Below are positions 1 to 64,000 of a DNA stretch of 64,000 bases, piece by piece. A program made the translations under genes and the position numbers. The stretch spans positions 1,910,836-1,974,835 of the forward strand of contig NZ_CP028858.1 in NCBI RefSeq assembly GCF_003058365.1. Direction: 5' to 3'. The DNA comes from Halococcoides cellulosivorans. Its GTDB lineage: Archaea > Halobacteriota > Halobacteria > Halobacteriales > Haloarculaceae. Every line of letters begins with the position of its first letter. Within the stretch, counting starts at the first letter, position 1. The notes under the pieces were generated by a model. That model did not search any database, had not been told where the DNA came from, and saw only the letters and a program-made list of their open reading frames with translations.

Positions 1-1346
1 ACCCCGACACGCCGATCGGCGGCAGCGACGACCGGGAGTTCCACCTCGTGTTGATCGACAACGGCCGGCTGGCGATGCGCGACGACGAAGACCTCCGGGA
101 GACGCTGTACTGCATCCGCTGTTCGGCCTGTTCGAACACGTGTGCGAACTTCCAGTCCGTCGGCGGCCACGCCTTCGGCGGCGAGACCTACTCCGGCGGG
201 ATCGCGACGGGCTGGGAGGCCGGCGTCCACGGCATGGACGCCGCGGCGGAGTTCAACGACCTCTGTACGGGCTGTTCGCGGTGTGTCGAGGCCTGTCCGG
301 TCGGGATCGACATCCCGTGGATCAACACGGTCGTCCGCGACCGGATCAACTCCGGGACGGACCCGAACGCGGAGTTTCTCGTCGACGGCCTGACCCCCGA
401 CACGGAGTCATCGGGGCCAGGACTGCAAAAACGGCTGTTCGGCAACTTCGAGACCCTCGCGACGCTGGGATCGACGTTCGCGCCGCTGTCGAACTGGATG
501 GCCAACGCCGGGCCGGTCTCCCGACTCCTCGAAACGGTCGCCGGCGTCGCCCACGAGCGCGACTTCCCCGCGTTCCAGCGGACGACGTTCCGCGACTGGG
601 TCGCAGACCGCGATCGGGCCCCGCCGAGCGATCCCGACCGGACGGTCGTGCTCTACCCCGATCTGTACACGAACTACATGCTGGTCGAGCGCGGGAAGGC
701 GGCCGTCAGGACGCTCGAAGCCCTGGGTGTCGAAGTGATCGTCCCGCCGGTCCCCGGATCGGGGCGCGCGCCACTCTCCCAGGGGATGATCGACACCGCG
801 CGGACCAAAGCCGAGCGCGTGACCGAGACGCTCGGGCCGTACGTCGAGGACGGACACGACGTGCTCGTCATCGAGCCGAGCGACCTCGCGATGTTCCGCG
901 AGGACTACGATCGGCTGGTGGGCGACGCCGCCGCTCCGCTCGCAGAGCACAGCTACGAGATCGTCGAGTACGTGTACGGACTGTTCGCCAACGGGGCGGA
1001 CCCCGAGGCGCTGACCGTGGCCGACGAGTCGGTCGCCTACCACTCGCACTGCCAGCAGCGGACGATGGGACTCGAAGCGCCCACCGTCGCGGTCCTCGAA
1101 ACGTGTGGCTACGACGTGACGACCAGCGACGTGGAGTGCTGTGGGATGGCCGGGTCGTTCGGGTACAAAGAACAGTACTACGACCTCTCGACGGACGTTG
1201 GATCGAACCTCGAAACACAGCTGCGTGACGCCGACTGTGACCACGTGATCGCGAGTGGCACCTCCTGTACCGATCAGATCGGGGATCTGCTCGGTGAAGA
1301 GCCAGCGCACGTGATCGAGCTCATCGCGCCCGAGAAGCCAGACTGA
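1..1346 (+). CDS. LutB/LudB-type iron-sulfur protein with C-terminal CCG domain (5' end outside window)
   Basis: The reading frame is open from the window edge, so the N-terminus (normally a LUD/DUF162 domain) is missing; the GTG at 48 is probably not the true start. From that GTG, two ferredoxin-type [4Fe-4S] motifs are visible: CIRCSACSNTC (Cys22, 25, 28, 32) and CTGCSRCVEACP (Cys73, 76, 79, 83). A C-terminal CCG domain follows (HSHCQQR, ECCGMAGSFGY, GTSC), as in heterodisulfide reductase and glycolate oxidase iron-sulfur subunits. The family carries electrons from 2-hydroxy acid (lactate/glycolate) oxidation at the membrane. Ferredoxin plus CCG on one chain amounts to a LutA-LutB fusion. 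Family assignment is good; the exact substrate is inferred. The next gene is convergent. Confidence 0.85.
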   Translation, partial: PDTPIGGSDDREFHLVLIDNGRLAMRDDEDLRETLYCIRCSACSNTCANFQSVGGHAFGGETYSGGIATGWEAGVHGMDAAAEFNDLCTGCSRCVEACPVGIDIPWINTVVRDRINSGTDPNAEFLVDGLTPDTESSGPGLQKRLFGNFETLATLGSTFAPLSNWMANAGPVSRLLETVAGVAHERDFPAFQRTTFRDWVADRDRAPPSDPDRTVVLYPDLYTNYMLVERGKAAVRTLEALGVEVIVPPVPGSGRAPLSQGMIDTARTKAERVTETLGPYVEDGHDVLVIEPSDLAMFREDYDRLVGDAAAPLAEHSYEIVEYVYGLFANGADPEALTVADESVAYHSHCQQRTMGLEAPTVAVLETCGYDVTTSDVECCGMAGSFGYKEQYYDLSTDVGSNLETQLRDADCDHVIASGTSCTDQIGDLLGEEPAHVIELIAPEKPD

Positions 1347-1361
1347 CGGCGGAACGGATGG

Positions 1362-1910
1362 CTACTCCTCGATCGTCACGGATTCCAGGACGATATCGGC
1401 GTTCGGGTTGTCCTGGGGGTCGGTATCGACCGCACCGATCTGTTCGACGACGTCCATGCCGTCGACGACCTCACCGAAGACGGCGTGCTTGTCGTCGAGA
1501 TGCGGCGTGGCGGCGAGTGTGATGAAAAACTGCGAGCCGTTGGTGTCGGGGCCACGATTGGCCATCGACAGCGTGCCCGCCGAATCGTGGCGCAGCTCGT
1601 CGTGGAACTCGTCGTCGAAGGTGTAGCCCGGGCCGCCGCGGCCGGTCCCCGTCGGATCACCAGTCTGGATCATGAAGTCGTCGATGACGCGGTGGACCTC
1701 GACGTCCTCGTACAGCGGATCGACGCGCTTCTCGCCCGATTCGGGGTCCTCCCAGGCACCCTCACCTGGGCCGACGTCGGCGTCCTCGTAGTCGGACTCG
1801 GTGGCGTGATCGACGAAGGCCTCGACGGTCCGGGGTGCGCGCTCGGCGAACAGTTCGACCTCGACGTCGCCCTCGCTGAAGTGCAGCGTGGCAGTGGGAT
1901 TGTCGCTCAC
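1362..1910 (-). CDS. Cyclophilin-type peptidyl-prolyl cis-trans isomerase
   Basis: This 182-residue cytoplasmic cyclophilin catalyses cis-trans isomerisation of X-Pro bonds during protein folding. The active-site block is visible: Arg74 in [17 protein letters not shown], then [20 protein letters not shown] (about 112-131) and [12 protein letters not shown] (137-148). The length is normal for a single-domain enzyme. A small acidic insertion at residues 40-68 between the first strand pair is common in halophilic versions. There is no signal peptide. It is convergent with the upstream iron-sulfur gene, 15 nt apart, and lies 48 nt downstream of the rhomboid gene on the same strand. Confidence 0.95.
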
Positions 1911-1958
1911 GTGCGCCGCGAGGAACGCTCGCCAGAAAACCGTGCCGGTCGATCCTGC

Positions 1959-2582
1959 TCAGCGCCCGACGTCGACGGGGATCGACCGCTCGGTCGTCTC
2001 GGGTGTCGAGAGAACGTAGATCGCCTCGGTCGCGCCCCCGAACAGGAACGCGAAAAAGTGCGCGAAGTGGGCGATCGGACTCGCGCCGGCGGCGACGGCG
2101 ATCGCGAAGAGGCCACCGAGCAGCGGGACGATCGTGGCGACGATCGCCGTCTGGCGCGTCTCGACCGACTGGCGCTGCAGAGCGATCCCCACCGCGCGAA
2201 CCAGCGCCGCCGCCATCACGCCAAAGGCCGCGGCGCTCGACCCGATCGCCGGGCCGACGACCGTCCCGACCCAGACGACATTCGAGAGGCCATGCGAGAC
2301 GCCCACCACGAGCGCGACGTGGCGATTGCTCGTCAGCCAGGTCAACAGGACGCCGAACGGCACGAACAGAACCATGTTCCCCGAGAAGTGCGCCCAGCCG
2401 TCGTGGACGACCATGCTCAGCATGTACCACAGCGGATTCAGGAAGGTGACCAGCGAGACGTCGACCGCGGTGTCGGTCACACCACCCCACAGAAAGAGGG
2501 CACTCGTCGCGACGACCAGCCCGACCGTGATCGGAACGTACCCCAGCGCGCGCCACAGCCGGGAGGCCCAGCGGGCGGTCAT
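1959..2582 (-). CDS. Rhomboid-family intramembrane serine protease
   Basis: This is a 207-residue polytopic membrane protein with about six hydrophobic helices. The rhomboid signature is present: His60-xxxx-His65-xxx-Asn69 (HDGWAHFSGN) in TM2, the catalytic serine in GSSAAAFG (Ser116), and a late His175 in HFAHFFAFLFGG completing the Ser-His dyad. The serine motif is GSSA rather than the usual GxSG. The ATG at 2582 was chosen over an in-frame GTG at 2588 because it gives a 4-nt ATGA overlap with the stop of the upstream HAD gene, so the two are probably co-translated. The substrate is unknown. Confidence 0.85.
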   Translation of the reverse strand: MTARWASRLWRALGYVPITVGLVVATSALFLWGGVTDTAVDVSLVTFLNPLWYMLSMVVHDGWAHFSGNMVLFVPFGVLLTWLTSNRHVALVVGVSHGLSNVVWVGTVVGPAIGSSAAAFGVMAAALVRAVGIALQRQSVETRQTAIVATIVPLLGGLFAIAVAAGASPIAHFAHFFAFLFGGATEAIYVLSTPETTERSIPVDVGR

Positions 2583-3247
2583 GTCCACGGCGGATCGACC
2601 AGCGCAGCCATCGAATCGAGCACGTAGTCGGGTCGGCCCCCGTGATCGGAGCCATCCGACAGCCAGACGGCGTCCAGCCCCGCGGCCTGTGCGCCGGGGA
2701 CGTCCGAGACCAGCGAGTTGCCGACGTGGACGGCGCGCTCGGCAGGCACGCCGAGCGCGTCGAGCGCGCGATCGAACGGTTCGGCGGCGGGCTTGGGCGC
2801 GGCGTCGGTGCCCGCGAACACGGTCGTCTCGAAGCGGTCGTCGATGCCCAGACTCGCGAGTTTCTGGGTCTGCATCTCGGGGCCGCCGTTGGTGACCAGG
2901 CCCAGGGCGTACTGCTGGGCCAGGCTCTCGATCGCGTCCTCCGCGCCAGGCAGAAATCGGACGTTCCCGTAGTCGCGCTCGGCGGCGAACGCGTCAGCGA
3001 TCGCCCGGCCCGTCGCGGGGTCGTGGTCGTCCGCCCGGGCCAGACTGGCGAACGCCGCGCGGCGGATCTTCTCGACCGTCTCGCCCGCGTCCGTGTGTTC
3101 GACGAATGTCTCGTAGTACGCTCGCCCGTCGAAGAAGGGCTCGACGCCGACGCGATCGAACGCGATGGCGAGGATCGTATCGGCGCTCCGGCGGTACTCA
3201 CAGATCGTATCGTCGAGATCCAACAATACGGCCTCGACACCACTCAT
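2579..3247 (-). CDS. HAD-superfamily hydrolase (phosphatase-like)
   Basis: This 222-residue soluble protein has all four HAD motifs: DLDDT (Asp10 nucleophile, Asp12 acid/base), Thr119 in LVTNGG, Lys152 in APKP, and GNSLVSD (176-182) for Mg2+ binding. A helical cap lies between motifs I and II (C1 cap), as in phosphoglycolate phosphatase and related small-molecule phosphatases. It probably hydrolyses a phosphorylated metabolite; the substrate cannot be read from the sequence. It overlaps the rhomboid gene by 4 nt. Confidence 0.9.
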   Translation of the reverse strand: MSGVEAVLLDLDDTICEYRRSADTILAIAFDRVGVEPFFDGRAYYETFVEHTDAGETVEKIRRAAFASLARADDHDPATGRAIADAFAAERDYGNVRFLPGAEDAIESLAQQYALGLVTNGGPEMQTQKLASLGIDDRFETTVFAGTDAAPKPAAEPFDRALDALGVPAERAVHVGNSLVSDVPGAQAAGLDAVWLSDGSDHGGRPDYVLDSMAALVDPPWT

Positions 3248-3314
3248 AGACCGGCTTGGGTCGAGTGGATCAAAACGACACCGGTCGGCACACCGACGCG
3301 CACAGGCGGCGGCG

Positions 3315-4553
3315 CTACGTCCAGGGGACCGATCGGTCGGTGCGCTCGCCCGCGACGCTCTCCTCCATCGTCGCGGGGACGTCCGCGCGGTTCGCGAGCG
3401 CCCACATCAGTTTCACCGTCGCGGTCTCGGGCAGCGTGTCACCACCCTCGACGACGCCCGCCGCCAGCAGGTCGCGCCCGGTGTCGTACACCCGATCGCA
3501 GACCCGCCCTTCGACACACTGGCTGGTCATCACGACCGGCGTCTCGGGCGCGATCGAATCGATCCGATCGATCCACGTGCGGTTGACGTGGCCCAGGCCC
3601 GTCCCCTCGATCACGATCCCCGCGCCGTCGGCCACCGCGTCGAGCACGCTGGGGTCGCTGCCCGGCGCGAAGGTGACGCGTTCGACGCCGTCTTCGAACC
3701 CGATCGCACGGTCGATCTCGCCGCCGCGTTCGTCGACCGGGCGGCGATACTCGACGGCGCCGGTCGCGTACTCGACGGTCCCGATCGGCTTCGCCCCGAC
3801 GGTCTCGAAGGCGTCGCGTCGCGAGGTGTGATTCTTCCGCGCGCGCGTGCCGCGATGCAGTGCACACCGATCGTCGCTCGACCCCTCGTGCATGCAGATC
3901 AGGACCTCCGCGGCGTCGCTTTTCGCGGCCTCGACCGCCGAGACCGCGTTCATCACGTTGTCACTCGACGGCCGATCCGCCGAGCGCTGACTGCCGGTGA
4001 AGACGATCGGGACCGGGGTGTCGAGCGCGAACGCGATCGCACTCGCGGTGTAGGCCATCGTGTCCGTGCCGTGCATCACGACGACGCCGTCCGCGCCCGC
4101 CTCGATCTCGTCAGCGATCGCCTCCGCCAACTCGGCCCAGACCTCGGGCGTCATGTTCTCCGAGAGGATATTCGCGACGACCCGGCCGCGGTAGTTCGCC
4201 CGCCCGGCGAGTTCGGGGACGGCGCGCAGGACGTCCTCGGCGTCGAACTGCGCGGTGACCGCGCCCGTGCGGTAATCGACCGTGGAGGCGATCGTGCCAC
4301 CGGTCGAGATCAGCGCGATCGTCGGGAGATCGTCGTCGAACGCGACTTCGGATTCGCCAGTCTCGGCCTGGGCGCTCTCGACGTCGTGGACGTCGGTCGC
4401 GAGCACCTCCGGGTCGGCGCTCGCGCGGTCGATCCCAACGTTGTAGCCACTCTCCAGTTTGACGACGAGGTGATCGTCGGTCGAGGAAGGGAGAAGAACG
4501 CCCTCGACGGACTCGCCGGCCCGGTCGAGAGCGATTCGGTCGCCTGGGTGCAT
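3315..4553 (-). CDS. gatD: Glutamyl-tRNA(Gln) amidotransferase subunit D
   Basis: GatD is the asparaginase-like subunit of the archaeal GatDE complex. It releases ammonia from Gln or Asn for transamidation of Glu-tRNA(Gln). The start MHPGDRIALD at 4553 gives a 412-residue protein, normal for the family; longer in-frame starts would run into the upstream gene. An N-terminal beta-barrel region (1-75) precedes the amidohydrolase domain with STGGT (83-87, nucleophile Thr) and HGTDTM (161-166). GatE is not in this window. The gene follows a DUF2064-like gene on the same strand by 74 nt. Confidence 0.95.
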   Translation of the reverse strand: MHPGDRIALDRAGESVEGVLLPSSTDDHLVVKLESGYNVGIDRASADPEVLATDVHDVESAQAETGESEVAFDDDLPTIALISTGGTIASTVDYRTGAVTAQFDAEDVLRAVPELAGRANYRGRVVANILSENMTPEVWAELAEAIADEIEAGADGVVVMHGTDTMAYTASAIAFALDTPVPIVFTGSQRSADRPSSDNVMNAVSAVEAAKSDAAEVLICMHEGSSDDRCALHRGTRARKNHTSRRDAFETVGAKPIGTVEYATGAVEYRRPVDERGGEIDRAIGFEDGVERVTFAPGSDPSVLDAVADGAGIVIEGTGLGHVNRTWIDRIDSIAPETPVVMTSQCVEGRVCDRVYDTGRDLLAAGVVEGGDTLPETATVKLMWALANRADVPATMEESVAGERTDRSVPWT

Positions 4554-4627
4554 ACCGGTCGGGACGATTGCGACGCCCTTGAATCGTCCGTTCCGCTGCG
4601 TCCCGGTCGGCAGAGGGTCGACCGGCA

Positions 4628-5329
4628 TCAGCGGACTTCGTCGACGGTCTCGATCCACGCGGCCAGCGTCTCCGGGACGCGATCCCCGACGAGACGGCGG
4701 GCCTCGATCAGGGCCGTCACGCCGTCGAGACTCGCGGGATCGCTCGCACGCGCGATCAGGTCGATCGTCGTCGCGTCGTGATCGGCCGCGACGGCGCGCT
4801 CAGCGAGCGTCCGAATCGCCGGCGATGCGAGCGCGTCCGCGAAGTCGATCGGGGCGGTGAACCCGGCGTAGGCGACGCGTCCGCCGGGGGCCGGCCCGAG
4901 CACGACGTCGGCGGTCCGCAACTGGATCGTCGCCTGGTCGAGCGTGGCCCGATCGACGATCGCACCCGAAAAGACCACCCCGACACTCGACGCGCCCGCC
5001 TCTATGAGGTGCGTGACGGTGTTGCCCAGTCGCGCCGCGGGCGTCGACCCGACCTGGGGTTCGATCCGCGGGGTCGTCTCCAGGTCGCGATCGAGGGTGG
5101 CCTCGACCGCGTCGAGTGCGCGATCCGCGGCCCGATCGGCGTCGCTGTCGATCGGTGCGACGGTCACCAGCAGGTCACTCCCGCTCGCCTGGACGGCCCG
5201 ACAGGCGTCGATCAACAGTGCTTCGCGAAGCGTGACGAGCGCCTCCGTGTCGAGTGCTGTCTCGGCAAAGGGGCCGTCCGAGACGGCGGCCTCGACTGGC
5301 GGCGGCGTCCGAACGACGATCGTCGGCAT
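4628..5329 (-). CDS. DUF2064-like putative glycosyltransferase-A-fold protein
   Basis: This 233-residue soluble protein has no catalytic assignment. The block around residues 110-150, ending in ADVVLGPAPGGRVAYAGF, resembles the DUF2064/TIGR04282 family, where the motif is usually DVVLGPAxDGGYxLxG. The early helix LREALLIDACRAV and strand SDLLVTVAP also fit. The usual N-terminal nucleotide-binding loop is not evident, so it may be a divergent or inactive member. It sits directly upstream of gatD on the same strand and may be co-transcribed with it. Confidence 0.6.
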   Translation of the reverse strand: MPTIVVRTPPPVEAAVSDGPFAETALDTEALVTLREALLIDACRAVQASGSDLLVTVAPIDSDADRAADRALDAVEATLDRDLETTPRIEPQVGSTPAARLGNTVTHLIEAGASSVGVVFSGAIVDRATLDQATIQLRTADVVLGPAPGGRVAYAGFTAPIDFADALASPAIRTLAERAVAADHDATTIDLIARASDPASLDGVTALIEARRLVGDRVPETLAAWIETVDEVR

Positions 5330-5407
5330 ACACGCGCTCGGAGAGCCCCGGACAAGAGCGGTGCGGTCGCGGCCGTCCGGACGGTGAGCCGATCACACCC
5401 GCGACGC

Positions 5408-7042
5408 TCAGACGCCCGCGAGATCGATGAACGTCTCGATGCCCGCGTCCGACCCGACGACGATCGCGACGTCACCCGCCCGAAGCGTCGTCTCGGGATC
5501 GATCTCCGTGAGCATCTGCTCGTCGCGATCGATCGCGACGATCGAACAGCCAGTCCGCGAGCGGACGTCGAGGGCGGCGATCGTCTCGCCCGCGAGACGG
5601 CCGACCGCGACGCGCTGGATGCCGAAGCCACGGTCGTACGCCATCGGCTCCTCGCCCAGCAGCGATTCAGCGACCATCCGAGAGCTGACCGTCGAGACCG
5701 CGAGCACGTAGTCCGCGCCGGCGCGATACAGTTTCTGGACGTTCTCGGGGTCGTTCGCGCGCGCGACGATCTCGACGGTCGGTGCGAGTTCGCGCACGAC
5801 GAGTGTCGTGAAAATCGAGTCGGTGTCGTCCGGCACCGCGACGACCACCGACCGGACGTCCGAGAGATCGATTCGCTCGAAGGTGTCCGGATCGGCCGCA
5901 TCTCCGACGACGTCGACGCCCGATCCAGCGTCGCGATCGATCGTCGTACAGTCCAGTCCCGCCGAGGTCAGGCAGGTCACGACGGTCGACCCGACCGACC
6001 CCAGGCCACAGACGACGACCGACCCCCCGCGTCGATGTCGGCGTTCGGCCCGCGCCAGATCGCGCACCGCGCTGACCTGAGTTTCGTTGCCCGCGACCAA
6101 CAGGACCGTCCGGGCGTCGATCCGCGCGTCGTTGTCGGGCGGGATCTCGAAGGCCCCCTCGAACCACGCGCCGACGACCTGTGCGCCCGTCCGCTCGCGA
6201 ATCTGGCTGTCGACCACCCTCACGCCGTCGAGCGCGCTGTCGGGCTGGACGGGCACTTCCGTGAGTTCGAAATCGTCGGCAATCTCGACGTCGTCGTCGA
6301 CGTCGATATCGAGCGCGGCCGTGACCTTGTGGGCGAGACTCTCCGCGACGAGCTGTCGGGGGTAGTATACTTCGTCCACGCCCGCCAGTCGGTAGTACTC
6401 CGCGAGATCCGGGTCCTCAGCGAAGGCGTACACCGGCGTTTCCCGCCCGTTCAGCGCCTGCTGAACCGCCAGGGCGATCGACGCGTCGGCCTCGGCACCG
6501 AGGTCGAGAACGACGCCACGGGCCGACCGGACGTTCGCCGCGTCGAGGACGTCGGGGTCCTCGGGGTCACCGGCGATCACCCGCTGGCCCGCTGCGAGAC
6601 GGTCCTGAGCGCGTTCGAGGTCGGCTTCGATCAGCACCGTCTCGACGTCCTGTCCGTGAAGTTCGGGGACGAGGAGATCACCCCGCACGCTGTCCGAGCA
6701 GACGATGACGTGATCGTGCACCTCGACCGACCGGGGAACCGTCGTCGAGAGGCTGTCTTCGATCCAGGGGACGACGATCACCGGCAGCGCCATGAACACC
6801 GCGACGACGCCGATCACCATCATGACGACCATGAAGATCAACATTCCTGGGCTCTCCCAGGACGCCGCGTCTTCGCCGTACCCCGTCGTGGTAAAGGTCT
6901 GGACGACGACCACGAGCGCCTCCCAGATCGACCGTGACTGGCCCTCGAAGACCGCCATCGCGACCTTGTAGCCGACGCTCGCGAGCGCCAGGAGTGCGAG
7001 GAGTGCGAGCCCGTAGAGGACGACCTGCCGTCGTCGGTCCAT
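5408..7042 (-). CDS. Potassium channel with two RCK (TrkA-N/TrkA-C) modules
   Basis: This 544-residue protein has two N-terminal transmembrane helices (about 7-32 and 65-92) flanking a pore loop with the K+ selectivity filter TTTGYGE (51-57). Cytoplasmic RCK domains follow. The first TrkA-N begins near residue 105 (DHVIVCSD). The second carries an intact Rossmann motif VVVCGLGSVGSTVV after an RRHRRGGS linker. Both are followed by TrkA-C-like segments, the last at the C-terminus (residues 470-544). This is an MthK/Kch-like two-TM channel expected to gate K+ flux, which matters for a salt-in organism. Ligand specificity is not evident. Confidence 0.92.
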   Translation of the reverse strand: MDRRRQVVLYGLALLALLALASVGYKVAMAVFEGQSRSIWEALVVVVQTFTTTGYGEDAASWESPGMLIFMVVMMVIGVVAVFMALPVIVVPWIEDSLSTTVPRSVEVHDHVIVCSDSVRGDLLVPELHGQDVETVLIEADLERAQDRLAAGQRVIAGDPEDPDVLDAANVRSARGVVLDLGAEADASIALAVQQALNGRETPVYAFAEDPDLAEYYRLAGVDEVYYPRQLVAESLAHKVTAALDIDVDDDVEIADDFELTEVPVQPDSALDGVRVVDSQIRERTGAQVVGAWFEGAFEIPPDNDARIDARTVLLVAGNETQVSAVRDLARAERRHRRGGSVVVCGLGSVGSTVVTCLTSAGLDCTTIDRDAGSGVDVVGDAADPDTFERIDLSDVRSVVVAVPDDTDSIFTTLVVRELAPTVEIVARANDPENVQKLYRAGADYVLAVSTVSSRMVAESLLGEEPMAYDRGFGIQRVAVGRLAGETIAALDVRSRTGCSIVAIDRDEQMLTEIDPETTLRAGDVAIVVGSDAGIETFIDLAGV

Positions 7043-7089
7043 TAGGTGGCCAGACCCTCCACAGCCGCTAATGGGTTGTGGCTTCCAGT

Positions 7090-7821
7090 TCAGTCACCGA
7101 CCCGACAGTCCCAAAACGAGACCGTCGCCAGTCGATCGACGCCGGGCGCGCCCCGCAGCGACTCGTCGACGGTCCACGTCCAGTCGGCGAGTCGAGCGGG
7201 GATCTGGCGGTAGAAGCCGTACGGAAAGAGGAACTCGTGGTCGACGCCGGCGAGGTCGAGGTCCGCGTCCGCGAGCAGTTCACGCACCTCCGAGCGGCCG
7301 TACAGGCGTGACCCCATCGGGAGCGCCCAGGTGTACAGCGTTCGCAGACTCGGGCGATCGAACGTGTCGAACACCACCTGGTGGCGACTCACGCGCTCGA
7401 TCTCGGCGAGAAAGCCCGCCGGGTCGTCGACGAGGTGGAAAAACCGCATCGCGAGGACGGCGTCGAAGTGATCGTCCGGAAAGGGGAGGCGGCCCGCGTC
7501 CCCACGGAGGAAGTCGGCGTCGTCGCGCACCCCCGCGGAGACCGCCTTGTCGTGGCCCTGGCGCAACATTGGCCCGGAGATATCCAGGCCGACCACGTCC
7601 GCACCACGTTCGGCCAGCGCGACCGAGAACCGCCCCGTCCCGCAAGCGATTTCGAGAATGCGTCGACCCTCGACCGGCGAGAGTGCATCGAGGACGGCCC
7701 CCTTCTCCGTGCGGTCGATGAGGCGACCGCCGTTGGAGAACCGCTTGGCGTCGTACGCCTCGGCAACCTCGTCGGTCTGATACCACTCCTGTCCCTTCAC
7801 GGCCCTCTGGTTCGACCCCAT
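7090..7821 (-). CDS. Class I SAM-dependent methyltransferase
   Basis: This 243-residue protein has a Rossmann methyltransferase core: motif I ILEIACGTGRFSVAL, motif II VVGLDIS, motif III GDAGRLPFPDDHFDAV and post-motif RFFHLVDDP. The N-terminal WYQTDEVAEAYDAKRF segment is typical of type 11/UbiE-like methyltransferases. The ATG at 7821 was chosen because a TATA-like box on the minus strand (about 7867-7873) lies inside the longer frame that starts at 7887. The substrate is unknown; quinone, lipid or small-molecule methylation are all possible. It is divergent from the small HTH gene at 7963. Confidence 0.85.
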   Translation of the reverse strand: MGSNQRAVKGQEWYQTDEVAEAYDAKRFSNGGRLIDRTEKGAVLDALSPVEGRRILEIACGTGRFSVALAERGADVVGLDISGPMLRQGHDKAVSAGVRDDADFLRGDAGRLPFPDDHFDAVLAMRFFHLVDDPAGFLAEIERVSRHQVVFDTFDRPSLRTLYTWALPMGSRLYGRSEVRELLADADLDLAGVDHEFLFPYGFYRQIPARLADWTWTVDESLRGAPGVDRLATVSFWDCRVGD

Positions 7822-7962
7822 CCCATTAAATCGTGCCGGAACGGATCGGTGCCAGGACGCGACGCCCGAAATATAAGGACTACCCATGAGTATGAATAAA
7901 CATCAGGTGTACCCTATACCATATGGACAAGCTTTTCCCGCGTACTCGGCCCACGTCTGAGT

Positions 7963-8250
7963 ATGAGCACCACGCCCCAGTCCGGGTCCGCCCCGATCGA
8001 TCCGTTCGTCGACGAGTCGGTTCGGGAGTGTCTTCGTGAACTCCCGCCGAGCGCGAAACTCGTCACGAAAGTCTTAGACGACGAGGGCCCGCTCTCGAAG
8101 GCCGAACTCGTCGATCGATCCCTGCTGCCCGACCGGACGGTTCGGGACGCCCTCGACCGTCTGGAAGCCGTCGAGATGGTCGAGTCCCGCCGAGATCTAC
8201 GCGACGCGCGCCGACAGGTGTACAGCCTCGTCGCGCCCGCCGAGATCTGA
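7963..8250 (+). CDS. Small MarR-like winged-helix regulator
   Basis: This 95-residue protein consists almost entirely of one winged helix-turn-helix: helix KLVTKVLDDEGPLSKAELV, recognition helix LLPDRTVRDALDRLEAVEM, and a wing with RRDLRDARRQVYSL. It lacks the dimerisation helices of classical MarR and matches the short haloarchaeal MarR/HTH_20-type regulators. It is divergent from the methyltransferase gene and shares with it a 141-bp promoter region that holds AT-rich stretches on both strands. The target and ligand are unknown. Confidence 0.8.
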   Translation: MSTTPQSGSAPIDPFVDESVRECLRELPPSAKLVTKVLDDEGPLSKAELVDRSLLPDRTVRDALDRLEAVEMVESRRDLRDARRQVYSLVAPAEI

Positions 8251-8287
8251 CCGACAGGGCGAAATGCCTCGGCCACCGTGAATCGGT

Positions 8288-8905
8288 GTGTCCGAGGTCG
8301 AGCGAACCGTCGACGCCGTCGCCGACGCCATCGAAGCGATCGGCTTCGAGTGTACCCGGTGTGGCCACTGCTGTCAGGGCCTCGACGGCGACCACACCGC
8401 GACGGTGTTTCCCGGCGAGATCCGTACGATCGAAGAGCGGACCGACGAGGACTGGAACGGAATCGCTCGCCCGATGCCCTTTGGCCTCACCGAGGGGGCG
8501 GGTGAGACCTTCGAGTGGGCCCTCCAGATCGATTCCTGTGGCGACTGTACGTTCGGATCGTTCGAGGACGGCGAGCATCGGTGTGCGATCTACGAGGACC
8601 GACCGCTAATCTGTCAGACGTATCCCTTCTCGCTGGCCCCCGAAGCGGACGCCGACCCGCCGCCAGGCGTCGTCGACCGCGAGGGCCCCGTCCGCGCCCA
8701 CGAATGTGAAGGCCTGGGCCGAGAGATTTCCCGCGAGAAGGCCGAAGCCCTGGCCGAGACGCTGATCGAACGGACCGAACGCGAGCGTGACGAGGCCACG
8801 GGCGTCGGAGACAACTACAGGCCGACCGACGCCGACGGCGTCGTCGTCTTCGACTCCGAGGGGCCGAAACGCCCGGACGGGACCCCACTCGACGACGAGT
8901 CCTGA
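8288..8905 (+). CDS. YkgJ-family cysteine-cluster protein
   Basis: This 205-residue soluble protein carries the YkgJ/CxxCxxCC pattern: FECTRCGHCCQG near the N-terminus, an inserted CGDCTFG, then RCAIYEDRPLICQTYPF. The cysteines are expected to bind zinc or an iron-sulfur cluster. The biochemical role of the family is not settled. The start is GTG, 37 nt after the HTH stop. The C-terminal third is acidic and poorly conserved in character. Confidence 0.85.
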   Translation: MSEVERTVDAVADAIEAIGFECTRCGHCCQGLDGDHTATVFPGEIRTIEERTDEDWNGIARPMPFGLTEGAGETFEWALQIDSCGDCTFGSFEDGEHRCAIYEDRPLICQTYPFSLAPEADADPPPGVVDREGPVRAHECEGLGREISREKAEALAETLIERTERERDEATGVGDNYRPTDADGVVVFDSEGPKRPDGTPLDDES

Positions 8906-8991
8906 CCGCTCGGGGGTGCCTTGTACGGATCGACCGGAGTGCGATGGGTTCTTGTCCGCGGGCATCCACCCACCGCGCTGGAGGGCCAGTT

Positions 8992-9390
8992 ATGGAAATC
9001 TCAGATCAACTCCTGTGTCTGTTCAGTGCGGACGTTCGCTCCGAAACCGATCGCTACGTCATCGAGGTGCCCCGCCGAGAGGTCGAGACGGGATCGATCG
9101 ACCCCGACGAGACCTACCGCGTAGCGCTGATCGAAGCCGCGACCGAGAGTGAGACCACCTCCGAGGACGAGGGCCCCACGGGGGACGAACCGCAGCCACC
9201 GGTCGAACCCGGTGAGATCCGCTACGTCGAAATCGAGGACATCGGCAAGCAAGGCGACGGCATCGCTCGCGTCGAGCGGGGCTACGTCATCATCGTGCCC
9301 GGGGCCGAAATCAACGAGCGCGTGAAAGTCGAGGTCTCCGAAGTCAAGTCCAACTTCGCCGTCGGTGAGATCATCGAAGACGACATCTGA
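8992..9390 (+). CDS. TRAM-domain protein with N-terminal extension
   Basis: This is a 132-residue protein. The C-terminal 60 residues form a TRAM domain (RYVEIEDIGKQGDGIARVERG, then VPGAEINERVKVEVSEVKSNFAVGEI), a small RNA-binding beta-barrel. Free-standing TRAM proteins act as RNA-binding or RNA-chaperone proteins in archaea. The N-terminal half (MEISDQLLCLFSADVRS...) is a short alpha/beta extension followed by an acidic linker. The ATG at 8992 fits the conserved MEISDQL start; the upstream ATG at 8944 is in poor coding context. Confidence 0.85.
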   Translation: MEISDQLLCLFSADVRSETDRYVIEVPRREVETGSIDPDETYRVALIEAATESETTSEDEGPTGDEPQPPVEPGEIRYVEIEDIGKQGDGIARVERGYVIIVPGAEINERVKVEVSEVKSNFAVGEIIEDDI

Positions 9391-9599
9391 TCTGGTCGGG
9401 GCCACCACTCGGTGACCGCGACACCCGTTTTCGTGCAGTCATCACGGCCGTTCGGCAGGCGCCGGAACGTGAGTTACGTCCTCCGACACGTCACCCCGTT
9501 CGACCGGTCGTCGGCCCCATCTCTCTGATCACGTCTCACTGTGCTTCGGCCCGCCCCGATCGTCGTACCCACCCCGTCACCGCCGCTCGCTCCAACACT

Positions 9600-9630
9600 C
9601 TTAAGTCGATGTACTTACTTGTACACTACA
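9600..9630 (+). promoter_or_regulatory. trpD promoter with two GTAC half-sites
   Basis: A TATA-like CTTAAG (9600-9605) lies 32 nt before the trpD ATG. Between it and the start are two GTAC cores (9611-9614 and 9621-9624), the second within TTGTACACTACA. This placement over the expected transcription start suggests a repressor operator. TrpY of Methanothermobacter binds TGTACA boxes, but no TrpY gene is in the window. A near-identical arrangement precedes the gene at 15115. Confidence 0.5.
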
Positions 9631-9636
9631 ACACGC

Positions 9637-10656
9637 ATGAGTGCATCAATGAATACACTACAGAATCAGATCGAGCGGGTGACGGCGGGGGAGGACCTGA
9701 CCGTCGCGGAGGCGCGCGACGCCTCGCGGGCGGTCTTCGAGGACGCCACGGAGGCCCAGATCGGGGCCTTGCTCTCGGCGTTGCGCGCAAAGGGCGAGAC
9801 CGAGGCGGAGATCGCGGGGTTCGCCCAGGGGATGCGCGAGGCCGCCCGGACGATCGACCCGGATCGCGACCCGCTGGTCGACACTTGCGGGACCGGTGGT
9901 GACGACTACGACACGATCAACGTCTCGACGACGAGTGCGATCGTCGCCGCCGGCGCGGGCGTCCCGATCGCCAAACACGGCAACTACTCGGTATCCTCGT
10001 CGTCGGGGAGTGCGGACGTCCTCGAAGAGGCAGGTGTCACCGTCGACGCCGAACCGCCGGCCGTCGAGGACACCATCGAGGCCGACGGCGTCGGGTTCAT
10101 GCTCGCACCCGTGTTCCACCCCGCGATGAAGGCCGTCATCGGCCCGCGGAAGGAACTGGGCATGCGGACGATCTTCAACGTGCTCGGGCCGCTGACCAAC
10201 CCCGCCGGTGCGGACGCGCAGGTACTCGGCGTGTACGACGAGTCGCTCGTCCGGCCGATTGCCGAGGCGCTCGCGCACATGCCCGTCGAACACGCGCTCG
10301 TCGTCCACGGATCGGGTCTGGACGAGGTCGCGATCCACGACGAGACGGTCGCCGCCGAGGTCGAGGGTGAACGGGTCACCGACCGGACGATCACGCCCGA
10401 GGCGATCGGCCTCGACCGCGCGCCGATCGAGGCGATCGCGGGCGGGTCACCGGAAGCGAACGCCGCCGACATGGAGGGCATCGTCACGGGCGCAGTGACC
10501 GGGCCGAAGCGAGACATCATCCTCGCGAACGCCGGCGCGGCGATCTACGTCGCCGGAAAAGCCGACTCGATCGCCGACGGCGTCGATCTGGCCCGCGAGG
10601 CGATCGACTCGGGAGCCGCCACCGAACGGCTCGACCGACTCCGTTCCGCCGCATGA
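9637..10656 (+). CDS. trpD: Anthranilate phosphoribosyltransferase
   Basis: TrpD transfers phosphoribosyl from PRPP to anthranilate, the second step of tryptophan synthesis. The ATG at 9637 gives 339 residues, normal for the family. Visible motifs are VDTCGTGGDDYDTINVST (PRPP loop), KHGNYSVSSSSGSADVLE, and GPLTNPAG with VHGSGLDE. It is the first gene of trpDFEG and overlaps trpF by ATGA. The trpCBA genes are not here; haloarchaea often keep them in a separate operon. Confidence 0.96.
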   Translation: MSASMNTLQNQIERVTAGEDLTVAEARDASRAVFEDATEAQIGALLSALRAKGETEAEIAGFAQGMREAARTIDPDRDPLVDTCGTGGDDYDTINVSTTSAIVAAGAGVPIAKHGNYSVSSSSGSADVLEEAGVTVDAEPPAVEDTIEADGVGFMLAPVFHPAMKAVIGPRKELGMRTIFNVLGPLTNPAGADAQVLGVYDESLVRPIAEALAHMPVEHALVVHGSGLDEVAIHDETVAAEVEGERVTDRTITPEAIGLDRAPIEAIAGGSPEANAADMEGIVTGAVTGPKRDIILANAGAAIYVAGKADSIADGVDLAREAIDSGAATERLDRLRSAA

Positions 10657-11279
10657 CGCGGGTCAAGCTCTGCGGGATGACCGATCGAAGTGCGCTCGAC
10701 GCGGCCGTCGACGCGGGGGCCGACGCGGTCGGCGTGATCTGTGCGGTCGACGTCGACACGCCCCGCGAGGTCGATCGGGAGCGGGCCGCCGCGTTGCTCG
10801 CTGCCGTGCCCCCGTTCGTCACGGGCGTGCTGGTGACGATGGCCGTAGATTCGGGGCCCGTCCGCGATCTGGTCGGGACGCTCGACCCCGACGCCGTCCA
10901 GGTCCACGGGCTCGATAGCGAGGGGCTGGCGGCGCTCGACGAGTGCTCGGCGGACGTGATCGCCGTCGCTGATCCGACCGCCGACGATCTGACTGCTCGC
11001 GCCGAGGCGGCCGACGCCGTCGTGATCGACTCGCTGGACGAACAGGGTGGTGGCGGGACCGGCGAGACCCACGACTGGGCACGGACCGCCGCGCTCGTCG
11101 AGGAACTCGACACCCCGGTCGTGCTCGCGGGTGGGTTGACGCCCGCGACGGTGGGGGAGGCGGTCGCAACGGTCGATCCGTACGCCGTCGACGTCGCCAG
11201 CGGCGTCGAGTCCGCCCCCGGTGAGAAAGACCGCGCCGCGATGAATCGGTTCGTCGCGAGCGCGACGGGGGCCGCATGA
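10653..11279 (+). CDS. trpF: Phosphoribosylanthranilate isomerase
   Basis: This 208-residue TIM-barrel enzyme performs the Amadori rearrangement of N-(5'-phosphoribosyl)anthranilate to CdRP. The N-terminal VKLCGMT carries the catalytic Cys, VQVHG is strand 3, the conserved Asp is in VIDS, and the phosphate-binding ends LAGGLTP and VDVASGVES are clear. It overlaps trpD and trpE by 4 nt each, indicating translational coupling. Confidence 0.95.
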   Translation: MTRVKLCGMTDRSALDAAVDAGADAVGVICAVDVDTPREVDRERAAALLAAVPPFVTGVLVTMAVDSGPVRDLVGTLDPDAVQVHGLDSEGLAALDECSADVIAVADPTADDLTARAEAADAVVIDSLDEQGGGGTGETHDWARTAALVEELDTPVVLAGGLTPATVGEAVATVDPYAVDVASGVESAPGEKDRAAMNRFVASATGAA

Positions 11280-12841
11280 GCGTCGACTGCTCGCGCGCGG
11301 CGTTTCGCGAGCGGAGCGGCGAGGGCCAGGCGGTCGTCCGCGCGACCGCGACACTCGACGCCAGCGTCGCGCCGCTGACCGCGTACGCCGCGCTCACCGA
11401 TCGCGATGCGGGCTACGGATTCCTGCTCGAAAGCGCCGAGAAGGTCGCCTCCAGCGACCCCGACGGCGCGTTCGCGCCCGCGACCGACGATCGGCACGCC
11501 CGGTATTCGTTCGTGGGCTACGACCCCGCGGCAGTCGTGACCGTCGGGCCCGACGAGCGATCGGTCGAGACGCTCGCGGACCGGTACGCCGACGTGCTCG
11601 CGGTCGACGGTGGCGACGTCCTCGACGCGCTCCGCTCGGCGCTGCCCGAACTCCCCCGGCGGGGCTTTCCCGACCACGACCGCCAGCGCCTCGACGGTGG
11701 GCTCGTCGGATTTCTGGGCTACGACGCGGTGTACGACCTCTGGCTCGACGAGGTCGGCCTCGTCCGTCCGGACTCGCGATTCCCGGACGCGCAGTTCGTC
11801 CTCACGACGAAGACGCTCGTCTTCGATCACGCCGAGGACGCAATCCAGGTGATCTACACGCCGATCGTCCGCGACGGCGAGGCCGACGCCGTGTACGACC
11901 GCCTGGCCGCCGACGCCGAGCGCGTCGAGGCGGCACTCGTCGACGCCGATCAGCCCGATCTGAGCGGGTTCGAGCGCAGCGGTGAGACCGCCGGGCCACA
12001 AGACGAGTACGAAGCGGCCGTCGAGACCGCCAAAGAGCACGTCCTCGCGGGTGACATCTACCAGGGCGTCATCTCCCGGACGCGCGAGTTGCAGGGTGAG
12101 ATCGACTCGCTCGGACTCTACGCCGCGCTCCGGTCGATCAACCCCTCACCGTATATGTATCACCTGGGGTTCGAGGACCGCTCGATCGTCGGTGCGAGCC
12201 CCGAGACGCTCGTCTCGGTCAGCGACGAGCGGGTCATCTCGAACCCCATCGCGGGAACGTGCCCGCGTGGGTCGAGCCCGGTCGAGGACCGCCGGCTGGC
12301 GGGCGAGATGCTCGCTGACGGGAAAGAGCGCGCCGAGCACACCATGCTGGTCGATCTGGCGCGCAACGATGTCCGCCGGGTTTCAGAGCCCGGATCCGTG
12401 CGGGTCGAGGAGTTCATGAACGTCCTGAAATACAGCCACGTCCAGCACATCGAGTCGACCGTGACGGGCACGCTCGCCGCCGATGCAGACGCGTTCGACG
12501 CCGCGCGCGCAACCTTCCCGGCGGGGACGCTCTCGGGGGCCCCGAAGATCCGTGCGATGGAGATCATCGACGCATTGGAGGCCGAACCGCGCGGCCCCTA
12601 CGGCGGCGGCGTCGGCTATTTCTCGTGGACGGGCGACGTCGACATGGCGATCGTCATCCGGTCGGCGACCGTCGAGGCGGGCGATCCCGACCGGATCACC
12701 GTCCAGGCGGGCGCAGGCATCGTCGCTGACTCAGACCCCACGAGCGAGTACGAAGAGACCGAACAGAAGATGGGCGGCGTCCTCGACGCCATCGAGGCCA
12801 TCGAGGCGACCGAGCGCGATCCACGGGAGGTCCGGCGATGA
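11276..12841 (+). CDS. trpE: Anthranilate synthase component I
   Basis: This 521-residue chorismate-binding enzyme makes anthranilate from chorismate with ammonia supplied by TrpG. The chorismate-binding core is clear: GDIYQGVISR, SPYMYHLGF, SPETLVSV, NPIAGTCPRG, the DLARNDVRRV segment, and the C-terminal GGGVGYFSW with QAGAGIVADSDP. The N-terminal half is the usual Trp-binding regulatory domain (LLESAEKV is the region that holds the feedback serine). It is coupled to both neighbours by ATGA overlaps. Confidence 0.96.
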   Translation: MSVDCSRAAFRERSGEGQAVVRATATLDASVAPLTAYAALTDRDAGYGFLLESAEKVASSDPDGAFAPATDDRHARYSFVGYDPAAVVTVGPDERSVETLADRYADVLAVDGGDVLDALRSALPELPRRGFPDHDRQRLDGGLVGFLGYDAVYDLWLDEVGLVRPDSRFPDAQFVLTTKTLVFDHAEDAIQVIYTPIVRDGEADAVYDRLAADAERVEAALVDADQPDLSGFERSGETAGPQDEYEAAVETAKEHVLAGDIYQGVISRTRELQGEIDSLGLYAALRSINPSPYMYHLGFEDRSIVGASPETLVSVSDERVISNPIAGTCPRGSSPVEDRRLAGEMLADGKERAEHTMLVDLARNDVRRVSEPGSVRVEEFMNVLKYSHVQHIESTVTGTLAADADAFDAARATFPAGTLSGAPKIRAMEIIDALEAEPRGPYGGGVGYFSWTGDVDMAIVIRSATVEAGDPDRITVQAGAGIVADSDPTSEYEETEQKMGGVLDAIEAIEATERDPREVRR

Positions 12842-13518
12842 GCGCGAGCGAAGAGAGCGCGGAGAGCGAGCGGAGCGCGAAGAGCGAGCGGAGCGCGGAG
12901 GACGAGAGGAGCGAAGAGACCGACACGACGATCCTCGTCATCGACAACTTCGACTCGTTTACCTACAACCTGGTCGAGTATCTCAGCGAACACGGCGTCG
13001 CGACGCCGGTCTTGCGCAACACCGCGACCGTCGAGGAGGTGCGCGCTATCGACCCGGACGGGATCGTGATCAGCCCCGGCCCGGGGCATCCGAAAAACGA
13101 CCGCGACGTGGGTGTCTCGACCGCGGTCCTCCGGGAGATCGCCCCGGAGATCCCGACGATGGGCGTCTGTCTCGGTCTCGAAGCCGCCGTCCACGCCTAC
13201 GGCGGCACCGTCGGTCGCGCGCCCGCGCCGATCCACGGCAAGGCCGCGTCGATCACCCACGACGCGACGGGGCTGTTCGACGGGCTTGACGACCCCGTTC
13301 GTGGCGGACGCTATCACTCGCTGATCGCCGCCGACGTGCCCGACGCCTTCGCCGTGACGGCGACGGCGACCGACGACGGCGAGGAACTCGTCATGGGGAT
13401 TCGCCACCGCGAGCACCCGATCCACGCCGTGCAGTTCCACCCCGAATCGGTGCTCACGGGCGTCGGCCACGACGTCGTCGCGAACTTCCTCGACATCGTG
13501 AGCGGCGTCAACCCCTGA
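12838..13518 (+). CDS. trpG: Anthranilate synthase component II (glutamine amidotransferase) with low-complexity N-terminal extension
   Basis: This 226-residue class I glutamine amidotransferase supplies ammonia to TrpE. The core starts at about residue 32 (ILVIDNFDSFTYNLVEYL). The catalytic Cys is in MGVCLGLEA and the His-x-Glu pair in QFHPESVLTG. Before the core lie about 30 residues of Ser/Glu/Arg repeats encoded by reiterated GAGCG units (12841-12927). Homologues normally begin within a few residues of the ILVIDNFDSF strand, so this is an in-frame low-complexity insertion. The start is fixed by the ATGA overlap with trpE. Confidence 0.95.
   Translation: MSASEESAESERSAKSERSAEDERSEETDTTILVIDNFDSFTYNLVEYLSEHGVATPVLRNTATVEEVRAIDPDGIVISPGPGHPKNDRDVGVSTAVLREIAPEIPTMGVCLGLEAAVHAYGGTVGRAPAPIHGKAASITHDATGLFDGLDDPVRGGRYHSLIAADVPDAFAVTATATDDGEELVMGIRHREHPIHAVQFHPESVLTGVGHDVVANFLDIVSGVNP
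12841..12927 (+). repeat. Purine-rich GAGCG(A/G) reiteration inside trpG
   Basis: About 85 bp of imperfect GAGCGNAG and GAGCGAGCGGAGCG units encode the Ser-Glu-Arg N-terminal extension of TrpG. Similar GCGAGCGAAGCG-type tracts separate the duplicated tRNA tails at 14210-14300, 37323-37400 and 43100-43200. The same sequence family has therefore entered a coding region here in frame. Confidence 0.6.
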
Positions 13519-13566
13519 AGTCGCGGAGACTCGTTTTCCGGCCTGGACTCGTATATCGGACAGACC

Positions 13567-14082
13567 GTGCCCTCCACCCGCGCCGTCTCGCCCGTCGTGG
13601 GAACGGTGTTGATGGTCGCCATCACCGTCGTGCTCGCGGCGACGATCGCAACGTTCGCGCTCGCGTTCGACGACGAGCTCCAGGAGCCAGCGCCGCCGAG
13701 TGCCTTCGAGTACGAGTACAGCGCCACTGGCGAGGGGAACGACGACAATCGCCCGTACGTGAAGCTCCGACACGCCGCCGGACGCCCGGTCGACGCCGAC
13801 CGCGTCGTCATCAAAGACGAGTCGGGCAACCGAATCTACTGGAACGAGGTCTGGACCGGTGGCGAGACGCTCGTCGCAGGTGATTACGTCCACATCGACG
13901 GGTATCGCAGTGACGACGTCCTCGATCCGATCTGTGAGGCCGGCGATACCTACTGGGTGATCGTCGAGAATTCGGACGGCGAGCAGATCGCGATCGATCG
14001 CTGGGAGGCCCCGCGCGATCCGAACGTGCCGCCAGGATCGTGGATCGACAGCGACGGCGACGGGATTCCGGACGCCTGTTGA
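13567..14082 (+). CDS. Archaeal type IV pilin-like protein
   Basis: This 171-residue protein starts (GTG) with the archaeal class III pilin signal RAVSPVVGTVLMVAITVVLA. Cleavage is expected before the hydrophobic helix, which then forms the filament core. The rest is an extracellular acidic beta domain with no cysteine until the end, where DSDGDGIPDAC resembles a calcium-binding thrombospondin type-3 repeat. It is a stand-alone minor pilin candidate; no PilB/PilC or prepilin peptidase gene is nearby. Confidence 0.85.
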   Translation: MPSTRAVSPVVGTVLMVAITVVLAATIATFALAFDDELQEPAPPSAFEYEYSATGEGNDDNRPYVKLRHAAGRPVDADRVVIKDESGNRIYWNEVWTGGETLVAGDYVHIDGYRSDDVLDPICEAGDTYWVIVENSDGEQIAIDRWEAPRDPNVPPGSWIDSDGDGIPDAC

Positions 14083-14124
14083 TCGCGTAGCGTTTATGCC
14101 CGACGGCGGCGGAGTGGGGCGTGC

Positions 14125-14209
14125 GCGCGGGTAGCCAAGCCAGGCCAACGGCGCAGCGCTTAGGACGCTGTCTCGTAGGAGTCCGCCAGTTCGAATCTGG
14201 TCCCGCGCA
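14125..14209 (+). tRNA. tRNA-Leu (anticodon UAG)
   Basis: This is an 85-nt class II tRNA with a long variable arm. The acceptor stem GCGCGGG pairs with CCCGCGC, the discriminator is A, and CCA is not encoded. The anticodon stem CAGCG/CGCTG encloses loop CTTAGGA with anticodon TAG. The T arm is CCAG-TTCGAAT-CTGG. Copies of its 3' tail follow downstream. Confidence 0.95.
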
Positions 14210-14328
14210 GTGAGGAGCGAAGCGACGAACGAGCAGGCACGGATTCGAACCCTGGAAGTCGCGTGCGCACAGCGAACGCAGTGAGCGAGCACACCCGTCT
14301 TCCTCCGGTTCGAATCTGGTCCCGCGCA
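14189..14328 (+). repeat. Duplicated tRNA-Leu 3' tail with inverted T-arm copy between
   Basis: The last 21 nt of tRNA-Leu (14189-14209) recur exactly at 14308-14328, 119 bp downstream, without any tRNA body. Between them are purine-rich GAGCGAAGCGA tracts and a T-arm-like segment in inverted orientation around 14228-14246 (GGATTCGAACCCTGG). The same tail / inverted tail / tail layout occurs at tRNA-Met and tRNA-Arg. The remainder up to the DUF4870 promoter at 14506 shows no gene. Confidence 0.8.
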
Positions 14329-14505
14329 TAGCGAGATGCGAACGGAGTGAGGGCCTCGAACATGCGAGCGGTGAACGAAGCGAACCATGAGACACCGTCA
14401 GGTCGGTCGAATCACGCCGTGCGAACCGCTCGACCCAGACCCGTCGACTCGCTCGAATCGAGCACCAGCGCTCCCCACCCCGCCCGTCCGACCCAAACAC
14501 ACACG

Positions 14506-14513
14506 TTTTATTA
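14506..14513 (+). promoter_or_regulatory. TATA-like box of DUF4870 gene
   Basis: TTTTATTA lies 30-37 nt upstream of the ATG at 14543 in an otherwise GC-rich region, at the spacing expected for a short-leader haloarchaeal transcript. Confidence 0.5.
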
Positions 14514-14542
14514 CGACAAGTAGTGTCACACAACGAACGACG

Positions 14543-14962
14543 ATGTCGTCAGACACCCACACATCCGGCGTAACGAGTTCGAACACCGAGACCGGCCTCG
14601 ACGTGAACGTCGCCGCGGCGCTCGCCTACGTCCTGGGCCCGGTGTCGGGGCTCGTAATGTATCTCCTCGAAACCGACCACCGGACGATCCGGTACCACGG
14701 CGTCCAGAGCATCCTCGTCTTCGGCGGGGTGTTCGCTGCCCATATCGGACTCAACGTCCTGGGGAGGATCGCGAACCTGGCACTCTCGTACGTCCCGGGC
14801 GGGGTCATCCTGTCGACCCTCATCGGGCTGGTGCTGGGGCTCCTGACGCTCGCGCTCTGGCTCGGCGCGTTCGTCGCCTGGCTGTATCTCATCGTCAGGA
14901 CCTACCAGGAGGCCGACCCGCACCTGCCCGTCGTCGGTGATATGGCCCAAAAGTACGCCTGA
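14543..14962 (+). CDS. DUF4870-family membrane protein
   Basis: This 139-residue protein has a hydrophilic N-terminus (about 20 residues) and then three transmembrane segments, near residues 25-45, 55-80 and 90-125. The pattern VAAALAYVLGPVSGLVMYLLE followed by RYHGVQSILVF matches DUF4870/Tic20-like small membrane proteins. The function is unknown. The start was placed at the first ATG downstream of a clear TATA-like box; the longer frame covers the tRNA-tail repeat region and is not coding. Confidence 0.8.
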   Translation: MSSDTHTSGVTSSNTETGLDVNVAAALAYVLGPVSGLVMYLLETDHRTIRYHGVQSILVFGGVFAAHIGLNVLGRIANLALSYVPGGVILSTLIGLVLGLLTLALWLGAFVAWLYLIVRTYQEADPHLPVVGDMAQKYA

Positions 14963-15082
14963 ATCGCGACGCGGCCGGATCGACGACCGCGACAAACCGC
15001 CCGCAAACTGGTTCTCGCAACTCGGTCTCGACCCCCACGGAGCGATCGCTCCAGCGTCGACTCGCCCACCGATCCGAACGCC

Positions 15083-15112
15083 TTTTGTACTGGTAGTCTT
15101 GTACAATACATA
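15083..15112 (+). promoter_or_regulatory. Promoter with GTAC repeats upstream of the flavoprotein gene
   Basis: The 32 nt before the ATG at 15115 contain TTTTGTACTGG and TCTTGTACAATACA, with GTAC cores at 15087-15090 and 15101-15104. The second element matches the trpD upstream element in TTGTACA-N-TACA (N = A here, CT shift in trpD). It is likely an operator shared between the two promoters. Confidence 0.45.
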
Positions 15113-15114
15113 CA

Positions 15115-16023
15115 ATGGCAGAGATCGCAATCGTCGGTGGTGGGCCCGCGGGCCTGGCCGCCGCGGTGTACACGGCACGCGCAGATCGCGAGACGATCGT
15201 CTTCGACTCGGGCGAGGGGACGACGGCGAGCGTCGACTGGATGGAGAACGTCTACGGGTTCCCGGAGGGCATCGCAGGGCCCGACATCGTCGCGCGGGGG
15301 CGCGAGCACGCCGAGCGGTTCGGTGCCGAGATCATTCGCGAGGAAGTCGTTCGGATCGCAGACGACGGCGAGGGCTACACGGTCGAGACGACCGACTCGA
15401 CCTATAGCGTGACGGGCGTCGTCCTCGCGACGGGGTCGAGTTACGAGACGCCCGCGATCGCGGGGATCGACGACTACGAGGGCCAGGGCGTCTCGTACTG
15501 CGTGGAGTGTGACGCCTTCTTCTATCGGGACCAGACCGTCGGCGTCGTCGGCGCGGGCAACTACGCCGCCAAGGAGGCGACGATGTTGCTTGATTACACC
15601 GACGACGTGACGGTGTACACCAACGGCACGGATCTCACGATGGACGAGGGCCTGCGGGCCGACCTGGACGACCGCGGGATTCCGATCGTCGAAGAGTCGA
15701 TCGCGGACCTCCACGGCGACGGCGTCCTGGAGGCGATCACGGTCGACGGCCGACAAGTCCCGATCGACGGCCTGTTCGTCGCGCTCGGCGCGGCGGGCGG
15801 GACCGACCTCGCGGAGATGCTCGGCGTCCCCGTCCTCGACGACGAGATCCAGGTCGAATCCGACCAATCGACGGGCGTCGACCGCGTCTACGCCGCGGGC
15901 GACGTGACCGGTGGCCAACGCCAGGTCAACGTCTCGATCGGGGAGGGAACGACCGCGGCGATCGCACTGCTCGAATCCCTGCGTGGTGGCCAGTACGTCG
16001 ACTACAAGAAAGTCGAGGCCTGA
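15115..16023 (+). CDS. Thioredoxin-reductase-like FAD/NAD(P) oxidoreductase
   Basis: This 302-residue flavoprotein has the low-molecular-weight thioredoxin reductase layout. The FAD Rossmann motif is GGGPAGLAAA (8-17), the redox-active pair CVECD (Cys129, Cys132) sits in the NADPH domain, the second Rossmann motif is GAGNYAAKEA, and the FAD-closing YAAGDVTGG precedes residues 270-280. It lacks the usual CAxCDG residues around the disulfide (here CVECDAFF), so it is a divergent member. The partner may be a thioredoxin or another disulfide protein. GTAC boxes in its promoter suggest specific regulation. Confidence 0.85.
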   Translation: MAEIAIVGGGPAGLAAAVYTARADRETIVFDSGEGTTASVDWMENVYGFPEGIAGPDIVARGREHAERFGAEIIREEVVRIADDGEGYTVETTDSTYSVTGVVLATGSSYETPAIAGIDDYEGQGVSYCVECDAFFYRDQTVGVVGAGNYAAKEATMLLDYTDDVTVYTNGTDLTMDEGLRADLDDRGIPIVEESIADLHGDGVLEAITVDGRQVPIDGLFVALGAAGGTDLAEMLGVPVLDDEIQVESDQSTGVDRVYAAGDVTGGQRQVNVSIGEGTTAAIALLESLRGGQYVDYKKVEA

Positions 16024-16064
16024 TCGAATCGGGGTCGGCGCAGGAATCGTGTGCGATCAAAACA

Positions 16065-16967
16065 CTACTCTGGCGACTCGTACAGATCCGTCGAGAGGTA
16101 CCGCTCGCCAGGGTCGCAGACGATCGTGACGACCGGGCCGTCCCGCTGTTTGGCGACCTCGGTCGCGACGTGGACGTTCGCGCCGGTGGAGATGCCACCC
16201 GCGATGCCCTCCGTCCGGGCGAGTTTGCGCGCGTCCGCGACGGCGTCCGCACGAGAGACCGTTCGGATCTCGTCGATCAGGTCCGTGTCGAGGACGTCCG
16301 GGACGAATCCCGCGCCGATGCCCTGGATGCCGTGACTCCCGGCGGCCCCGCCCGAGAGGACCGCCGAATCGGCGGGTTCGACCGCGATCAGGTCGGCGTC
16401 GACGCCCGCGTCGTCGACGGCTTGCCCGACGCCGGTGATCGTCCCGCCGGTGCCGACGCCGGCGACGAACGCCGCCAAATCGTCGCCCACGTCGTCGATG
16501 ATCTCCGGGCCCGTGGTCGTGCGGTGGGCGGTTGCGTTCACGGGGTTCTCGAACTGCTGAGGGGAAAAGGAATCGTCGCGCTCGGCGGCGATCGCCTCGG
16601 CACGCTCGATCGCCCCGGGCATGCCGTCCTCGGCGGGCGTGAGTTCGAGTTCGGCCCCGAGCGCGGCGAGCAGCGCACGGCGCTCTTCGCTCATCGATTC
16701 TGGCATGGTCAAGACGAGATCCAGGCCGTGAGCGGCACAGACGGTCGCCAGCCCGATCCCGGTGTTGCCGCTGGTCGGTTCGATCACGGTCGTGTCGGCA
16801 GTAACCTCGCCCGCGTCGATCGCGGCTTCGATCATCTCGCGAGCGATGCGGTCCTTGACGGAATAGGGATTGAACGATTCGAGTTTGACGAGCAGGTTCT
16901 CGGCGAACGCGTCGGCACGCAGGAGTGGTGTCGCTCCGATCAGATCGGTCGCGTCGTCGGCGATCAT
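16065..16967 (-). CDS. cysK: Cysteine synthase (PLP-dependent)
   Basis: This 300-residue fold-type II PLP enzyme makes cysteine from O-acetylserine (or O-phosphoserine) and sulfide. PLP lysine is Lys38 in SVKDR, the substrate loop is EPTSGNTG (63-70), and the phosphate-binding glycines are VGTGGTITG. The C-terminal STGANVHVA segment is typical of CysK/CysM. The preferred acceptor (OAS or OPS) cannot be read off. It is convergent with the flavoprotein gene 41 bp away. Confidence 0.92.
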   Translation of the reverse strand: MIADDATDLIGATPLLRADAFAENLLVKLESFNPYSVKDRIAREMIEAAIDAGEVTADTTVIEPTSGNTGIGLATVCAAHGLDLVLTMPESMSEERRALLAALGAELELTPAEDGMPGAIERAEAIAAERDDSFSPQQFENPVNATAHRTTTGPEIIDDVGDDLAAFVAGVGTGGTITGVGQAVDDAGVDADLIAVEPADSAVLSGGAAGSHGIQGIGAGFVPDVLDTDLIDEIRTVSRADAVADARKLARTEGIAGGISTGANVHVATEVAKQRDGPVVTIVCDPGERYLSTDLYESPE

Positions 16968-17035
16968 GACTGTGCGTACGCTGACGGCCCCAATGAAAGG
17001 GTCGATGCCGACAGGAGCGCCGGCCGGGATCCGAG

Positions 17036-17230
17036 TCAGGCGAGATCGTAGCCAGCCTCACCGATCGCTGCGCGGACGGCCGCGGGATCGGGGTCGCCCG
17101 ACACGGTGACGGTGTCGGCCTCGTGGTCGGCCGTGACGTCGGTGACGCCCTCGACGGCCTCGACGGTCTCGATCACGGTCGTCTCACAGCCGGTACACTG
17201 CATGCCCTCGACGGTGTAGGTGCGAGCCAT
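17036..17230 (-). CDS. Heavy-metal-associated (HMA) copper-chaperone-like protein
   Basis: This 64-residue single HMA domain has the metal-binding loop GMQCTGC (Cys12, Cys15) after the first beta strand and a babbab pattern ending AAIGEAGYDL. It probably binds Cu(I) or Zn(II) for delivery to a P-type ATPase or for buffering. No transporter gene is adjacent. The ATG at 17230 matches the family start (MARTYTVEGM); the longer frame adds only noncoding sequence. Confidence 0.9.
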   Translation of the reverse strand: MARTYTVEGMQCTGCETTVIETVEAVEGVTDVTADHEADTVTVSGDPDPAAVRAAIGEAGYDLA

Positions 17231-17312
17231 ATCGGGAGGTGCGGTCCAAGTCATTTCGGAATTGCTGTTCGGGCAGGCCACAACCAGTCGCCCAGGGGTC
17301 GGGCCCAGCGGT

Positions 17313-17474
17313 TCAGAACCCACCGCGATCCGGGCCGAACCCCTCTTCCATCCGTCCACACTCGCCGTTCTGATCGATCAGGACACGGCCCTGGTAGCCA
17401 CACCGGCCGTTGTTGTTGTACTGACAGCGGGTGCAGCGACATTCGAGGGTGATCGAGCGATCCTGGGTAGACAT
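17313..17474 (-). CDS. Small Cys-rich DUF1540-like protein
   Basis: This 53-residue protein has the spacing CRCTRCxYNNNGRCGY and a final NGEC (Cys12, 14, 17, 25, 39), matching DUF1540-type small metal-binding proteins. Nothing is known about its activity; zinc binding is the likely role. The start is the ATG at 17474, divergent from the glycerate kinase gene and 82 nt away upstream of the HMA gene. Confidence 0.75.
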   Translation of the reverse strand: MSTQDRSITLECRCTRCQYNNNGRCGYQGRVLIDQNGECGRMEEGFGPDRGGF

Positions 17475-17556
17475 ACCAGGGCCATCGGTATCGACCCACT
17501 TGGTAATTGACCTTCTGAACCGAGCGATTGATTCGCCGTCCGATCGACGGGCCACC

Positions 17557-18846
17557 GTGTTCGACGCCGACCGGTTCGAGCGAATGGACGTGCGACTCGC
17601 CGTCGAGAGCCTCGCTGCGGGGATCCGGGCGGCCCACCCCAGGCGAGCGATCGCTGACGCGGTCACGCTGGACGGCGATCACCTGCGGGTCGGCGACGTG
17701 AGTGTGGACCTCGCGGACGTGAATCGCGTGCTCGTGCTCGGCGGCGGGAACGCCGCCGGGACCATCGGGGTAGCACTGGAAGCGGTGCTCGGCGACCGGA
17801 TCGACGACGGCCTCGTCGTCACCGACGACCCCCGCGAGACCGACCGGGTGAGCGTCCGCGAGGGTGATCACCCACTCCCGACGGTACGGAACGAGCGCGC
17901 GACCGGCGACCTCCTCGATCGAGCACGCGCGGCGGGGCCCGACGATCTCGTCCTCGCGCCGATCACCGGCGGCGGGAGCGCACTCCTGTGTGCGCCCGCG
18001 GGCGATCTGAGCGTCGACGACCTCGCGGCGACGACCGACGCACTGCTCGCGGCGGGCGTTTCGATCGATCGGATCAACGCGATCCGGCGGCGCTGCTCGA
18101 AGATCAAGGGTGGCGGCCTCGCGAGCGCGCTCGCGCCGGCACGGACGATCGGCGTGCTCGTTAGCGACGTCGTCGGTGAGTCGAGCGTCATCGCGAGCGG
18201 GCCGCTCAGCCCCGATCCGGGCGTCGATCCGTCGATCCCCGACGGGGTCGACCTGCCCCAGGTGGTCCGCAAGCATCTCGCGGACGGCGGCACCGTGGGG
18301 CCAGCGACCGACCGCGCAGGCCTCGATCGCGTCGTGATCGCGGACGGCGAGCGCGCGATCGAGGCCGCCGCGACGCGGGTCCGCGAGGCCGGTGTGGAGC
18401 CGACGGTGCTGTCGACGACGATTCGGGGCGGGGCCGCCGACGCCGCCCGCACGCAGGTCGCGATCGCAGAAGAAATCGCCGCGACGGGCCGGCCGGTCGA
18501 CCCGCCGGCCGTCCTGCTCTCGGGGGGCGAGACGACCGTCGACGTGACGGGCGCGGGGCGAGGCGGGCCGAACACGACGTTCGCCACCGCGGCAGCGCTC
18601 GCGGCCGCCGACGGCCCGCGGATGGCGGTCGCGAGCGTCGACACCGACGGCCAGGACGGTTCCGCAGGGGCGGCCGGCGGCGTCGTCACCGAGACGACCG
18701 TCGACGATCCGGACTGGGCGCGGGCCGCACTCCGCGACGACGATACGGCGAGCTATCTCCGGGAGCGCGGAGTACTGCTCGACTCGGGCCGGACCGGGAC
18801 GAACGTCAACGACCTCCGCGCGGTCGTCGTCCTCGATCGAGACTGA
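17557..18846 (+). CDS. Glycerate 2-kinase (MOFRL/DUF4147 family)
   Basis: This 429-residue protein of the GckA/TtuD type phosphorylates glycerate to 2-phosphoglycerate. Visible features are VLVLGGGNAAG, EGDHPLPT, the GGGSALL loop, the INAIRRRCSKIKGGGLA helix and, in the C-terminal MOFRL domain, ASVDTDGQDGSAGAAGG. The GTG at 17557 was chosen: it gives the normal family length and avoids overlap with the divergent gene at 17474. Haloarchaea use such enzymes in glycerate and fructose/serine metabolism. Confidence 0.88.
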   Translation: MFDADRFERMDVRLAVESLAAGIRAAHPRRAIADAVTLDGDHLRVGDVSVDLADVNRVLVLGGGNAAGTIGVALEAVLGDRIDDGLVVTDDPRETDRVSVREGDHPLPTVRNERATGDLLDRARAAGPDDLVLAPITGGGSALLCAPAGDLSVDDLAATTDALLAAGVSIDRINAIRRRCSKIKGGGLASALAPARTIGVLVSDVVGESSVIASGPLSPDPGVDPSIPDGVDLPQVVRKHLADGGTVGPATDRAGLDRVVIADGERAIEAAATRVREAGVEPTVLSTTIRGGAADAARTQVAIAEEIAATGRPVDPPAVLLSGGETTVDVTGAGRGGPNTTFATAAALAAADGPRMAVASVDTDGQDGSAGAAGGVVTETTVDDPDWARAALRDDDTASYLRERGVLLDSGRTGTNVNDLRAVVVLDRD

Positions 18847-18888
18847 TCGAATCGGGGCGTGAAGATCCGCGGCGGTCCGCCAGCCGCG

Positions 18889-19455
18889 TTATTCGCGATC
18901 GCGGCGCATCGCGATCTCGAACCACGGACAGAGACGGAACTGGCGGTACCACTCGCGGTGCTCGACCAGGCGTTCGTACGGCACCCACGCGATGCCGCCG
19001 ACCTCCGCGGGGTCGGGATCGAGCGAACGGTCGGTCAGCGTCGCCTGGAGGACGGCACAGACCTCGTGTTCGAGGCCGCGATCCTCGAAGAAACGTCGGT
19101 ACTCGAATCGGTCTGTCACGCGAAGGTTCTCGTACTGGTCGGGGGTCACGCCGAGTTCCTCGGCGAGGCGTTCCTCGGTCGCGTCGACCTGAGACTGATC
19201 GGGCACGGGATGGGAGGCGACGGTGCCGTCCCAGTGGGTCGGCCAGAGGCGTTTCTCGGGGCTGCGCTGGGCGAGCAGGACGTTCCCCTCGCCGTCGAAC
19301 AGGAGGGCAGTGAAGGCCCGGTGGCGAATGCCGTCGCCGGTGTGAGCCTCCAGCCGGTTGACCACGTCCTGGCGCTGATCGTCGGCGTCCACGGCCACGA
19401 CGACTTGCTCGGCGTTTTCGTGGTCGCCGGCCGTCGCGGGGTCGGCGTCACTCAT
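18889..19455 (-). CDS. idi: Isopentenyl-diphosphate delta-isomerase, type I (Nudix)
   Basis: This 188-residue Nudix-fold enzyme interconverts IPP and DMAPP for archaeal lipid and carotenoid synthesis. The diagnostic segments are RHRAFTALLF, LLAQRSPEKRLWPTHWDGT with ASHP, and EERLAEELGV with the catalytic Glu pair; the RFEYRRFFEDRGLEHEVCAV stretch carries metal-binding acidic residues. ATG 19455 (MSDAD) or 19467 (MIDAM) are both possible starts. A candidate small RNA lies just upstream. Confidence 0.93.
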   Translation of the reverse strand: MSDADPATAGDHENAEQVVVAVDADDQRQDVVNRLEAHTGDGIRHRAFTALLFDGEGNVLLAQRSPEKRLWPTHWDGTVASHPVPDQSQVDATEERLAEELGVTPDQYENLRVTDRFEYRRFFEDRGLEHEVCAVLQATLTDRSLDPDPAEVGGIAWVPYERLVEHREWYRQFRLCPWFEIAMRRDRE

Positions 19456-19861
19456 CGCGTCGATCAACGACCACCGGGATCAAACGTGTGTCGGATCGTC
19501 CTGCCGCGATCGCCGTCGCGTCGAAACGAAGCGGGATCGAAGAGGTGGATCCGCGGGCCCAGCGGAAAAACCAGTGTGAGCCAGTCGGGATGACCAGTCA
19601 TCAGCGGGTCGCGACCGACTGGCGACGGCGTTCAGTGGGGGGACAGTGGGCCAGGGCCACCACCGCAGTTGACGGTGGACGATCACGGGTGAAAAGCGCT
19701 GGTAATAGCTCTATTGAGGCCTCCCGAGTCCTCCAACGCAGTCGCTCGGGAGCTCTCGCGAACAGCGGGCCGGCGAGTGCGTACGTGGCCGAGGTGTCAG
19801 AGTCTCGCCGGACGCCCGCGCCGGCCCCGCACCAAGCGGTGGCCGGAACTGCGTCGGCCGA
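19456..19861. other. Intergenic stretch between idi and thi4 with nested hairpins
   Basis: I see no convincing gene in this 406-bp stretch. It holds two inverted repeats, 19580-19588/19615-19623 and 19660-19665/19673-19678, and an A5 run at 19566-19570 (T5 on the minus strand). The minus strand has a TATA-like CTATTA at 19703-19708. The first 100 bp and the part beyond 19720 show no signal. Confidence 0.5.
19563..19680 (-). ncRNA. Candidate small RNA upstream of idi
   Basis: On the minus strand, a TATA-like box at 19703-19708 precedes by about 25 nt a stretch with hairpin CCACCG/CGGTGG and a 9-bp stem GCCAGTCGG/CCGACTGGC. A smaller hairpin (GATGAC/GTCATC) is enclosed, and the stretch ends within 15 nt at a T5 run (19570-19566). 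This promoter-hairpins-T-run order fits an independent transcript or an idi leader. It matches no RNA family I recognise. Confidence 0.3.
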
Positions 19862-20791
19862 TCAGTCGTCGGCGGGCGTCGCGGGCGTGGTCTCCAACTC
19901 GACCGCGGGGGCCTCGACGCCGAGTTCCTCGATGGCGGCCTCGGCGGCGAGTTTCCCGGAGACGAGCATGGCACCGAACGTCGGGCCCATGCGCGGCAGG
20001 CCGTACGTCGAGGCGGTCGCCATGCCGGTCGCGATCAGGCCGTCGTGGACGACGCCGGTGTGTTCGACGACCTGGTCTTCGGACTCGGAGACCCACATCG
20101 AGTCGTGGCCCGGCGAGTCGTGGCCCGGCGCGCCGTAGGAGTTGTCGCCAGTGTCGTCCATCCCGGTCGCAGCAGCCTCGGCGTCGCCGATGCCCGGTGC
20201 GTCGAGCACGCCGCGCTCGTCGAGTTTCTTGACCGCCATCGCGTCGTGACCCGTCGCGTCGATGACGACGTCGGCCTCGACGGCGATCGGGTCGACACAC
20301 GTGATCTCACGGGGCAGCGCGTGGACGGGCGTCCAGTTCATGACGATCCCGCCGACGCGGTGGTCCTCGCGGATCACGATGTCGGTGAACTCCGTCATGT
20401 TCTGGATCTTCACGCCGGCGTCACAGGCGGCCTTGATCAAACCAGAGCAGGCCTCGGGCCCGTTCGCGACGTGGAGGTCCTCGGTCTCGGATTCCTCGTA
20501 GTCGACGTCCAGATCGTCGAGGATCTGCTGGGCGGGGTCCCGCACGGTGACCTTGTTCATCAGGAAGCCACCGAGCCAGAAGCCCCCGCCGAGATAGTTG
20601 TTCTTCTCGACGATCATCGTCTTCACGCCGCGCTCGGCGAGTTCCTTCCCGGCCATCAGGCCCGAGGGCCCACCGCCGATGATGATCACGTCCGACTCGG
20701 AGAAGTCCATGAACTCCTCGCTCCACTCCTCGCCGATCGCGCGTGTGACGGCGACTTCGTCGACGTCTGCGAACTGGTCGAAGTCTTCCAT
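19862..20791 (-). CDS. thi4: Thiamine thiazole synthase Thi4
   Basis: This 309-residue flavin-fold protein makes the ADP-thiazole precursor of thiamine from NAD and glycine. Motifs: [15 protein letters not shown] (39-53), [14 protein letters not shown] (62-75), ATGHDAM and the C-terminal [18 protein letters not shown]. Cys165 (ITCVDP) aligns with the sulfur-donating Cys205 of yeast Thi4, whereas methanogen enzymes have His and use sulfide; Cys165 has been reported as important in Haloferax. The ATG at 20791 gives the family length. A perfect palindrome abuts the start. Confidence 0.95.
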
Positions 20792-20806
20792 ACCACTCTG
20801 TGGTAT
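20790..20806 (-). promoter_or_regulatory. Palindromic operator at thi4 start
   Basis: ATACCAC-TCT-GTGGTAT is a perfect 7-bp inverted repeat with 3-nt spacer that ends at the thi4 start codon. A further GGTGGTAG half-site lies at 20812-20819. The position over the transcription start of a short-leader gene suggests repression. ThiR (HTH plus ThiN) is the known archaeal thiamine regulator and a candidate binder; its gene is not in the window. Confidence 0.55.
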
Positions 20807-20937
20807 CACCCGGTGGTAGAAAGGCGTTGCGATCGCGATAGGTCGGCGGTCGTCCAGCCGATCGACGAAGCATGGGCTGGCGATCGGGTCGTGTCGAATG
20901 GGTCCGGCGATCGATGGCGAGCGGCGACGAGACGTGA

Positions 20938-23496
20938 TCAGTTGATATACGACAGCGAGGCCTCGGTCCTGTCGCCGCCCCCGTACCGATCCAGCCAGGA
21001 CGCGATGCTCGACTCGGTACACTCGACCGCCGCGAGCAACCGCTCGGTCGTCACGACGCTGTCGGCGCGCAGGGCGCGCTGGGCGGCCTCGTCGGCGACG
21101 TGTGCGAGATCGCTCGCGGCGTACCCCGCCGTCGCCTCGACCAGATCGGCCCAGACGATGTCGTCGGCGATCGGACGATCGGCGAGTTGCACCTCCAGAA
21201 TCGCGCGTCTGGCGTCGGCGTCCGGCGGGGGGACCTCGATCCGCTCGTCGAACCGCCCCGAGCGACGGATCGCGTCGTCGAGGTCGTCGGGCAGGTTGGT
21301 CGTCCCGACCACGATGACGCGCTCGTCGTCGATCGATTCCAGTTCGGTCAGGAGTTGATTGACCATCGTCTGGAGGCTGTCGGCGCCGACCTCGGATCGC
21401 GATCCGGCGATCGCGTCGATCTCGTCGAGGACGACCAGACAGGGCTGATTCGCCCGCGCGATCGCGAACAGATCCGCGACGCGCTGGGCGGGTTCGCCCA
21501 TGGTCTCGCCGGTGAGTGTCGCCGGCCCGACCTGAACGAAATACTGGTCGAGTTCACCCGCGAGCGCGCGACTCACGTAGGATTTCCCACAGCCGGGCGG
21601 GCCGTACAGCAAGATTCCCGAGGTCGGGTCGAGGCCGTATCGCTCGTAGGTCGCCCGATCGCGGAGGGGGTCGAGCACCGTGCGTCCCATGGTCTCCAGG
21701 AGGTCGTCCATCCCGCCGACGTCATCGAACGAGCGTTTCACCTCGCGCTGGACGATCGAACCCGCGGAGAGATACTCGGCGTCGTCGGGGTCGACGATCC
21801 GACCGGTCCCGTCGGTCTCCCGAGCCAGGAACTCGTAGCGGCCGACCCAGCCGTCGATCGACGTCTCGGCGTCCCGGGCGACGCTGGCGAGGTCGTCGCC
21901 CGTGATCGGACGGTCGGCGGCCATCGCGCGCCGGGCGGCGCTCTCGACGAGGCGTTCGAGGTCGCTCCCGGCGAACCCCGCGGACACCTCCACCGCCGGT
22001 TCGAGGTCCAGATCCTCGGCAGTCGGTCGATCGCGGAGGTGAACTTCGAGGATCGCACGTCTGGCGTCGGCGTCCGGTGGGGGAACCTCGATGCGCTCGT
22101 CGAACCGGCCAGAGCGGCGGATCGCGTCGTCGACGTCGTCGAGGTGGTTGGTCGCGCCGACCACGATCACGTCTTCGCCGTCGATGGCTTCGAGTTCGAC
22201 GAGCAACTGGGTGACGAGTTGGCGCTCGCTCTGGTTCGCGTTGGATCCGTCGCGCGCGGCGGTGATGCCGTCGATCTCGTCGAGAAAGACCAGACAGGGC
22301 TGGTTCGCCCGCGCGATCGCGAACAGGTCCTCGACGCGGACCGCGGGTTCGCCCATGTACTTGCTCATCAGATCGGCCGGCCGGGCGTCGAGGTAGTCGA
22401 AGCCGAGTTCGCCCGCGAGCGCGCCCGCGACGTGAGTCTTCCCACACCCCGGCGGACCGTGGAGGAGGACACCGTTGACGACGCTCAGCCCGTAGGACGC
22501 GTAGCGATCGGCGTGAGTCAGCGGGTCGACGATCGTCCGCCGGAGCGTCGACAGGAGTTCGGCGTTCCCGCCGACGTCGGAGAAATCCCGATCCGGCGTC
22601 GGCGTGAGTACCGACGCCGCGTCGAGTTCGCGGACGCTGTCTGGCTCTCGAATCCCCTCGCTCCCGCGCGTGCCCGACCGGACCGACGCCCGGTCGGCGG
22701 ACGCGTCGTGGTCACCGACGATCGTCCCGAGGGCTTCGAACGAGTCGACCTCGTCGATCGCATCGGTCAGGACGTCGGCGGGCCACTCCAGGCCGGGCGT
22801 CCAGGTCTCCGGATCGGCGTCGGGATCGGGTCGCCCGGCGACATAGCAGTACCCACCGCTGTCGTCGGTCAGTTCGACGACGTAGGTCGGAAGATACAGT
22901 GCGGTACAGCCGTGGACGACCAGATCCGCGGTCTGATCGACGGCCTCGGTGAGGCCCGTCTCGGCGCGAAGGTCCTTCAGCAGATCCACCCCACGGTGGT
23001 CGTCGATCTTGCGCTGAAGGCGACGCGCTTCGGCGTCGTCGGAGGTCGTCTGCTGGCGCTCACGCCAGCGATCACGGCGGCGTTCGATCGCGGTCGCGAC
23101 GTCGTCGAGGCGGTCGGGCAGCCAGGATTCGGCGCGCTCGCGGTCGATCGTCCGGTCGAGGACGAGCGTCGACTCGCGGAGGTCGGCGTAGGCCGCCCGC
23201 GGATCGACGGTCTCGGGATCGCACGCGGAGGCGGCGTACTGGCCGAGCGGAGCGTCGGCGATATCGGAGCGGCCGGGCACGATCGCACAGGATCGCTCCC
23301 GAGAGCCGTCGTCCCAGGGGAGGAGACTCTCGACGGCGTACGAGTAGGTAACGGCGTAGACGGGAAAGAGAACGCGCAAGACGACCGAACAGTCGTCGTG
23401 GCCGTCACACCAGGATTCGGCTCCGTCTTCGACGCGGTGGACGAACGCCGCTGGATCCGCGAGTCGCGTGTCGACGGACAGGTCCGACGGCGTCAT
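20938..23496 (-). CDS. CDC48-like double AAA ATPase with unusual N-terminal domain
   Basis: This 852-residue protein has two AAA modules. D1: [10 protein letters not shown], Walker A GPPGCGKT (347-354), Walker [11 protein letters not shown] (401-410), Arg-finger region RRSGRFD. D2: [10 protein letters not shown], Walker A GPPGCGKS (632-639), LVVLDEIDA. Residues 1-300 are not the double-psi barrel/CDC48 N domain. They include charged helices around 120-185 and a hydrophobic strand segment [17 protein letters not shown], and match nothing I recognise. It is likely a hexameric unfoldase or remodelling factor with its own adaptor domain. The ATG at 23496 was chosen because the longer frame has no coding character. 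Confidence 0.88.
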
Positions 23497-23639
23497 GACT
23501 GGCGGACCGTCACGTCGGCGTTCAATCTGTCGAGCATAGCCAGGAATCGGACGGGGCGGGAATTTCCGTTTCGGTTCGGGCGCTTCGAGGGCGGCCACGG
23601 CCTGCCACCCCGCCGATCGGCGCACGATCGGCGCGAGAG

Positions 23640-24287
23640 CTACGGGACGAACTCCTCGGAGGCGGTCGTGTCCGTACCGACGTCGGTCTCCAGATCGATG
23701 GCCTGGATCAACTCCACGAGTTCGACCACGCGCGGGAGCGTGTAGACCGTCAACTCCACGTCGGCCTCCGGCGAAACGATGGTGGAGTCGACGACGAAGG
23801 CGATGTCCTCGTCGGGCCACCCGCCCATCGTCTCGACGACCTGGTTCGCGGGCCCGTAGGCAAACGATGGCGTCGAGATGTCGATCGTCGTATCGAGGAC
23901 GTTCGCCAGGCCGTCGACGTACCCCGAGGTCATGATGTTCCCGATCTCCTGGAGTGCCGACCGTTCCATGTCGGTAAAGCCACCGCGCTGTTCGTCGGCG
24001 TCCATCCCGCCGACCATGGATTCGGCCAGCGACTTGCTCGCCGCCGGATCCATCACGAACAGGACGTAGCCGTGTGGTGGCTCGATCAACTCCACGAAGA
24101 TCCCCACGGCGTCGTCGGTCCCGATGTGCGCATCGAGGTCCGAACTCTGGAGGAAGTTGATCTTCGAGACGTCCATCGTCGCCTCGATCCCTGCGAGCGT
24201 CTCCAGGTTCTCGGCAACGGTCTGAGAGCCCTCGCGAGCGATATCGTTGAAGAGGTCGAGTTTCCGGACGTCGACCTTGAGACTCAT
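23640..24287 (-). CDS. cheC: CheC-like chemotaxis phosphatase
   Basis: This 215-residue CheC/FliN-superfamily protein dephosphorylates CheY-P. The C-terminal-side helix ALQEIGNIMTSGYVDGLAN carries the E..N phosphatase signature. The matching N-terminal helix LFNDIAREGSQTVAENL is degenerate, leaving one clear active site. It stands alone, away from any che cluster in this window, as some haloarchaeal cheC paralogues do. The ATG at 24287 (MSLKVDVRKL) is preferred. Confidence 0.85.
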   Translation of the reverse strand: MSLKVDVRKLDLFNDIAREGSQTVAENLETLAGIEATMDVSKINFLQSSDLDAHIGTDDAVGIFVELIEPPHGYVLFVMDPAASKSLAESMVGGMDADEQRGGFTDMERSALQEIGNIMTSGYVDGLANVLDTTIDISTPSFAYGPANQVVETMGGWPDEDIAFVVDSTIVSPEADVELTVYTLPRVVELVELIQAIDLETDVGTDTTASEEFVP

Positions 24288-24344
24288 ACCCACGGTACGA
24301 GCGATGGGCACCTAAGGACTCCGGCCGGACCGATCACCACACAC

Positions 24345-25091
24345 TCAGTCCGCGAGCGACCCCTCGCGAATCGTCCGCTCGGCGTCGGCCAGCGCCGCGT
24401 CGGCGTCGAACTCAGCGATCACGCCGTCGAGGTCGGCCCCGGCCTCGCTCAACTCCCGAGCGTGGGCGGCCATCGTCGGCAGTGCGCGGACGACGTTGTC
24501 GACGATCGGGACGTCCGCGACCTGGGCCGAGCGTGAGAGCGGGTTGAGGTCGATCACGATCTCGGATTTCCCCAACTCCGCGAGCGCCGCGGCTCTGTCC
24601 CCGTCTTCGAGCGGGACCACGACGACGTCCGCGCGTTCGATCCCGTCGGCGTCACAGATCCCGCGGTCGTGGTCCAGCCCGGGAATGCGGCCGTCGCCCG
24701 CGAGGCCGTGCACGTCGGTCGCCCCGTGGGCCCGGAGGTGGTCCGCGATCGCCTCGATGCGCTCGGCCGAGCGGTGAAACAGGTTCACCTCGATGGCGGC
24801 GTCGGTCGCATCGGCCAGATCGACGACGCGCTCTGGCGCGAGCGCGGCGACGTTGCCGTTGACCGAGATGACAGGGTGGTCGGCGGCGAGGAGGTGCGCG
24901 GCGGCGGCGCGGGCGGCCCGATCGGCCGACGGGATCGTCCGCTCGCCGAGCAGGTAATCGAACGCCTCGCCACGCCCGTGGGCGATCAGGCCAGTGCGGC
25001 TCGTGAGCCCGTTTTCGAGACCCTCGACGAGGCGGTCGCGCGTTCGGAGCGACGCAGCACGTGGGTGGGAATCGGGAACGTCTGCGGTCAC
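24345..25091 (-). CDS. 4-phosphopantoate--beta-alanine ligase (archaeal PPS)
   Basis: This 248-residue protein of the DUF137/PPS family condenses 4-phosphopantoate and beta-alanine to phosphopantothenate in archaeal CoA synthesis. Family landmarks: RLVEGLENGLTSRTGLIAHG near the N-terminus, PVISVNGNVAALAPE, IEVNLFHRS, LVVxL-type VVVVPLEDGDRAA and VIDLNPLSRS near the end. Its neighbour at 25157 on the same strand makes the substrate. Confidence 0.93.
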   Translation of the reverse strand: MTADVPDSHPRAASLRTRDRLVEGLENGLTSRTGLIAHGRGEAFDYLLGERTIPSADRAARAAAAHLLAADHPVISVNGNVAALAPERVVDLADATDAAIEVNLFHRSAERIEAIADHLRAHGATDVHGLAGDGRIPGLDHDRGICDADGIERADVVVVPLEDGDRAAALAELGKSEIVIDLNPLSRSAQVADVPIVDNVVRALPTMAAHARELSEAGADLDGVIAEFDADAALADAERTIREGSLAD

Positions 25092-25156
25092 GGGCCGGCT
25101 TCGCCGCGCCCGATCAAAAGTCCCGCGAGGTCCGTCGCCGGACGAGCGACCGCGCG

Positions 25157-26005
25157 TTAGGCTCCGTCGCGGTCGTCGGGGACCTCACGCAGCGCGGCCC
25201 CCGCGGGATCGATCTGGACGCGACGAACGTCGTAGCCCGCCGCCGAGAGCCCGCCGTCGGGCGAGATGACGGTCTCACCGAGCATCGCGACGATCGCGGT
25301 CCCACCCGCGCGCTCCACGTCCGCGAGCACGTCAGCGACCGGGTGGTCCAGTCCCGCCGCAGTCCCGAACCGCCGGCTCGCCCGATAGAAGGTCGCGGGC
25401 CGGGGATCGTCGAGCAGGGTGGCGAGCGCGCGCTCGCCCGCCGCGCTCAGGCGGTCGGTCTCGCCGCCGACGATGTCCGCAGTCGAGCGCTCGCCACGGC
25501 TGAACACCTCGACCGATCCCGCGACGGGGATCGCGTCGACCCGACCGATCGACGGTTCGCCCGCGGCGGTCCGGACGACCAGTCCACCGGTCGCCTGCGC
25601 GACGACGTCACCCAGGCCCGTGCCGGCCGCGACCTCCGCACGGTGGGCCAGGCCGACCAGTTCCGAGCGCGGCCGCGGGCAGTCGAGTGCGGCCGCACCC
25701 GCGAGCGCCGTCCCGAGCGCGACCGCCCCCGAGACGCCGAACCCCGCGCCGAGCGGGAGGTCGGTCGCGACGGCGACCGCCCGATCGAGGCCCAGCGCCT
25801 GGCGGACCTGCTCGGCGGCCGCGATGTCGATCGGCTCGCCGTCGAGGGTGATCGGGCCCGACGCCTCGCGGACGGCGACGGTGACGCCGCTGGCGAGCGC
25901 GAGGCCCGCGCCGCGTGAGCCGGTGTGGGCCGGGTCGGGCCCGCGCTCGACGGTGAAAAAGCCGGTCACGTGACCGGGGACGAACGCGCGAGCCCTGACA
26001 GTCAT
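25157..26005 (-). CDS. Pantoate kinase (GHMP family)
   Basis: This 282-residue GHMP kinase makes 4-phosphopantoate from pantoate and ATP. The N-terminus RARAFVPGHVTGFF, the glycine-rich ATP loop PLGAGFGVSGAVALG and a C-terminal GGTAIVAMLGE segment define the archaeal PoK type. The ATG at 26005 is the family start. It lies 65 nt upstream of the PPS gene on the same strand, so consecutive CoA steps are paired. Confidence 0.92.
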   Translation of the reverse strand: MTVRARAFVPGHVTGFFTVERGPDPAHTGSRGAGLALASGVTVAVREASGPITLDGEPIDIAAAEQVRQALGLDRAVAVATDLPLGAGFGVSGAVALGTALAGAAALDCPRPRSELVGLAHRAEVAAGTGLGDVVAQATGGLVVRTAAGEPSIGRVDAIPVAGSVEVFSRGERSTADIVGGETDRLSAAGERALATLLDDPRPATFYRASRRFGTAAGLDHPVADVLADVERAGGTAIVAMLGETVISPDGGLSAAGYDVRRVQIDPAGAALREVPDDRDGA

Positions 26006-26099
26006 CGACGGGCGATCGGCCCGGAATGGCGAAAACGCTGGCGGTTCGGGGCCGAATCGGACATCAGCTTCAAGATGGGCGTGGCCGAACACCGTTCAC

Positions 26100-26402
26100 A
26101 TGCCCGAGTTGACCGCCGACGTGCCCCAAGACCTCCTCACGGAGGTCGCGGCGGTGTCGAACCTGCTCGAAGAGGACCGCGAGCGGACCGTCGAACGGGC
26201 GCTCCGTGAGGGTCTGACCCGGTTGCGTGTCCAGACGGCCGTCCACCGCTACCAGAACGACGAGATCTCGATCGCCGCGGCCGCCGACATCGCTGACTGC
26301 TCGGTGGCCGACTGGCTGGAGATCGCCAACGAGCGCAACCTGACCACCCATCTCGACGTGGCCGACCTCGCTGACGACGCCGCGCGAGCCACCCAGCGAT
26401 GA
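26100..26402 (+). CDS. UPF0175-type antitoxin
   Basis: This 100-residue protein has a short N-terminal DNA-binding-like segment and the UPF0175 core: ALREGLTRLRVQTAVHRYQ, EISIAAAADIADCSVADWLE and a C-terminal DVADLADD. UPF0175 proteins act as antitoxins to PIN-domain partners. It overlaps the next gene by ATGA, so the pair is translationally coupled. Confidence 0.8.
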   Translation: MPELTADVPQDLLTEVAAVSNLLEEDRERTVERALREGLTRLRVQTAVHRYQNDEISIAAAADIADCSVADWLEIANERNLTTHLDVADLADDAARATQR

Positions 26403-26905
26403 CGTTCGCGTACGTCGGCCCGACGGTCTGTTACGATCTTGGCCAGGTCGGAGAACTCGACTTGCTCGAACACCTCGATGCGGCGATCGTCGTCCCCGAG
26501 TCGGTCGTCGAGGAGATCACCGTCGAACCCGCTCGGCTCAACCTCGATACGTTTCTAGACGAGCGGTCGGTCATCACCGACGTCCGATCGAACCCGCTCG
26601 ATCGGGCCGCCGACGCGCTCGGACTCGATCGGGCGGGCTACGAGGCAGCGCTGTTCTCGGGGCTGTTCGACGACGACGCGGACGACGACATCGTGGTGGT
26701 CTCGGACGATCCACGCCTCCGTGCGATCGCTGCGGGGCTGGGCGCGGAGACGATCGGCAGTTTCGGCGTCGTCGTCGGCGCGGCTCAGGCGGACAAATAC
26801 CTCACGCGCGCACAGGCCAAACGCATCGTCACGCGGATGGACGCGGTCGGCCTCCAGATGACTGGCGCGCTGCGTGGACGGGCCGTCGGCGAGTTCTCCG
26901 CATAA
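26399..26905 (+). CDS. PIN-like (DUF3368-type) toxin
   Basis: This 168-residue protein has a PIN-like fold pattern: N-terminal strand FAYVGPTVCYDLGQVGELDLLEHL, VVPESVVEEI as the second acidic cluster, then DIVVVSDDPRLRAIAAGLG and IGSFGVVVGAAQ near the end. The first Asp of canonical PIN is replaced by the GPTVCYD arrangement, as in DUF3368 proteins. It is probably an endoribonuclease toxin paired with the upstream UPF0175 antitoxin; target RNA unknown. Confidence 0.75.
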   Translation: MTFAYVGPTVCYDLGQVGELDLLEHLDAAIVVPESVVEEITVEPARLNLDTFLDERSVITDVRSNPLDRAADALGLDRAGYEAALFSGLFDDDADDDIVVVSDDPRLRAIAAGLGAETIGSFGVVVGAAQADKYLTRAQAKRIVTRMDAVGLQMTGALRGRAVGEFSA

Positions 26906-26922
26906 GGACGCGTGTCGTCGGC

Positions 26923-26929
26923 TTTATTT
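26923..26929 (+). promoter_or_regulatory. TATA-like box of the phosphotransferase gene
   Basis: TTTATTT at this position lies only about 6 nt before a GTG at 26935 but 24-30 nt before the GTG at 26953. It therefore favours the downstream start for a leaderless mRNA. Confidence 0.45.
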
Positions 26930-26952
26930 GCTCGGTGGGCGTATATGTATTC

Positions 26953-27969
26953 GTGTCGTCGCCAGCGGACGCGATCGAAGCGGTCCTCGACGAATCCGGC
27001 CCCGACTACGACGAGTACTCGTTCGAGCGCTCGTCCAGCGGGACGCGCGCCGACGTGTTTTTCGTCACCGTCGTCGTCGACGGGTCGGAGTACGAGGTAG
27101 TCGTCAAGTTCGAACCCGACGACGACCGACATTTCGATCTCGAACCGTACATTCAGGAGTACGTCGGAGAGCGAACGGACATTCCCGTGCCGGGAATTTT
27201 GGTCTTCCGTGACGACCCCGAGCAGGCAGTCGATCCCTACTTCATCACCGCGCGGATCCAGGGCGACTCGCTGACCGATCGGCTCGACCGCATCGACCCC
27301 GACGCTCAGAACCGCGTGCTCGCCCAGGCCGGCCGAATGTTGGGCGATCTGCACGATTCGATCGCTTTCGAGGGGTTCGGCCGGTTCGAACTCGACGACG
27401 GCCACCTCGCGATCCGAGACCTCTCCTGGGACTGGCAGACGTATTTCAAAGAATTGACCGAATCGCGGATCGAACACCTCGACGGGACTCCGTTCGAGGA
27501 CGCTGCCGGCCGGGCCCAGGAGGCCCTCGACGCGGCCATCGAGGCCATACCGAGCGAGGGGACCCCACGACTCGTCCACGACGACTTCCGCCCGGGGAAC
27601 CTTTTGGTCGATCCGGATCGCGAGGACCCGATCACCGTCGTCCTCGACTGGCAGGAGTTGATCGCCGCGCCGGAGGCGTACAACGTCGCTCAGGCCGAGT
27701 TCCTGTTCGTCGACTCGGTGATTCAAGATCCGGACCGGCAGGACGAACTCCGGGACCGATTTCGGGAGGCCTACCAGAGCGAGCACGATCTGGCCTTCGA
27801 CGAGGCCTACGACGCGGTCGCACCACTGTATCAGCTCTCGACGCTGCTCTGGCGGATGGGCGCGTTCGAGGACTCACTCGACGACGACGCCACCGAACTC
27901 AAGCGAGCGCGCGCGGAGGCGTACTATCGCGGGCAGTTCGAGCAGTTGATCGACCGACTGCCGGATTAG
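26953..27969 (+). CDS. Aminoglycoside-phosphotransferase-like (APH family) kinase
   Basis: This 338-residue protein kinase-like fold carries the catalytic loop LVHDDFRPGNLLVD (HxDxxxxN) and the metal-binding VLDWQE. N-terminal strands contain VVVKFEPDD, in which Lys would contact ATP. It is a member of the broad APH/phosphotransferase family common in haloarchaea, and the substrate is unknown. The GTG at 26953 was preferred over 26935 on promoter spacing. Confidence 0.8.
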   Translation: MSSPADAIEAVLDESGPDYDEYSFERSSSGTRADVFFVTVVVDGSEYEVVVKFEPDDDRHFDLEPYIQEYVGERTDIPVPGILVFRDDPEQAVDPYFITARIQGDSLTDRLDRIDPDAQNRVLAQAGRMLGDLHDSIAFEGFGRFELDDGHLAIRDLSWDWQTYFKELTESRIEHLDGTPFEDAAGRAQEALDAAIEAIPSEGTPRLVHDDFRPGNLLVDPDREDPITVVLDWQELIAAPEAYNVAQAEFLFVDSVIQDPDRQDELRDRFREAYQSEHDLAFDEAYDAVAPLYQLSTLLWRMGAFEDSLDDDATELKRARAEAYYRGQFEQLIDRLPD

Positions 27970-27970
27970 A

Positions 27971-28714
27971 TCAGGCGTCGATCGGCTCCAGGCGAATCCG
28001 ATCTGCGACGTAGTCTTCGACGATCGCTCCGGAGCCACCGACACTGAATCGTCGATCGTTGGCCGCCAGCGCGAGGCTCGTCTCGACGGGGAAGGTGTTC
28101 GTCGCAGGCACGAGCAGGCTCTGTCTGACGTTGACCAGCCGCCCCGTTCGAGGCGTCGGCTCACGATCGGTCACCGCAGGGATGGTCTGGGGCGGGTAGG
28201 TGTCGACGGTCACCCTGAGCGTGCGTCGCCGCTGGAGCGCCTGGGTCGCCCGGACGACGGCCCGAAAAAACGATTCGTACCGTGCGGGCAGCGGGTCGGG
28301 GTCGGTCACGAACAGTTCGGCAGCACGCATCCAGTAGTTACCCAACAGCGACCCGAACATCAGGCGGGCCAACCTGAGATCCTCGACCATCGTGAGCGAT
28401 CCCTGCCCGGAGTCGTCGATCGCACCGGGCGGACCGATCACGCCGACCTGCTCGTCGGCGGTACAGATCGCCGGCTCGACGCTCCGGGAGTGGCGAACGA
28501 TCGTCGCGAACTCGGCCCACTCGGTGGGCTGGGACTGGTCGTGGACGAGAACGAGAGCGAGCACGCCGCGATCGACCGCCGCAGCCAGCGACTCACGAAA
28601 GGTCTCGATCGTCCCCGCCGGCACCGAGACACACACCCGACGCTCGGCCCGATCGATCAGCTCCCGGACCGCCGCCGCCCCGTCGGCGGCGTCGATCGAC
28701 CGGACCGAAGACAT
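27971..28714 (-). CDS. Stand-alone TrmB-type effector-binding domain protein
   Basis: This 247-residue protein aligns in pattern with the C-terminal sugar-binding half of TrmB regulators: RVCVSVPAGTIETFRESL, RGVLALVLVHD, MFGSLLGNYWMRAAELFVTDPDPLPARYESF, VRQSLLVPATNTFPVETS and a last SVGGSGAIVEDYVADRIRLE. The N-terminal winged helix of TrmB is absent: the ATG at 28714 starts directly at the domain. It may sequester a ligand or modulate a partner regulator. It is divergent from the sensor kinase gene at 28827. Confidence 0.75.
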   Translation of the reverse strand: MSSVRSIDAADGAAAVRELIDRAERRVCVSVPAGTIETFRESLAAAVDRGVLALVLVHDQSQPTEWAEFATIVRHSRSVEPAICTADEQVGVIGPPGAIDDSGQGSLTMVEDLRLARLMFGSLLGNYWMRAAELFVTDPDPLPARYESFFRAVVRATQALQRRRTLRVTVDTYPPQTIPAVTDREPTPRTGRLVNVRQSLLVPATNTFPVETSLALAANDRRFSVGGSGAIVEDYVADRIRLEPIDA

Positions 28715-28826
28715 ACCACCGACCGACGCGGCGACGGCTGAAAAGTCTCCCGGCGAGACTGGACCGGCGAGCGAACCGGGACACCCACAGCGGGTTTTTT
28801 GACACCTCCCAGCGACAGTCAGGGGT

Positions 28827-30377
28827 ATGGCCACCAGGCCGTCGGTGTTGTTCGTCGACGACCGAGACGGCTCCGACGCCGTCGAGCGCCTGCAGTCGAC
28901 CGACTTGACCGTCGATCGGGTCCCCGATGCGGAGGCGGTCACCGATCGGATCGGACACGGCACGTACGACTGTGTCGTCTCCAGGCTCGAAGTGCCCGAT
29001 CGGCGCGGCCTGACCTATCTCGGGGCGTTCGACGTCCACCAGGTCGTCCGCTCGGTCGACGCGGACGTCCCCTTTGTGTTGTTCACCGACGTCGAGAACT
29101 ACGACGTGATCCGGCGAGTCTCCGAGCGCGACATCTTCGCGTTCGTCCCGGATCGCGGCGACGAGGACTCACGCGACCGCCTCGCTACGGTCGTCGATCG
29201 CGCGATCGGCCACCTGCCCGCGCGCCGTCGCGCCAGCCAGCAGACCGCGATCAACCGGACGATCCGCCGGGTGAACGAGGCGCTCGTCCGCGCGCCGACC
29301 CGCGAGCAGATCGAACAGGCCGTCGTGACCGTCCTCGCGGAGTCGACGCGGTTCAACGCCGCGCTCGTCTTCGAGGTCGACGAGGCGAACGCGCTGGTCG
29401 TCCCGCGCGCGGTCGGCGGCGTGGATGGCGGCCAGTCCGCGGTCGGCACCCGGACCGCCAGAGAGGCCGACCCGCTGGTCACGGCGATCACCGAGGACCG
29501 CACCGTGATCGCGCGCCGAGACGAGGCCCCCGGGGCGTTCGACGGTATCTGTGAGCGCGCGCGACTCCTCTGTGCGATGCCGCTGATCTACGAGACCGAC
29601 CGGTTCGGCGTCCTCGCGGTGTACACCGACCGCGCGGACGCCTTTCGCACCGACGAGCGCCGCGCGTTCGAAGAACTCGCGCGCAACGTCGCGCTGGCGA
29701 TCGACGCCGCCGAGACTCGCCACGCGCTTCGCGAACGCACACAGGCACTCGGCCGGCAGAACGACCGCCTCGAAGAGTTCGCCACCGTGATCTCACACGA
29801 ACTCCGGCACCCCTTGCAGGTCGCGATGGGCCGCCTGGAGATCGTGGCCGACGCCGTCGACGACCCGAGCGTGAGTGACGAGATTCGGACGATCGAGCGC
29901 AATCACGCTCAGATCGCCTCGCTCATCGAGGATCTCGTCGCACTCGCCCGCGAGAACGCCCGCGAGCAGACGCGCGAACCGACGAGTCTCGAAGCGATCG
30001 CCCGCGAAGCCCGCGAGTACGTCGACCCGCCGCGCCCGGACGTCGTCGTCAACACGACCGCCGTGGTCCGGGTCGATCCCCACCGATTGCGCCACCTCTT
30101 CGAGATGCTCTATCGCCAGAGTGTCGAACGCGCCGGGCCGGACGTCGACATCGAGGTCCGCTCGATCGACGAGGGGTTCGAACTCGTCACCGATGCCGAC
30201 GCGCTCCCGCCCGATCCCGACAGCGAGCGCTTCGAGGCCGATCTGGGCAACTCGACGGAGAGCCGACTGTCGATGCGACTCGTCACCAACATCGTCGAAT
30301 CACACGGGTGGACGCTCACGACCGAACCGATCGACGGACAGGTCAGGTACGCCTTCGAAGGCGTCGAGTTCATGTAA
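28827..30377 (+). CDS. Sensor histidine kinase with receiver-like and GAF domains
   Basis: This 516-residue soluble protein has three regions. The N-terminal ~125 residues look like a receiver domain (VLFVDDRDG, PFVLFTDVENYDVI). A GAF domain spans about 140-310 (ALVRAPTREQIEQAV to GVLAVYTDRADAFRTDE). The HisKA helix ATVISHELRHPLQVAMGRLEIV carries the phospho-acceptor His. The C-terminal HATPase region is short and lacks clear G1/G2 glycine boxes (SRLSMRLVTNIVESHGW is recognisable), so ATP binding may be weakened. No response regulator is adjacent. Confidence 0.85.
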   Translation: MATRPSVLFVDDRDGSDAVERLQSTDLTVDRVPDAEAVTDRIGHGTYDCVVSRLEVPDRRGLTYLGAFDVHQVVRSVDADVPFVLFTDVENYDVIRRVSERDIFAFVPDRGDEDSRDRLATVVDRAIGHLPARRRASQQTAINRTIRRVNEALVRAPTREQIEQAVVTVLAESTRFNAALVFEVDEANALVVPRAVGGVDGGQSAVGTRTAREADPLVTAITEDRTVIARRDEAPGAFDGICERARLLCAMPLIYETDRFGVLAVYTDRADAFRTDERRAFEELARNVALAIDAAETRHALRERTQALGRQNDRLEEFATVISHELRHPLQVAMGRLEIVADAVDDPSVSDEIRTIERNHAQIASLIEDLVALARENAREQTREPTSLEAIAREAREYVDPPRPDVVVNTTAVVRVDPHRLRHLFEMLYRQSVERAGPDVDIEVRSIDEGFELVTDADALPPDPDSERFEADLGNSTESRLSMRLVTNIVESHGWTLTTEPIDGQVRYAFEGVEFM

Positions 30378-30412
30378 GCGGCCGCGACGAGTCCCGCCGA
30401 CGGCCGCGACGA

Positions 30413-31834
30413 TCAGTCCGCGTCTGCGACGTGTCGGTCGGGCAGATCGAGGTCCCGATCGGTCGCCTCGCCGGCGATTTCGTACGGGTACTCACCGGTG
30501 ACACAGCCCAGACAGAGGTCATCACGGTCGAACCCGATGGCGTCAGCGACGGCGTCGACCGAGAGGTAGGCGAGGCTATCGGCCCCGATGGTCTCGCGGA
30601 TCTCGTCGACCGACCGATCGGCGGCGATGAGTTCCTCGCGACTCGCCATGTCGATCCCGAGATAGCAGGGCGCGACGATCGGCGGCGCGCCGATCCTGAC
30701 GTGGACCGACTCCGCGCCGGCGTCACGTAGCAACTCGACCAACTGCGTCGAGGTCGTCCCGCGCACGATCGAGTCGTCGATGATCGTCACGTCCTTGCCG
30801 TCGATCGTGTTCGAGATCGGGTTGAGTTTCAGGCGGACGGCCTGTTCGCGCTCGTCCTGGGTGGGCATGATGAAGGTCCGCCCGACGTAGCGGTTTTTCA
30901 TCAGCCCCTCGGCGAATTCCGCTTCGTCGGCGGCCTCGGCGTAGCCCGAGGCGAACGCGCGCCCGGAGTCGGGGACGGGCATCACCACGTCGCTCTCGAC
31001 GCCCGACTCCTCGTACAGCGCCCGACCCAGATCCCGGCGCACGTCGTAGACCAACCGATCGTCGATGATCGAGTCCGGCCGGGCGAAATACACCCACTCG
31101 AAAAAGCAGTGGCCGGTCCGCTCGCGCTCGACCAACTGGTGGGCGGTGTAGTCGGTGCCGTCGGGATCGAGAACGATCGCTTCCCCCGGGCGGACGTCCC
31201 GCACCAACTCGCCGCCGAGCGTGTCGATCGCCGCCGATTCGGAGGCCAGCACGTAGCCGTCCTCCAGGCGGCCGAGCACGAGCGGGCGATTGCCCTCGGG
31301 GTCGCGCACCCCGAGCACGCGGTCGTCGTGAGCGATCGTGAGCGCGTACGAGCCGTGAATCCGCCCCATCGTCGTCTCGACGGCCTCGACGAGGTCTTCC
31401 TCCAGGAGGTTGCGCGCGAGGTCGTGCGCGATGACTTCGGTGTCGCCGTCGCTCGTGAAGGCGTGTCCGAGATCGGCCAACTCCGAGCGCAGCACGTCGG
31501 TGTTGACGAGATTGCCGTTGTGACTCAGGCCGAGCGACCCGCTCTTGAACGAAACAGAGAACGGCTGGGCACACGCCGAGTCGACGCTGCCCGCCGTCGG
31601 GTAGCGGACGTGGCCGATGCCGACCTGGCCCGCGAGATCCGCAATATCGCCCTCGTCGAACGCCTCACCGACGAGGCCCATCTCGACGTGGCCGTGCTGT
31701 TGAAAGCCGTCGTGGGTGACGATGCCCGCGGACTCCTGGCCGCGGTGCTGGAGAGCGTACAGCGCGTAATAGATCGGGCGCGCAGCGGGGCGATCCTCCA
31801 GCGCGACGCCGACGACGCCGCACTTCTCGTGCAT
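30413..31834 (-). CDS. purF: Amidophosphoribosyltransferase
   Basis: PurF makes 5-phosphoribosylamine from PRPP and glutamine, the first committed purine step. The 473-residue protein starts MHEKCGVVGV, so Cys5 becomes the N-terminal nucleophile after propeptide removal. Glutaminase motifs are HVRYPTAG and SHNGNLVN; the PRPP loop is TIIDDSIVRGTTS. It is separated by one base from the rpl37e stop codon and is very likely co-transcribed with it. Confidence 0.96.
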   Translation of the reverse strand: MHEKCGVVGVALEDRPAARPIYYALYALQHRGQESAGIVTHDGFQQHGHVEMGLVGEAFDEGDIADLAGQVGIGHVRYPTAGSVDSACAQPFSVSFKSGSLGLSHNGNLVNTDVLRSELADLGHAFTSDGDTEVIAHDLARNLLEEDLVEAVETTMGRIHGSYALTIAHDDRVLGVRDPEGNRPLVLGRLEDGYVLASESAAIDTLGGELVRDVRPGEAIVLDPDGTDYTAHQLVERERTGHCFFEWVYFARPDSIIDDRLVYDVRRDLGRALYEESGVESDVVMPVPDSGRAFASGYAEAADEAEFAEGLMKNRYVGRTFIMPTQDEREQAVRLKLNPISNTIDGKDVTIIDDSIVRGTTSTQLVELLRDAGAESVHVRIGAPPIVAPCYLGIDMASREELIAADRSVDEIRETIGADSLAYLSVDAVADAIGFDRDDLCLGCVTGEYPYEIAGEATDRDLDLPDRHVADAD

Positions 31835-31835
31835 C

Positions 31836-32009
31836 CTACTCGCCGGCTTTGTCCTGCCACTCGTAGCTTCGGCGCTTGGCCGACTTGCCGAACCCACAGG
31901 ACGCACAGACGCCCTTGGAGACGTGGTAGGACTTGTTCCCACAGCGACGGCAGTTCACGTGGACCGTCTTGTTTTTCTTGCCTTGACTCGGGGTTCCAGC
32001 TCCAACCAT
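31836..32009 (-). CDS. rpl37e: 50S ribosomal protein L37e
   Basis: This 57-residue zinc-binding ribosomal protein reads [14 protein letters not shown] at the N-terminus, with zinc ligands Cys20, Cys23, Cys35 and Cys38 (CRRC, CASC), then [14 protein letters not shown]. All of these are diagnostic for L37e. The gene is short. Its ATG at 32009 is 28 nt from a TATA-like box on the minus strand, and purF begins one base after its stop. Confidence 0.97.
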
Positions 32010-32036
32010 GATTGTATCGTTGGGAGGGTTGGATCG

Positions 32037-32045
32037 CCTTTAACC
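32037..32045 (-). promoter_or_regulatory. TATA-like box of rpl37e-purF operon
   Basis: GGTTAAAGG on the minus strand is centred about 30 nt upstream of the rpl37e ATG, consistent with a leaderless mRNA. Confidence 0.5.
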
Positions 32046-32151
32046 GTTGTGTTCGGGCCCGACGCCGATCGCAACGGAGAGCCCGATCGCGACGCGCAGA
32101 CCGATCGAGGCCGATCGCAACGCGTAGGGCCGCCAGCCGCCTCCGTGCAGT

Positions 32152-32799
32152 ATGGCCGACCCGTCGCGCCGATCCGTCCGGGCGACCTACGACCGGATCG
32201 GCACGCACTTCGCGAAAACCCGTGCGCATCCCTGGCCCGCCGTCGAGGCCTTTCTCGCGGATCGGGACCCCGTCGAACGGGCCCTCGACGCCGGGTGTGG
32301 CAACGGTCGCCACGCCGAACTCCTCGCCGGGATTGCCGACACGACGATCTGTCTCGACGCGAGTCTCGCGATGCTCGCGACCGCCGCCGAGCGCGGTGTG
32401 GGCCCGCTGGTCGCCGGCGACATCGCTCGCCTCCCGCTCGGAGCGGGGACGATCGATCTCGCCGTCTCGATCGCGACGGTTCATCACCTCCCAGAGCGAT
32501 CGGGCCGGATCGCCGCGCTCGACGACCTCGCGCGCGTGCTCGCGCCCGAGGGCCGCGCGCTCGTGAGCGTCTGGTCGACCGCCCACGACCGATTCGATGC
32601 GAGCGCCGACGACCAAAGCGGGATGGACACCACCGTCGACTGGACGCTCCCCGACGACACCGTCGTCGAGCGGTTCTATCACGTCTATTCGCCCCGCGAG
32701 TTCGATCGGGATCTGGCCGACGCCGCAGTTCGCGTCCTCGATCGGTTCGACGAGGCCGGCAACTGCTGGGCCGTGATCGGGCCGTCCGACGAGTCCTGA
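32152..32799 (+). CDS. Trm9/ALKBH8-like SAM methyltransferase
   Basis: This 215-residue methyltransferase has motif I ALDAGCGNGRHAELL. Its N-terminal segment YDRIGTHFAKTRAHPWPAVEAFL closely follows the Trm9/ALKBH8 pattern (YDxIAxHFxxTRxxPWPxVxxFL) of tRNA wobble-uridine methyltransferases. SVWSTAHD and the late VYSPREFDRDLADAAV segment also fit. It probably acts on carboxymethyl-U34 in tRNA; the Trm112 partner is not in the window. Substrate assignment is inference from motif pattern. Confidence 0.75.
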   Translation: MADPSRRSVRATYDRIGTHFAKTRAHPWPAVEAFLADRDPVERALDAGCGNGRHAELLAGIADTTICLDASLAMLATAAERGVGPLVAGDIARLPLGAGTIDLAVSIATVHHLPERSGRIAALDDLARVLAPEGRALVSVWSTAHDRFDASADDQSGMDTTVDWTLPDDTVVERFYHVYSPREFDRDLADAAVRVLDRFDEAGNCWAVIGPSDES

Positions 32800-32801
32800 A
32801 C

Positions 32802-33296
32802 TCAGAGCACGCCCTGCGCCCGGAGCATCCAGAAGATGACGACGGGGACGACGACGAAACTGTGCCCCCAGTCGAACAACCAGCGCGCGGCCTGGAGGCC
32901 GCGCCGACCCACCGCACTCTCGGGGGTGGCGTGCGGTGGCGGCGAGAGGTCGGTGTCGGAGGGCGCGGCCTGGGCGAGGAGTGCGACAGTGAGATACGCC
33001 GTCAAAAGCCAGACCGGGAACGGCACCTGCGTCGTGACCCAGGCGAGCGCGACCGCCAGCGGCGTCAGCAAGATCCACGGCGCGAGCGCCATCAGGATCC
33101 ACGTCGTCGGATCGACCGGGCGATCGGGCCGGACGTAACTGCCGCGCCGGTCCGCGAACAGATCGAACAGCGTCATCTCGACGGTGTAGCCCCGCGCCTC
33201 GAACGCGAGCGCGTGGGCGTACTCGTGGGCGACCGTCCCCGGGAAAAAGAGCACGGAGAGCCCGTTGTCGAGGCGGGTCCAGACCGACGCAGTCAT
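32802..33296 (-). CDS. Membrane metalloprotease-like protein (DUF3267/M50-like)
   Basis: This 164-residue protein has two to three transmembrane helices and a zinc-protease-like HEYAH motif (His24, Glu25, His28) at the start of the first hydrophobic stretch (GTVAHEYAHALAF). A second hydrophobic block is WILMALAPWILLTPLAVALAWV. The third metal ligand expected for site-2 proteases is not obvious. It ends 2 nt from the stop of the convergent methyltransferase. Confidence 0.65.
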   Translation of the reverse strand: MTASVWTRLDNGLSVLFFPGTVAHEYAHALAFEARGYTVEMTLFDLFADRRGSYVRPDRPVDPTTWILMALAPWILLTPLAVALAWVTTQVPFPVWLLTAYLTVALLAQAAPSDTDLSPPPHATPESAVGRRGLQAARWLFDWGHSFVVVPVVIFWMLRAQGVL

Positions 33297-33393
33297 CGGT
33301 GAACGTAGGCGACGACCCGCATTTAGGCGTTCCCGTTCGACGCGGGAGCGGCGTGGCCGCCATCCTCATTTTTCGTCCGGTCTTACTGGCGGC

Positions 33394-34344
33394 GTGGCCC
33401 GGCGTCGCCCGAACTGTCGCGCCCTTTCGCCGGTCGTCGGAGACGTCATGCTGGTGGCCGTCGTGCTCGTACTCGGAGCGGTCAGCGCGGGTGCACTGTT
33501 CGGCGTCGCCGAGACGGGCGACCCCGCGCCGACGGTGACACTCGATCTCGATCCGATCGAGGACCGCCCGACCACGCGGCTCCGGCACACCCACGGGGCC
33601 GTCCTCGACGGCGACCGCCTCCGACTCCGCGGGGTCGCCGACCCGGACGCGGCGACCGGTCGCAAGATCGCCGCCGGCGACGCGATCACCGTCGCCCCCG
33701 TCGCCGACCGGATCGTGGTGGTCTGGAGCGGTGATCGCGACACCAGCCACGTCCTCAGCCGCCTCGCAGTCGCGGACCCACTCCCCGTGCCCGACCGGCG
33801 GTGTGGGTTCGTCGACAGCGAGACGAACGGGGGCGTCGACGCCATCACCGTCGACGGGATCGTCGTGGCGTGTGACGTCGTGACCGACGAGCAGGTGACC
33901 GTCCAGAACGGCGGCGTCGTGATCGGCGACGCGATCAGCGACGCGAAGGCGTTCGACGGCGACGACGCGACGGTCTACGGGGACCTCGACGTCGCGGCGG
34001 TCGCGAACCTCCAGACCGGGACGATCACCGGCGACGTCACCTCGCAGACGGCCGACGTCAAACTCGACGACGCGACCGTCGAGGGCGCGGTGAACGCCGA
34101 GAAGGTCGCCGAAGCGACGGGCGGCACCGTCGTCGGGGGCGACGTCGTGAGCCAGACCGCAGACGCGAAAGTCATCGACAGCACCGTCGAGGGGTCGGTG
34201 ACTGCCGACGACACCGTCAAGCTCGACGGCGCGACGGTGACCGGGCACGTCTACGCCGATCCCGCCGACCTGGACTGTACCGATTCGACGATCGCCGGGC
34301 GGGACTGTGGAGCGTACTCGCCGCGGCCTCGATCGGAGTGGTGA
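33394..34344 (+). CDS. Pilin-signal protein with bactofilin-like beta-helix repeats
   Basis: This 316-residue protein has a class III pilin signal (RALSPVVGDVMLVAVVLVLGA) with GTG start at 33394. It is followed by a beta domain (about 40-150). The C-terminal half is built from repeated short strands with Gly/Val/Asp periodicity: TVYGDLDVAAV, GTITGDVTSQTADVK, ATVEGAVNAEKV, GTVVGGDVVSQTADAK, STVEGSVTADDTVK, ATVTGHVYADP. This resembles the right-handed beta-helix of bactofilins. It would display a polymerising domain on a pilus-like stem. The combination is an inference from repeats. Confidence 0.6.
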   Translation: MARRRPNCRALSPVVGDVMLVAVVLVLGAVSAGALFGVAETGDPAPTVTLDLDPIEDRPTTRLRHTHGAVLDGDRLRLRGVADPDAATGRKIAAGDAITVAPVADRIVVVWSGDRDTSHVLSRLAVADPLPVPDRRCGFVDSETNGGVDAITVDGIVVACDVVTDEQVTVQNGGVVIGDAISDAKAFDGDDATVYGDLDVAAVANLQTGTITGDVTSQTADVKLDDATVEGAVNAEKVAEATGGTVVGGDVVSQTADAKVIDSTVEGSVTADDTVKLDGATVTGHVYADPADLDCTDSTIAGRDCGAYSPRPRSEW

Positions 34345-34389
34345 CAGTCCCGAAACGCTGATCGGATCGGTCTGAGTATCGCGAGTGGC

Positions 34390-35025
34390 ATGACCGCCAC
34401 CGACAGAGTCGGTCCAGAACGCGGTCCCGCCGCCGTGGGAATTTTCGCGGCCCTCCCCGGGGCAGGACTGGTCGTCCTCTATCCGCTGACCGTTGCTGGC
34501 CTCGTGCCAGGGACCGAGCAGTTTGGATCGACCCACCCGTCTGCCACGCATCCGATCATCGTCTCCCTCGGCGTCATCGCCGGGTCGGTCTCGCTGACCT
34601 GGGGGACCTTCGCGGTCCGCGACGACGATATCGCTCCGCTCACTTCACGGCGGGCACTCACGGCGCTGGGCCCGGCGCTCGTGAGTGCCGGTCTCGGCGT
34701 CGCGTGGTTCTCGGTCAAGTGGACCGGCGCGACCCCGACGAACATCGAAGGGGAGCCGACCACCCCGCTCGCGCTCGTGGAGGTTCTCCGCCTCGAACTC
34801 ACTGCCGTCCAGTTCGTCGCGCTCGCGGCCGTGTCCGCGACGGTCGTCGGCACCGTCGCGGCCACCCGGGACCGACAGAGGGCGCTCGTGGCGACGGCCC
34901 TGCCGATCGGGCTCAGCGCGGTCGGATTCGGGTGGGGCCCACAGCACCTCACGCTCTCCGCAGTCCTCGCCATCGCGGCCATCACGGCGATTCCGTTCGC
35001 TGTCGGATACGCAACGGCGCGGTGA
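34390..35025 (+). CDS. Hypothetical multi-pass membrane protein
   Basis: This 211-residue protein has about six hydrophobic helices, for example VGIFAALPGAGLVVLYPLTV, PIIVSLGVIAGSVSL, LGPALVSAGLGVAWFSV, LTAVQFVALAAVSATVVGTV and VLAIAAITAIPFAVGYATA. Loops are short and no catalytic or transport motif is visible. I do not recognise the family. It is the last gene before the lower-GC HTH-nucleotidyltransferase cassette. Confidence 0.65.
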   Translation: MTATDRVGPERGPAAVGIFAALPGAGLVVLYPLTVAGLVPGTEQFGSTHPSATHPIIVSLGVIAGSVSLTWGTFAVRDDDIAPLTSRRALTALGPALVSAGLGVAWFSVKWTGATPTNIEGEPTTPLALVEVLRLELTAVQFVALAAVSATVVGTVAATRDRQRALVATALPIGLSAVGFGWGPQHLTLSAVLAIAAITAIPFAVGYATAR

Positions 35026-35140
35026 AAGTGAGTTTCGACGCGCCGCCGGTCCTTACGACGGGATCGACATTCAACTCCCGCTCCAGGACGCAGCCGATTG
35101 AGACATCGCACAGACGTGGCTGCCCTTTTGTTGCAAAAAT

Positions 35141-35160
35141 ACGAACTTATTTATATTCGT
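35141..35160 (+). promoter_or_regulatory. TATA box flanked by inverted repeat (HTH-NTase cassette)
   Basis: ACGAA (35141-35145) and TTCGT (35156-35160) flank the AT-rich TTATTTATA core (35147-35155), 25-30 nt before the GTG start at 35180. An inverted repeat embracing the TATA box is where an autorepressor would block TBP. Confidence 0.5.
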
Positions 35161-35179
35161 TTCGCATAGACGCAACACA

Positions 35180-36100
35180 GTGTATACGGAAGCAGAGCTT
35201 CGTGCGCTGGACGCGATCCGACGTGGGTCGACGGTCTCCGAGCTTGCCGAAGAACTCGATCGGAGCACGAGTTACGTGTCCGAACTCGTCGATCGAATGG
35301 AGTCGAAGGGGCTGGTCACGACCGCCCGAGACGGGAAACGGAAGCAGATTCGTCGCTCGGATGCCCACGCCGCCGAACTGTTCGAGAGTTTCGTCCACCA
35401 GTACTCCCATATCCCGTTTCCCGAACTGCTGGGCGGCACGACGCTTCGCGTGCTGTACTATCTCGAGTCGCCGGCGACTGCATCGGACCTCACCGACCGG
35501 GTGGACGTTCACCGAAGCACGATCCATCGTTCGCTCTCCCCACTGGAGGACCGCGGGATGGTATACCGATCGGACGGGGAGTACGCACTCAACGACGAAT
35601 TCACGGAGTTATCGACGCTCGCTCGTGAGTTCGCTCACCTTCGGCATCGACAACGAATCGCAGACCAGACCGCGTCGTTCACACTCCTCTGGGAGTCGCC
35701 GGACGAGTGTCTCGTCCAGACGCCCGACGAGATCGATGCTGAGCCGTTCCATCTGACAGGACCGGAACTGTTCCAGTCGTATGGCCTGCCGCTGCTGGCC
35801 CGTGAGCGCCGGTACTACCTGTATTCGGAGTCGATCGACGACGTCTCTCCCGCGGAGTTGTGCTGTCACATGCTCGTGATCGACGAGGGGACGCGAACGC
35901 AGTCGTACTGTCTCCTCTTGCTCAGTGAGACGGCGATCGACCGTGAGGAACTCCTCGATGTCGCGAGTACGTACGACGTCGCGGACCAGGTCTCCACCCT
36001 CATCGAGTATCTCGATACGGCGGGTGAGCACCGCACGGAACGACTCCCGAGGTGGACGGAGTTCCGTGATCTGGCGGACGAATACGGGGTGTCACTGTGA
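35180..36100 (+). CDS. Double winged-helix regulator, candidate antitoxin of nucleotidyltransferase cassette
   Basis: This 306-residue protein has two winged helices: residues 5-60 (STVSELAEELDRSTSYVSELVDRM) and about 85-140 (ATASDLTDRVDVHRSTIHRSLSPL). A C-terminal region of about 150 residues ends in helices EELLDVASTYDVADQVSTLIEYL. Start GTG at 35180 is set by a strong TATA box. It overlaps the downstream nucleotidyltransferase gene by GTGA. The layout (HTH protein, then coupled nucleotidyltransferase) parallels AbiEi-AbiEii, but I see no definite AbiEi sequence match. Confidence 0.7.
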   Translation: MYTEAELRALDAIRRGSTVSELAEELDRSTSYVSELVDRMESKGLVTTARDGKRKQIRRSDAHAAELFESFVHQYSHIPFPELLGGTTLRVLYYLESPATASDLTDRVDVHRSTIHRSLSPLEDRGMVYRSDGEYALNDEFTELSTLAREFAHLRHRQRIADQTASFTLLWESPDECLVQTPDEIDAEPFHLTGPELFQSYGLPLLARERRYYLYSESIDDVSPAELCCHMLVIDEGTRTQSYCLLLLSETAIDREELLDVASTYDVADQVSTLIEYLDTAGEHRTERLPRWTEFRDLADEYGVSL

Positions 36101-36909
36101 GACAGCGGTTCGACAGCGAGTACATCGAATCCGAGTTGCGGCGGATCGGCAGTGCACTCGAAAGCGATCTGACGGCCTCTCTCATCGGTGGTGGGGCGAT
36201 GGCGTTCCGTGACCTCAAGTCCACGACCAAGGACATCGATCTGATCGTTACCGACGGCGACGACCTCCGAATGTTACAGGCCGTCTTGCTCGACCACGGG
36301 TACAGTGTCGTCGAGGATCCAAACGAAGAATACGACGACCTCGGAGCGCAGCGAATCCTGGAAAACGACGACGGGTGTCGAATCGACGACTTCAACCAGC
36401 AAGTGATCGACAAGCTCGTTCTTTCGAAGGGAATGTGCGATCGAAGTGTCGTCCACCTCGAAGCCGGTGGGCTGACCGTGAAGCTGCTCAGTTCAGAGGA
36501 CATCTTCCTGTTCAAATCGGTCGCGGGCCGAACGGACGACATCGAGGACATGTTCGCACTCGTGCAGACAGATCTGAACGACGATGTCATCGAGGACGAG
36601 TTGGACCATCAGATCGATTTGCTGGGCCAGGAACTGTTCGTTACCTACGTGAACGAGGCACTGCTCGAACTCGAAGACCGACACAACGTCTCGCCGTCTA
36701 TAGCCGATCGAGTCTCTGAAATTACCCAACGCGTGTATCGGGAACTCGACGTGCTACAGGCGATCGAGGGGGATACGTCTCGATCAGAGCTGGACGCTGT
36801 AGTCGATCTTCCAGGTGACGCCATCGACGAGGCCATCCACAGTCTCGTCGAAAAGGAGATCATTTCGATCGACGATGACCGGATCGTCCAGCATTCGACG
36901 AAACTCTGA
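36097..36909 (+). CDS. Nucleotidyltransferase (DUF6036/AbiEii-like), candidate toxin
   Basis: This 270-residue protein has a DNA-polymerase-beta-like nucleotidyltransferase core: LIGGGAMAFRDLKSTTKDIDLIV, with GGG (31-33) and DxD (Asp46, Asp48), and LLSSEDIFLFKSVAGRTDDIEDM typical of MNT/AbiEii-like proteins. The C-terminus is a helical, possibly winged-helix, segment (ELDAVVDLPGDAIDEAIHSLVEKEII). It probably transfers nucleotides to RNA or protein. It is coupled to the HTH gene by GTGA overlap. Codon use is less GC-rich than in flanking genes, suggesting transfer. Confidence 0.75.
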   Translation: MRQRFDSEYIESELRRIGSALESDLTASLIGGGAMAFRDLKSTTKDIDLIVTDGDDLRMLQAVLLDHGYSVVEDPNEEYDDLGAQRILENDDGCRIDDFNQQVIDKLVLSKGMCDRSVVHLEAGGLTVKLLSSEDIFLFKSVAGRTDDIEDMFALVQTDLNDDVIEDELDHQIDLLGQELFVTYVNEALLELEDRHNVSPSIADRVSEITQRVYRELDVLQAIEGDTSRSELDAVVDLPGDAIDEAIHSLVEKEIISIDDDRIVQHSTKL

Positions 36910-37400
36910 TTGAGATGGTGACGTGAGCCAATCTCCTCTAAATTAGCCCTCAAAGAGTGATGGAGTTCGCATACGGCGGCCGCGAGGCGGCTCTGGCGAC
37001 TCGAACTCGCGGCGTGTAGCGCCGCGCAAGCGACCCGTTTCACTCCTGGCGAAGCCTGCGAGACGTGACTGAAAGGAGCGTCTCGAATACGCGAACGGCA
37101 ACGCCGTGAACCGAAGGCTGAGCCAGCAGGTCTTTTTAATCCAGATTTTTCGAGGAGTGGGTTGCGGGCCGTCCGGCCCGCAACCGATTCCGTGGCGTGG
37201 GAGACGGGAAGCCGTCTCCAATCGAGGCGGTGGAACCGCCTCGCAGCCGCCACGCAGTTCGCGCGGAGCGCGAACCCGACGACGAAAAAGGTGGTCGGAT
37301 GGGCCCTGGCGGATTCGAACCACGGTCACTCCCGCTCGCTTCGCTCGCGGTCGTTCCCAGGTTCGATCCGCGGGCCATCTCCCTCGCTGCGCTCGGTCGA
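36910..37400. other. Structured intergenic stretch between the NTase cassette and tRNA-Met
   Basis: There is no protein gene in this 490-bp stretch. It holds, in order: a short tRNA-T-arm-like segment in minus orientation around 36996-37008 (GACTCGAACTCGC); a CGAGACG/CGTCTCG hairpin around 37050-37085; T-runs near 37131-37137 and 37146-37150; a cluster of four hairpins at 37160-37275; and a copy of the tRNA-Met tail at 37300-37322. Confidence 0.6.
37160..37275. ncRNA. Four-hairpin cluster, candidate structured RNA
   Basis: There are four perfect hairpins: 37160-37170/37175-37185 (11 bp), 37200-37207/37212-37219 (8 bp), 37223-37231/37235-37243 (9 bp, GGA loop) and 37257-37264/37268-37275 (8 bp, GGA loop). 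A 7-bp outer stem, CGTGGCG 37191-37197 with CGCCACG 37248-37254, encloses the second and third. T-runs flank it on both strands (37132-37136 plus, 37290-37286 minus). Strand and function are unknown. Confidence 0.35.
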
Positions 37401-37423
37401 TGGGCCCTGGCGGATTCGAACCA
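37300..37423 (-). repeat. Duplicated tRNA-Met 3' tail with inverted copy between
   Basis: The 3' 23 nt of tRNA-Met (plus coordinates 37401-37423) recur exactly at 37300-37322, 101 bp downstream in the tRNA's direction. Between them, 37361-37377 carries CCCAGGTTCGATCCGCG followed by GGCCAT, an inverted, slightly diverged copy of the same tail. The spacers are GCGAGCGAAGCG-type tracts. Confidence 0.8.
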
Positions 37424-37503
37424 CCGACCACTCGGTGTCCCAGTCCGCCGCATCGCGACGAACCTATGAGCCGAGCGCTCTCACCAGACTGAGCTAAGGG
37501 CCC
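37401..37503 (-). tRNA. Elongator tRNA-Met (CAU) with 28-nt intron
   Basis: Acceptor GGGCCCT (37503-37497) pairs with AGGGCCC (37408-37402), discriminator A. Anticodon CAT is at 37468-37466. The anticodon stem CTCGG pairs with CCGAG (37435-37431) only if 37464-37437 is removed, placing a 28-nt intron at the canonical 37/38 position. Haloarchaeal elongator tRNA-Met genes are known to carry introns there. CCA is not encoded. Confidence 0.92.
37437..37464 (-). other. Intron of tRNA-Met
   Basis: This 28-nt insertion lies directly after position 37 of the anticodon loop. It should form a bulge-helix-bulge for the archaeal splicing endonuclease. It is shorter than the ~75-nt intron described for Haloferax. 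Confidence 0.75.
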
Positions 37504-37559
37504 TCACTCGCAGTTCTCACCCGTGGCCTTTGAGGGTACCGAATCGCCGCGAAAAACGA

Positions 37560-37632
37560 CGCCACCGCCAGGGCTCGAACCTGGGACAACCTCGTTAACA
37601 GCGAGGTGCTCTACCAGCTGAGCTACGGCGGC
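37560..37632 (-). tRNA. tRNA-Asn (GUU)
   Basis: Acceptor GCCGCCG (37632-37626) pairs with CGGTGGC (37567-37561) and the discriminator is G. The anticodon stem CCTCG/CGAGG encloses CTGTTAA with anticodon GTT, and the T loop is GTTCGAG. It is 56 nt upstream of tRNA-Met on the same strand, probably one transcript. Confidence 0.95.
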
Positions 37633-37718
37633 GCGCACTCACCGATATACGGCAGGGGAAAAAGGGGCTTTCGTTTTGGGACCGATATCCTTTCGGGCGC
37701 GGCCGCCCCCGCCGACGT

Positions 37719-39074
37719 ATGGACGACGACGTTCGTGACGTTCTCGATACCGTTCGCGAGCGGGTGACGCCCGACCCCGACCAGCGCGAGCGGCTGGAAG
37801 CCGTCCGGGACGACATCGTCGAGCGCACGAGACGCGCCCTGGCGGAGCAAGCGGTCGACGGCGACGTCGTACTCGTCGGGTCGACGGCCCGCGGCACCTG
37901 GCTCCCGGGCGATCGCGATATCGACGTGTTCGTGCGTGTTCCGGCCGATATCGATCGAGCAGAACTGGAACGCCAGGGCCTCGCGATCGGGCGAACGGTC
38001 CTGCCCGACGGACGCGAAGAGTACGCCGAACACCCCTACGTGACCGGAACGATCGACGGGTTCGACGTCGACATCGTCCCGTGTTACGACGTGCCATCCG
38101 CCAGTGCGATCCGCTCGGCGGTCGACCGCACGCCGTTTCACACCACGTATCTGCGCGACCGACTGGACGATCGACTCGCGACCGACGTTCGCGTCTGCAA
38201 ACAGTTTCTCCGTGCGATCGGCGCGTACGGGAGTGACCTCCGCACGCAGGGCTTCTCGGGATATCTGACCGAGTTGCTCGTCCTGGAGTACGACGGCGTC
38301 GACGGACTGTTCGCGGCGGCAGCAGACTGGCACCCACCCGAACGGTTCGACCCCGTCGGTCACGGCCGTTTCGAGGGGACCGATCCGCTCGTCGTAATCG
38401 ACCCGACCGACCCGGAGCGCAACGTCGCGGCCGCGACGACCGCCGAGAACGTCGCGCGGTTTCAGCATTACGTCCGCCGACTGCTGGCCGATCCCGACCC
38501 CGCGCACTTCGAGGTCGCGGTCCGCGATCCGATGGATCGGTCCGCGGTGGCCGAGGCCTTCGAACGACGCGGGACGACACCGGTCGCGCTCCAGGCGCCC
38601 CGCCCCGACGTCGTCGAAGACACACTCTACCCCCAACTGGAGAAATCCCGGACGAATCTGGCCGACGAACTCGATCGTCGCGGGTTCGAACTCGTCCGCT
38701 CGATGGCCGTCGCCGACGCCGACGTGATCGCACTCATCTTCGAGGTGGCCGTCGAGAAGCGGCCCGCGGTCGAGCGCCACGTCGGCCCGCCGGTCGCGGT
38801 GCGTGAACACGCCGAGCGGTTCGTCGCGGCCTATCGCGATCGAGACGTGACGGGGCCGTTTCTCGACGGCGATCGCTACGTCGTGGAGCGCGAGCGAGAG
38901 TATCGCACCGCCGCAGCACTGCTGGACAGTGACGCGATCGCGGACGTGGGCCTCGGAAGTGACGTCGCGGCTGCGCTCTCGGATCGGTCAGTCCTGGTCG
39001 GGCCCGACCCCGTCGCCGGACTGGCCGATCGGTTCGGCGCGGAGCTCGCGGCCTACCTCGACCCGAGACCCTGA
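37719..39074 (+). CDS. cca: CCA-adding enzyme (archaeal class I tRNA nucleotidyltransferase)
   Basis: This 451-residue enzyme adds or repairs the 3' CCA of tRNAs, required here because the tRNA genes do not encode it. The active site is VGSTARGTWLPGDRDIDVFV (GS 54-55; Asp67, Asp69), with the third carboxylate in FDVDIVPCYDV. The central RVCKQFLRAIGAYGSDLRTQGFSGYLTELL and the tail-body domains match the archaeal family in length. It is divergent from tRNA-Asn. Confidence 0.95.
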   Translation: MDDDVRDVLDTVRERVTPDPDQRERLEAVRDDIVERTRRALAEQAVDGDVVLVGSTARGTWLPGDRDIDVFVRVPADIDRAELERQGLAIGRTVLPDGREEYAEHPYVTGTIDGFDVDIVPCYDVPSASAIRSAVDRTPFHTTYLRDRLDDRLATDVRVCKQFLRAIGAYGSDLRTQGFSGYLTELLVLEYDGVDGLFAAAADWHPPERFDPVGHGRFEGTDPLVVIDPTDPERNVAAATTAENVARFQHYVRRLLADPDPAHFEVAVRDPMDRSAVAEAFERRGTTPVALQAPRPDVVEDTLYPQLEKSRTNLADELDRRGFELVRSMAVADADVIALIFEVAVEKRPAVERHVGPPVAVREHAERFVAAYRDRDVTGPFLDGDRYVVEREREYRTAAALLDSDAIADVGLGSDVAAALSDRSVLVGPDPVAGLADRFGAELAAYLDPRP

Positions 39075-39091
39075 CACAGCGAATCAGACAC

Positions 39092-40108
39092 TCAACTCGG
39101 TCCCTGAACGAAGCCGACATCGCGGAGTCGATCGACGACCTGACGGGAGTGAGGGTCGGCCTCGGCGTCGATCGGGTCGGGCACATCCCCGTTACAGGCG
39201 GCGTTGATCGCGTCGACGCTGTCCGAGAGCGTCTCCAGGCCGTAGCCACCTTCGAGGACGAATCCGAGCCCGGCGTCGATCCGGCCGGCAAGATCAAGCA
39301 GGCGCGCCGCCATCCGGCCGTACCCCTCCGTCGAGACGGTCATCCGCGAGATGGGGTCGCGTCGGTGGGCGTCGAAACCCGCGCTGACGAGCACGAGATC
39401 GGGATCGAACGCCGCGATCGTCGGTTCGATCGCCGTGTCGAGCACGTGTTCGTACTCGGGGTCGCCACTGCCGGGCCGGAAGGGGACGTTCAGCGTGCGC
39501 CCGACGCCCGGGCCCGTGCCGGTCTCCGAGAGCGCGCCCGTGCCGGGGAACAGGCCCTCCTCGTGGATCGAGACGTAGAGGACGTCACCGCGGTCGTAGA
39601 AGATATCCTGGGTGCCGTTGCCGTGGTGGACGTCCCAGTCGACGATGGCGATCCGATCGGCCCGGCCCCGTCGGAGCAGCGTCTCGGCAGCGATCGCGAC
39701 GTTGTTGAGAAAGCAAAACCCCATTGCGTCGTCGGTGACGGCGTGATGGCCCGGCGGCCGACCGATCGCGAAGGGTGTCGCCGGACGGTCTGGGTGGCCG
39801 AGTGCTGCGCGAGCGGCCCAGAGCGCGATGCCCGCGCTCGCGAGCGCGGCCTCGTAAGTCGCTTCGACGGCGATCGTGTCGGCGTCCCAACTGCCACCGC
39901 CGCTGGCACAGAAGTCCTCGAAGCTCGCGATGTAGCCCGGATCGTGGACGGCGGTGATCTCCGAGAGCGTCGCCGTCTCGGGGGTGGCGTACTCGACGGC
40001 CTCGGCGTCCGCGAGCGTCCGTCGGATCGCACGGATCCGGTCGGGGCTCTCGGGGTGGCGCTGACCGGTGTCGTGATCCAGACAGACCTCGCGGTGGCCA
40101 ACGTTCAT
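39092..40108 (-). CDS. hdaI: Histone deacetylase family protein
   Basis: This 338-residue zinc amidohydrolase has the HDAC signatures RPPGHHA, IVDWDVHHGNGTQDIFY and VSAGFDAHRRDP (zinc ligands Asp, His, Asp) plus a C-terminal VLEGGYGLETL. It could deacetylate protein lysines or acetylpolyamines. The ATG overlaps the stop of the upstream histone gene by ATGA, so enzyme and candidate substrate are translationally coupled. Confidence 0.93.
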   Translation of the reverse strand: MNVGHREVCLDHDTGQRHPESPDRIRAIRRTLADAEAVEYATPETATLSEITAVHDPGYIASFEDFCASGGGSWDADTIAVEATYEAALASAGIALWAARAALGHPDRPATPFAIGRPPGHHAVTDDAMGFCFLNNVAIAAETLLRRGRADRIAIVDWDVHHGNGTQDIFYDRGDVLYVSIHEEGLFPGTGALSETGTGPGVGRTLNVPFRPGSGDPEYEHVLDTAIEPTIAAFDPDLVLVSAGFDAHRRDPISRMTVSTEGYGRMAARLLDLAGRIDAGLGFVLEGGYGLETLSDSVDAINAACNGDVPDPIDAEADPHSRQVVDRLRDVGFVQGPS

Positions 40109-40542
40109 TCGAAGTATGCTTCGATGGCGAAGTACCGCTCGACGTCGGCTTCCGTGACGGTGCGCCGATCGGCGTGATGCGTGAGTTCGACGGCGACGCT
40201 CGCGATCCGGTCGGCTTCGCGTTCGAGTTGGGTCGCGAGCGCGACGCGCGCGTCGGCGGCCACCCGAAAGCGGTCGTCGATGTCCAATCGAGCGATGCGA
40301 TCGATCGGCGCGATCGGGAGTTCCAGGCTGTCACGATCGTCCGGCTCGACCGCGAAGTCGTCGACCATCAGCGTCTTCCGCCCCTCTGCAGCGGCACGCT
40401 CGGCGGCAGCAGTGGCCAGCTTGGCACCCGACTGCTGGACGTGTCGAGTCAGTCGTTCGGTCGCCGCCGACCCCACCCGAAGATCACCCGCGTGTCGCCG
40501 GATGATCGAGTCGACGGGGGCGAACGGTAGCTCGACGCTCAT
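40105..40542 (-). CDS. hstA: Archaeal doublet histone
   Basis: This 145-residue protein contains two histone folds in tandem. Fold 1 is about 1-68 (ELPFAPVDSIIRRHAGDLRVG, GRKTLMVDDFAV) and fold 2 about 73-145 (ELPIAPIDRIARLDIDDRFRV, RRTVTEADVERYF). They form an intramolecular pseudo-dimer as in other halophilic histones. The ATG at 40542 starts at MSVELPFAPVD; the longer frame adds unconserved residues. It is followed by hdaI with a 4-nt overlap and lies 60 nt downstream of the RPA gene on the same strand. Confidence 0.93.
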   Translation of the reverse strand: MSVELPFAPVDSIIRRHAGDLRVGSAATERLTRHVQQSGAKLATAAAERAAAEGRKTLMVDDFAVEPDDRDSLELPIAPIDRIARLDIDDRFRVAADARVALATQLEREADRIASVAVELTHHADRRTVTEADVERYFAIEAYFE

Positions 40543-40602
40543 ACACCACAACGGGAGTGAAGCTGGCTTAAGGATTTTCACCGATCGGTACCGTCGAAGG
40601 AG

Positions 40603-42051
40603 CTAGAACACGTCCTCGGCGTCGATGTGATCCTCGGTGCGGGGCCCCCGAACGGTTATCTCTTCACCGAGATGGAGGTCCGCGTCGGTCGCGACCGTGA
40701 CCGTCTCCTGGCCGTCGTCGAGGATCACCGGATCGCCCGTCTGGACGACCGTCCCGGTGTACTCGGTCGTCTCGGCAGCGTCAGCCGTCTCGGTGTCTGC
40801 GTCCGTCGTCGCAGTCGACCCCCCGGACTCGTCGTCGGCGTAGGCGGCGAGCGTCCCCCCGGTGTCGCTGCCCCCGCGCGTGCGAGAGGACTCTGCACTG
40901 GCGCTCGCGGTCTCGCCAGTCGACCCACCAGCGCCGGCGCTCACCGACCCGTCGAGCACCGCGACCGTCGACTGCCACCCCGCCGACGCTTCGAGGTCGT
41001 CCTGCCAGCCGTCCTGGATCTCGACGTCGCCGCAGTACAGCTTCTCGCCCGGGCCGACGTCGGTGTCGGCGTGGTCGCCCCAGAGCGCGACCCGGATGTC
41101 GCCCGACTCGTCCTGCAGGCGGACGTTTTTCACCTGGCCCTCCGAGCCGTCGTCCCGATCGAACGTGCGGATCGGGTCGGTCGAGCGGACGACACCCGCC
41201 AGATCGACGGTCGTGCCGATCTCGACGGAGTCGATCGGCGTCGCATCGGGGTCGAAGGTGACCTCCTCGTCGACGGTCTCGACCGCACCGCGGTCACCGA
41301 TCTGGAGTTCGAGCCCACCGTCGCGCTCGCGGACGTACCCGTCGATCACCGCGATCGTCTCGCCCGGAGCGACCGTCTCGACGGCCGCGGTGCGATCGCC
41401 CCACAGCGTCACCCGAATGCGGCCGGTCTCGTCACCGATCGCGAGGTTCGCGACCCGGCCTTCCGAGCCGTCGTCTCGATCGAACGTGCGGACCTCCCCG
41501 ACCGAGAGGACCTGTCCCTGGACGGTGACGTCGGACTGACCCATCCGCAGCGCGTCGATCGTCTCTTCGCCGTCGGGGTCGACGTCGATTTCGGTCTCCT
41601 CGTCGACCTGGGCTTTCGAGACGCTGATCTCCAGGCCGTCGTAGCCCTCTTTCGGGCGACCGCGCACCATGATCACGTCACCGACCTCGATCTCACCGTC
41701 CGCGACCGCCGTCGCGCGGCCGTCCCAGAACGCCAGTCGAACGCCGCCGGTCTCGTCGGCCGCGCGGACGTTGATCACCTGGCCCTCGCCCTCCTCGTCG
41801 TCGCGCTCGAAGGTGCGGATCTCGCCGATCGAGCAGACCTTGAGTGGCAACTCGACCTCGTCCATGCCCGCTTCGAGGTCCGCGACCGCCTCGACTTCGC
41901 CGTCTTCGAGTTCGTGGGCGACCAACATCGCCGCCGTGCGCTCGTCCGCGAGCCCACCCATCTGCTCGACTTTGGCCTCGACGGCCTCCCGAAAGTCCTC
42001 TTCGGAGACCTCTGCGTCGAGATCTGCGTGGACCTCTTCGATCGCTCCCAT
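40603..42051 (-). CDS. rpa2: Replication protein A (single-strand DNA-binding, multi-OB-fold)
   Basis: This 482-residue protein has an N-terminal helical segment (EVHADLDAEVSEEDFREAVEAKVEQMGGLADERTAAML) and three OB folds sharing the repeat xSxGEIRTFxRDDxxEG...NVxxADETGxxRxAxWDxRA. An acidic Ser/Thr/Asp linker follows, and then a short C-terminal strand domain (EYTGTVVQTGDPVILDDG). This is the haloarchaeal Rpa2 layout. It binds ssDNA in replication and repair. The second ATG at 42051 is taken as start. It is upstream of hstA-hdaI. Confidence 0.92.
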   Translation of the reverse strand: MGAIEEVHADLDAEVSEEDFREAVEAKVEQMGGLADERTAAMLVAHELEDGEVEAVADLEAGMDEVELPLKVCSIGEIRTFERDDEEGEGQVINVRAADETGGVRLAFWDGRATAVADGEIEVGDVIMVRGRPKEGYDGLEISVSKAQVDEETEIDVDPDGEETIDALRMGQSDVTVQGQVLSVGEVRTFDRDDGSEGRVANLAIGDETGRIRVTLWGDRTAAVETVAPGETIAVIDGYVRERDGGLELQIGDRGAVETVDEEVTFDPDATPIDSVEIGTTVDLAGVVRSTDPIRTFDRDDGSEGQVKNVRLQDESGDIRVALWGDHADTDVGPGEKLYCGDVEIQDGWQDDLEASAGWQSTVAVLDGSVSAGAGGSTGETASASAESSRTRGGSDTGGTLAAYADDESGGSTATTDADTETADAAETTEYTGTVVQTGDPVILDDGQETVTVATDADLHLGEEITVRGPRTEDHIDAEDVF

Positions 42052-42108
42052 CGTTGTCAGTCGCACGTGCGCGGGTCGCTTCAGCGTGCCGGTTCGGTCA
42101 TCGCGTGT

Positions 42109-42927
42109 TCACTGCGCCAGATCGAACGGTTCGGCCCGCCGGTACGCGATCGCCATCGGGAGGCCGCGGTCGTCGCGCGGCAGGTCATCCGTCGATTCAG
42201 CGGACGCATCGCGCGATGGCAGTCGGTGAAATTCGTCGTCGGGCGCGCACGCGACGATCGCCAGCGCGAGCGCGTCGAGCAGGTCGTCCAGTCCGGCGTC
42301 GTGGCCCTCGGCCGCCAACTCGCGTGCGAGACGCCGCCAGGGCACCTCGTCGCGGACGGTCCCGAGGCGGTCGAGACGCTCGGCGACGCCCGGCGCGGTG
42401 TGTTTCGAGTGGTCGAGTGGGCCCTCGTCGAACGCGCGAAAGGCGACCTCTGGGTGGCCCTCGATCAGCACCGATGGATCGGCCGTGTCGCGAAGCAACT
42501 CGTCGACCTCCCCGATCACGTCAGCGATCGATGCCGCCTGGATCGAGAGGCCCTTGCCGGTCGCCAGTTCATTGAGTCGGGAGAGCGTGGCATGACCAGC
42601 GTCAGTCTCGGCGGCCGCCCGAACGGTCGGTCGCGCAGGTGGCGTGAACACCGACGCCGATCGTGAGTCGACGACCTCGCGGGCGCGGCCGTCGCACTCC
42701 CGTTCCAGATCGCCGTCCACGATCGACCCCGCCGGATCGTCGGCTGCCAGATCGCCGACCAGTCCGATCGGCACGTCGACGACGATCCGCTCGGCATCCG
42801 CATGGTCGTCCCACAGGTCGTCGATCGAGTCGTACGGATAGGCCTCGATGCGGTCGGCGGTGATCCCCACCGCAAGCCACGTGTCGCCGTCTCGGTCCAC
42901 CCCGACGTGCGTCCAATCGCGAACCAT
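42109..42927 (-). CDS. DUF429 protein (RNase H-like fold)
   Basis: This 272-residue protein has the DUF429 pattern: HVGVDRDGDTWLAVGI at the N-terminus, IVVDVPIGLVGDL, RSASVFTPPARPTVRAA, EGHPEVAFRAF and a C-terminal LDDLLDALALAIVA. The fold is RNase H-like, with Asp in GVD and in DVPIGL as possible metal ligands. No biochemical function is established. It is divergent from tRNA-Arg. Confidence 0.8.
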   Translation of the reverse strand: MVRDWTHVGVDRDGDTWLAVGITADRIEAYPYDSIDDLWDDHADAERIVVDVPIGLVGDLAADDPAGSIVDGDLERECDGRAREVVDSRSASVFTPPARPTVRAAAETDAGHATLSRLNELATGKGLSIQAASIADVIGEVDELLRDTADPSVLIEGHPEVAFRAFDEGPLDHSKHTAPGVAERLDRLGTVRDEVPWRRLARELAAEGHDAGLDDLLDALALAIVACAPDDEFHRLPSRDASAESTDDLPRDDRGLPMAIAYRRAEPFDLAQ

Positions 42928-43010
42928 GACGACGCGTCGTCGGGCAAGGACATCAACCAGCCGTCGTGGATCGAAACCCCTATTGCCGCGTCCCCGATTG
43001 GTTAGGATGA

Positions 43011-43083
43011 GTCCTGATAGGGTAGTGGACTATCCTCTTGGCTTGCGGAGCCAGGGACCGGAGTTCAAATCTCCGTCAGGACG
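43011..43083 (+). tRNA. tRNA-Arg (GCG)
   Basis: Acceptor GTCCTGA pairs with TCAGGAC and the discriminator is G. The anticodon arm TTGGC-TTGCGGA-GCCAG gives anticodon GCG, and the T arm is CGGAG-TTCAAAT-CTCCG. There is no encoded CCA. Its tail is repeated downstream. Confidence 0.95.
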
Positions 43084-43369
43084 TTTCTGCCGGCCCAAAC
43101 TGCCGAGCGATAGCGAGGCGTGCAGCGTCGGCAGAAACGTCCGCGGAGATTTGAGCAGACGAGTCACAGCCCGGGAAGCGACCGCAGGGAGCGACCCGGA
43201 ATGTCTCGGCGAGTTCAAATCTCCGTCAGGACGTTCACTCGGTTCCTGCGGAACCTCGTTCACGACCTGACGTGCCCGCGCTCACTGGGCTCGCGGTTGC
43301 ACCGCTCGCCGCTCCGAGGCCCCCACTTCGTTCGGGCCTCGCTACCCTTCGCGCGGACTCCGTCAGGAC
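43061..43369 (+). repeat. Repeated tRNA-Arg tail: direct, inverted, direct, plus a short third copy
   Basis: The 25 nt starting at 43061 (T arm, acceptor and following TT) recur exactly at 43211-43235, 150 bp downstream. Between them is an inverted copy: ACGTTTCTGCCG (43081-43092) pairs with CGGCAGAAACGT (43129-43140), and CGGAGATTTGAG (43144-43155) continues it. A third partial copy CTCCGTCAGGAC is at 43358-43369. The remaining sequence to 43424 shows no gene. Confidence 0.8.
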
Positions 43370-43424
43370 TCCAGTCCATTGCAGGGTTTATCTCAGTACC
43401 TCAGCAACCACGGCGACCCTCAGC

Positions 43425-44414
43425 CTACCACTCCAGCGACCCGCCGCTGCGGTATTCGGTGACCTGCGTCTCGAAGAAGTTCTTCTCCTTGTTGAGATCG
43501 GCCTGTTCGGACATCCAGGGGAACGGGTTCTGGGTGCCGTACTGCTCTGGCAGATCGAGTTGTCCCAGCCGGCGATCCGCGACGTACTCGACGTACTCGA
43601 CGAACGAATCGGCGTCCATGCCGGGCACGTCGGGCGGGCAGGCCTCGCGGGCGTAGATCGCCTCCAGGTCGACCGCCTCGCGAACGAGTTCGAGGACCTC
43701 CTCACCGAACGCCTCGGTCCAGGCCTCGGGATGCTCGCGGCGGATCGCGTCGATCAGATCGACGCCGAAGCCCACGTGCAGCGACTCGTCGCGCATGATG
43801 TACTCGAACTGCTGGCCCAGGCCCGGCATGCGGTTGCGCCGCTTCAGGTTGAGGATCATCGCGAAGCCCGCGTAGAAGAAAATGCCCTCCATCACGACGT
43901 AAAAGCCGACGAGATCGCGGAGGAGTGCGCGCACGTCGGACGCGTCGTCGATCGAAAAGCCGTCGTGGTCGATCGACTGGGTGAGATCGACGACGAACTG
44001 GTCTTTCTCCTCGATCGAGGGCACGCGGTCGTACATACCGTAGAGGTGGTCCGGGTCGAATCCGAGGGTGTCACAGCAGTAGATGAACGTGTCGGTGTGG
44101 ATGGCCTCCTCGTAGGCCTGCCGGAGGAGATACTGGCGACACTCCGGCGCGGTGACGTACTCGTAGAGTGCGAGCACGATGTTGTTCGCGGTGAGCGATT
44201 CCGCCGTCGAGAAAAAGCCCAGCGTGTACTCGATGAGGCGGCGCTCGCCGTCGGTCAACTCGTCGCCGTCCCACTGGCTGACGTCGTCTTGCATGGGGAT
44301 CTCGCTGGGCACCCAGTTGTTGTCCACGCCGTCGGTGTAGTACTCGCGGGCCCAGTCGTACTCGATCGGGAGGATCTTGTTCGGGTCGTGTTCGGCGTCG
44401 GTGTCGAGGATCAT
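43425..44414 (-). CDS. nrdB: Ribonucleoside-diphosphate reductase beta subunit, class Ic signature
   Basis: This 329-residue ferritin-like subunit houses the dinuclear metal cofactor that starts radical chemistry. The ligands are Glu72, Glu103, His106, Glu176, Glu210 and His213. The class Ia radical Tyr, four residues after the first ligand His, is replaced by Phe110 (EEAIHTDTF), and the first ligand is Glu, not Asp. Both are features of class Ic (Chlamydia-type) Mn/Fe enzymes. It is coupled to nrdA by a one-base TAATG overlap. Confidence 0.93.
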   Translation of the reverse strand: MILDTDAEHDPNKILPIEYDWAREYYTDGVDNNWVPSEIPMQDDVSQWDGDELTDGERRLIEYTLGFFSTAESLTANNIVLALYEYVTAPECRQYLLRQAYEEAIHTDTFIYCCDTLGFDPDHLYGMYDRVPSIEEKDQFVVDLTQSIDHDGFSIDDASDVRALLRDLVGFYVVMEGIFFYAGFAMILNLKRRNRMPGLGQQFEYIMRDESLHVGFGVDLIDAIRREHPEAWTEAFGEEVLELVREAVDLEAIYAREACPPDVPGMDADSFVEYVEYVADRRLGQLDLPEQYGTQNPFPWMSEQADLNKEKNFFETQVTEYRSGGSLEW

Positions 44415-46957
44415 TATTGGCAGGCGTCACAGGTCGGATCGGTGAGGCGAGCAAGCTCCTCGCTCGCGTCGTCGGTCGTCGAATCGTTCGCTTCGTCGGT
44501 CGAGGCGTTCGATGCGTTCGATTCGCCGGTCGAGTCCTGGCCGTCAGTCGAGTCCGTGTCCGCGCCTCCGCCGGGAGCGCCGATCGGAGATCCCGCGTCT
44601 GCCGACGACGGCGCGTCCTCGGCGTCCGAGCGACGCTGGGTGCGGCCGTACTCCGAGAGGTCGAGCGTGGATTTCTCGATCTGGGAGGCCCCGAGCGTGC
44701 GGAGGTAGTAGGTCGTCTTCAGGCCCAGACGCCAGGCCGTCCGATAGATCGAATCCAGGGCCTGCCCATCGGTCCCGGGGAAGAAGACGTTGTGCGAGAC
44801 CGACTGGTCGATCCACGTGCCGCGATGGGCGGTCAGGCGCAACTGGTGGCGCGGATCGATCTCGAAGGCGCTCCGATGTCGCTCGCGGATCGACTCCGGA
44901 ATCGCGGCGATCGACTGGATCGCGCCGTCGTGATAGAGGATCTGCTCGCGGATCTCGTCGGTCCACAGGTCTGCCTCGCGCAGATCCGCGACGAGGTGCT
45001 CGTTGATCACGGTGAACTCCCCGGACATGTTGGACTTGACGTACAGGTTCGAGTACCGGGGCTCGATCGACGGCGTCGTCCCGTTGATCGTCGAGACCGT
45101 CGCGGTCGGTGCGATCGCCATCGTGTTGGAGTTGCGCATGCCGTGCTCGGCGACGTGGGCGCGGACCCGCTCCCAGTCCAGAGTCTCCTCGCGGTCGGTC
45201 GGCACCTCGCGCCCGCGCTCGGCTTCGAGTCGATCGACAGTGTCCTGGGGGAAGACCCCGCGATCCCACTTGCTGCCCTCGTAGGACGGATGGGGCTCGC
45301 GTTCGGCGGCCAGACGGGAACTCCCCAAGATGGCGTGATAGGCGACGAACTCCTGCCAGCGGTTGGCGTACTCGATCGCCTCCTCGGTGGCCATCCCGAC
45401 GCCACAGGCCGTGAGTGCGTCGTGAAAGCCCATCGTCCCCAGGCCGATCGGACGGTGGCGCATGTTCGAGCGCTCGGCGTCGTCGGTCGGATAATAGCAC
45501 AGATCGACGACGTTGTCGAGCATGCGCATCGCGGTCTCGATGGTGTCGGCGAGTCGGTCGCGGTCGAGACGCCCGTCGGCGACGTGGGTGGCGAGGTTGA
45601 CCGAGCCCAGATTGCAGACGGCCTCCTCGTCGGGCCCCGTGTTGAGCGTGATCTCCGTACAGAGATTCGAGGAGCGGACCGTCCCGACGTGGTCCTGTGG
45701 GCTGCGAATATTACAGGGGTCTTTGAACGTGATCCAGGGGTGGCCGGTCTCGAACAGGCGCGTGAGCATCGTCCGCCACAACTCGCGGGCGGGGAGGGTA
45801 TCCGACTGGCGCAACTCGCCCGCCGCGGCCTGGCGTTCGTATTCTCGGTATTTCTCGGCGAACTCCTCGCCGACCGCCTCGTGGAGGTCGGGCACCTCGT
45901 CGGGACTGAACAGCGTCCACTCCTCGTCGTCAGCGACCCGCTCCATGAACAGGTCGGGCACCCACGCGGCGGTGTTCATGTCGGGCGTGCGGCGGCGCTC
46001 GTCGCCCGTCGCCCGCTTCAGGTCCAGAAAGTCCGGGAAATCGAGATGCCAGGCCGCGAGATACGCACACGCCGCCCCGCGGCGCTTGCCCGAGCGGTTG
46101 ATCGCGGCGGTGACGTCGTTCGAGATCCGCAAAAAGGGGACGATCCCGGTCGATTCGACGCCCGTCGATTCGATGAGCGACCCCGACGCGCGGACCGGCG
46201 TCCAGTCGTTGCCCAGCCCACCGGAGTATTTCGAGAGCTGGGCGTGATGTTTGTACGCGTCGAAGATCCCCGCCAGATCGTCCGGGACGGTCGTCAGATA
46301 ACACGACGACAACTGGGGCGTGGTCGTCCCGCTGTGGAACAGCGTCGGTGTCGAGGGGGTGAATTCGAGCGTGGAGAGCACCTCGTAGAACTCCAGGGCG
46401 CGGGCAGTGGGATCGGACTCCTCGATGGCGAGCCCCATCGCGACGCGCATCCAGAACGTCTGGGGCAACTCGAAGGGGGTCGCGTCGGGGCCCGTCCGGA
46501 GGAGATAGCGCTGGCGGAGCGTCTCGACGGCCATGTAGCCCAACTGGTCGTCGCGGGCGGGCCGGAGCGCGCCGGCCAACCGATCGAGGTCGAACCGCGC
46601 GGCGAGCGCGGGGTCGAGGCGGTCGGCAGCGATCCCCCGGTCGATGCCGTCGTGGAACTGCTGGCGATAGACCGCAGGGCGTTCCTCCGGAGCGGGATCC
46701 GTGCCCGTCACGCGGTAGAGAAGACGGCGTCGGAGGAGCGCACTCGCGAGGCGGTCGAACTCGGGATCGCAGTCGATGCGATTCGAGGCGACGCGCGCAG
46801 TCGTTTCGAGCCGATCGGCCAGATCGGGATCGGGCCCGAGTTCGCGCTCGGCCGCGCTGGCGAGGCCGTCGAGCCTGTCGTCGAGGTCGACGCCCGTCTC
46901 GCGAGCGGCCCGGTCGAGGATCGATCGAAGCGTCGTGGGTGGCGATGTCTGACTCAT
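44414..46957 (-). CDS. nrdA: Ribonucleoside-diphosphate reductase alpha subunit
   Basis: This 847-residue catalytic subunit reduces ribonucleotides to deoxyribonucleotides. Active-site segments: LSSCYLT, SNLCTEITLN with ExVCNLGSVNL, and the IAPTATVSTINGTTPSIEP loop. Radical-transfer tyrosines sit in LGLKTTYYLRTLG. A Ser/Thr/Asp/Gly linker of about 65 residues ends in CDACQ, the redox-active tail. No clear N-terminal ATP cone is present, so dATP feedback may be absent. A minus-strand TATA-like CTTTATG lies near 47068-47074 with an imperfect inverted repeat at 47079-47095. Confidence 0.95.
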   Translation of the reverse strand: MSQTSPPTTLRSILDRAARETGVDLDDRLDGLASAAERELGPDPDLADRLETTARVASNRIDCDPEFDRLASALLRRRLLYRVTGTDPAPEERPAVYRQQFHDGIDRGIAADRLDPALAARFDLDRLAGALRPARDDQLGYMAVETLRQRYLLRTGPDATPFELPQTFWMRVAMGLAIEESDPTARALEFYEVLSTLEFTPSTPTLFHSGTTTPQLSSCYLTTVPDDLAGIFDAYKHHAQLSKYSGGLGNDWTPVRASGSLIESTGVESTGIVPFLRISNDVTAAINRSGKRRGAACAYLAAWHLDFPDFLDLKRATGDERRRTPDMNTAAWVPDLFMERVADDEEWTLFSPDEVPDLHEAVGEEFAEKYREYERQAAAGELRQSDTLPARELWRTMLTRLFETGHPWITFKDPCNIRSPQDHVGTVRSSNLCTEITLNTGPDEEAVCNLGSVNLATHVADGRLDRDRLADTIETAMRMLDNVVDLCYYPTDDAERSNMRHRPIGLGTMGFHDALTACGVGMATEEAIEYANRWQEFVAYHAILGSSRLAAEREPHPSYEGSKWDRGVFPQDTVDRLEAERGREVPTDREETLDWERVRAHVAEHGMRNSNTMAIAPTATVSTINGTTPSIEPRYSNLYVKSNMSGEFTVINEHLVADLREADLWTDEIREQILYHDGAIQSIAAIPESIRERHRSAFEIDPRHQLRLTAHRGTWIDQSVSHNVFFPGTDGQALDSIYRTAWRLGLKTTYYLRTLGASQIEKSTLDLSEYGRTQRRSDAEDAPSSADAGSPIGAPGGGADTDSTDGQDSTGESNASNASTDEANDSTTDDASEELARLTDPTCDACQ

Positions 46958-47142
46958 GTGTTCCGTGGCGCGATCGTGTCAGATCGGCGGCGGACGGCCG
47001 ATCTCATCGAAACCCCGGATATCGGGGGTCGATCGTCGCCCCAGGATGGCTCCGGAACGCGGACCCCATAAAGTTTCCCAACAAGATTGATGTTGTCCAA
47101 TATGAGTTGTTTTCGATCGGCCGCCCCACGCTCCGCGGTCAG

Positions 47143-47151
47143 TACATATAC
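47143..47151 (+). promoter_or_regulatory. TATA-like box of S-layer-type gene
   Basis: TACATATAC lies 34-42 nt before the ATG at 47185, allowing a short leader. Confidence 0.45.
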
Positions 47152-47184
47152 AATCCTGCGACCACAATCAAAGGACAGAATCCA

Positions 47185-48765
47185 ATGCGCCGTCTCACGC
47201 AGGTCTCGCTGGCCGTTCTCTCAGTCGTGTTCCTCGTCGGCGTCGCGAGCGCCGCCTCGGTGATCGGGAGTCCCTCGCTCGTGGCGACGATCGACGACCG
47301 CTCGGTCGCGCCCGGCGCAGACACCGCGATCAACGTCAGCCTGACCAACCAGGGAGAGGTCGACACCGCACCGACCTCTGCGAGTTCGCTCGCCCAGCGC
47401 GTGACCACCGCGCGGGCCGTCCGGGTCCAGTTGAACTCCGCGGACGCACCGCTCACCGTCCACACCGACCGGCGGACGCTGGGATCGCTCCCCGAGGGCC
47501 AATCCGCCCCGCTGCCCTTTTTCGTCTCGGTCGACGACGACGCCGAGCCAGGCACCTACGAGATGAACGTCCGCGTCTGGTACCGCTACACCGAGGAAAT
47601 CTCGCTCGACACTGGAAACTACCACGAGACCGACCGGTTCCGGTCACTAGACGTGAAAATCCGGGTCGAGGAGGAGCCACGATTCCGGATCGAGAACGTC
47701 ACTGGGACGGTCCCCGAAGGCTCGACGGACGACGTCACGGTCGCGATCACGAACACGGGCGGGACCGCCGCCTCGGACGCCTCGCTATCGTTGCAGTCGA
47801 GTGGCGATTTGACCCTCGGTCGGTCCGCCCAGACGACCCGTCACGTCGGGGCCTGGCCGGCGGGTGAGACCCGCGAATTCAACGTGACCATGGGAGCCAG
47901 TCCGGACACCTCGGGCACCGCTTCGGTGACCGCCCGTGTCAGCTACGAGGATATCGACGGCATCCCCGGCCAGTCCGACCGGCTCTCGATCCCGGTCGAC
48001 GTGACGCCCGATCGGCGGTTCTCGATCGAGAACGTCACGAGCAGTCTCGAAGTCGGCGCAGAGGGGACGATCAGCGGCGAGGTCAGAAACACCGGCGATC
48101 GGCGCGTCCAGAACGTCCAACTGGCCCTCCCGATCGAGTCGGCCACGGTGACGCCCGTCGACGCGACCGCGGCGGTGGGCGATCTGGCACCCGGTGAGCG
48201 CGCCGACTTCGAGTTCCGTGTATCGGTGAGCGAGGACGGATCGGCCGGGCCCCGGCAGTTCACGATCCAGCCCAGCTATCGCACCGTCGCGGGCAACCAG
48301 CGCGCCGGACAGTCCGCCGTCGTGCGCGTCCCCATCGAGGACAGCGTCGATCGGTTCGCCGTCGAGACGAGCGACGCGACCGTCGAAGAAGGCGACTCGA
48401 CGCGCGTCACGCTCAGCGTGACGAACACCGGCTCCGACCCCGTGCGTCGGGTCTCCGCACAGCTGTTTGCCGACAGCCCGATCTCGACGACCGACAAGCG
48501 CGCCTACGTCGACACGCTCGCTCCGGGCGACACCGAGGAGTTGACCTTCGGCATCGCCGCCGAGGGCGCGCTCCCGAAGGCGTACCCACTGTCGGTCGAC
48601 TTCGAGTACGAGAACAGTGACGGCGACACCGAACTCTCCGATACTTACTCGGTGGCGGTCCAGGTGACCGAACCGGCGGAGAACGGCGCACCGATTTTCG
48701 CACTCATCGCCGTCGTCGGCCTTCTCGGTGCCGTCCTCGCCGGCCTCTATCTCTGGCGGCGCTAG
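47185..48765 (+). CDS. COG1361-type S-layer-domain surface protein
   Basis: This 526-residue protein has a cleavable signal peptide (MRRLTQVSLAVLSVVFLVGVASA) and a C-terminal transmembrane anchor (IFALIAVVGLLGAVLAGLYL) followed by basic WRR. Between them are four CARDB/NEW3-like beta domains of about 100 residues with recurrent VEEGSTxxVTxxVTNTG and LAPGExxxFxFxVS phrases. Such COG1361 proteins sit on the outer membrane face, often beside RND/MMPL-type exporters; none is adjacent here. It has several N-glycosylation sequons. The stop overlaps the convergent gene by 4 nt. Confidence 0.82.
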   Translation: MRRLTQVSLAVLSVVFLVGVASAASVIGSPSLVATIDDRSVAPGADTAINVSLTNQGEVDTAPTSASSLAQRVTTARAVRVQLNSADAPLTVHTDRRTLGSLPEGQSAPLPFFVSVDDDAEPGTYEMNVRVWYRYTEEISLDTGNYHETDRFRSLDVKIRVEEEPRFRIENVTGTVPEGSTDDVTVAITNTGGTAASDASLSLQSSGDLTLGRSAQTTRHVGAWPAGETREFNVTMGASPDTSGTASVTARVSYEDIDGIPGQSDRLSIPVDVTPDRRFSIENVTSSLEVGAEGTISGEVRNTGDRRVQNVQLALPIESATVTPVDATAAVGDLAPGERADFEFRVSVSEDGSAGPRQFTIQPSYRTVAGNQRAGQSAVVRVPIEDSVDRFAVETSDATVEEGDSTRVTLSVTNTGSDPVRRVSAQLFADSPISTTDKRAYVDTLAPGDTEELTFGIAAEGALPKAYPLSVDFEYENSDGDTELSDTYSVAVQVTEPAENGAPIFALIAVVGLLGAVLAGLYLWRR

Positions 48766-49952
48766 CGATCGAGGGCGTCGAAGCCTGGCAGGACGGACGG
48801 ATCGCCGCGCCGGTCGATGTATTCGATCGCGATGCCCGTCAGCGGCGACTCGGCGGTCTCGGCGTGCTCGCGCGCGCAGTCGAGGTACGCCTCGACCACG
48901 TCGAGGATGGACCGACACGCCGACCGGTCGGTCTCCCGAAGCACGTACTCGGCAGTCACCGGCGTCAACTGCCCCGCCTGGCGATCGACGCGGTAGTCGT
49001 CGAGGTCGTCGAGCCAGATCTGCGCGCCGACGATCGCGAGCACGACGGCCCGCTCGAACGACACAGAGAGCTCCACACCCGTCGCCCGATACATGTCGAT
49101 CATCGCCTCGTAGATCACCCCCACGCGGGCGTACTGGCTGTGGAGATAGGGGAGATCGGGACTTGCCCGCAGAAAGTCGCGATCTGGATCGGTCGCGTCG
49201 CGATACTCGTCTTCGATGGCCTCGCGCGCTCCGGGCACGCCATCCGTCGCCGCTCGATAGTGGGCCCGGAACGCGCGATCGCGATCCTGATGGGTCTCGC
49301 TGTACGCGACCGCGTCGTCGTAGGGCGCGCGGATCGCGTCGGGCAGGCGATCGAACTGTTCGTCGAGGTCGTCAGCGAGCGCTCGCTGGGCGGCCCGGGC
49401 GGCCCGTTCGCGGTCCACCTGTTCCCCGTCGACGCTGACCTCGAAGTCCTCGAACTCCCTGTCGTTGATCGCGTCGCGCATGTCGCCGTCGAGCAGCGCC
49501 TGGACGACCAGCCGTGTCACGCGCTCGCCGTAGGCGACCAGCGTCTCGGGATCGAGATCTCGATCTCCGTCGAAGGCATCTATCGTCCAGGGATCGTCCG
49601 GGGGCCCGTCGGCCCACGGACCGGAATCGACCGGATCGCCGTCTGCGCGCTCGCGGGCGAGTCGGTAGACCCGGCCGAGAGCGAGTTGTGCAGGCAAGAG
49701 GAGCTTCGTGTCGTAGGCGAACGAGACGGCTCGGGGATCGGCGTCGAAGGCGTCTGCGATCGCGGCCTCGGCGACCCCGAACGCCGCTGCGACCATGCGA
49801 TCGGTCCGCCGGTCGACGAGGCGTTTCAGACGGAGACTCCCGAGGTCGACGTCGCCGGTCGTCGCCGTGTACCCGGCCGCCGCCTGGACCGCAGTGGGCA
49901 GCGCCGATCGGTTCGCGACCCAGGCGGCGAGACGGCGGCGCTGGCTGACCAT
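48762..49952 (-). CDS. Haloarchaeal hypothetical all-alpha protein with DDLDD motif
   Basis: This 396-residue soluble, mainly helical, very acidic protein has no clear family. The C-terminal third contains VVLAIVGAQIWLDDLDDYRVD, an aspartate-rich DDxDD stretch reminiscent of prenyl-diphosphate synthases. The second aspartate-rich motif of that family is not seen, so catalysis is doubtful. It may be a lineage-specific protein related to the isoprenoid-synthase fold only in appearance. It is convergent with the S-layer gene. Confidence 0.6.
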   Translation of the reverse strand: MVSQRRRLAAWVANRSALPTAVQAAAGYTATTGDVDLGSLRLKRLVDRRTDRMVAAAFGVAEAAIADAFDADPRAVSFAYDTKLLLPAQLALGRVYRLARERADGDPVDSGPWADGPPDDPWTIDAFDGDRDLDPETLVAYGERVTRLVVQALLDGDMRDAINDREFEDFEVSVDGEQVDRERAARAAQRALADDLDEQFDRLPDAIRAPYDDAVAYSETHQDRDRAFRAHYRAATDGVPGAREAIEDEYRDATDPDRDFLRASPDLPYLHSQYARVGVIYEAMIDMYRATGVELSVSFERAVVLAIVGAQIWLDDLDDYRVDRQAGQLTPVTAEYVLRETDRSACRSILDVVEAYLDCAREHAETAESPLTGIAIEYIDRRGDPSVLPGFDALDR

Positions 49953-50029
49953 GTCACCCTGAGGGGAGTGGGGGCGGCGGTTTCAGGGTTCCGTCCGACG
50001 GAGGCGATAGATTTAACCATTTTCAGTGG

Positions 50030-50132
50030 GAAATCACGCCCGGCGCTTCGTCTGGAGGGCCGAAGCGTCAGCGGGGACCAACTCAGGGCGGCACGCGTCC
50101 ACGGAGTTTCCTCCGTGGCGTGCTTTTTCGCT
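50030..50132 (+). ncRNA. Candidate small RNA with intrinsic-terminator-like end
   Basis: TATA-like ATTTAAC at 50010-50016 precedes about 100 nt with two stems. One is CGCTTCG/CGAAGCG. The other is a perfect CCACGGAG-TTTC-CTCCGTGG hairpin followed within a few bases by CTTTTT. The order promoter, stem, stem, T-run fits an independent short RNA. I do not recognise the family; a relic of a transposon end is an alternative. Confidence 0.35.
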
Positions 50133-50173
50133 GGACGGAACGGGGTCCGGAGCCACGGCCAGGGTTGACCGAT

Positions 50174-50236
50174 CGGACCCATCGATCCGGCAATCCGGAC
50201 CCATCGATCCGGCAATCCGAGCCCATCGATCTGACA
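50174..50236 (+). repeat. 22-bp tandem repeat, about 2.8 copies
   Basis: Two perfect 22-bp units (50174-50195, 50196-50217), each containing CCCATCGATCCGG, are followed by a diverged third unit (50218-50236). It lies between the candidate small RNA and the padR promoter. It is too short and has no spacers, so it is not CRISPR. Confidence 0.85.
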
Positions 50237-50350
50237 TGCCACCCGACACCCCGGGCCGAGCGTCAGATCAATCGCGTTATCCACCGCAAATTGAGCGACC
50301 GATTCACTCGCGAAGACGGTGGTCACCGGCAGTACACCGAATCTTCGACA

Positions 50351-50360
50351 TATTTATACT
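50351..50360 (+). promoter_or_regulatory. TATA box of padR-like gene
   Basis: TATTTATACT lies 34-43 nt upstream of the ATG at 50394, the strongest TATA-like sequence in this part of the window. Confidence 0.55.
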
Positions 50361-50393
50361 ATCCGGTGAACAAACGTCGAATGGACATAACCG

Positions 50394-50669
50394 ATGTACG
50401 ACCTGACAGGATTTCAGCGCGACCTGCTGTACACGATCGCAGGCAAAGACGAACCGCACGGACTGGCGATCAAAGACGAACTCGAAGGCTACTACGAGAA
50501 GGAGATCCACCACGGACGGCTCTATCCCAACCTCGACACACTCGTGGACAAAGGGCTGGTCGAGAAAGGCCAGCGCGACCGACGAACCAACTACTACAGT
50601 CTGACCCGGCGTGGCACCCGCGAAATCGAGGCCCGCCGCGAGTGGGAAGACCAGTACGTCGACCTCTGA
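50394..50669 (+). CDS. PadR-family transcriptional regulator
   Basis: This 91-residue single winged helix has the PadR pattern: GFQRDLLYTIAGKDEPHGLAIKDEL, HHGRLYPNLDTLVDKGLVEKG and a wing RRTNYYSLTRRGTREI. It lacks the C-terminal dimerisation helix of larger PadR proteins, as in many haloarchaeal homologues. It likely represses its own or neighbouring genes; ligand unknown. The oxidoreductase gene follows 43 nt downstream on the same strand. Confidence 0.88.
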   Translation: MYDLTGFQRDLLYTIAGKDEPHGLAIKDELEGYYEKEIHHGRLYPNLDTLVDKGLVEKGQRDRRTNYYSLTRRGTREIEARREWEDQYVDL

Positions 50670-50712
50670 ACGGGCCCGGAAAGACTATTGGGGCGTCGCG
50701 TGACCTGCTGGT

Positions 50713-51825
50713 GTGTCACTCACCGTTGGCTTTCTCGGGGCCGGGTTCATGGGCCGCGCCCACACCCACGCCCTCACACGACTGCCGCTGACCGACGACC
50801 GACGGGTCGAGCGGGCGATACTGCTCGGGCGTGACGCCGATCGGACGGCCGCGGCCGCCGAGCACCTCGGATTCGATCGCGCGACGACCGACCGCGCGGA
50901 GGCGGTCACCGCGTGTGACGTGTTCTACGTCCTCGGGCCGAACGACGTCCACGCCGAGGCGTCGGTCGCGGCGCTGGACGCGGGCTGTGACGTTCTCTGT
51001 GAGAAACCGCTCGCGCGCTCGGCCACAGAAGCCGATCGGATGGTCGCCGCGGCCGAGGACAGCGACGCCGTCACCGCAACGGGGTTCAACTACCGGTGGG
51101 TGCCCGCGCTCCGATATGCCCGAGAACTGATCGGGTCCGGCGAGATCGGGACGGTCCGACGGTTTCGTGGCCGCTACCTCCAGAACTGGCTGCTCGATCC
51201 CGACGCCCCCTGGTCGTGGCGGTGTTCGGCCGACCGGGCGGGCAGCGGCGCGCTGGGCGATCTGGGCGCGCACGTGATCGATCTGGCGCGCTGGCTGGTC
51301 GGTGAGATCGCAGTCGTCGACGGCGAGACGACCACCCACGTCGACCATCGGCCCGCCCCCGGCGGAACCGACCAGCGACCGGTGACCGTCGACGATCACG
51401 TCAGCGCCGAGTTGGCCTTCGAGGACGGCGCGACCGGCCAGATCGAGTGCTCACGGGTCGAACCGGGCCGGGCGAACGATCTGACGGTCGAAATCGTCGG
51501 CTCCGAGGGCTCGATCCGGTTCTCGCTCCCGCGGCTGAACGAACTCGAACTCGTCGACGCCGACGAGTCGGGCGTACGCCGTGTCGACGTCACCGGCCCC
51601 GACACACCGGGCGGCGAGCGATGGTGGCCGCCGGGGCACGTCCTGGGCTGGGACCACACGTTCGTCGCCGAGAACGCCGCCTTTCTCGACGCGGTCAGCG
51701 AGCGCGAGGGCTACACGCCCGATTTCGCCACCGGGCGGGCCGTCCAGCGCGTCCTCGACGCGATCCAGGCGAGCGCGAAGGCCGGCGAGCGCCGCTCGGT
51801 TCACTCCGAGAGTCGGCGGGACTGA
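50713..51825 (+). CDS. Gfo/Idh/MocA-family oxidoreductase
   Basis: This 370-residue NAD(P)-dependent oxidoreductase has the nucleotide-binding motif VGFLGAGFMGRAH at the N-terminus, the catalytic lysine in CEKPLARS, and the C-terminal alpha/beta domain with GSGALGDLGAHVIDLARW and GSEGSIRFSLPR. Such enzymes act on sugars, inositols or pyranosides. Its proximity to a GH3 glycosidase and an FAH-family hydrolase suggests sugar catabolism. The start is GTG. Confidence 0.88.
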   Translation: MSLTVGFLGAGFMGRAHTHALTRLPLTDDRRVERAILLGRDADRTAAAAEHLGFDRATTDRAEAVTACDVFYVLGPNDVHAEASVAALDAGCDVLCEKPLARSATEADRMVAAAEDSDAVTATGFNYRWVPALRYARELIGSGEIGTVRRFRGRYLQNWLLDPDAPWSWRCSADRAGSGALGDLGAHVIDLARWLVGEIAVVDGETTTHVDHRPAPGGTDQRPVTVDDHVSAELAFEDGATGQIECSRVEPGRANDLTVEIVGSEGSIRFSLPRLNELELVDADESGVRRVDVTGPDTPGGERWWPPGHVLGWDHTFVAENAAFLDAVSEREGYTPDFATGRAVQRVLDAIQASAKAGERRSVHSESRRD

Positions 51826-52229
51826 GCCAGGAGGTCGTCGGCGGTCGGCCCGTCGATCTCGGAGAGCCAGTCGAGCGCGACGAGCAGCCCCCGAATCTCG
51901 GGATCGAGATCGTCGGCCCGATCGGCATCGCGCGCGGCGGCCAGCGCGCCCGCGGGATCGATCGGTGCGAGGCGGTCGCGCTGATCGCCAAGCCCGTCGA
52001 GCGCGGCCAGGTCGGCGAGCGCAGCGCGGAGATCGCCCTGAAACTGGTCGGTCGGCGCGTCGTCGGGATCGACACTGCGCGCGCCGTGAGCGATCCCGGT
52101 ACAGTACTGCCGGCTGACCGGGTGGAGCCAGCCACGGTCGTGCTCGTCGGCGGTGCGATCGGGCTCCCCACACCGGGTGCAGAAGCCGGCCGCGGCGTCG
52201 AGCGTGGCCCCACAGTACGGACAGTCCAT
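51801..52229 (-). CDS. Small zinc-ribbon protein
   Basis: This 142-residue protein begins with a zinc ribbon, MDCPYCGATL...FCTRCGEPD (two CxxC pairs), followed by an acidic helical domain of unknown type. The ATG at 52229 is directly at the ribbon. It overlaps the 3' end of the convergent oxidoreductase gene by 25 nt. No function can be assigned; nucleic-acid or protein binding is typical of such ribbons. Confidence 0.75.
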   Translation of the reverse strand: MDCPYCGATLDAAAGFCTRCGEPDRTADEHDRGWLHPVSRQYCTGIAHGARSVDPDDAPTDQFQGDLRAALADLAALDGLGDQRDRLAPIDPAGALAAARDADRADDLDPEIRGLLVALDWLSEIDGPTADDLLAQSRRLSE

Positions 52230-52330
52230 GTCGGGCCTGAGAGTGCCGGCGACAAATACGTGCGGTCGTCGAGCCCGCCCCGCGGCACGGTTCAACAATG
52301 TTTATGCCCGAACGGACGGGATGAAGGGGC

Positions 52331-53104
52331 ATGAAGCGGGTCCGGTTCCGGGACGACGCGGGGAACGTCCGGGGTGGACGATGGACGACGATCGACGGCG
52401 ACCCCGCCGTGACGAGCGCCGCCGACCCCGTCGGAGACGGGAGTTTCGACGACGACACCTATCGACTCGACGAAGTCGAAGTGCTCCCGCCCTCCCACCC
52501 GACGAAGATCGTCTGCGTCGGCCTGAACTACCGGGATCACGCCGCCGAACAGGGGAAATCGGTGCCCGACCGGCCCATGCTGTTTTTGAAGACGCCGAAC
52601 ACCATCCGTGGCCACGGCGCGACGGTGACACTCCCGAAAGGGAAATCTCGTGTCGACCACGAGGCCGAGCTCGCAGTCGTCATCGGACAGCGCTGCCGGA
52701 ACGTCGACCGCGAGAACGCCGAGGACGTGATCGCGGGGTTCACCTGCATGAACGACCTCTCGAATCGCGACGACCAGCAGCGCGAGCAAAACTGGGTGCG
52801 CGCGAAGGCGTTCGACGGCGCCGCCCCGCTCGGCCCGCTGATCGCCACGCCCGATCACGTGCCACGGGACGCGACCGTCGAGTGTCGTGTCAACGGCGAA
52901 CTCCGCCAGCAGTCCTCCCGAGAGGAGTTCATCTTCTCGATTCCCGAACTTATCGAAGAGATCACCGCGTACATGACCCTCGAACCGGGCGACGTGATCT
53001 CGACCGGGACGCCCGCGGGCGTCGGCCCGCTCGAAGACGGCGATCGCGTCGAGATTACCGTCGAAGGTATCGGGACGCTCGCGAACGACGTCGAATCGGC
53101 CTGA
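52331..53104 (+). CDS. Fumarylacetoacetate hydrolase family protein
   Basis: This 257-residue FAH-fold enzyme has IVCVGLNYRDHAAE, metal-binding VDHEAELAVVIG, GFTCMNDLSNRD and the closing PGDVISTGTPAGVGPL. These proteins hydrolyse, decarboxylate or hydrate 2-keto acids such as acylpyruvates and 2-keto-3-deoxy sugar acids. The nearby Gfo/Idh/MocA and GH3 genes make a sugar-acid pathway plausible, though this is inference from context. Confidence 0.9.
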   Translation: MKRVRFRDDAGNVRGGRWTTIDGDPAVTSAADPVGDGSFDDDTYRLDEVEVLPPSHPTKIVCVGLNYRDHAAEQGKSVPDRPMLFLKTPNTIRGHGATVTLPKGKSRVDHEAELAVVIGQRCRNVDRENAEDVIAGFTCMNDLSNRDDQQREQNWVRAKAFDGAAPLGPLIATPDHVPRDATVECRVNGELRQQSSREEFIFSIPELIEEITAYMTLEPGDVISTGTPAGVGPLEDGDRVEITVEGIGTLANDVESA

Positions 53105-53196
53105 GTGTCGTGTCCGAGCCGACACCACACGGAGTGACGGGCAGGTCCCCGACGACACGGAAGGACTCTTTAGTCCGAATAGCGTTGTGATATCAT

Positions 53197-55428
53197 ATGA
53201 ACGATCTTCCACCCTACCGAGAGTCGTCCCGACCGATCGACGATCGCGTCGCCGACCTCCGCGACCGAATGACCACGCGCGAGAAGGTCGGCCAGCTCGT
53301 CGGCACGTACGTCGGCACGATGTGGACCCACAAGGGCCCCGACGACGTGGCCGACGAAATCCGGGAGTACGGCGTCGGCTCCGCCGTCCCGTTCGGCGTG
53401 TCGGCCGCCGACACGGCCGATCCACTCGCGGCCGCCGAACTCGCGAACGAGCTTCAGGAGGTCGCGATCGAGGAGACGCGCCTCGGAATCCCCCTCGTGA
53501 TCCCCGTCGACGCCACCCACGGCCACGCATACGTCCTCGAATCGACCGTCCTGCCCCACGGCCTCGGCATGGGCGCGACTCGCCGGCCCGCGTTGGCGCG
53601 AGCGGGCGCGAGCGTGACCGCCAGCGAGTGTCGCGCGACCGGTGCATCGGTCGCCTACAGCCCGACCGCCGACATCGCCGCGGACCAGCGCTGGGGGCGC
53701 GCATTCGAGACGTTCGGCGAGACGGCCACGCTCGCGGGGGCGTTCGCCCGCGCGAAAGTCGAAGGGCTGCAAGGCGGGAGGGTCGACGAGGACGATAGCC
53801 ACCAAGAGGGCCTCACCAAGGGTGTCGCCGCCTGCGTGAAGCACTTCCCCGCGTACGGCCAGCCCGTCGGCGGCGAGGACGCCGCCCCGGTCGACGTCAG
53901 CGAGACGACCCTGCGCGAGCGGTTCCTCCCACCGTTCGAGGACGTCATGGCGGCCGCCCCCGCCGTGATGATGCCGTGTTACAACGCCGTCGGGGTCGAG
54001 CCAGCGCATTCCTCCACATGGATGCTCGAGGACCTCTTGCGTGGCGAGTTGGGCTTCGACGGCGCGGTGTTCTCGGACTGGGGCGCGATCCGGATGCTCG
54101 ACGAGGACCACCACGTCGCTCGCGATCACCGCGAGGCGACGTATCTCGCGCGGCAGGCGGGCGTGGACAGCGCCTCGGTCGACGGGCCGACCCACGCCGA
54201 GTCGCTGCTCGACCTCCTGGAGGCGGGCGAACTGTCCGAACAGCGCCTCGATCGACAGGTCGAGCGCATCCTCGCACTGAAATTCGAGCTCGGACTGTTC
54301 GAGGACCCCTACGTCGAGGCCGACCGGGTGCGCGATCAGTTGTTCACCGACGAGCACCGCGCGACTGCGCTGGAGGCGGCCCGCGATTCGATGACGCTGC
54401 TGGACAACGACGGGGTGCTCCCACTCGATGCGAGTGACGACGTCCTCGTGACCGGCCCGAACGCCGACTCGCTGGTCGGGCAGTGTGGCGGGTGGACCTG
54501 GCCCGACGAGGACGGCCTCGCGGGCACGACCGTCCGTGAGGGCCTCGACGATGCCCTCGACGGCGATCTGGTGTACGAGCCCGGTGCGGACTACACCGCC
54601 GAGCGCGACCTGGAGGCGGTCGAAACAGCGGCCCGCGACGCCGACGCCGCGGTCGCGGTCGTCGGCGAGGGCTGGTACATCCACGAGTTCGGCGGCGACG
54701 GCTCTGGCGACGCCGAGGCCTGGCCCCGACGGGACGACCTCTCGCTCCCACCGGCCCAGCGCCGCCTGCTCGACACGCTGTTCGAGACACCGACTCCGAC
54801 GGCAGTCGTGCTCGTCTCCGGACGCCCGCTCGCGGTCACCGAGGCCGCCGAGCGCGCCGACGCGGTCCTGATGGCGTACTATCCCGGATCGACGGGTGGG
54901 ACGGCGGTCGCCGAGACGCTACTGGGCGACGTGAACCCCGGCGGCGCGCTCCCGGTGTCGGTCCCCCGGTCGGCGAGTCGCGTGCCCGAGCGCATCGAGG
55001 ATCGCCCGCACCCGACGCCGATCGGGAGCGAGCACCACCTCGACAGCTACGATCCCCTGTATCCCTTCGGCCACGGCGAGAGCTACACCGACTTCGAGGT
55101 CGGCGCGCCCGAGGCCCCCGCGACGGTCCGGCCCGGCGAGCGGGTGACTGTCGAGGTGCCGGTCGAAAACGTCGGGGATCGCGCGGGCGAGCGCGTCGTC
55201 GACGTGTTCGTCCGCGATCGGGTGAGTTCGGTCGTCACACCACGCCACGAACACGTCGGCTTCGATCGCGTCGCGGTCGATCCCGGCGAGACCGAGACCG
55301 CGACGGTGGAGTTCGCGGCGTCCGAGCTATCGGTCCAGGACGGGCGCGAGCGACGGATCGAACCCGGCGCATTCGAGGTCATCGTGGGCGAGGAGTCGGC
55401 GACGATCGAACTGGAGAGCGACTACTGA
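53197..55428 (+). CDS. Glycoside hydrolase family 3 beta-glycosidase
   Basis: This 743-residue GH3 enzyme has a TIM barrel with VKHFPAYGQP (Lys215-His216) and the nucleophile Asp294 in VFSDWGAI. It also has the (alpha/beta)6 sandwich with VVVGEGWYIHEFGGDG and SGRPL, and a C-terminal fibronectin-III-like domain (about 640-740). No signal peptide is visible, so it is probably cytoplasmic beta-glucosidase or beta-xylosidase. A TTTAG-like promoter element lies about 25 nt upstream. Confidence 0.92.
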   Translation: MNDLPPYRESSRPIDDRVADLRDRMTTREKVGQLVGTYVGTMWTHKGPDDVADEIREYGVGSAVPFGVSAADTADPLAAAELANELQEVAIEETRLGIPLVIPVDATHGHAYVLESTVLPHGLGMGATRRPALARAGASVTASECRATGASVAYSPTADIAADQRWGRAFETFGETATLAGAFARAKVEGLQGGRVDEDDSHQEGLTKGVAACVKHFPAYGQPVGGEDAAPVDVSETTLRERFLPPFEDVMAAAPAVMMPCYNAVGVEPAHSSTWMLEDLLRGELGFDGAVFSDWGAIRMLDEDHHVARDHREATYLARQAGVDSASVDGPTHAESLLDLLEAGELSEQRLDRQVERILALKFELGLFEDPYVEADRVRDQLFTDEHRATALEAARDSMTLLDNDGVLPLDASDDVLVTGPNADSLVGQCGGWTWPDEDGLAGTTVREGLDDALDGDLVYEPGADYTAERDLEAVETAARDADAAVAVVGEGWYIHEFGGDGSGDAEAWPRRDDLSLPPAQRRLLDTLFETPTPTAVVLVSGRPLAVTEAAERADAVLMAYYPGSTGGTAVAETLLGDVNPGGALPVSVPRSASRVPERIEDRPHPTPIGSEHHLDSYDPLYPFGHGESYTDFEVGAPEAPATVRPGERVTVEVPVENVGDRAGERVVDVFVRDRVSSVVTPRHEHVGFDRVAVDPGETETATVEFAASELSVQDGRERRIEPGAFEVIVGEESATIELESDY

Positions 55429-55640
55429 GAAGGCCTGTCGAGTTCCGATCGAATCGACTCGCGGGCCGCGCGGGCGTGCTCGGGCACCTCGGAATCGGCC
55501 CACAGTCCGGCCCCGGAGTCGATGGCCTCGCGGCGGTGATCGAGGAGCCGATCGACGCAGTCGTCGATGGTTTCGTCGTCGGCTTTCAGCCCGGTGAGCG
55601 CGGCATACGTGTCCTCACCGTGTTGAACAGTCAGGCTCAT
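55422..55640 (-). CDS. Orphan VapB/RelB-like antitoxin
   Basis: This 72-residue protein has the small antitoxin-like segment VQHGEDTYAALTGLKADDETIDDCVDRLLDHRR, matching the haloarchaeal VapB/DUF7557 pattern. The start is the ATG at 55640. No toxin gene follows on the minus strand (the GH3 gene is convergent and overlaps by 7 nt), so it is an orphan or acts on a distant toxin. Confidence 0.6.
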   Translation of the reverse strand: MSLTVQHGEDTYAALTGLKADDETIDDCVDRLLDHRREAIDSGAGLWADSEVPEHARAARESIRSELDRPSQ

Positions 55641-55764
55641 AGCAAACAATTGCATTCGTAATTTGAAATGTGGTCGGCCGATCTGGTGAGAAACAGATCC
55701 ATGCGAGTGAACGCCGAGTAGATCGATGACAAAAAATCGTCTCCAGACACTCATCGATAGTGGG

Positions 55765-55773
55765 AATATATTT
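55765..55773 (+). promoter_or_regulatory. TATA box of AbrB-PIN pair
   Basis: AATATATTT is centred about 29 nt before the ATG at 55798, as expected for a leaderless haloarchaeal transcript. Confidence 0.55.
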
Positions 55774-55797
55774 GAGTCTCCCCGGATTAGCTGACGT

Positions 55798-56028
55798 ATG
55801 GGTTCGACCAGCCTCGACGACCGGGGGCGCTTGACGCTCCCGAAGGAACTCCGCGAGCGGTATGGCGATCGATACTACGCCATCGACATCGATGACGGCG
55901 TCAAGCTCGTCCCCGTCGCGGAGGATCCGCTGGCGGCGCTCCGCGACGAGTTCGCTGACGTCGACAAGAGTGCCGACGAGCTTCGAGACGGGGCCCGGAC
56001 CGCGATGCTCGACGAGGCTGGCGAATAG
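55798..56028 (+). CDS. AbrB/MazE-type antitoxin
   Basis: This 76-residue protein has an N-terminal swapped-hairpin AbrB motif (SLDDRGRLTLPKELRERYG) and an acidic C-terminal tail that should wrap the toxin. It directly precedes the PIN gene with no intervening base, forming a VapBC-type module. It probably autorepresses the promoter. Confidence 0.85.
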   Translation: MGSTSLDDRGRLTLPKELRERYGDRYYAIDIDDGVKLVPVAEDPLAALRDEFADVDKSADELRDGARTAMLDEAGE

Positions 56029-56403
56029 ATGTACGCAGAGACCGACTTCCTTCTCGCCCTGATCAAAGACGACGACTGGCTGGGCGACGCCGCCGAGGCA
56101 GTCTACGAGGCCCACGCCGACGACCTGTGGACCTCACAGTTCACGCTCGCCGAACTGTTGATGGTTGCCTATCGGGAGGATCGGGATGTCGAACGCGTCG
56201 TCACGAACGCCACCTCGCTGGTCACCGTTCGCGGCGACGAAACGGCGATCGTCGCGGCGGCAACACACGTCAAGGAGTACGGACTGACACCGTTCGATGC
56301 GATCCACCTGGTGATGGCCGACGGTGATCGGATCGTCTCCAGTGACGACAGCTACGACGGCCTGATTCCGCGGCGTGATCTTCGAGAGTATCGACCCGAG
56401 TGA
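56029..56403 (+). CDS. VapC-type PIN-domain toxin
   Basis: This 124-residue PIN ribonuclease has acidic residues in MYAETDFLLALIKDDD, LAELLMVA, LTPFDAIHLVMA and VSSDDSYDGL. All four conserved carboxylates are present, so it should be active on RNA (tRNA or rRNA in the characterised family members). The partner antitoxin is immediately upstream. Confidence 0.85.
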   Translation: MYAETDFLLALIKDDDWLGDAAEAVYEAHADDLWTSQFTLAELLMVAYREDRDVERVVTNATSLVTVRGDETAIVAAATHVKEYGLTPFDAIHLVMADGDRIVSSDDSYDGLIPRRDLREYRPE

Positions 56404-56425
56404 GCCGTAAACTGAAAGCGACCGC

Positions 56426-57730
56426 TCAGGCGAAATCGTCGAACGTCGGCCGGTCGTGCGCGCCAGGGAACGCCTCGACGGGCACCTGGGTCTGATCGCC
56501 CGAAGCCATGTCCTTGATCGTCACCTCGTCGTTCGCGAGGTCCTGCTCGCCGACGATGACGACCGTCTCGCTGTTGATCGAGTCGGCGTAGTCGAGTTGC
56601 CCCCCAAAGCCGCGATCCGAGAGGTCGGTCTCGACGACGTGGCCCCGCTCGCGCAGATCGCGGGCGATCCGGGCCGCGACCGGACGGGTGTCGCCGACCT
56701 GGAGGACATAATAGTCGGTCGCGATCGATTCCTCGGGCCAGACGCCCGCGCGCTGACAGAGCAGGCCGAGCGTGGCGTGGCCGGGCGCGACGCCGACCGC
56801 CGGGGTGGGTGGGCCGCCGAACGATTCGATCAGGTCGTCGTAGCGGCCGCCGCCGAACACCGCCCGGGAGACCTCGCCCGTCGAGTCGAAACACTCGAAG
56901 ACGACACCCGTGTAGTAATCCAGGCCGCGGGCAGTCGTCAGCGAGAGGTTACACTGTTCGGAGACGCCGAGATCCGCCGCAGCATCGAGGACGGCCTCCA
57001 GATTGTCGAGCGCCGCGTCGAGCGTCTCGCTGGTGGCGAACTCCCGGACTGCGCCGAGGTCGTCGGTGCCGGCGACGAGCACCTCGTCGAACTGCCGGGC
57101 CTGGTCGATACCGAGGCCCGCGTCGACCAGCATATCGATGTAGGCTGCCTCCTCGACTTTCGCGCGCTTGTCGACCGCCCGGATCGCCGCGCGACGGTCG
57201 ACGTCGGCCTCGAAGGTGTCGAGCAGCGCGCCCAGCACGTCCCGATGGGAGACCCGAAACTCGAAGTCCTCGCCCGTCAGCCCGAGCGCGTCGAGCGCGT
57301 CGGCGGCGACCGCGAGCACCTCGGCGTCAGCGATCGGTTCGCGCGACCCGAAGACGTCGATATTCGTCTGGTAGAACTCCCGAAAGCGGCCCTGCTGGAC
57401 CTGTTCGTACCGCCAGAACGGCCGCGTCGACACCCACTTGATCGGCTTCGACAGGGCCTGCTGGCGCGCGACGACCATGCGCGCGACCGTCGGGGTGAGT
57501 TCGGGCGTGAGCGCCACGTCACGGCCGCCCTTGTCCTCGAAGCTGTACAGTTCCTCTAAGATCTCCTCGCCGGACTTGTCGGCGTACATCGCGGCGTCTT
57601 CGAGTGCGGGCGTGCCGATCTCGCGGAAGCCATAGCGCTGCGCGGCGTCCTCGACGGTGTCGATGACCTCGCGGCGGGCGGCCATCTCGGGCGGGTAGAA
57701 GTCACGAAAGCCCTTGATGCGGTCGTACAT
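56426..57730 (-). CDS. hisS: Histidyl-tRNA synthetase
   Basis: This 434-residue class II synthetase has the N-terminal IKGFRDFYPPEMAARR, motif 2 ALYxW-type FWRYEQVQQGRFREFYQ, the histidine loops GLDYYTGVVFE and GGGRYDDL (motif 3), and a C-terminal anticodon-binding domain from about 330 (YYVLQVGDT). The length is normal. It is divergent from the aldo/keto reductase gene and convergent with the VapBC module. Confidence 0.96.
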   Translation of the reverse strand: MYDRIKGFRDFYPPEMAARREVIDTVEDAAQRYGFREIGTPALEDAAMYADKSGEEILEELYSFEDKGGRDVALTPELTPTVARMVVARQQALSKPIKWVSTRPFWRYEQVQQGRFREFYQTNIDVFGSREPIADAEVLAVAADALDALGLTGEDFEFRVSHRDVLGALLDTFEADVDRRAAIRAVDKRAKVEEAAYIDMLVDAGLGIDQARQFDEVLVAGTDDLGAVREFATSETLDAALDNLEAVLDAAADLGVSEQCNLSLTTARGLDYYTGVVFECFDSTGEVSRAVFGGGRYDDLIESFGGPPTPAVGVAPGHATLGLLCQRAGVWPEESIATDYYVLQVGDTRPVAARIARDLRERGHVVETDLSDRGFGGQLDYADSINSETVVIVGEQDLANDEVTIKDMASGDQTQVPVEAFPGAHDRPTFDDFA

Positions 57731-57803
57731 ACGCCGGATTCGGGCAGCGGGCGTTTGAAACTGTCCGTTCGGGCGGAGCTATATGCCGTGGGCGGTCCTA
57801 TCC

Positions 57804-58628
57804 ATGAGCATGGAGTTCGAAACCGCCGCCGGGCACGAGGTCCCGAAACTCGGGCTCGGCACCTGGCAGATGGATCCCGCGGTCGCACGCGAGACGGTCC
57901 AGACCGCCCTCGATCTGGGCTATCGTCACGTCGATACCGCCCAGGCCTACGGCAATGAGGCCGCCGTCGGGGCCGCACTGCGCGAGTCGCCCGTCGATCG
58001 CGAGGAGGTCTTTCTCACGACGAAAGTCCACGGGATGCGCCGGTCGTTCGATTCGATCGTCGCCTCAGCGCGTGACAGTCTCGACCGCCTCGGCGTCGAA
58101 CAGGTCGATCTCCTCCTCATTCACTGGCCGAACCCGCTGGCCGACCTGGAGACCGTGATCGCCGCTCTGGAGGAGGCCCGCGAACGAGGCTGGACGCGGT
58201 CGATCGGCGTCTCGAACTTCGGGCGCGATCGCCTCGCTCGCGCCCGACGGCTGGCCGACGGCGAGATTCTGACCGACCAGGTCCTCTTTCACCCGTGGTG
58301 GCCCCAGCGGGAGTTGCTCTCCTACTGTCAGGACGAGGACGTCATCCTGACCGCCTACAGCCCACTCGCGAACGGCGGTGCGATCGACGATAGGGTGCTC
58401 GCGGCGGTCGGCAAGCGCCACGAGAAAACGGCCGTCCAGACCGCACTCCGGTGGGTCACCCAGCACGAAAACGTCGTCACGATCCCGATGTCGACGAGTC
58501 GGAACCACCTCGCGGAGAACCTCGATATCTTCGATTTCCGCCTCTCACAGGCCGAACACGACCGCATCACGCGCCCGTCGTACTACAAAACGGGCGTGAC
58601 GATGGCGCGTGGCATGCTCGGGCTGTGA
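57804..58628 (+). CDS. Aldo/keto reductase
   Basis: This 274-residue AKR has the catalytic tetrad in HVDTAQAYGNE (Asp, Tyr), LTTKVHG (Lys) and LLIHWPNP (His). Family phrases include GLGTWQM, IGVSNFG and IPMSTSRNHLAENLDIFDF. It reduces a carbonyl with NADPH; the substrate is unknown. The ATG at 57804 or 57810 may be used. A TATA-like CTATATG at 57779-57785 favours these over 57783. Confidence 0.92.
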   Translation: MSMEFETAAGHEVPKLGLGTWQMDPAVARETVQTALDLGYRHVDTAQAYGNEAAVGAALRESPVDREEVFLTTKVHGMRRSFDSIVASARDSLDRLGVEQVDLLLIHWPNPLADLETVIAALEEARERGWTRSIGVSNFGRDRLARARRLADGEILTDQVLFHPWWPQRELLSYCQDEDVILTAYSPLANGGAIDDRVLAAVGKRHEKTAVQTALRWVTQHENVVTIPMSTSRNHLAENLDIFDFRLSQAEHDRITRPSYYKTGVTMARGMLGL

Positions 58629-58688
58629 CCCATCCGGTTCTAGAGTGGGATCTGGCCCACCGGCCGAGCGACCGGGTAAGCCGGCGAC

Positions 58689-59738
58689 TCAGTGCTGAAC
58701 GGTGTCGATCCGACCCGCGTCCAGATCCGCCTCGACCGATCGGGCCGCTTCGACCATGTTCGCCATCTTCTGGTAGGCGACGTCGCGATCGAGCAGTTTC
58801 AGGCCACAGTCGGGTGAGACCGTCAGGCGCTCGGGCGGGACGACCTCGAGGCCTTTGCGGATGTTGGCCTCGATCTGATCGACCGATTCGACCGTCGCGT
58901 CGTGAACGTCGAGGACGCCCAGCGCGAGGTCTTTCTCGAAAGTGGGCTCTTTGAACACGTCGATCTGCTCGAAGTCGCCGTTCGCGAGTTCGAGGTCGAA
59001 CTCCTCGACCGGATAATCGAGAATCTCGGGGTAGATCCGCGAGTAATCGCCATAACAGACGTGCAGACCCAGGCGGACGTCCTCGGGCACGTCTGCGACC
59101 ACGTGGTCGAGGGCTTCGCCGACGATGGCGTGGTCGTCGGGCGTCGTCGCGAGCGCGGGTTCGTCGATCTGGATGTAGCGCGCGCCGGCGTCGACCAGAT
59201 CGAGGATCTCCTCGTTGACGAGGTCCGCGAGCGCGTAGGTCAGTTCCTCCTCAGAGCCGTAGTGTTCGTCGAAACTCCAGGAGGCGAGCGTGTACGGGCC
59301 CGTGATCGGGACCTTCACCGGTGAGTCGGTGACCGACGCCGTGAACTCGTACTCCTCGCGGAGCCAGGGCTCGTCGTAGGCGACCCGGTCCACGACGGAG
59401 GGCTTGTCGAAGTAGTTGTGCCCCCAGACCTTGACGCGGCCGTTGAACTCGTAGCCCTCGATTCGCTCGGCGAAGAATTCGACCATCTCGTTGCGGCGCA
59501 TCTCGCCGTCGCTGACGACGTCCAGTCCCGCGCGGTCGTGTTCCTGGGTGATCAGGCGCGCGGCGTCGTCGAGTGATTCCTGCCAGTCCGACTCGTCGAA
59601 GTCCGCCTCGGGGTCTTCGTACAGCTCGCGGGCGCGGTCGTGCCAGGTCGGTTTGGGATGGGAGCCCACGATGGTCGTCAGCAGGAAATGCTCGTTCGGG
59701 TGATCGTCGGGTCGGAACTGTGCGCGTGTGTCAGTCAT
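58689..59738 (-). CDS. metE: Methionine synthase, MetE-type catalytic barrel
   Basis: This 349-residue core methionine synthase corresponds to the C-terminal catalytic barrel of MetE. Zinc ligands are visible in LGLHVCYGDYSRI (His-x-Cys) and VSPDCGLK (Cys). VVSDGEMRRNEMVEFFAE and QIDEPALAT are substrate-binding blocks. Short archaeal core enzymes take methyl from a donor other than the triglutamyl folate of full-length MetE. It overlaps the upstream MetE-like gene by ATGA. Confidence 0.9.
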   Translation of the reverse strand: MTDTRAQFRPDDHPNEHFLLTTIVGSHPKPTWHDRARELYEDPEADFDESDWQESLDDAARLITQEHDRAGLDVVSDGEMRRNEMVEFFAERIEGYEFNGRVKVWGHNYFDKPSVVDRVAYDEPWLREEYEFTASVTDSPVKVPITGPYTLASWSFDEHYGSEEELTYALADLVNEEILDLVDAGARYIQIDEPALATTPDDHAIVGEALDHVVADVPEDVRLGLHVCYGDYSRIYPEILDYPVEEFDLELANGDFEQIDVFKEPTFEKDLALGVLDVHDATVESVDQIEANIRKGLEVVPPERLTVSPDCGLKLLDRDVAYQKMANMVEAARSVEADLDAGRIDTVQH

Positions 59739-60712
59739 TGCTCGACCTCCGCTGGGGCCGCGGCGAGTGCATCCAGTTTCGCTTCGAACTTATTGTCCGG
59801 TAGATAGAACAGCTCGGTGTTCGCCGTCGCGATCACCGTCTCGGGGCTCGCGGCGCTTAGCGCGTCTTCGACGGTCGTCGCGATCCCTGCAGGCGACTCG
59901 ACGAGGGTGTTCTGCCCGTCGACCGCGCCGACGGCGAGGGTGTCGGGCGCGCCGAATTGGGCGAGACGGTCGAGTGCGGCGTCAGCCGAGGTGACGAAAT
60001 CCAGGCCGACGCCGTCGGCGACCTCGGTGAGACCGGGGTAGGTGTCGGCGTCGGGGACGCCCCAATAGGACTGGACGATCGTTTCCTCGGCTGCGCCGGC
60101 GACCTGTTCGATCGCGTCGAGCGTGCGGTCGATCGCGTCGGGCGGATCGACGGCGAGCGAGGGTTCCGCGAGCACGAGCGAGTCGATCGCCGGGAACTGC
60201 TCGATCTCGGCGACGAGCAGGTCGGCGATCGCCGCGAGGTACTCGCCCGCGTCGCCATAGTACTCGTCGGTCCCCAGGTCGGCCAGCGAGTACGGGCCGG
60301 GCAGGACCGCCTGGAGCGATCCATCGGCGTCCACGGCCGCAGCGGCTGCGTCGAGTTCGGCCGCGACGTCCCCGCTCGCCTGGAGGTCCTCGACCACGAC
60401 CGGGTCGCGATAGAAGTTGTTGTTGTCGTAGTACCGCACGATCCCGCGGGTTTCGACACCCGCGGCCTGGGTCAGCGGGTGGGCGAGCATGTCGTCCCAC
60501 CGCGCCTGGCCCTCGACGATCCGATCGAGGCCCGCCGATTCCTGGCGCTCGACGACCGCCGCGCGCACCTCGTCGTAGACGTCGACGATCGCGTCGCTCT
60601 CGGTGCCGTCGATCAGATCCGCCTTCTGGTGGCCTTTCAGCTCCGAGAGGTCGTCTTTCGCCCAGTCGGGCAGGGGATACAGTCCGAGCGTCGCCGCCTC
60701 GCATACTGTCAT
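59735..60712 (-). CDS. MetE-like barrel lacking zinc ligands
   Basis: This 325-residue protein has the same TIM-barrel family as its downstream partner (ATLGLYPLPDW, ARWDDMLAHP, VLPGPYSLADLG, LVLAEPSLA). Where MetE has the His-x-Cys zinc site it has VQSYWGVPDA, so zinc-dependent homocysteine binding is unlikely. It may be the split equivalent of the non-catalytic N-terminal barrel of bacterial MetE, working with the coupled downstream protein. The ATG at 60712 lies 24 nt from the TATA box. Confidence 0.82.
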   Translation of the reverse strand: MTVCEAATLGLYPLPDWAKDDLSELKGHQKADLIDGTESDAIVDVYDEVRAAVVERQESAGLDRIVEGQARWDDMLAHPLTQAAGVETRGIVRYYDNNNFYRDPVVVEDLQASGDVAAELDAAAAAVDADGSLQAVLPGPYSLADLGTDEYYGDAGEYLAAIADLLVAEIEQFPAIDSLVLAEPSLAVDPPDAIDRTLDAIEQVAGAAEETIVQSYWGVPDADTYPGLTEVADGVGLDFVTSADAALDRLAQFGAPDTLAVGAVDGQNTLVESPAGIATTVEDALSAASPETVIATANTELFYLPDNKFEAKLDALAAAPAEVEQ

Positions 60713-60735
60713 TACTGCGGCTTGGCCATGCCGGG

Positions 60736-60749
60736 CTTTAATATTTACC
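60736..60749 (-). promoter_or_regulatory. TATA box of the MetE-like operon
   Basis: CTTTAATATTTACC on the plus strand (GGTAAATATTAAAG on the transcribed side) is centred about 30 nt before the ATG at 60712 and is the most AT-rich motif in the vicinity. Confidence 0.55.
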
Positions 60750-60805
60750 ACTGCGTCGTATGTTCGTGAGTAATTCTCAGGGCGGGCCCCGGTGACGTCC
60801 CCGCG

Positions 60806-61141
60806 TCAGTCCGAGTGGACTCGCGTCAGTGCTCGAATCCGATCGGCGACCCGATGCATCGTCGTCGTATCGAGTTGGGCGACGCGTTTCGTGATCTCCT
60901 GGTGGGGCAAGACATGCAGTGACCAGGGTCTCACGAAACTCGGGTAGGTCTTCAGTCCGCCGTCGGAGATGGACCCTCGCTCGATCGGAACCGCCTCGGG
61001 GCGTTCGGTCGAGGTGACGACGGCAACGGTGTAGCGATTGCCGTAGAACGGTCGCTCGCGGTTCGAAACGACGAGATACGGCCGGCGACCCGATTTGAAC
61101 GTGGCCGGGCCGATAACGACGCTGCCCTGTGCGTACGCCAT
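60806..61141 (-). CDS. PemK/MazF-like toxin
   Basis: This 111-residue protein has a beta-barrel pattern of the MazF/PemK family: YAQGSVVIGPATFKSGRRPYLVVSNRERPF, VAVVTSTERP, then SFVRPWSLHVLPHQEI and a C-terminal helix MHRVADRIRALTRV. It is expected to cut RNA. Its start codon directly abuts the stop of the upstream HTH gene. Confidence 0.75.
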   Translation of the reverse strand: MAYAQGSVVIGPATFKSGRRPYLVVSNRERPFYGNRYTVAVVTSTERPEAVPIERGSISDGGLKTYPSFVRPWSLHVLPHQEITKRVAQLDTTTMHRVADRIRALTRVHSD

Positions 61142-61489
61142 CTATGCATTTTCACCGAGGTCCGGCGCGTCGACGGCCCACTCGTCGTCGTAGGCGTCGT
61201 CACCGTACTCCTCGGCGACGGTCGACAGCGAGACGACTGTCGCCATTCGTGACGCACCGACATCGTCGGCGACCGCCCAGTACGAATCGACCTTCCGAAC
61301 GAGGCCCCGATCACGCAGTCGAGAGAGCGTCTTGTGGACACTCGCGTGCGGCACGTCGGTCAACTCCGCGAGTTCCTTCGGCGCGAACCCCATCTCGGGA
61401 TGATCGAGTAGGACCCCCAGCAGCGCCTCGGCATTGGTATCGGGAGAGACTGGTGGCGCGTCGGCAGCGTCGTCGATTCTGATCGGCAT
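61142..61489 (-). CDS. Winged-helix antitoxin/regulator paired with MazF-like toxin
   Basis: This 115-residue protein has a MarR-type winged helix in the middle (LLGVLLDHPEMGFAPKELAELTDVPHASVHKTLSRLRDRGLV) and an acidic C-terminal tail (YGDDAYDDEWAVDAPD) suited to toxin binding. The start is the ATG at 61489 (MPIRIDDAADAPP). It directly precedes the PemK/MazF-like gene, forming a toxin-antitoxin module with an HTH-type antitoxin. Confidence 0.75.
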   Translation of the reverse strand: MPIRIDDAADAPPVSPDTNAEALLGVLLDHPEMGFAPKELAELTDVPHASVHKTLSRLRDRGLVRKVDSYWAVADDVGASRMATVVSLSTVAEEYGDDAYDDEWAVDAPDLGENA

Positions 61490-61569
61490 GTCCCTGTTTG
61501 TCAGCGTTCGTCTGCGATCGTCATAACGATTGTGTCGTGCGGCCACAGTCAGCGGCCTGCGGCGTCGAC

Positions 61570-61740
61570 ATGAGTCGAACGACCGACACCTGCGACGATT
61601 GTGGTGCGTGCCTCGATAACGAGTACGACCTCACAGAGAAAGCGGGACAGTGCGCGCGCTGAACCTGTGCGGTCTGTCAGACGACGGTCCCAGAGGTCGT
61701 CGCCGAGCGGATCGACCACCAGCACCAGCGCCCGGCGTGA
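61570..61740 (+). pseudogene. Small zinc-ribbon gene with in-frame TGA
   Basis: From the ATG at 61570 the frame encodes MSRTTDTCDDCGACLDNEYD and continues to QCAR, then TGA at 61660-61662. It resumes with TCAVCQTTVPEVVAERIDHQ to a TGA at 61738-61740. The four CxxC-type cysteines needed for a ribbon lie on both sides of the internal stop, and codon use stays typical after it. This suggests a recently broken gene, about 56 residues if read through. A 30-residue truncated product is the alternative. It is too short for most gene finders. Confidence 0.45.
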
Positions 61741-61742
61741 AC

Positions 61743-62228
61743 TCAGTCCCCGAGTTCGCGGAGTTTCTTCTGTACCTGCGAGTAGACCGTCGGGTGGAGG
61801 TTCATCCCCTCGTTGACGAGGTCGTACAGGAGATCGGTCGCCTCGGTCGCCGTCAGATCGCCCGCTTTGGTCGCGCTGAGTAACAGCGTCGTCACCCACC
61901 AACAGTCGATGCCGTGGCTCCGGGCGACTGCGATCAATCCCTTGTCGTTGGCGAGGAGAACCTCCTCGTCCTCGGCCAGCAGGATGACCGACGCGTCGGC
62001 AACCGCGATGCCCTCCATCGATGCGATTTCCTCGGCCTCGGCCGGTGTGTCGTGGACGGCCACGTCTGCCAGAAACGCCTCCAGGGCCGCCGTGCCCCGT
62101 TTCCCCTCCGTGAGGACCTCGTCTCGAACGTCCTCGGTCGTGCGACAGTCCTCGAAGGTCGTCACGACGAGGTCGAGTCGGCCGACCCACGCGAGCGGAA
62201 TCAGCGCGGATGAGTCGAGAACGACCAT
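61743..62228 (-). CDS. PIN-domain toxin (VapC-like)
   Basis: This 161-residue PIN protein has VVLDSSALIPLAWVGRLDL at the N-terminus (first Asp), EDVRDEVLTEG (Glu), GIAVADASVILLAED (Asp) and VLLANDKGLIAVARSHG. The C-terminus carries an extra helical region (LTATEATDLLYDLVNEGMNL) seen in DUF3368-like toxins. It overlaps the stop of the upstream antitoxin gene by one base (TGATG), so the two are coupled. Confidence 0.82.
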   Translation of the reverse strand: MVVLDSSALIPLAWVGRLDLVVTTFEDCRTTEDVRDEVLTEGKRGTAALEAFLADVAVHDTPAEAEEIASMEGIAVADASVILLAEDEEVLLANDKGLIAVARSHGIDCWWVTTLLLSATKAGDLTATEATDLLYDLVNEGMNLHPTVYSQVQKKLRELGD

Positions 62229-62521
62229 CAGATGCGGTCGAGGTCGCGCTCGAGGTCGTCGGTCGTGTACCCCACGTCGATCCCCTCCTCGGCGGCAAGC
62301 GTCAGCATCTCGACGAGCGAGACGTCCGCGCGCTCCGCGGCCGTCCGGAGTGTGACGCTATGCTCGCGGAGTTGATCCAGCGCTCGCTCCCTGCGCCAGT
62401 CGTCGAGCCCCTGTCGAATGAGTCGGCGAAGCACCTCCGACCGGTCGGCACTCTGTGCGTCCTCGAGTGCGGCGAGTGCCTCCTCGTCGTCTTCTGGAAT
62501 GCGCGTGGTGACCGTCTTCAT
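62228..62521 (-). CDS. Ribbon-helix-helix plus UPF0175 antitoxin
   Basis: This 97-residue protein has an N-terminal ribbon-helix-helix (TTRIPEDDEEALAALEDAQS, ADRSEVLRRLIRQGL) for DNA binding. The C-terminal half resembles UPF0175 (VTLRTAAERADVSLVEMLTL, then TTDDLERDLDRI). It is the antitoxin of the PIN protein encoded downstream. Repeats of CGTTAC lie in its promoter. Confidence 0.82.
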   Translation of the reverse strand: MKTVTTRIPEDDEEALAALEDAQSADRSEVLRRLIRQGLDDWRRERALDQLREHSVTLRTAAERADVSLVEMLTLAAEEGIDVGYTTDDLERDLDRI

Positions 62522-62562
62522 CGTTACAATCCATTACGTTACGATACGCAATAGATGTAACG
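62522..62562 (-). promoter_or_regulatory. CGTTAC repeats upstream of RHH-PIN operon
   Basis: CGTTAC occurs at 62522-62527 and 62537-62542, with an inverted GTAACG at 62557-62562, all within 41 bp of the antitoxin start at 62521. Repeated half-sites of this kind fit an autoregulatory RHH operator. Confidence 0.45.
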
Positions 62563-62627
62563 GACGGCGACGCTCCAGAACCATACTGAATGTGGTCTGG
62601 ACGGCCATTCGCGGAAATTGACGACCA

Positions 62628-62654
62628 CATTTATTCGTGTGTAGATCCTACACA
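62628..62654 (+). promoter_or_regulatory. TATA box plus palindromic operator of vapBC
   Basis: CATTTATT (62628-62635) is followed at once by TGTGTAG-ATC-CTACACA (62638-62654), a perfect 7-bp inverted repeat ending 6 nt before the ATG at 62661. It covers the expected transcription start, so bound antitoxin would block initiation. Confidence 0.65.
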
Positions 62655-62660
62655 TCTACG

Positions 62661-63026
62661 ATGACCGAGGGCCGCACGAGAGTCGACTTCAACGCGCCGA
62701 CATCGCTCGTCGATCGGGCCGACGGCGCGGCGGAGTTGCTCGACGTCTCCCGGACGCAACTGCTCGTCGAGGCACTGGAAGACCGTCTCGCTGACCTCGC
62801 CGGAGACGAACAGTTCCGCCACCGCCTGGCCGAGGCCTACTACGACGGCCGCGTCGACTACGACACGGTCGAGGACATCCTCGGGACCGAAGAGGCAATG
62901 GGACTCCAGGTCCTGCGTGCGTCGCTCGATCGAGACCCCCCAGTCCCGCGGCTGGACGAGGTTCCGACCGACGAGGAGTTCTACGACGGACCGGTCCCAG
63001 AATGGGCTCCCGACGACGAACGATGA
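62661..63026 (+). CDS. Ribbon-helix-helix-like VapB antitoxin
   Basis: This 121-residue protein has an RHH-like N-terminus (RTRVDFNAPTSLVDRADGAA, then VSRTQLLVEALEDRLADL), a middle helix (FRHRLAEAYYDGRVDYDTVEDIL) and an acidic proline-rich tail (EEFYDGPVPEWAPDDE) likely to bind the toxin. It overlaps the PIN gene by ATGA. The ATG at 62661 follows the operator directly. Confidence 0.8.
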   Translation: MTEGRTRVDFNAPTSLVDRADGAAELLDVSRTQLLVEALEDRLADLAGDEQFRHRLAEAYYDGRVDYDTVEDILGTEEAMGLQVLRASLDRDPPVPRLDEVPTDEEFYDGPVPEWAPDDER

Positions 63027-63595
63027 CGGCGACGGGGCTGACCGAGCCGACGATCGTCGTCGATACGAACGTCCTGCTCAACCTGGCGACGCCGGTGGTC
63101 GACGCCAGCGACCGCGCTGCGTCCGGCGACGATCCGTTGAAGACAGTCCTCAGTGCATACGACGTGCACGTTCCTGACGTGGTTCTCGGGGAAGTGACTG
63201 ACGCCTCGACGGGGTCCGATCCCCTCTCGACGGCCGCGACTGCCGTCCTCTGGGCGTCCGAGCATCTCACGACCCACGCCATCGACGAGCGTATCGGCGC
63301 ACCGCTCGATTACGGCCTCGATACTGGAGAATCGTACGCGATCTGGCTGGCCAACGATCTGGATGCAGCGATGTTCGTCACTGACGAATTTGGGCGCTCG
63401 AACTATCTCTTCGTCGCCCTGGCACTCGACGATCGCAACACGTTGTTCACGACGCCGCACGTGCTCTGCACGCTCGGTCGCGACGGCGTGATCGACTCCC
63501 AGTACGTCGATGCCGTCCTGACATACTACGAAGAACGGAAGGGGTGGGACGGTGCGTTTCTCGATCAGTTGCGCGAGCGATATCTGCGGGTCTGA
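63023..63595 (+). CDS. PIN-domain toxin (VapC-like)
   Basis: This 190-residue PIN protein has TIVVDTNVLLNL (first Asp), VVLGEVTDA (Glu), YGLDTGESYAIWLANDL (acidic site 3, GE variant) and AAMFVTDEFGR (Asp/Glu). A C-terminal extension of about 45 residues (DGVIDSQYVDAVLTYYEERKGW) is longer than in typical VapC. It is paired with the overlapping upstream antitoxin. Confidence 0.82.
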   Translation: MTATGLTEPTIVVDTNVLLNLATPVVDASDRAASGDDPLKTVLSAYDVHVPDVVLGEVTDASTGSDPLSTAATAVLWASEHLTTHAIDERIGAPLDYGLDTGESYAIWLANDLDAAMFVTDEFGRSNYLFVALALDDRNTLFTTPHVLCTLGRDGVIDSQYVDAVLTYYEERKGWDGAFLDQLRERYLRV

Positions 63596-63604
63596 ACACC
63601 GAGA

Positions 63605-64000
63605 TTACTCCACTGCTTCCCCCTCGATTTCCGCCATGACGCGCTCGTGAAAGTCCTGTAACACGGCGGACTCGTCTTCGGCGAGCACCACGTCGCTGGC
63701 CGAGAGCGTCGCCAGGCCAAAGGCTCGCGGTGTCGGTGAGTCCACCCGGTGGCTCACCACCTCGATGTCGCCAGCCTCGATCGCTGCGAGCACGCCTTCG
63801 ATGCCCGCGACGTCGAGTTTGTCCTCTGCGATCTCCCGGTAGGTCTCCTCCATGACGGCGAAGTTCGGCAACTCCTGGGCGAAGTCGATCAGCATCTCGG
63901 CGTCGACCTGCTGTTGGCTCGCGGACTTGGAGTGGCCCTTGTAGTTCCGGAGGATCATCAGCGCGCGCGTCGCGTTGATCCGGAAATACCGCTGGAGCAG
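63605..64000 (-). CDS. Lhr-type ATP-dependent helicase, C-terminal part (start outside window)
   Basis: 131 residues of a protein that continues beyond the window edge. The segment LLQRYFRINATRALMILRNYKGHSK, followed by SQQQVDAEMLIDFAQELPNF and PRAFGLATLSASDVVLAEDE, matches the C-terminal region of archaeal Lhr/ASH-Ski2-type helicases. It is convergent with the vapBC module. The helicase motifs themselves are outside the window, so assignment rests on the C-terminal pattern. Confidence 0.7.
   Translation of the reverse strand: MLQRYFRINATRALMILRNYKGHSKSASQQQVDAEMLIDFAQELPNFAVMEETYREIAEDKLDVAGIEGVLAAIEAGDIEVVSHRVDSPTPRAFGLATLSASDVVLAEDESAVLQDFHERVMAEIEGEAVE

Follow-up and report, generated by a model that had tools for sequence, protein, structure and literature searches.

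Duplicated ends of tRNA genes are usually read as scars left by viruses or plasmids. Behind the tRNA gene at tyrT of Escherichia coli, a single bacterial locus, lie repeats of about 178 bp that each contain the tRNA 3' end; we know of no hairpin family shared by these repeats. Integron attC arrays consist of tandem units beside a fixed site, and each unit finishes with a covarying, imperfect hairpin in which unpaired bases are conserved. In Haloquadratum walsbyi, the abundant small mobile repeats SMR-A are about 110 bp long, lack a transposase, contain inverted repeats, and are inserted inside the palindromes of IS605-type elements and PATEs; according to their description, their terminal repeats are fixed and the target is not duplicated (PMC3119063).

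The units described here were found in a stretch of 64,000 nt (the window), which is part of a 2.72 Mb haloarchaeal genome. With confidence slightly above even, we regard them as insertion cassettes at haloarchaeal tRNA 3' ends: small, free of protein genes, able to form hairpins, and belonging to a family that extends across the class.

Results

The tRNA-Arg(GCG) locus

ARAGORN identified genes for tRNA-Leu, tRNA-Asn, and tRNA-Arg in the window, and Rfam added an intron-bearing tRNA at 37401-37503, which was read as tRNA-Met. A first-pass annotation had proposed a common repeat layout at three of the four tRNA genes. The layout was indeed observed behind tRNA-Leu, tRNA-Met, and tRNA-Arg, and was absent behind tRNA-Asn (Table 1).

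Table 1 Features of the repeat units in the window
Feature	Position in window	Strand	Evidence
tRNA-Arg(GCG), intact; discriminator N73 at 43083	43011..43083	+	ARAGORN, Rfam
Direct copy 1: T-loop region and acceptor 3' strand of tRNA-Arg, with 2 nt of trailer	43061..43085	+	Repeat search, 100%
Trailer hairpin; stem 43084-43092 with 43129-43137	43084..43137	+	Inverted repeat; RNA fold z -3.25
Inverted copy: acceptor tail (CGTCC) and T-arm (GGAGATTTGA), junction shortened to GC	43138..43154	+	Sequence, inverted repeat; predicted fold pairs it with 43211-43233
Type A head core AGTCACAG...GGAATGTCT; tip variable	43162..43206	+	Covariance model R2; covariation across the family
Direct copy 2 of tRNA-Arg 3' end; terminates exactly at N73 equivalent	43211..43233	+	Repeat search, 100%
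Second unit, type D: inverted acceptor copy CCTGACG (43266-43272), hairpins, partial tail copy 3 (43358-43369)	43234..43369	+	
Unit behind tRNA-Leu(TAG): inverted T-arm 14241-14251, type A head, tail copy 14307-14328	14210..14328	+	
Type B unit behind tRNA-Met; tail copy inside 37298-37323	37298..37400	-	

At tRNA-Arg, the 25-nt direct copies noted at 43061 and 43211 are exact (43061-43085 versus 43211-43235) and comprise the last 23 nt of the tRNA and 2 nt of trailer. The partial copy noted at 43358 extends over 12 nt and terminates the type D unit. The inverted copy, previously described as spanning about 27 nt, is real but interrupted: 43129-43142 matches 43079-43092 perfectly over 14 nt, and is followed by GC at 43143-43144, a 2-base junction replacing four tRNA bases, and then by GGAGATTTGA at 43145-43154. 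The tRNA flank within this copy had been taken as a sign that the copy arose after the flank was fixed. Since most of this flank belongs to the 3' arm of a distinct trailer hairpin, it is weak evidence on the order of events.

A strong fold was predicted for the unit at 43084-43233 (240 nt, z -6.98), with a z of -6.73 for the head hairpin and two competing pairings for the inverted copy. In the type D unit, which is also present at orthologous tRNA-Arg genes in other genomes, CCTGACG was predicted to pair with CGTCAGG (z -3.09). Two covariance models were used, R1 for type B heads and R2 for types A and C. R2 matched the window at 43147-43222 (G000:C1:1953982-1954057, E 2.5e-14), the locus being among the sequences from which the model was built. 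The unit behind tRNA-Leu(TAG) also matched R2 (G000:C1:1925076-1925152, E 1.7e-19), and that behind tRNA-Met matched R1 (G000:C1:1948146-1948204, E 3.1e-13).

The genome-wide scan suggested in the first-pass annotation showed that the layout is widespread. The scan drew on 56 tRNA genes (55 found by Rfam and the tRNA-Leu of the window), of which 13 tightly clustered genes were set aside. An exact copy of at least 20 nt of the gene's own 3' end was found within 400 nt downstream for 40% of the remaining 43, compared with 2% upstream (one case) and 0.2% behind a different tRNA. The tRNA-tail copies in this genome are thus not due to chance. The clustered genes, which are mostly low-scoring, lie outside the window on one strand (G000:C1:2635124-2637763) and resemble the tRNA arrays of some viruses and proviruses; two of them have related hairpin units.

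Anatomy of the units and conservation of the head

The units are about 100-150 nt long and occur singly or in tandem. The order is the tRNA, a trailer hairpin, an inverted copy of the T-arm and acceptor, a conserved head hairpin, a direct copy of the tRNA 3' end (G52/53-N73), and the native trailer. A direct copy usually begins with G52 or G53 of the T-arm (GGTTCRAATCC), and its last base corresponds exactly to the discriminator; the inverted T-arm before the head matches that of its own tRNA, T-loop variants included. Among tRNA-flanked heads, 92% have a direct copy of at least 12 nt upstream. Three head types were distinguished: type A, AGTCRCAGCCCG...GGAMYGTCT; type B, CAGGGAACG...GTGACCGTGG; and type C, AGTCGCGCGCAG...GAGCACGTCT. 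The type D unit copies only the T-stem 3' strand and the acceptor. The head core AGTCRCAG...AMYGTCT is common to different tRNAs and to non-tRNA sites in many genera. No recognisable protein gene was found in the units as read. The orientation of the head relative to the tRNA is nearly fixed; inverted heads between normally oriented T-arm copies were seen at G000:C1:418733-418801 and 1691686-1691764.

Covariation was analyzed with 81 T-box-flanked heads. Two pairs just outside the core were Watson-Crick in 80 and 78 of the 81 heads, with three to four pair types, compared with a mean of about 33 after shuffling and 13-45 when the register was slid. Within the core, a purine-pyrimidine pair alternates between GC (53) and AT (23), and the head stem has few wobble pairs. 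Because the core sequence and the unpaired bases are conserved and the stems covary, these alignments argue that the head is a recognised structure, either as RNA or as folded DNA.

Such compensatory covariation, together with the predicted fold and its two competing pairings, would also suit a functional RNA trailer, a reading that we consider rather unlikely but serious. The transcribed hairpin would then act in tRNA 3' processing, protection, or attenuation, and the inverted copy could form a bistable switch by pairing with the T-arm and acceptor of the tRNA itself or with the second tail copy. In line with selection on RNA pairing, G-U exceeded A-C by 94:15 in the T-arm helix, near the 46:6 of the tRNA acceptor control; however, this excess is confounded by position, and no comparable excess was seen over all palindromes behind tRNAs (64:47). 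Furthermore, both head orientations were seen at two loci, and heads are also present outside tRNAs, which speaks against a trailer function.

The first-pass annotation had also raised recurrent template switching at tRNA ends. According to this explanation, the units are a local mutational product, in which repeated template switching and fold-back synthesis act at the tRNA 3' end and quasi-palindrome correction keeps the stems perfect. It fits the arms, which are always tRNA-specific, the rarity of wobble pairs in the head stem, and the fast change of tips and tandem copies, and part of the proposal may therefore stand as an account of the tRNA-specific arms and of stem repair. It does not account for a head core and unpaired internal-loop bases that stay constant from one tRNA to another, across dozens of genera, and at non-tRNA sites, nor for the near absence of R2 matches outside the order. 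We thus judge it very improbable as a whole; as the sole cause, template switching is ruled out by the shared head core.

Presence, absence, and exchange of units

For tRNA-Gly(TCC), 44 genomes of one genus were searched and 30 loci were fetched. The orthologues were followed by unit 1 and unit 2, by unit 2 alone, or by no unit. The unit boundaries were always exactly at N73, and the downstream flanks were 87-88% identical. The clean absence of units at the same tRNA in related species, and their absence from over half of the tRNAs of this genome, count against the functional trailer. On the other hand, similar head-bearing hairpins were found at orthologous tRNA-Arg genes of several families, which counts in favor of such a trailer. 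At these genes, the outer motif was kept and the inner module replaced. The lack of a conserved layout between species had been named as grounds for abandoning the original observation; in fact, the layout recurs at orthologous tRNAs across families.

Heads of types A and C were exchanged within the same trailer flanks, and tandem arrays in other genomes had the orders a-a-c, a-b-a, and a-b-a-b. At tRNA-Gln and tRNA-Ser of this genome, the tandem units are near-identical repeats. Among loci selected by the type A pattern, head identity was 0.65 with the same tRNA in other genomes and 0.50 between different tRNAs in this genome; accordingly, there is no sign of a recent burst or spread of heads among the different tRNAs of this genome.

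Trailers and transcription

Runs of four or more T were found at 1.85 per kb inside the units, at 7.1 per kb after the last tail copy, and at 8.2 per kb behind element-free tRNAs. The suggestion that the units are a transcription-termination device is therefore not supported. Where present, the trailer motif ACCACCTTTTT comes directly after N73 in cassette-free tRNAs, and in several cassette-bearing tRNAs it comes after the last tail copy. These positions suggest that the second tail and its trailer represent the original 3' end, and make co-transcription of the unit with the tRNA probable. Transcription as suggested by the predicted terminator runs downstream is what the functional trailer would need.

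A second multi-hairpin repeat was observed at 37140-37297 of the window (minus strand). It starts with ACCACCTTTTTCGTCGTCGGG, contains GAAAAATCTGGACCAAAAAGACC, and lies behind many tRNAs of the genome, where it may hold their terminator.

Distribution in Halobacteria

In this genome, all confident R1 and R2 matches were near and behind tRNA genes. Of the 292 genomes sampled from the class, 284 matched R2, as did 73 of 77 genera. In the phylum sample, 51 of the 52 R2-matching genomes belonged to the order, and the remaining match was marginal (E 2.1e-4). When named genomes were scanned with a pattern, 80 loci were recovered; apart from two bacterial contigs, all came from Halobacteria. About 40% of the pattern-scan matches lay within 250 nt behind a tRNA on the same strand; many others were in Halorubrum-type composite repeats or intergenic, with no duplicated tail. 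The units matched no Rfam family at gathering or relaxed thresholds, where only the tRNA exceeded the threshold and nothing meaningful appeared at E <= 5, and literature searches of open-access papers found no description of the family.

Heads outside tRNA genes and a larger element

Direct copies were looked for at non-tRNA heads and were not found, so that the duplication is specific to tRNA sites. The non-tRNA heads lie in palindromic composite repeats. At the Halorubrum loci L123, L134, L146, and L163, and at similar ones, the head core is inside long composite repeats (GTGGGACTSAAAGGGGC...GGGGCTTTGG), which may be IS605/PATE ends; next to L134 are an ORF whose sequence resembles the C-terminal end of TnpB and a sot0042 match. 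At L172 and L190, the heads occupy short gaps, apparently between genes, and their arms match the local sequence and not the T-arm.

The units might instead be footprints of integrative elements, namely the attL and attR sites that remain once a virus or plasmid, integrated by a tyrosine integrase with a 22-nt core, has been deleted. Direct repeats of the tRNA 3' end do flank the insert. Partial tRNA duplications of 22 and 43 nt flank haloarchaeal proviruses (PMC3119063), and archaeal tRNA fragments commonly stem from integration (PMC9897764). Moreover, in a related genome an element with an integrase is present at a cassette-bearing tRNA-Gly (G031, L299:904-4119), where the tRNA is followed by 3.04 kb of DNA that includes a gene for a Phage_integrase protein (PF00589, E 1.8e-14). 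However, this is the only integrase found, the cassettes being non-coding, and its element is flanked by a different repeat: 177 nt at 98% identity, comprising the tRNA 3' half from the anticodon on (45 nt) and the whole cassette. The element thus has a core other than the 22-nt copy seen in the cassettes. The units also form a uniform set of small hairpins sharing a conserved core, which sets them apart from random remnants, and this head core was not found in the viral contigs scanned with two patterns. We hence give this origin little credence. As the 177-nt repeat holds a whole cassette, integrative elements can carry cassettes, and an element of this type is a possible vehicle for their horizontal spread.

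Discussion

The insertion cassette is ranked above the functional RNA trailer. As we picture it, a cassette would enter at the tRNA 3' end and bring a direct copy of that end, so that the tRNA stays complete and the native 3' end and trailer are displaced downstream. Units would be gained by insertion, and their loss would be readily explained by recombination between the direct copies. The cassettes would act mainly as DNA, as palindrome-seeking small mobile repeats, and would be co-transcribed with the tRNA and cut off at its 3' end. Fold-back or template-switch synthesis could make the arms but could not supply the shared core. Several points weigh against insertion: the cassettes could be linked to neither a transposase nor an integrase, arms specific to each tRNA are unexpected of a simple mobile element, and the orientation is nearly fixed. 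In addition, there was no sign of recent spread among the different tRNAs of this genome, no insertion was seen at strain level, and none of the scanned viral contigs carried the core.

The duplicated tRNA ends here mark a repeat family in nearly all sampled Halobacteria, inside an apparent tRNA transcription unit. If confirmed, these cassettes would represent a further kind of mini-insertion element, one with target-copied arms, and would show that insertion can occur at tRNA genes without destroying them. Searches that use tRNA-end repeats to detect integrated elements could be misled by them, and they would provide a testable system for tRNA trailer evolution.

Compared with known systems, the cassettes share with provirus and integrative-element ends a second copy of the tRNA 3' end (22 nt in one case) and a complete tRNA (PMC3119063, PMC9897764). 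Known provirus ends, however, enclose kilobases with genes, whereas the cassettes are hairpins of about 100-150 nt with a conserved core and are often in tandem. As in the E. coli tyrT region, the repeats lie behind a tRNA gene and contain its 3' end. They also recall integron attC arrays in their tandem units, covarying hairpin, conserved unpaired bases, and fixed site. By analogy, the tRNA 3' end could serve as an attachment site at which a protein of the host or of a mobile element recognises the folded single-stranded head and adds or removes whole cassettes, each ending in a regenerated tRNA 3' end. We regard such a system as improbable; unlike integrons, the cassettes seem to lack an integron integrase and attC boxes, and a tRNA end would take the place of attI.

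SMR-A is the nearest known family. Like SMR-A, the cassettes are about 100-150 nt long, lack a transposase, and contain inverted repeats. In contrast to SMR-A as described, they have arms that vary with the tRNA, and they come with a second copy of its end (92% of tRNA-flanked heads). Since SMR-A was described without target duplication and the two were compared by description only, membership is not claimed. With their conserved hairpin core and their clean presence or absence between species, the units resemble very small insertion elements of a class not yet described, in which the tRNA remains intact.
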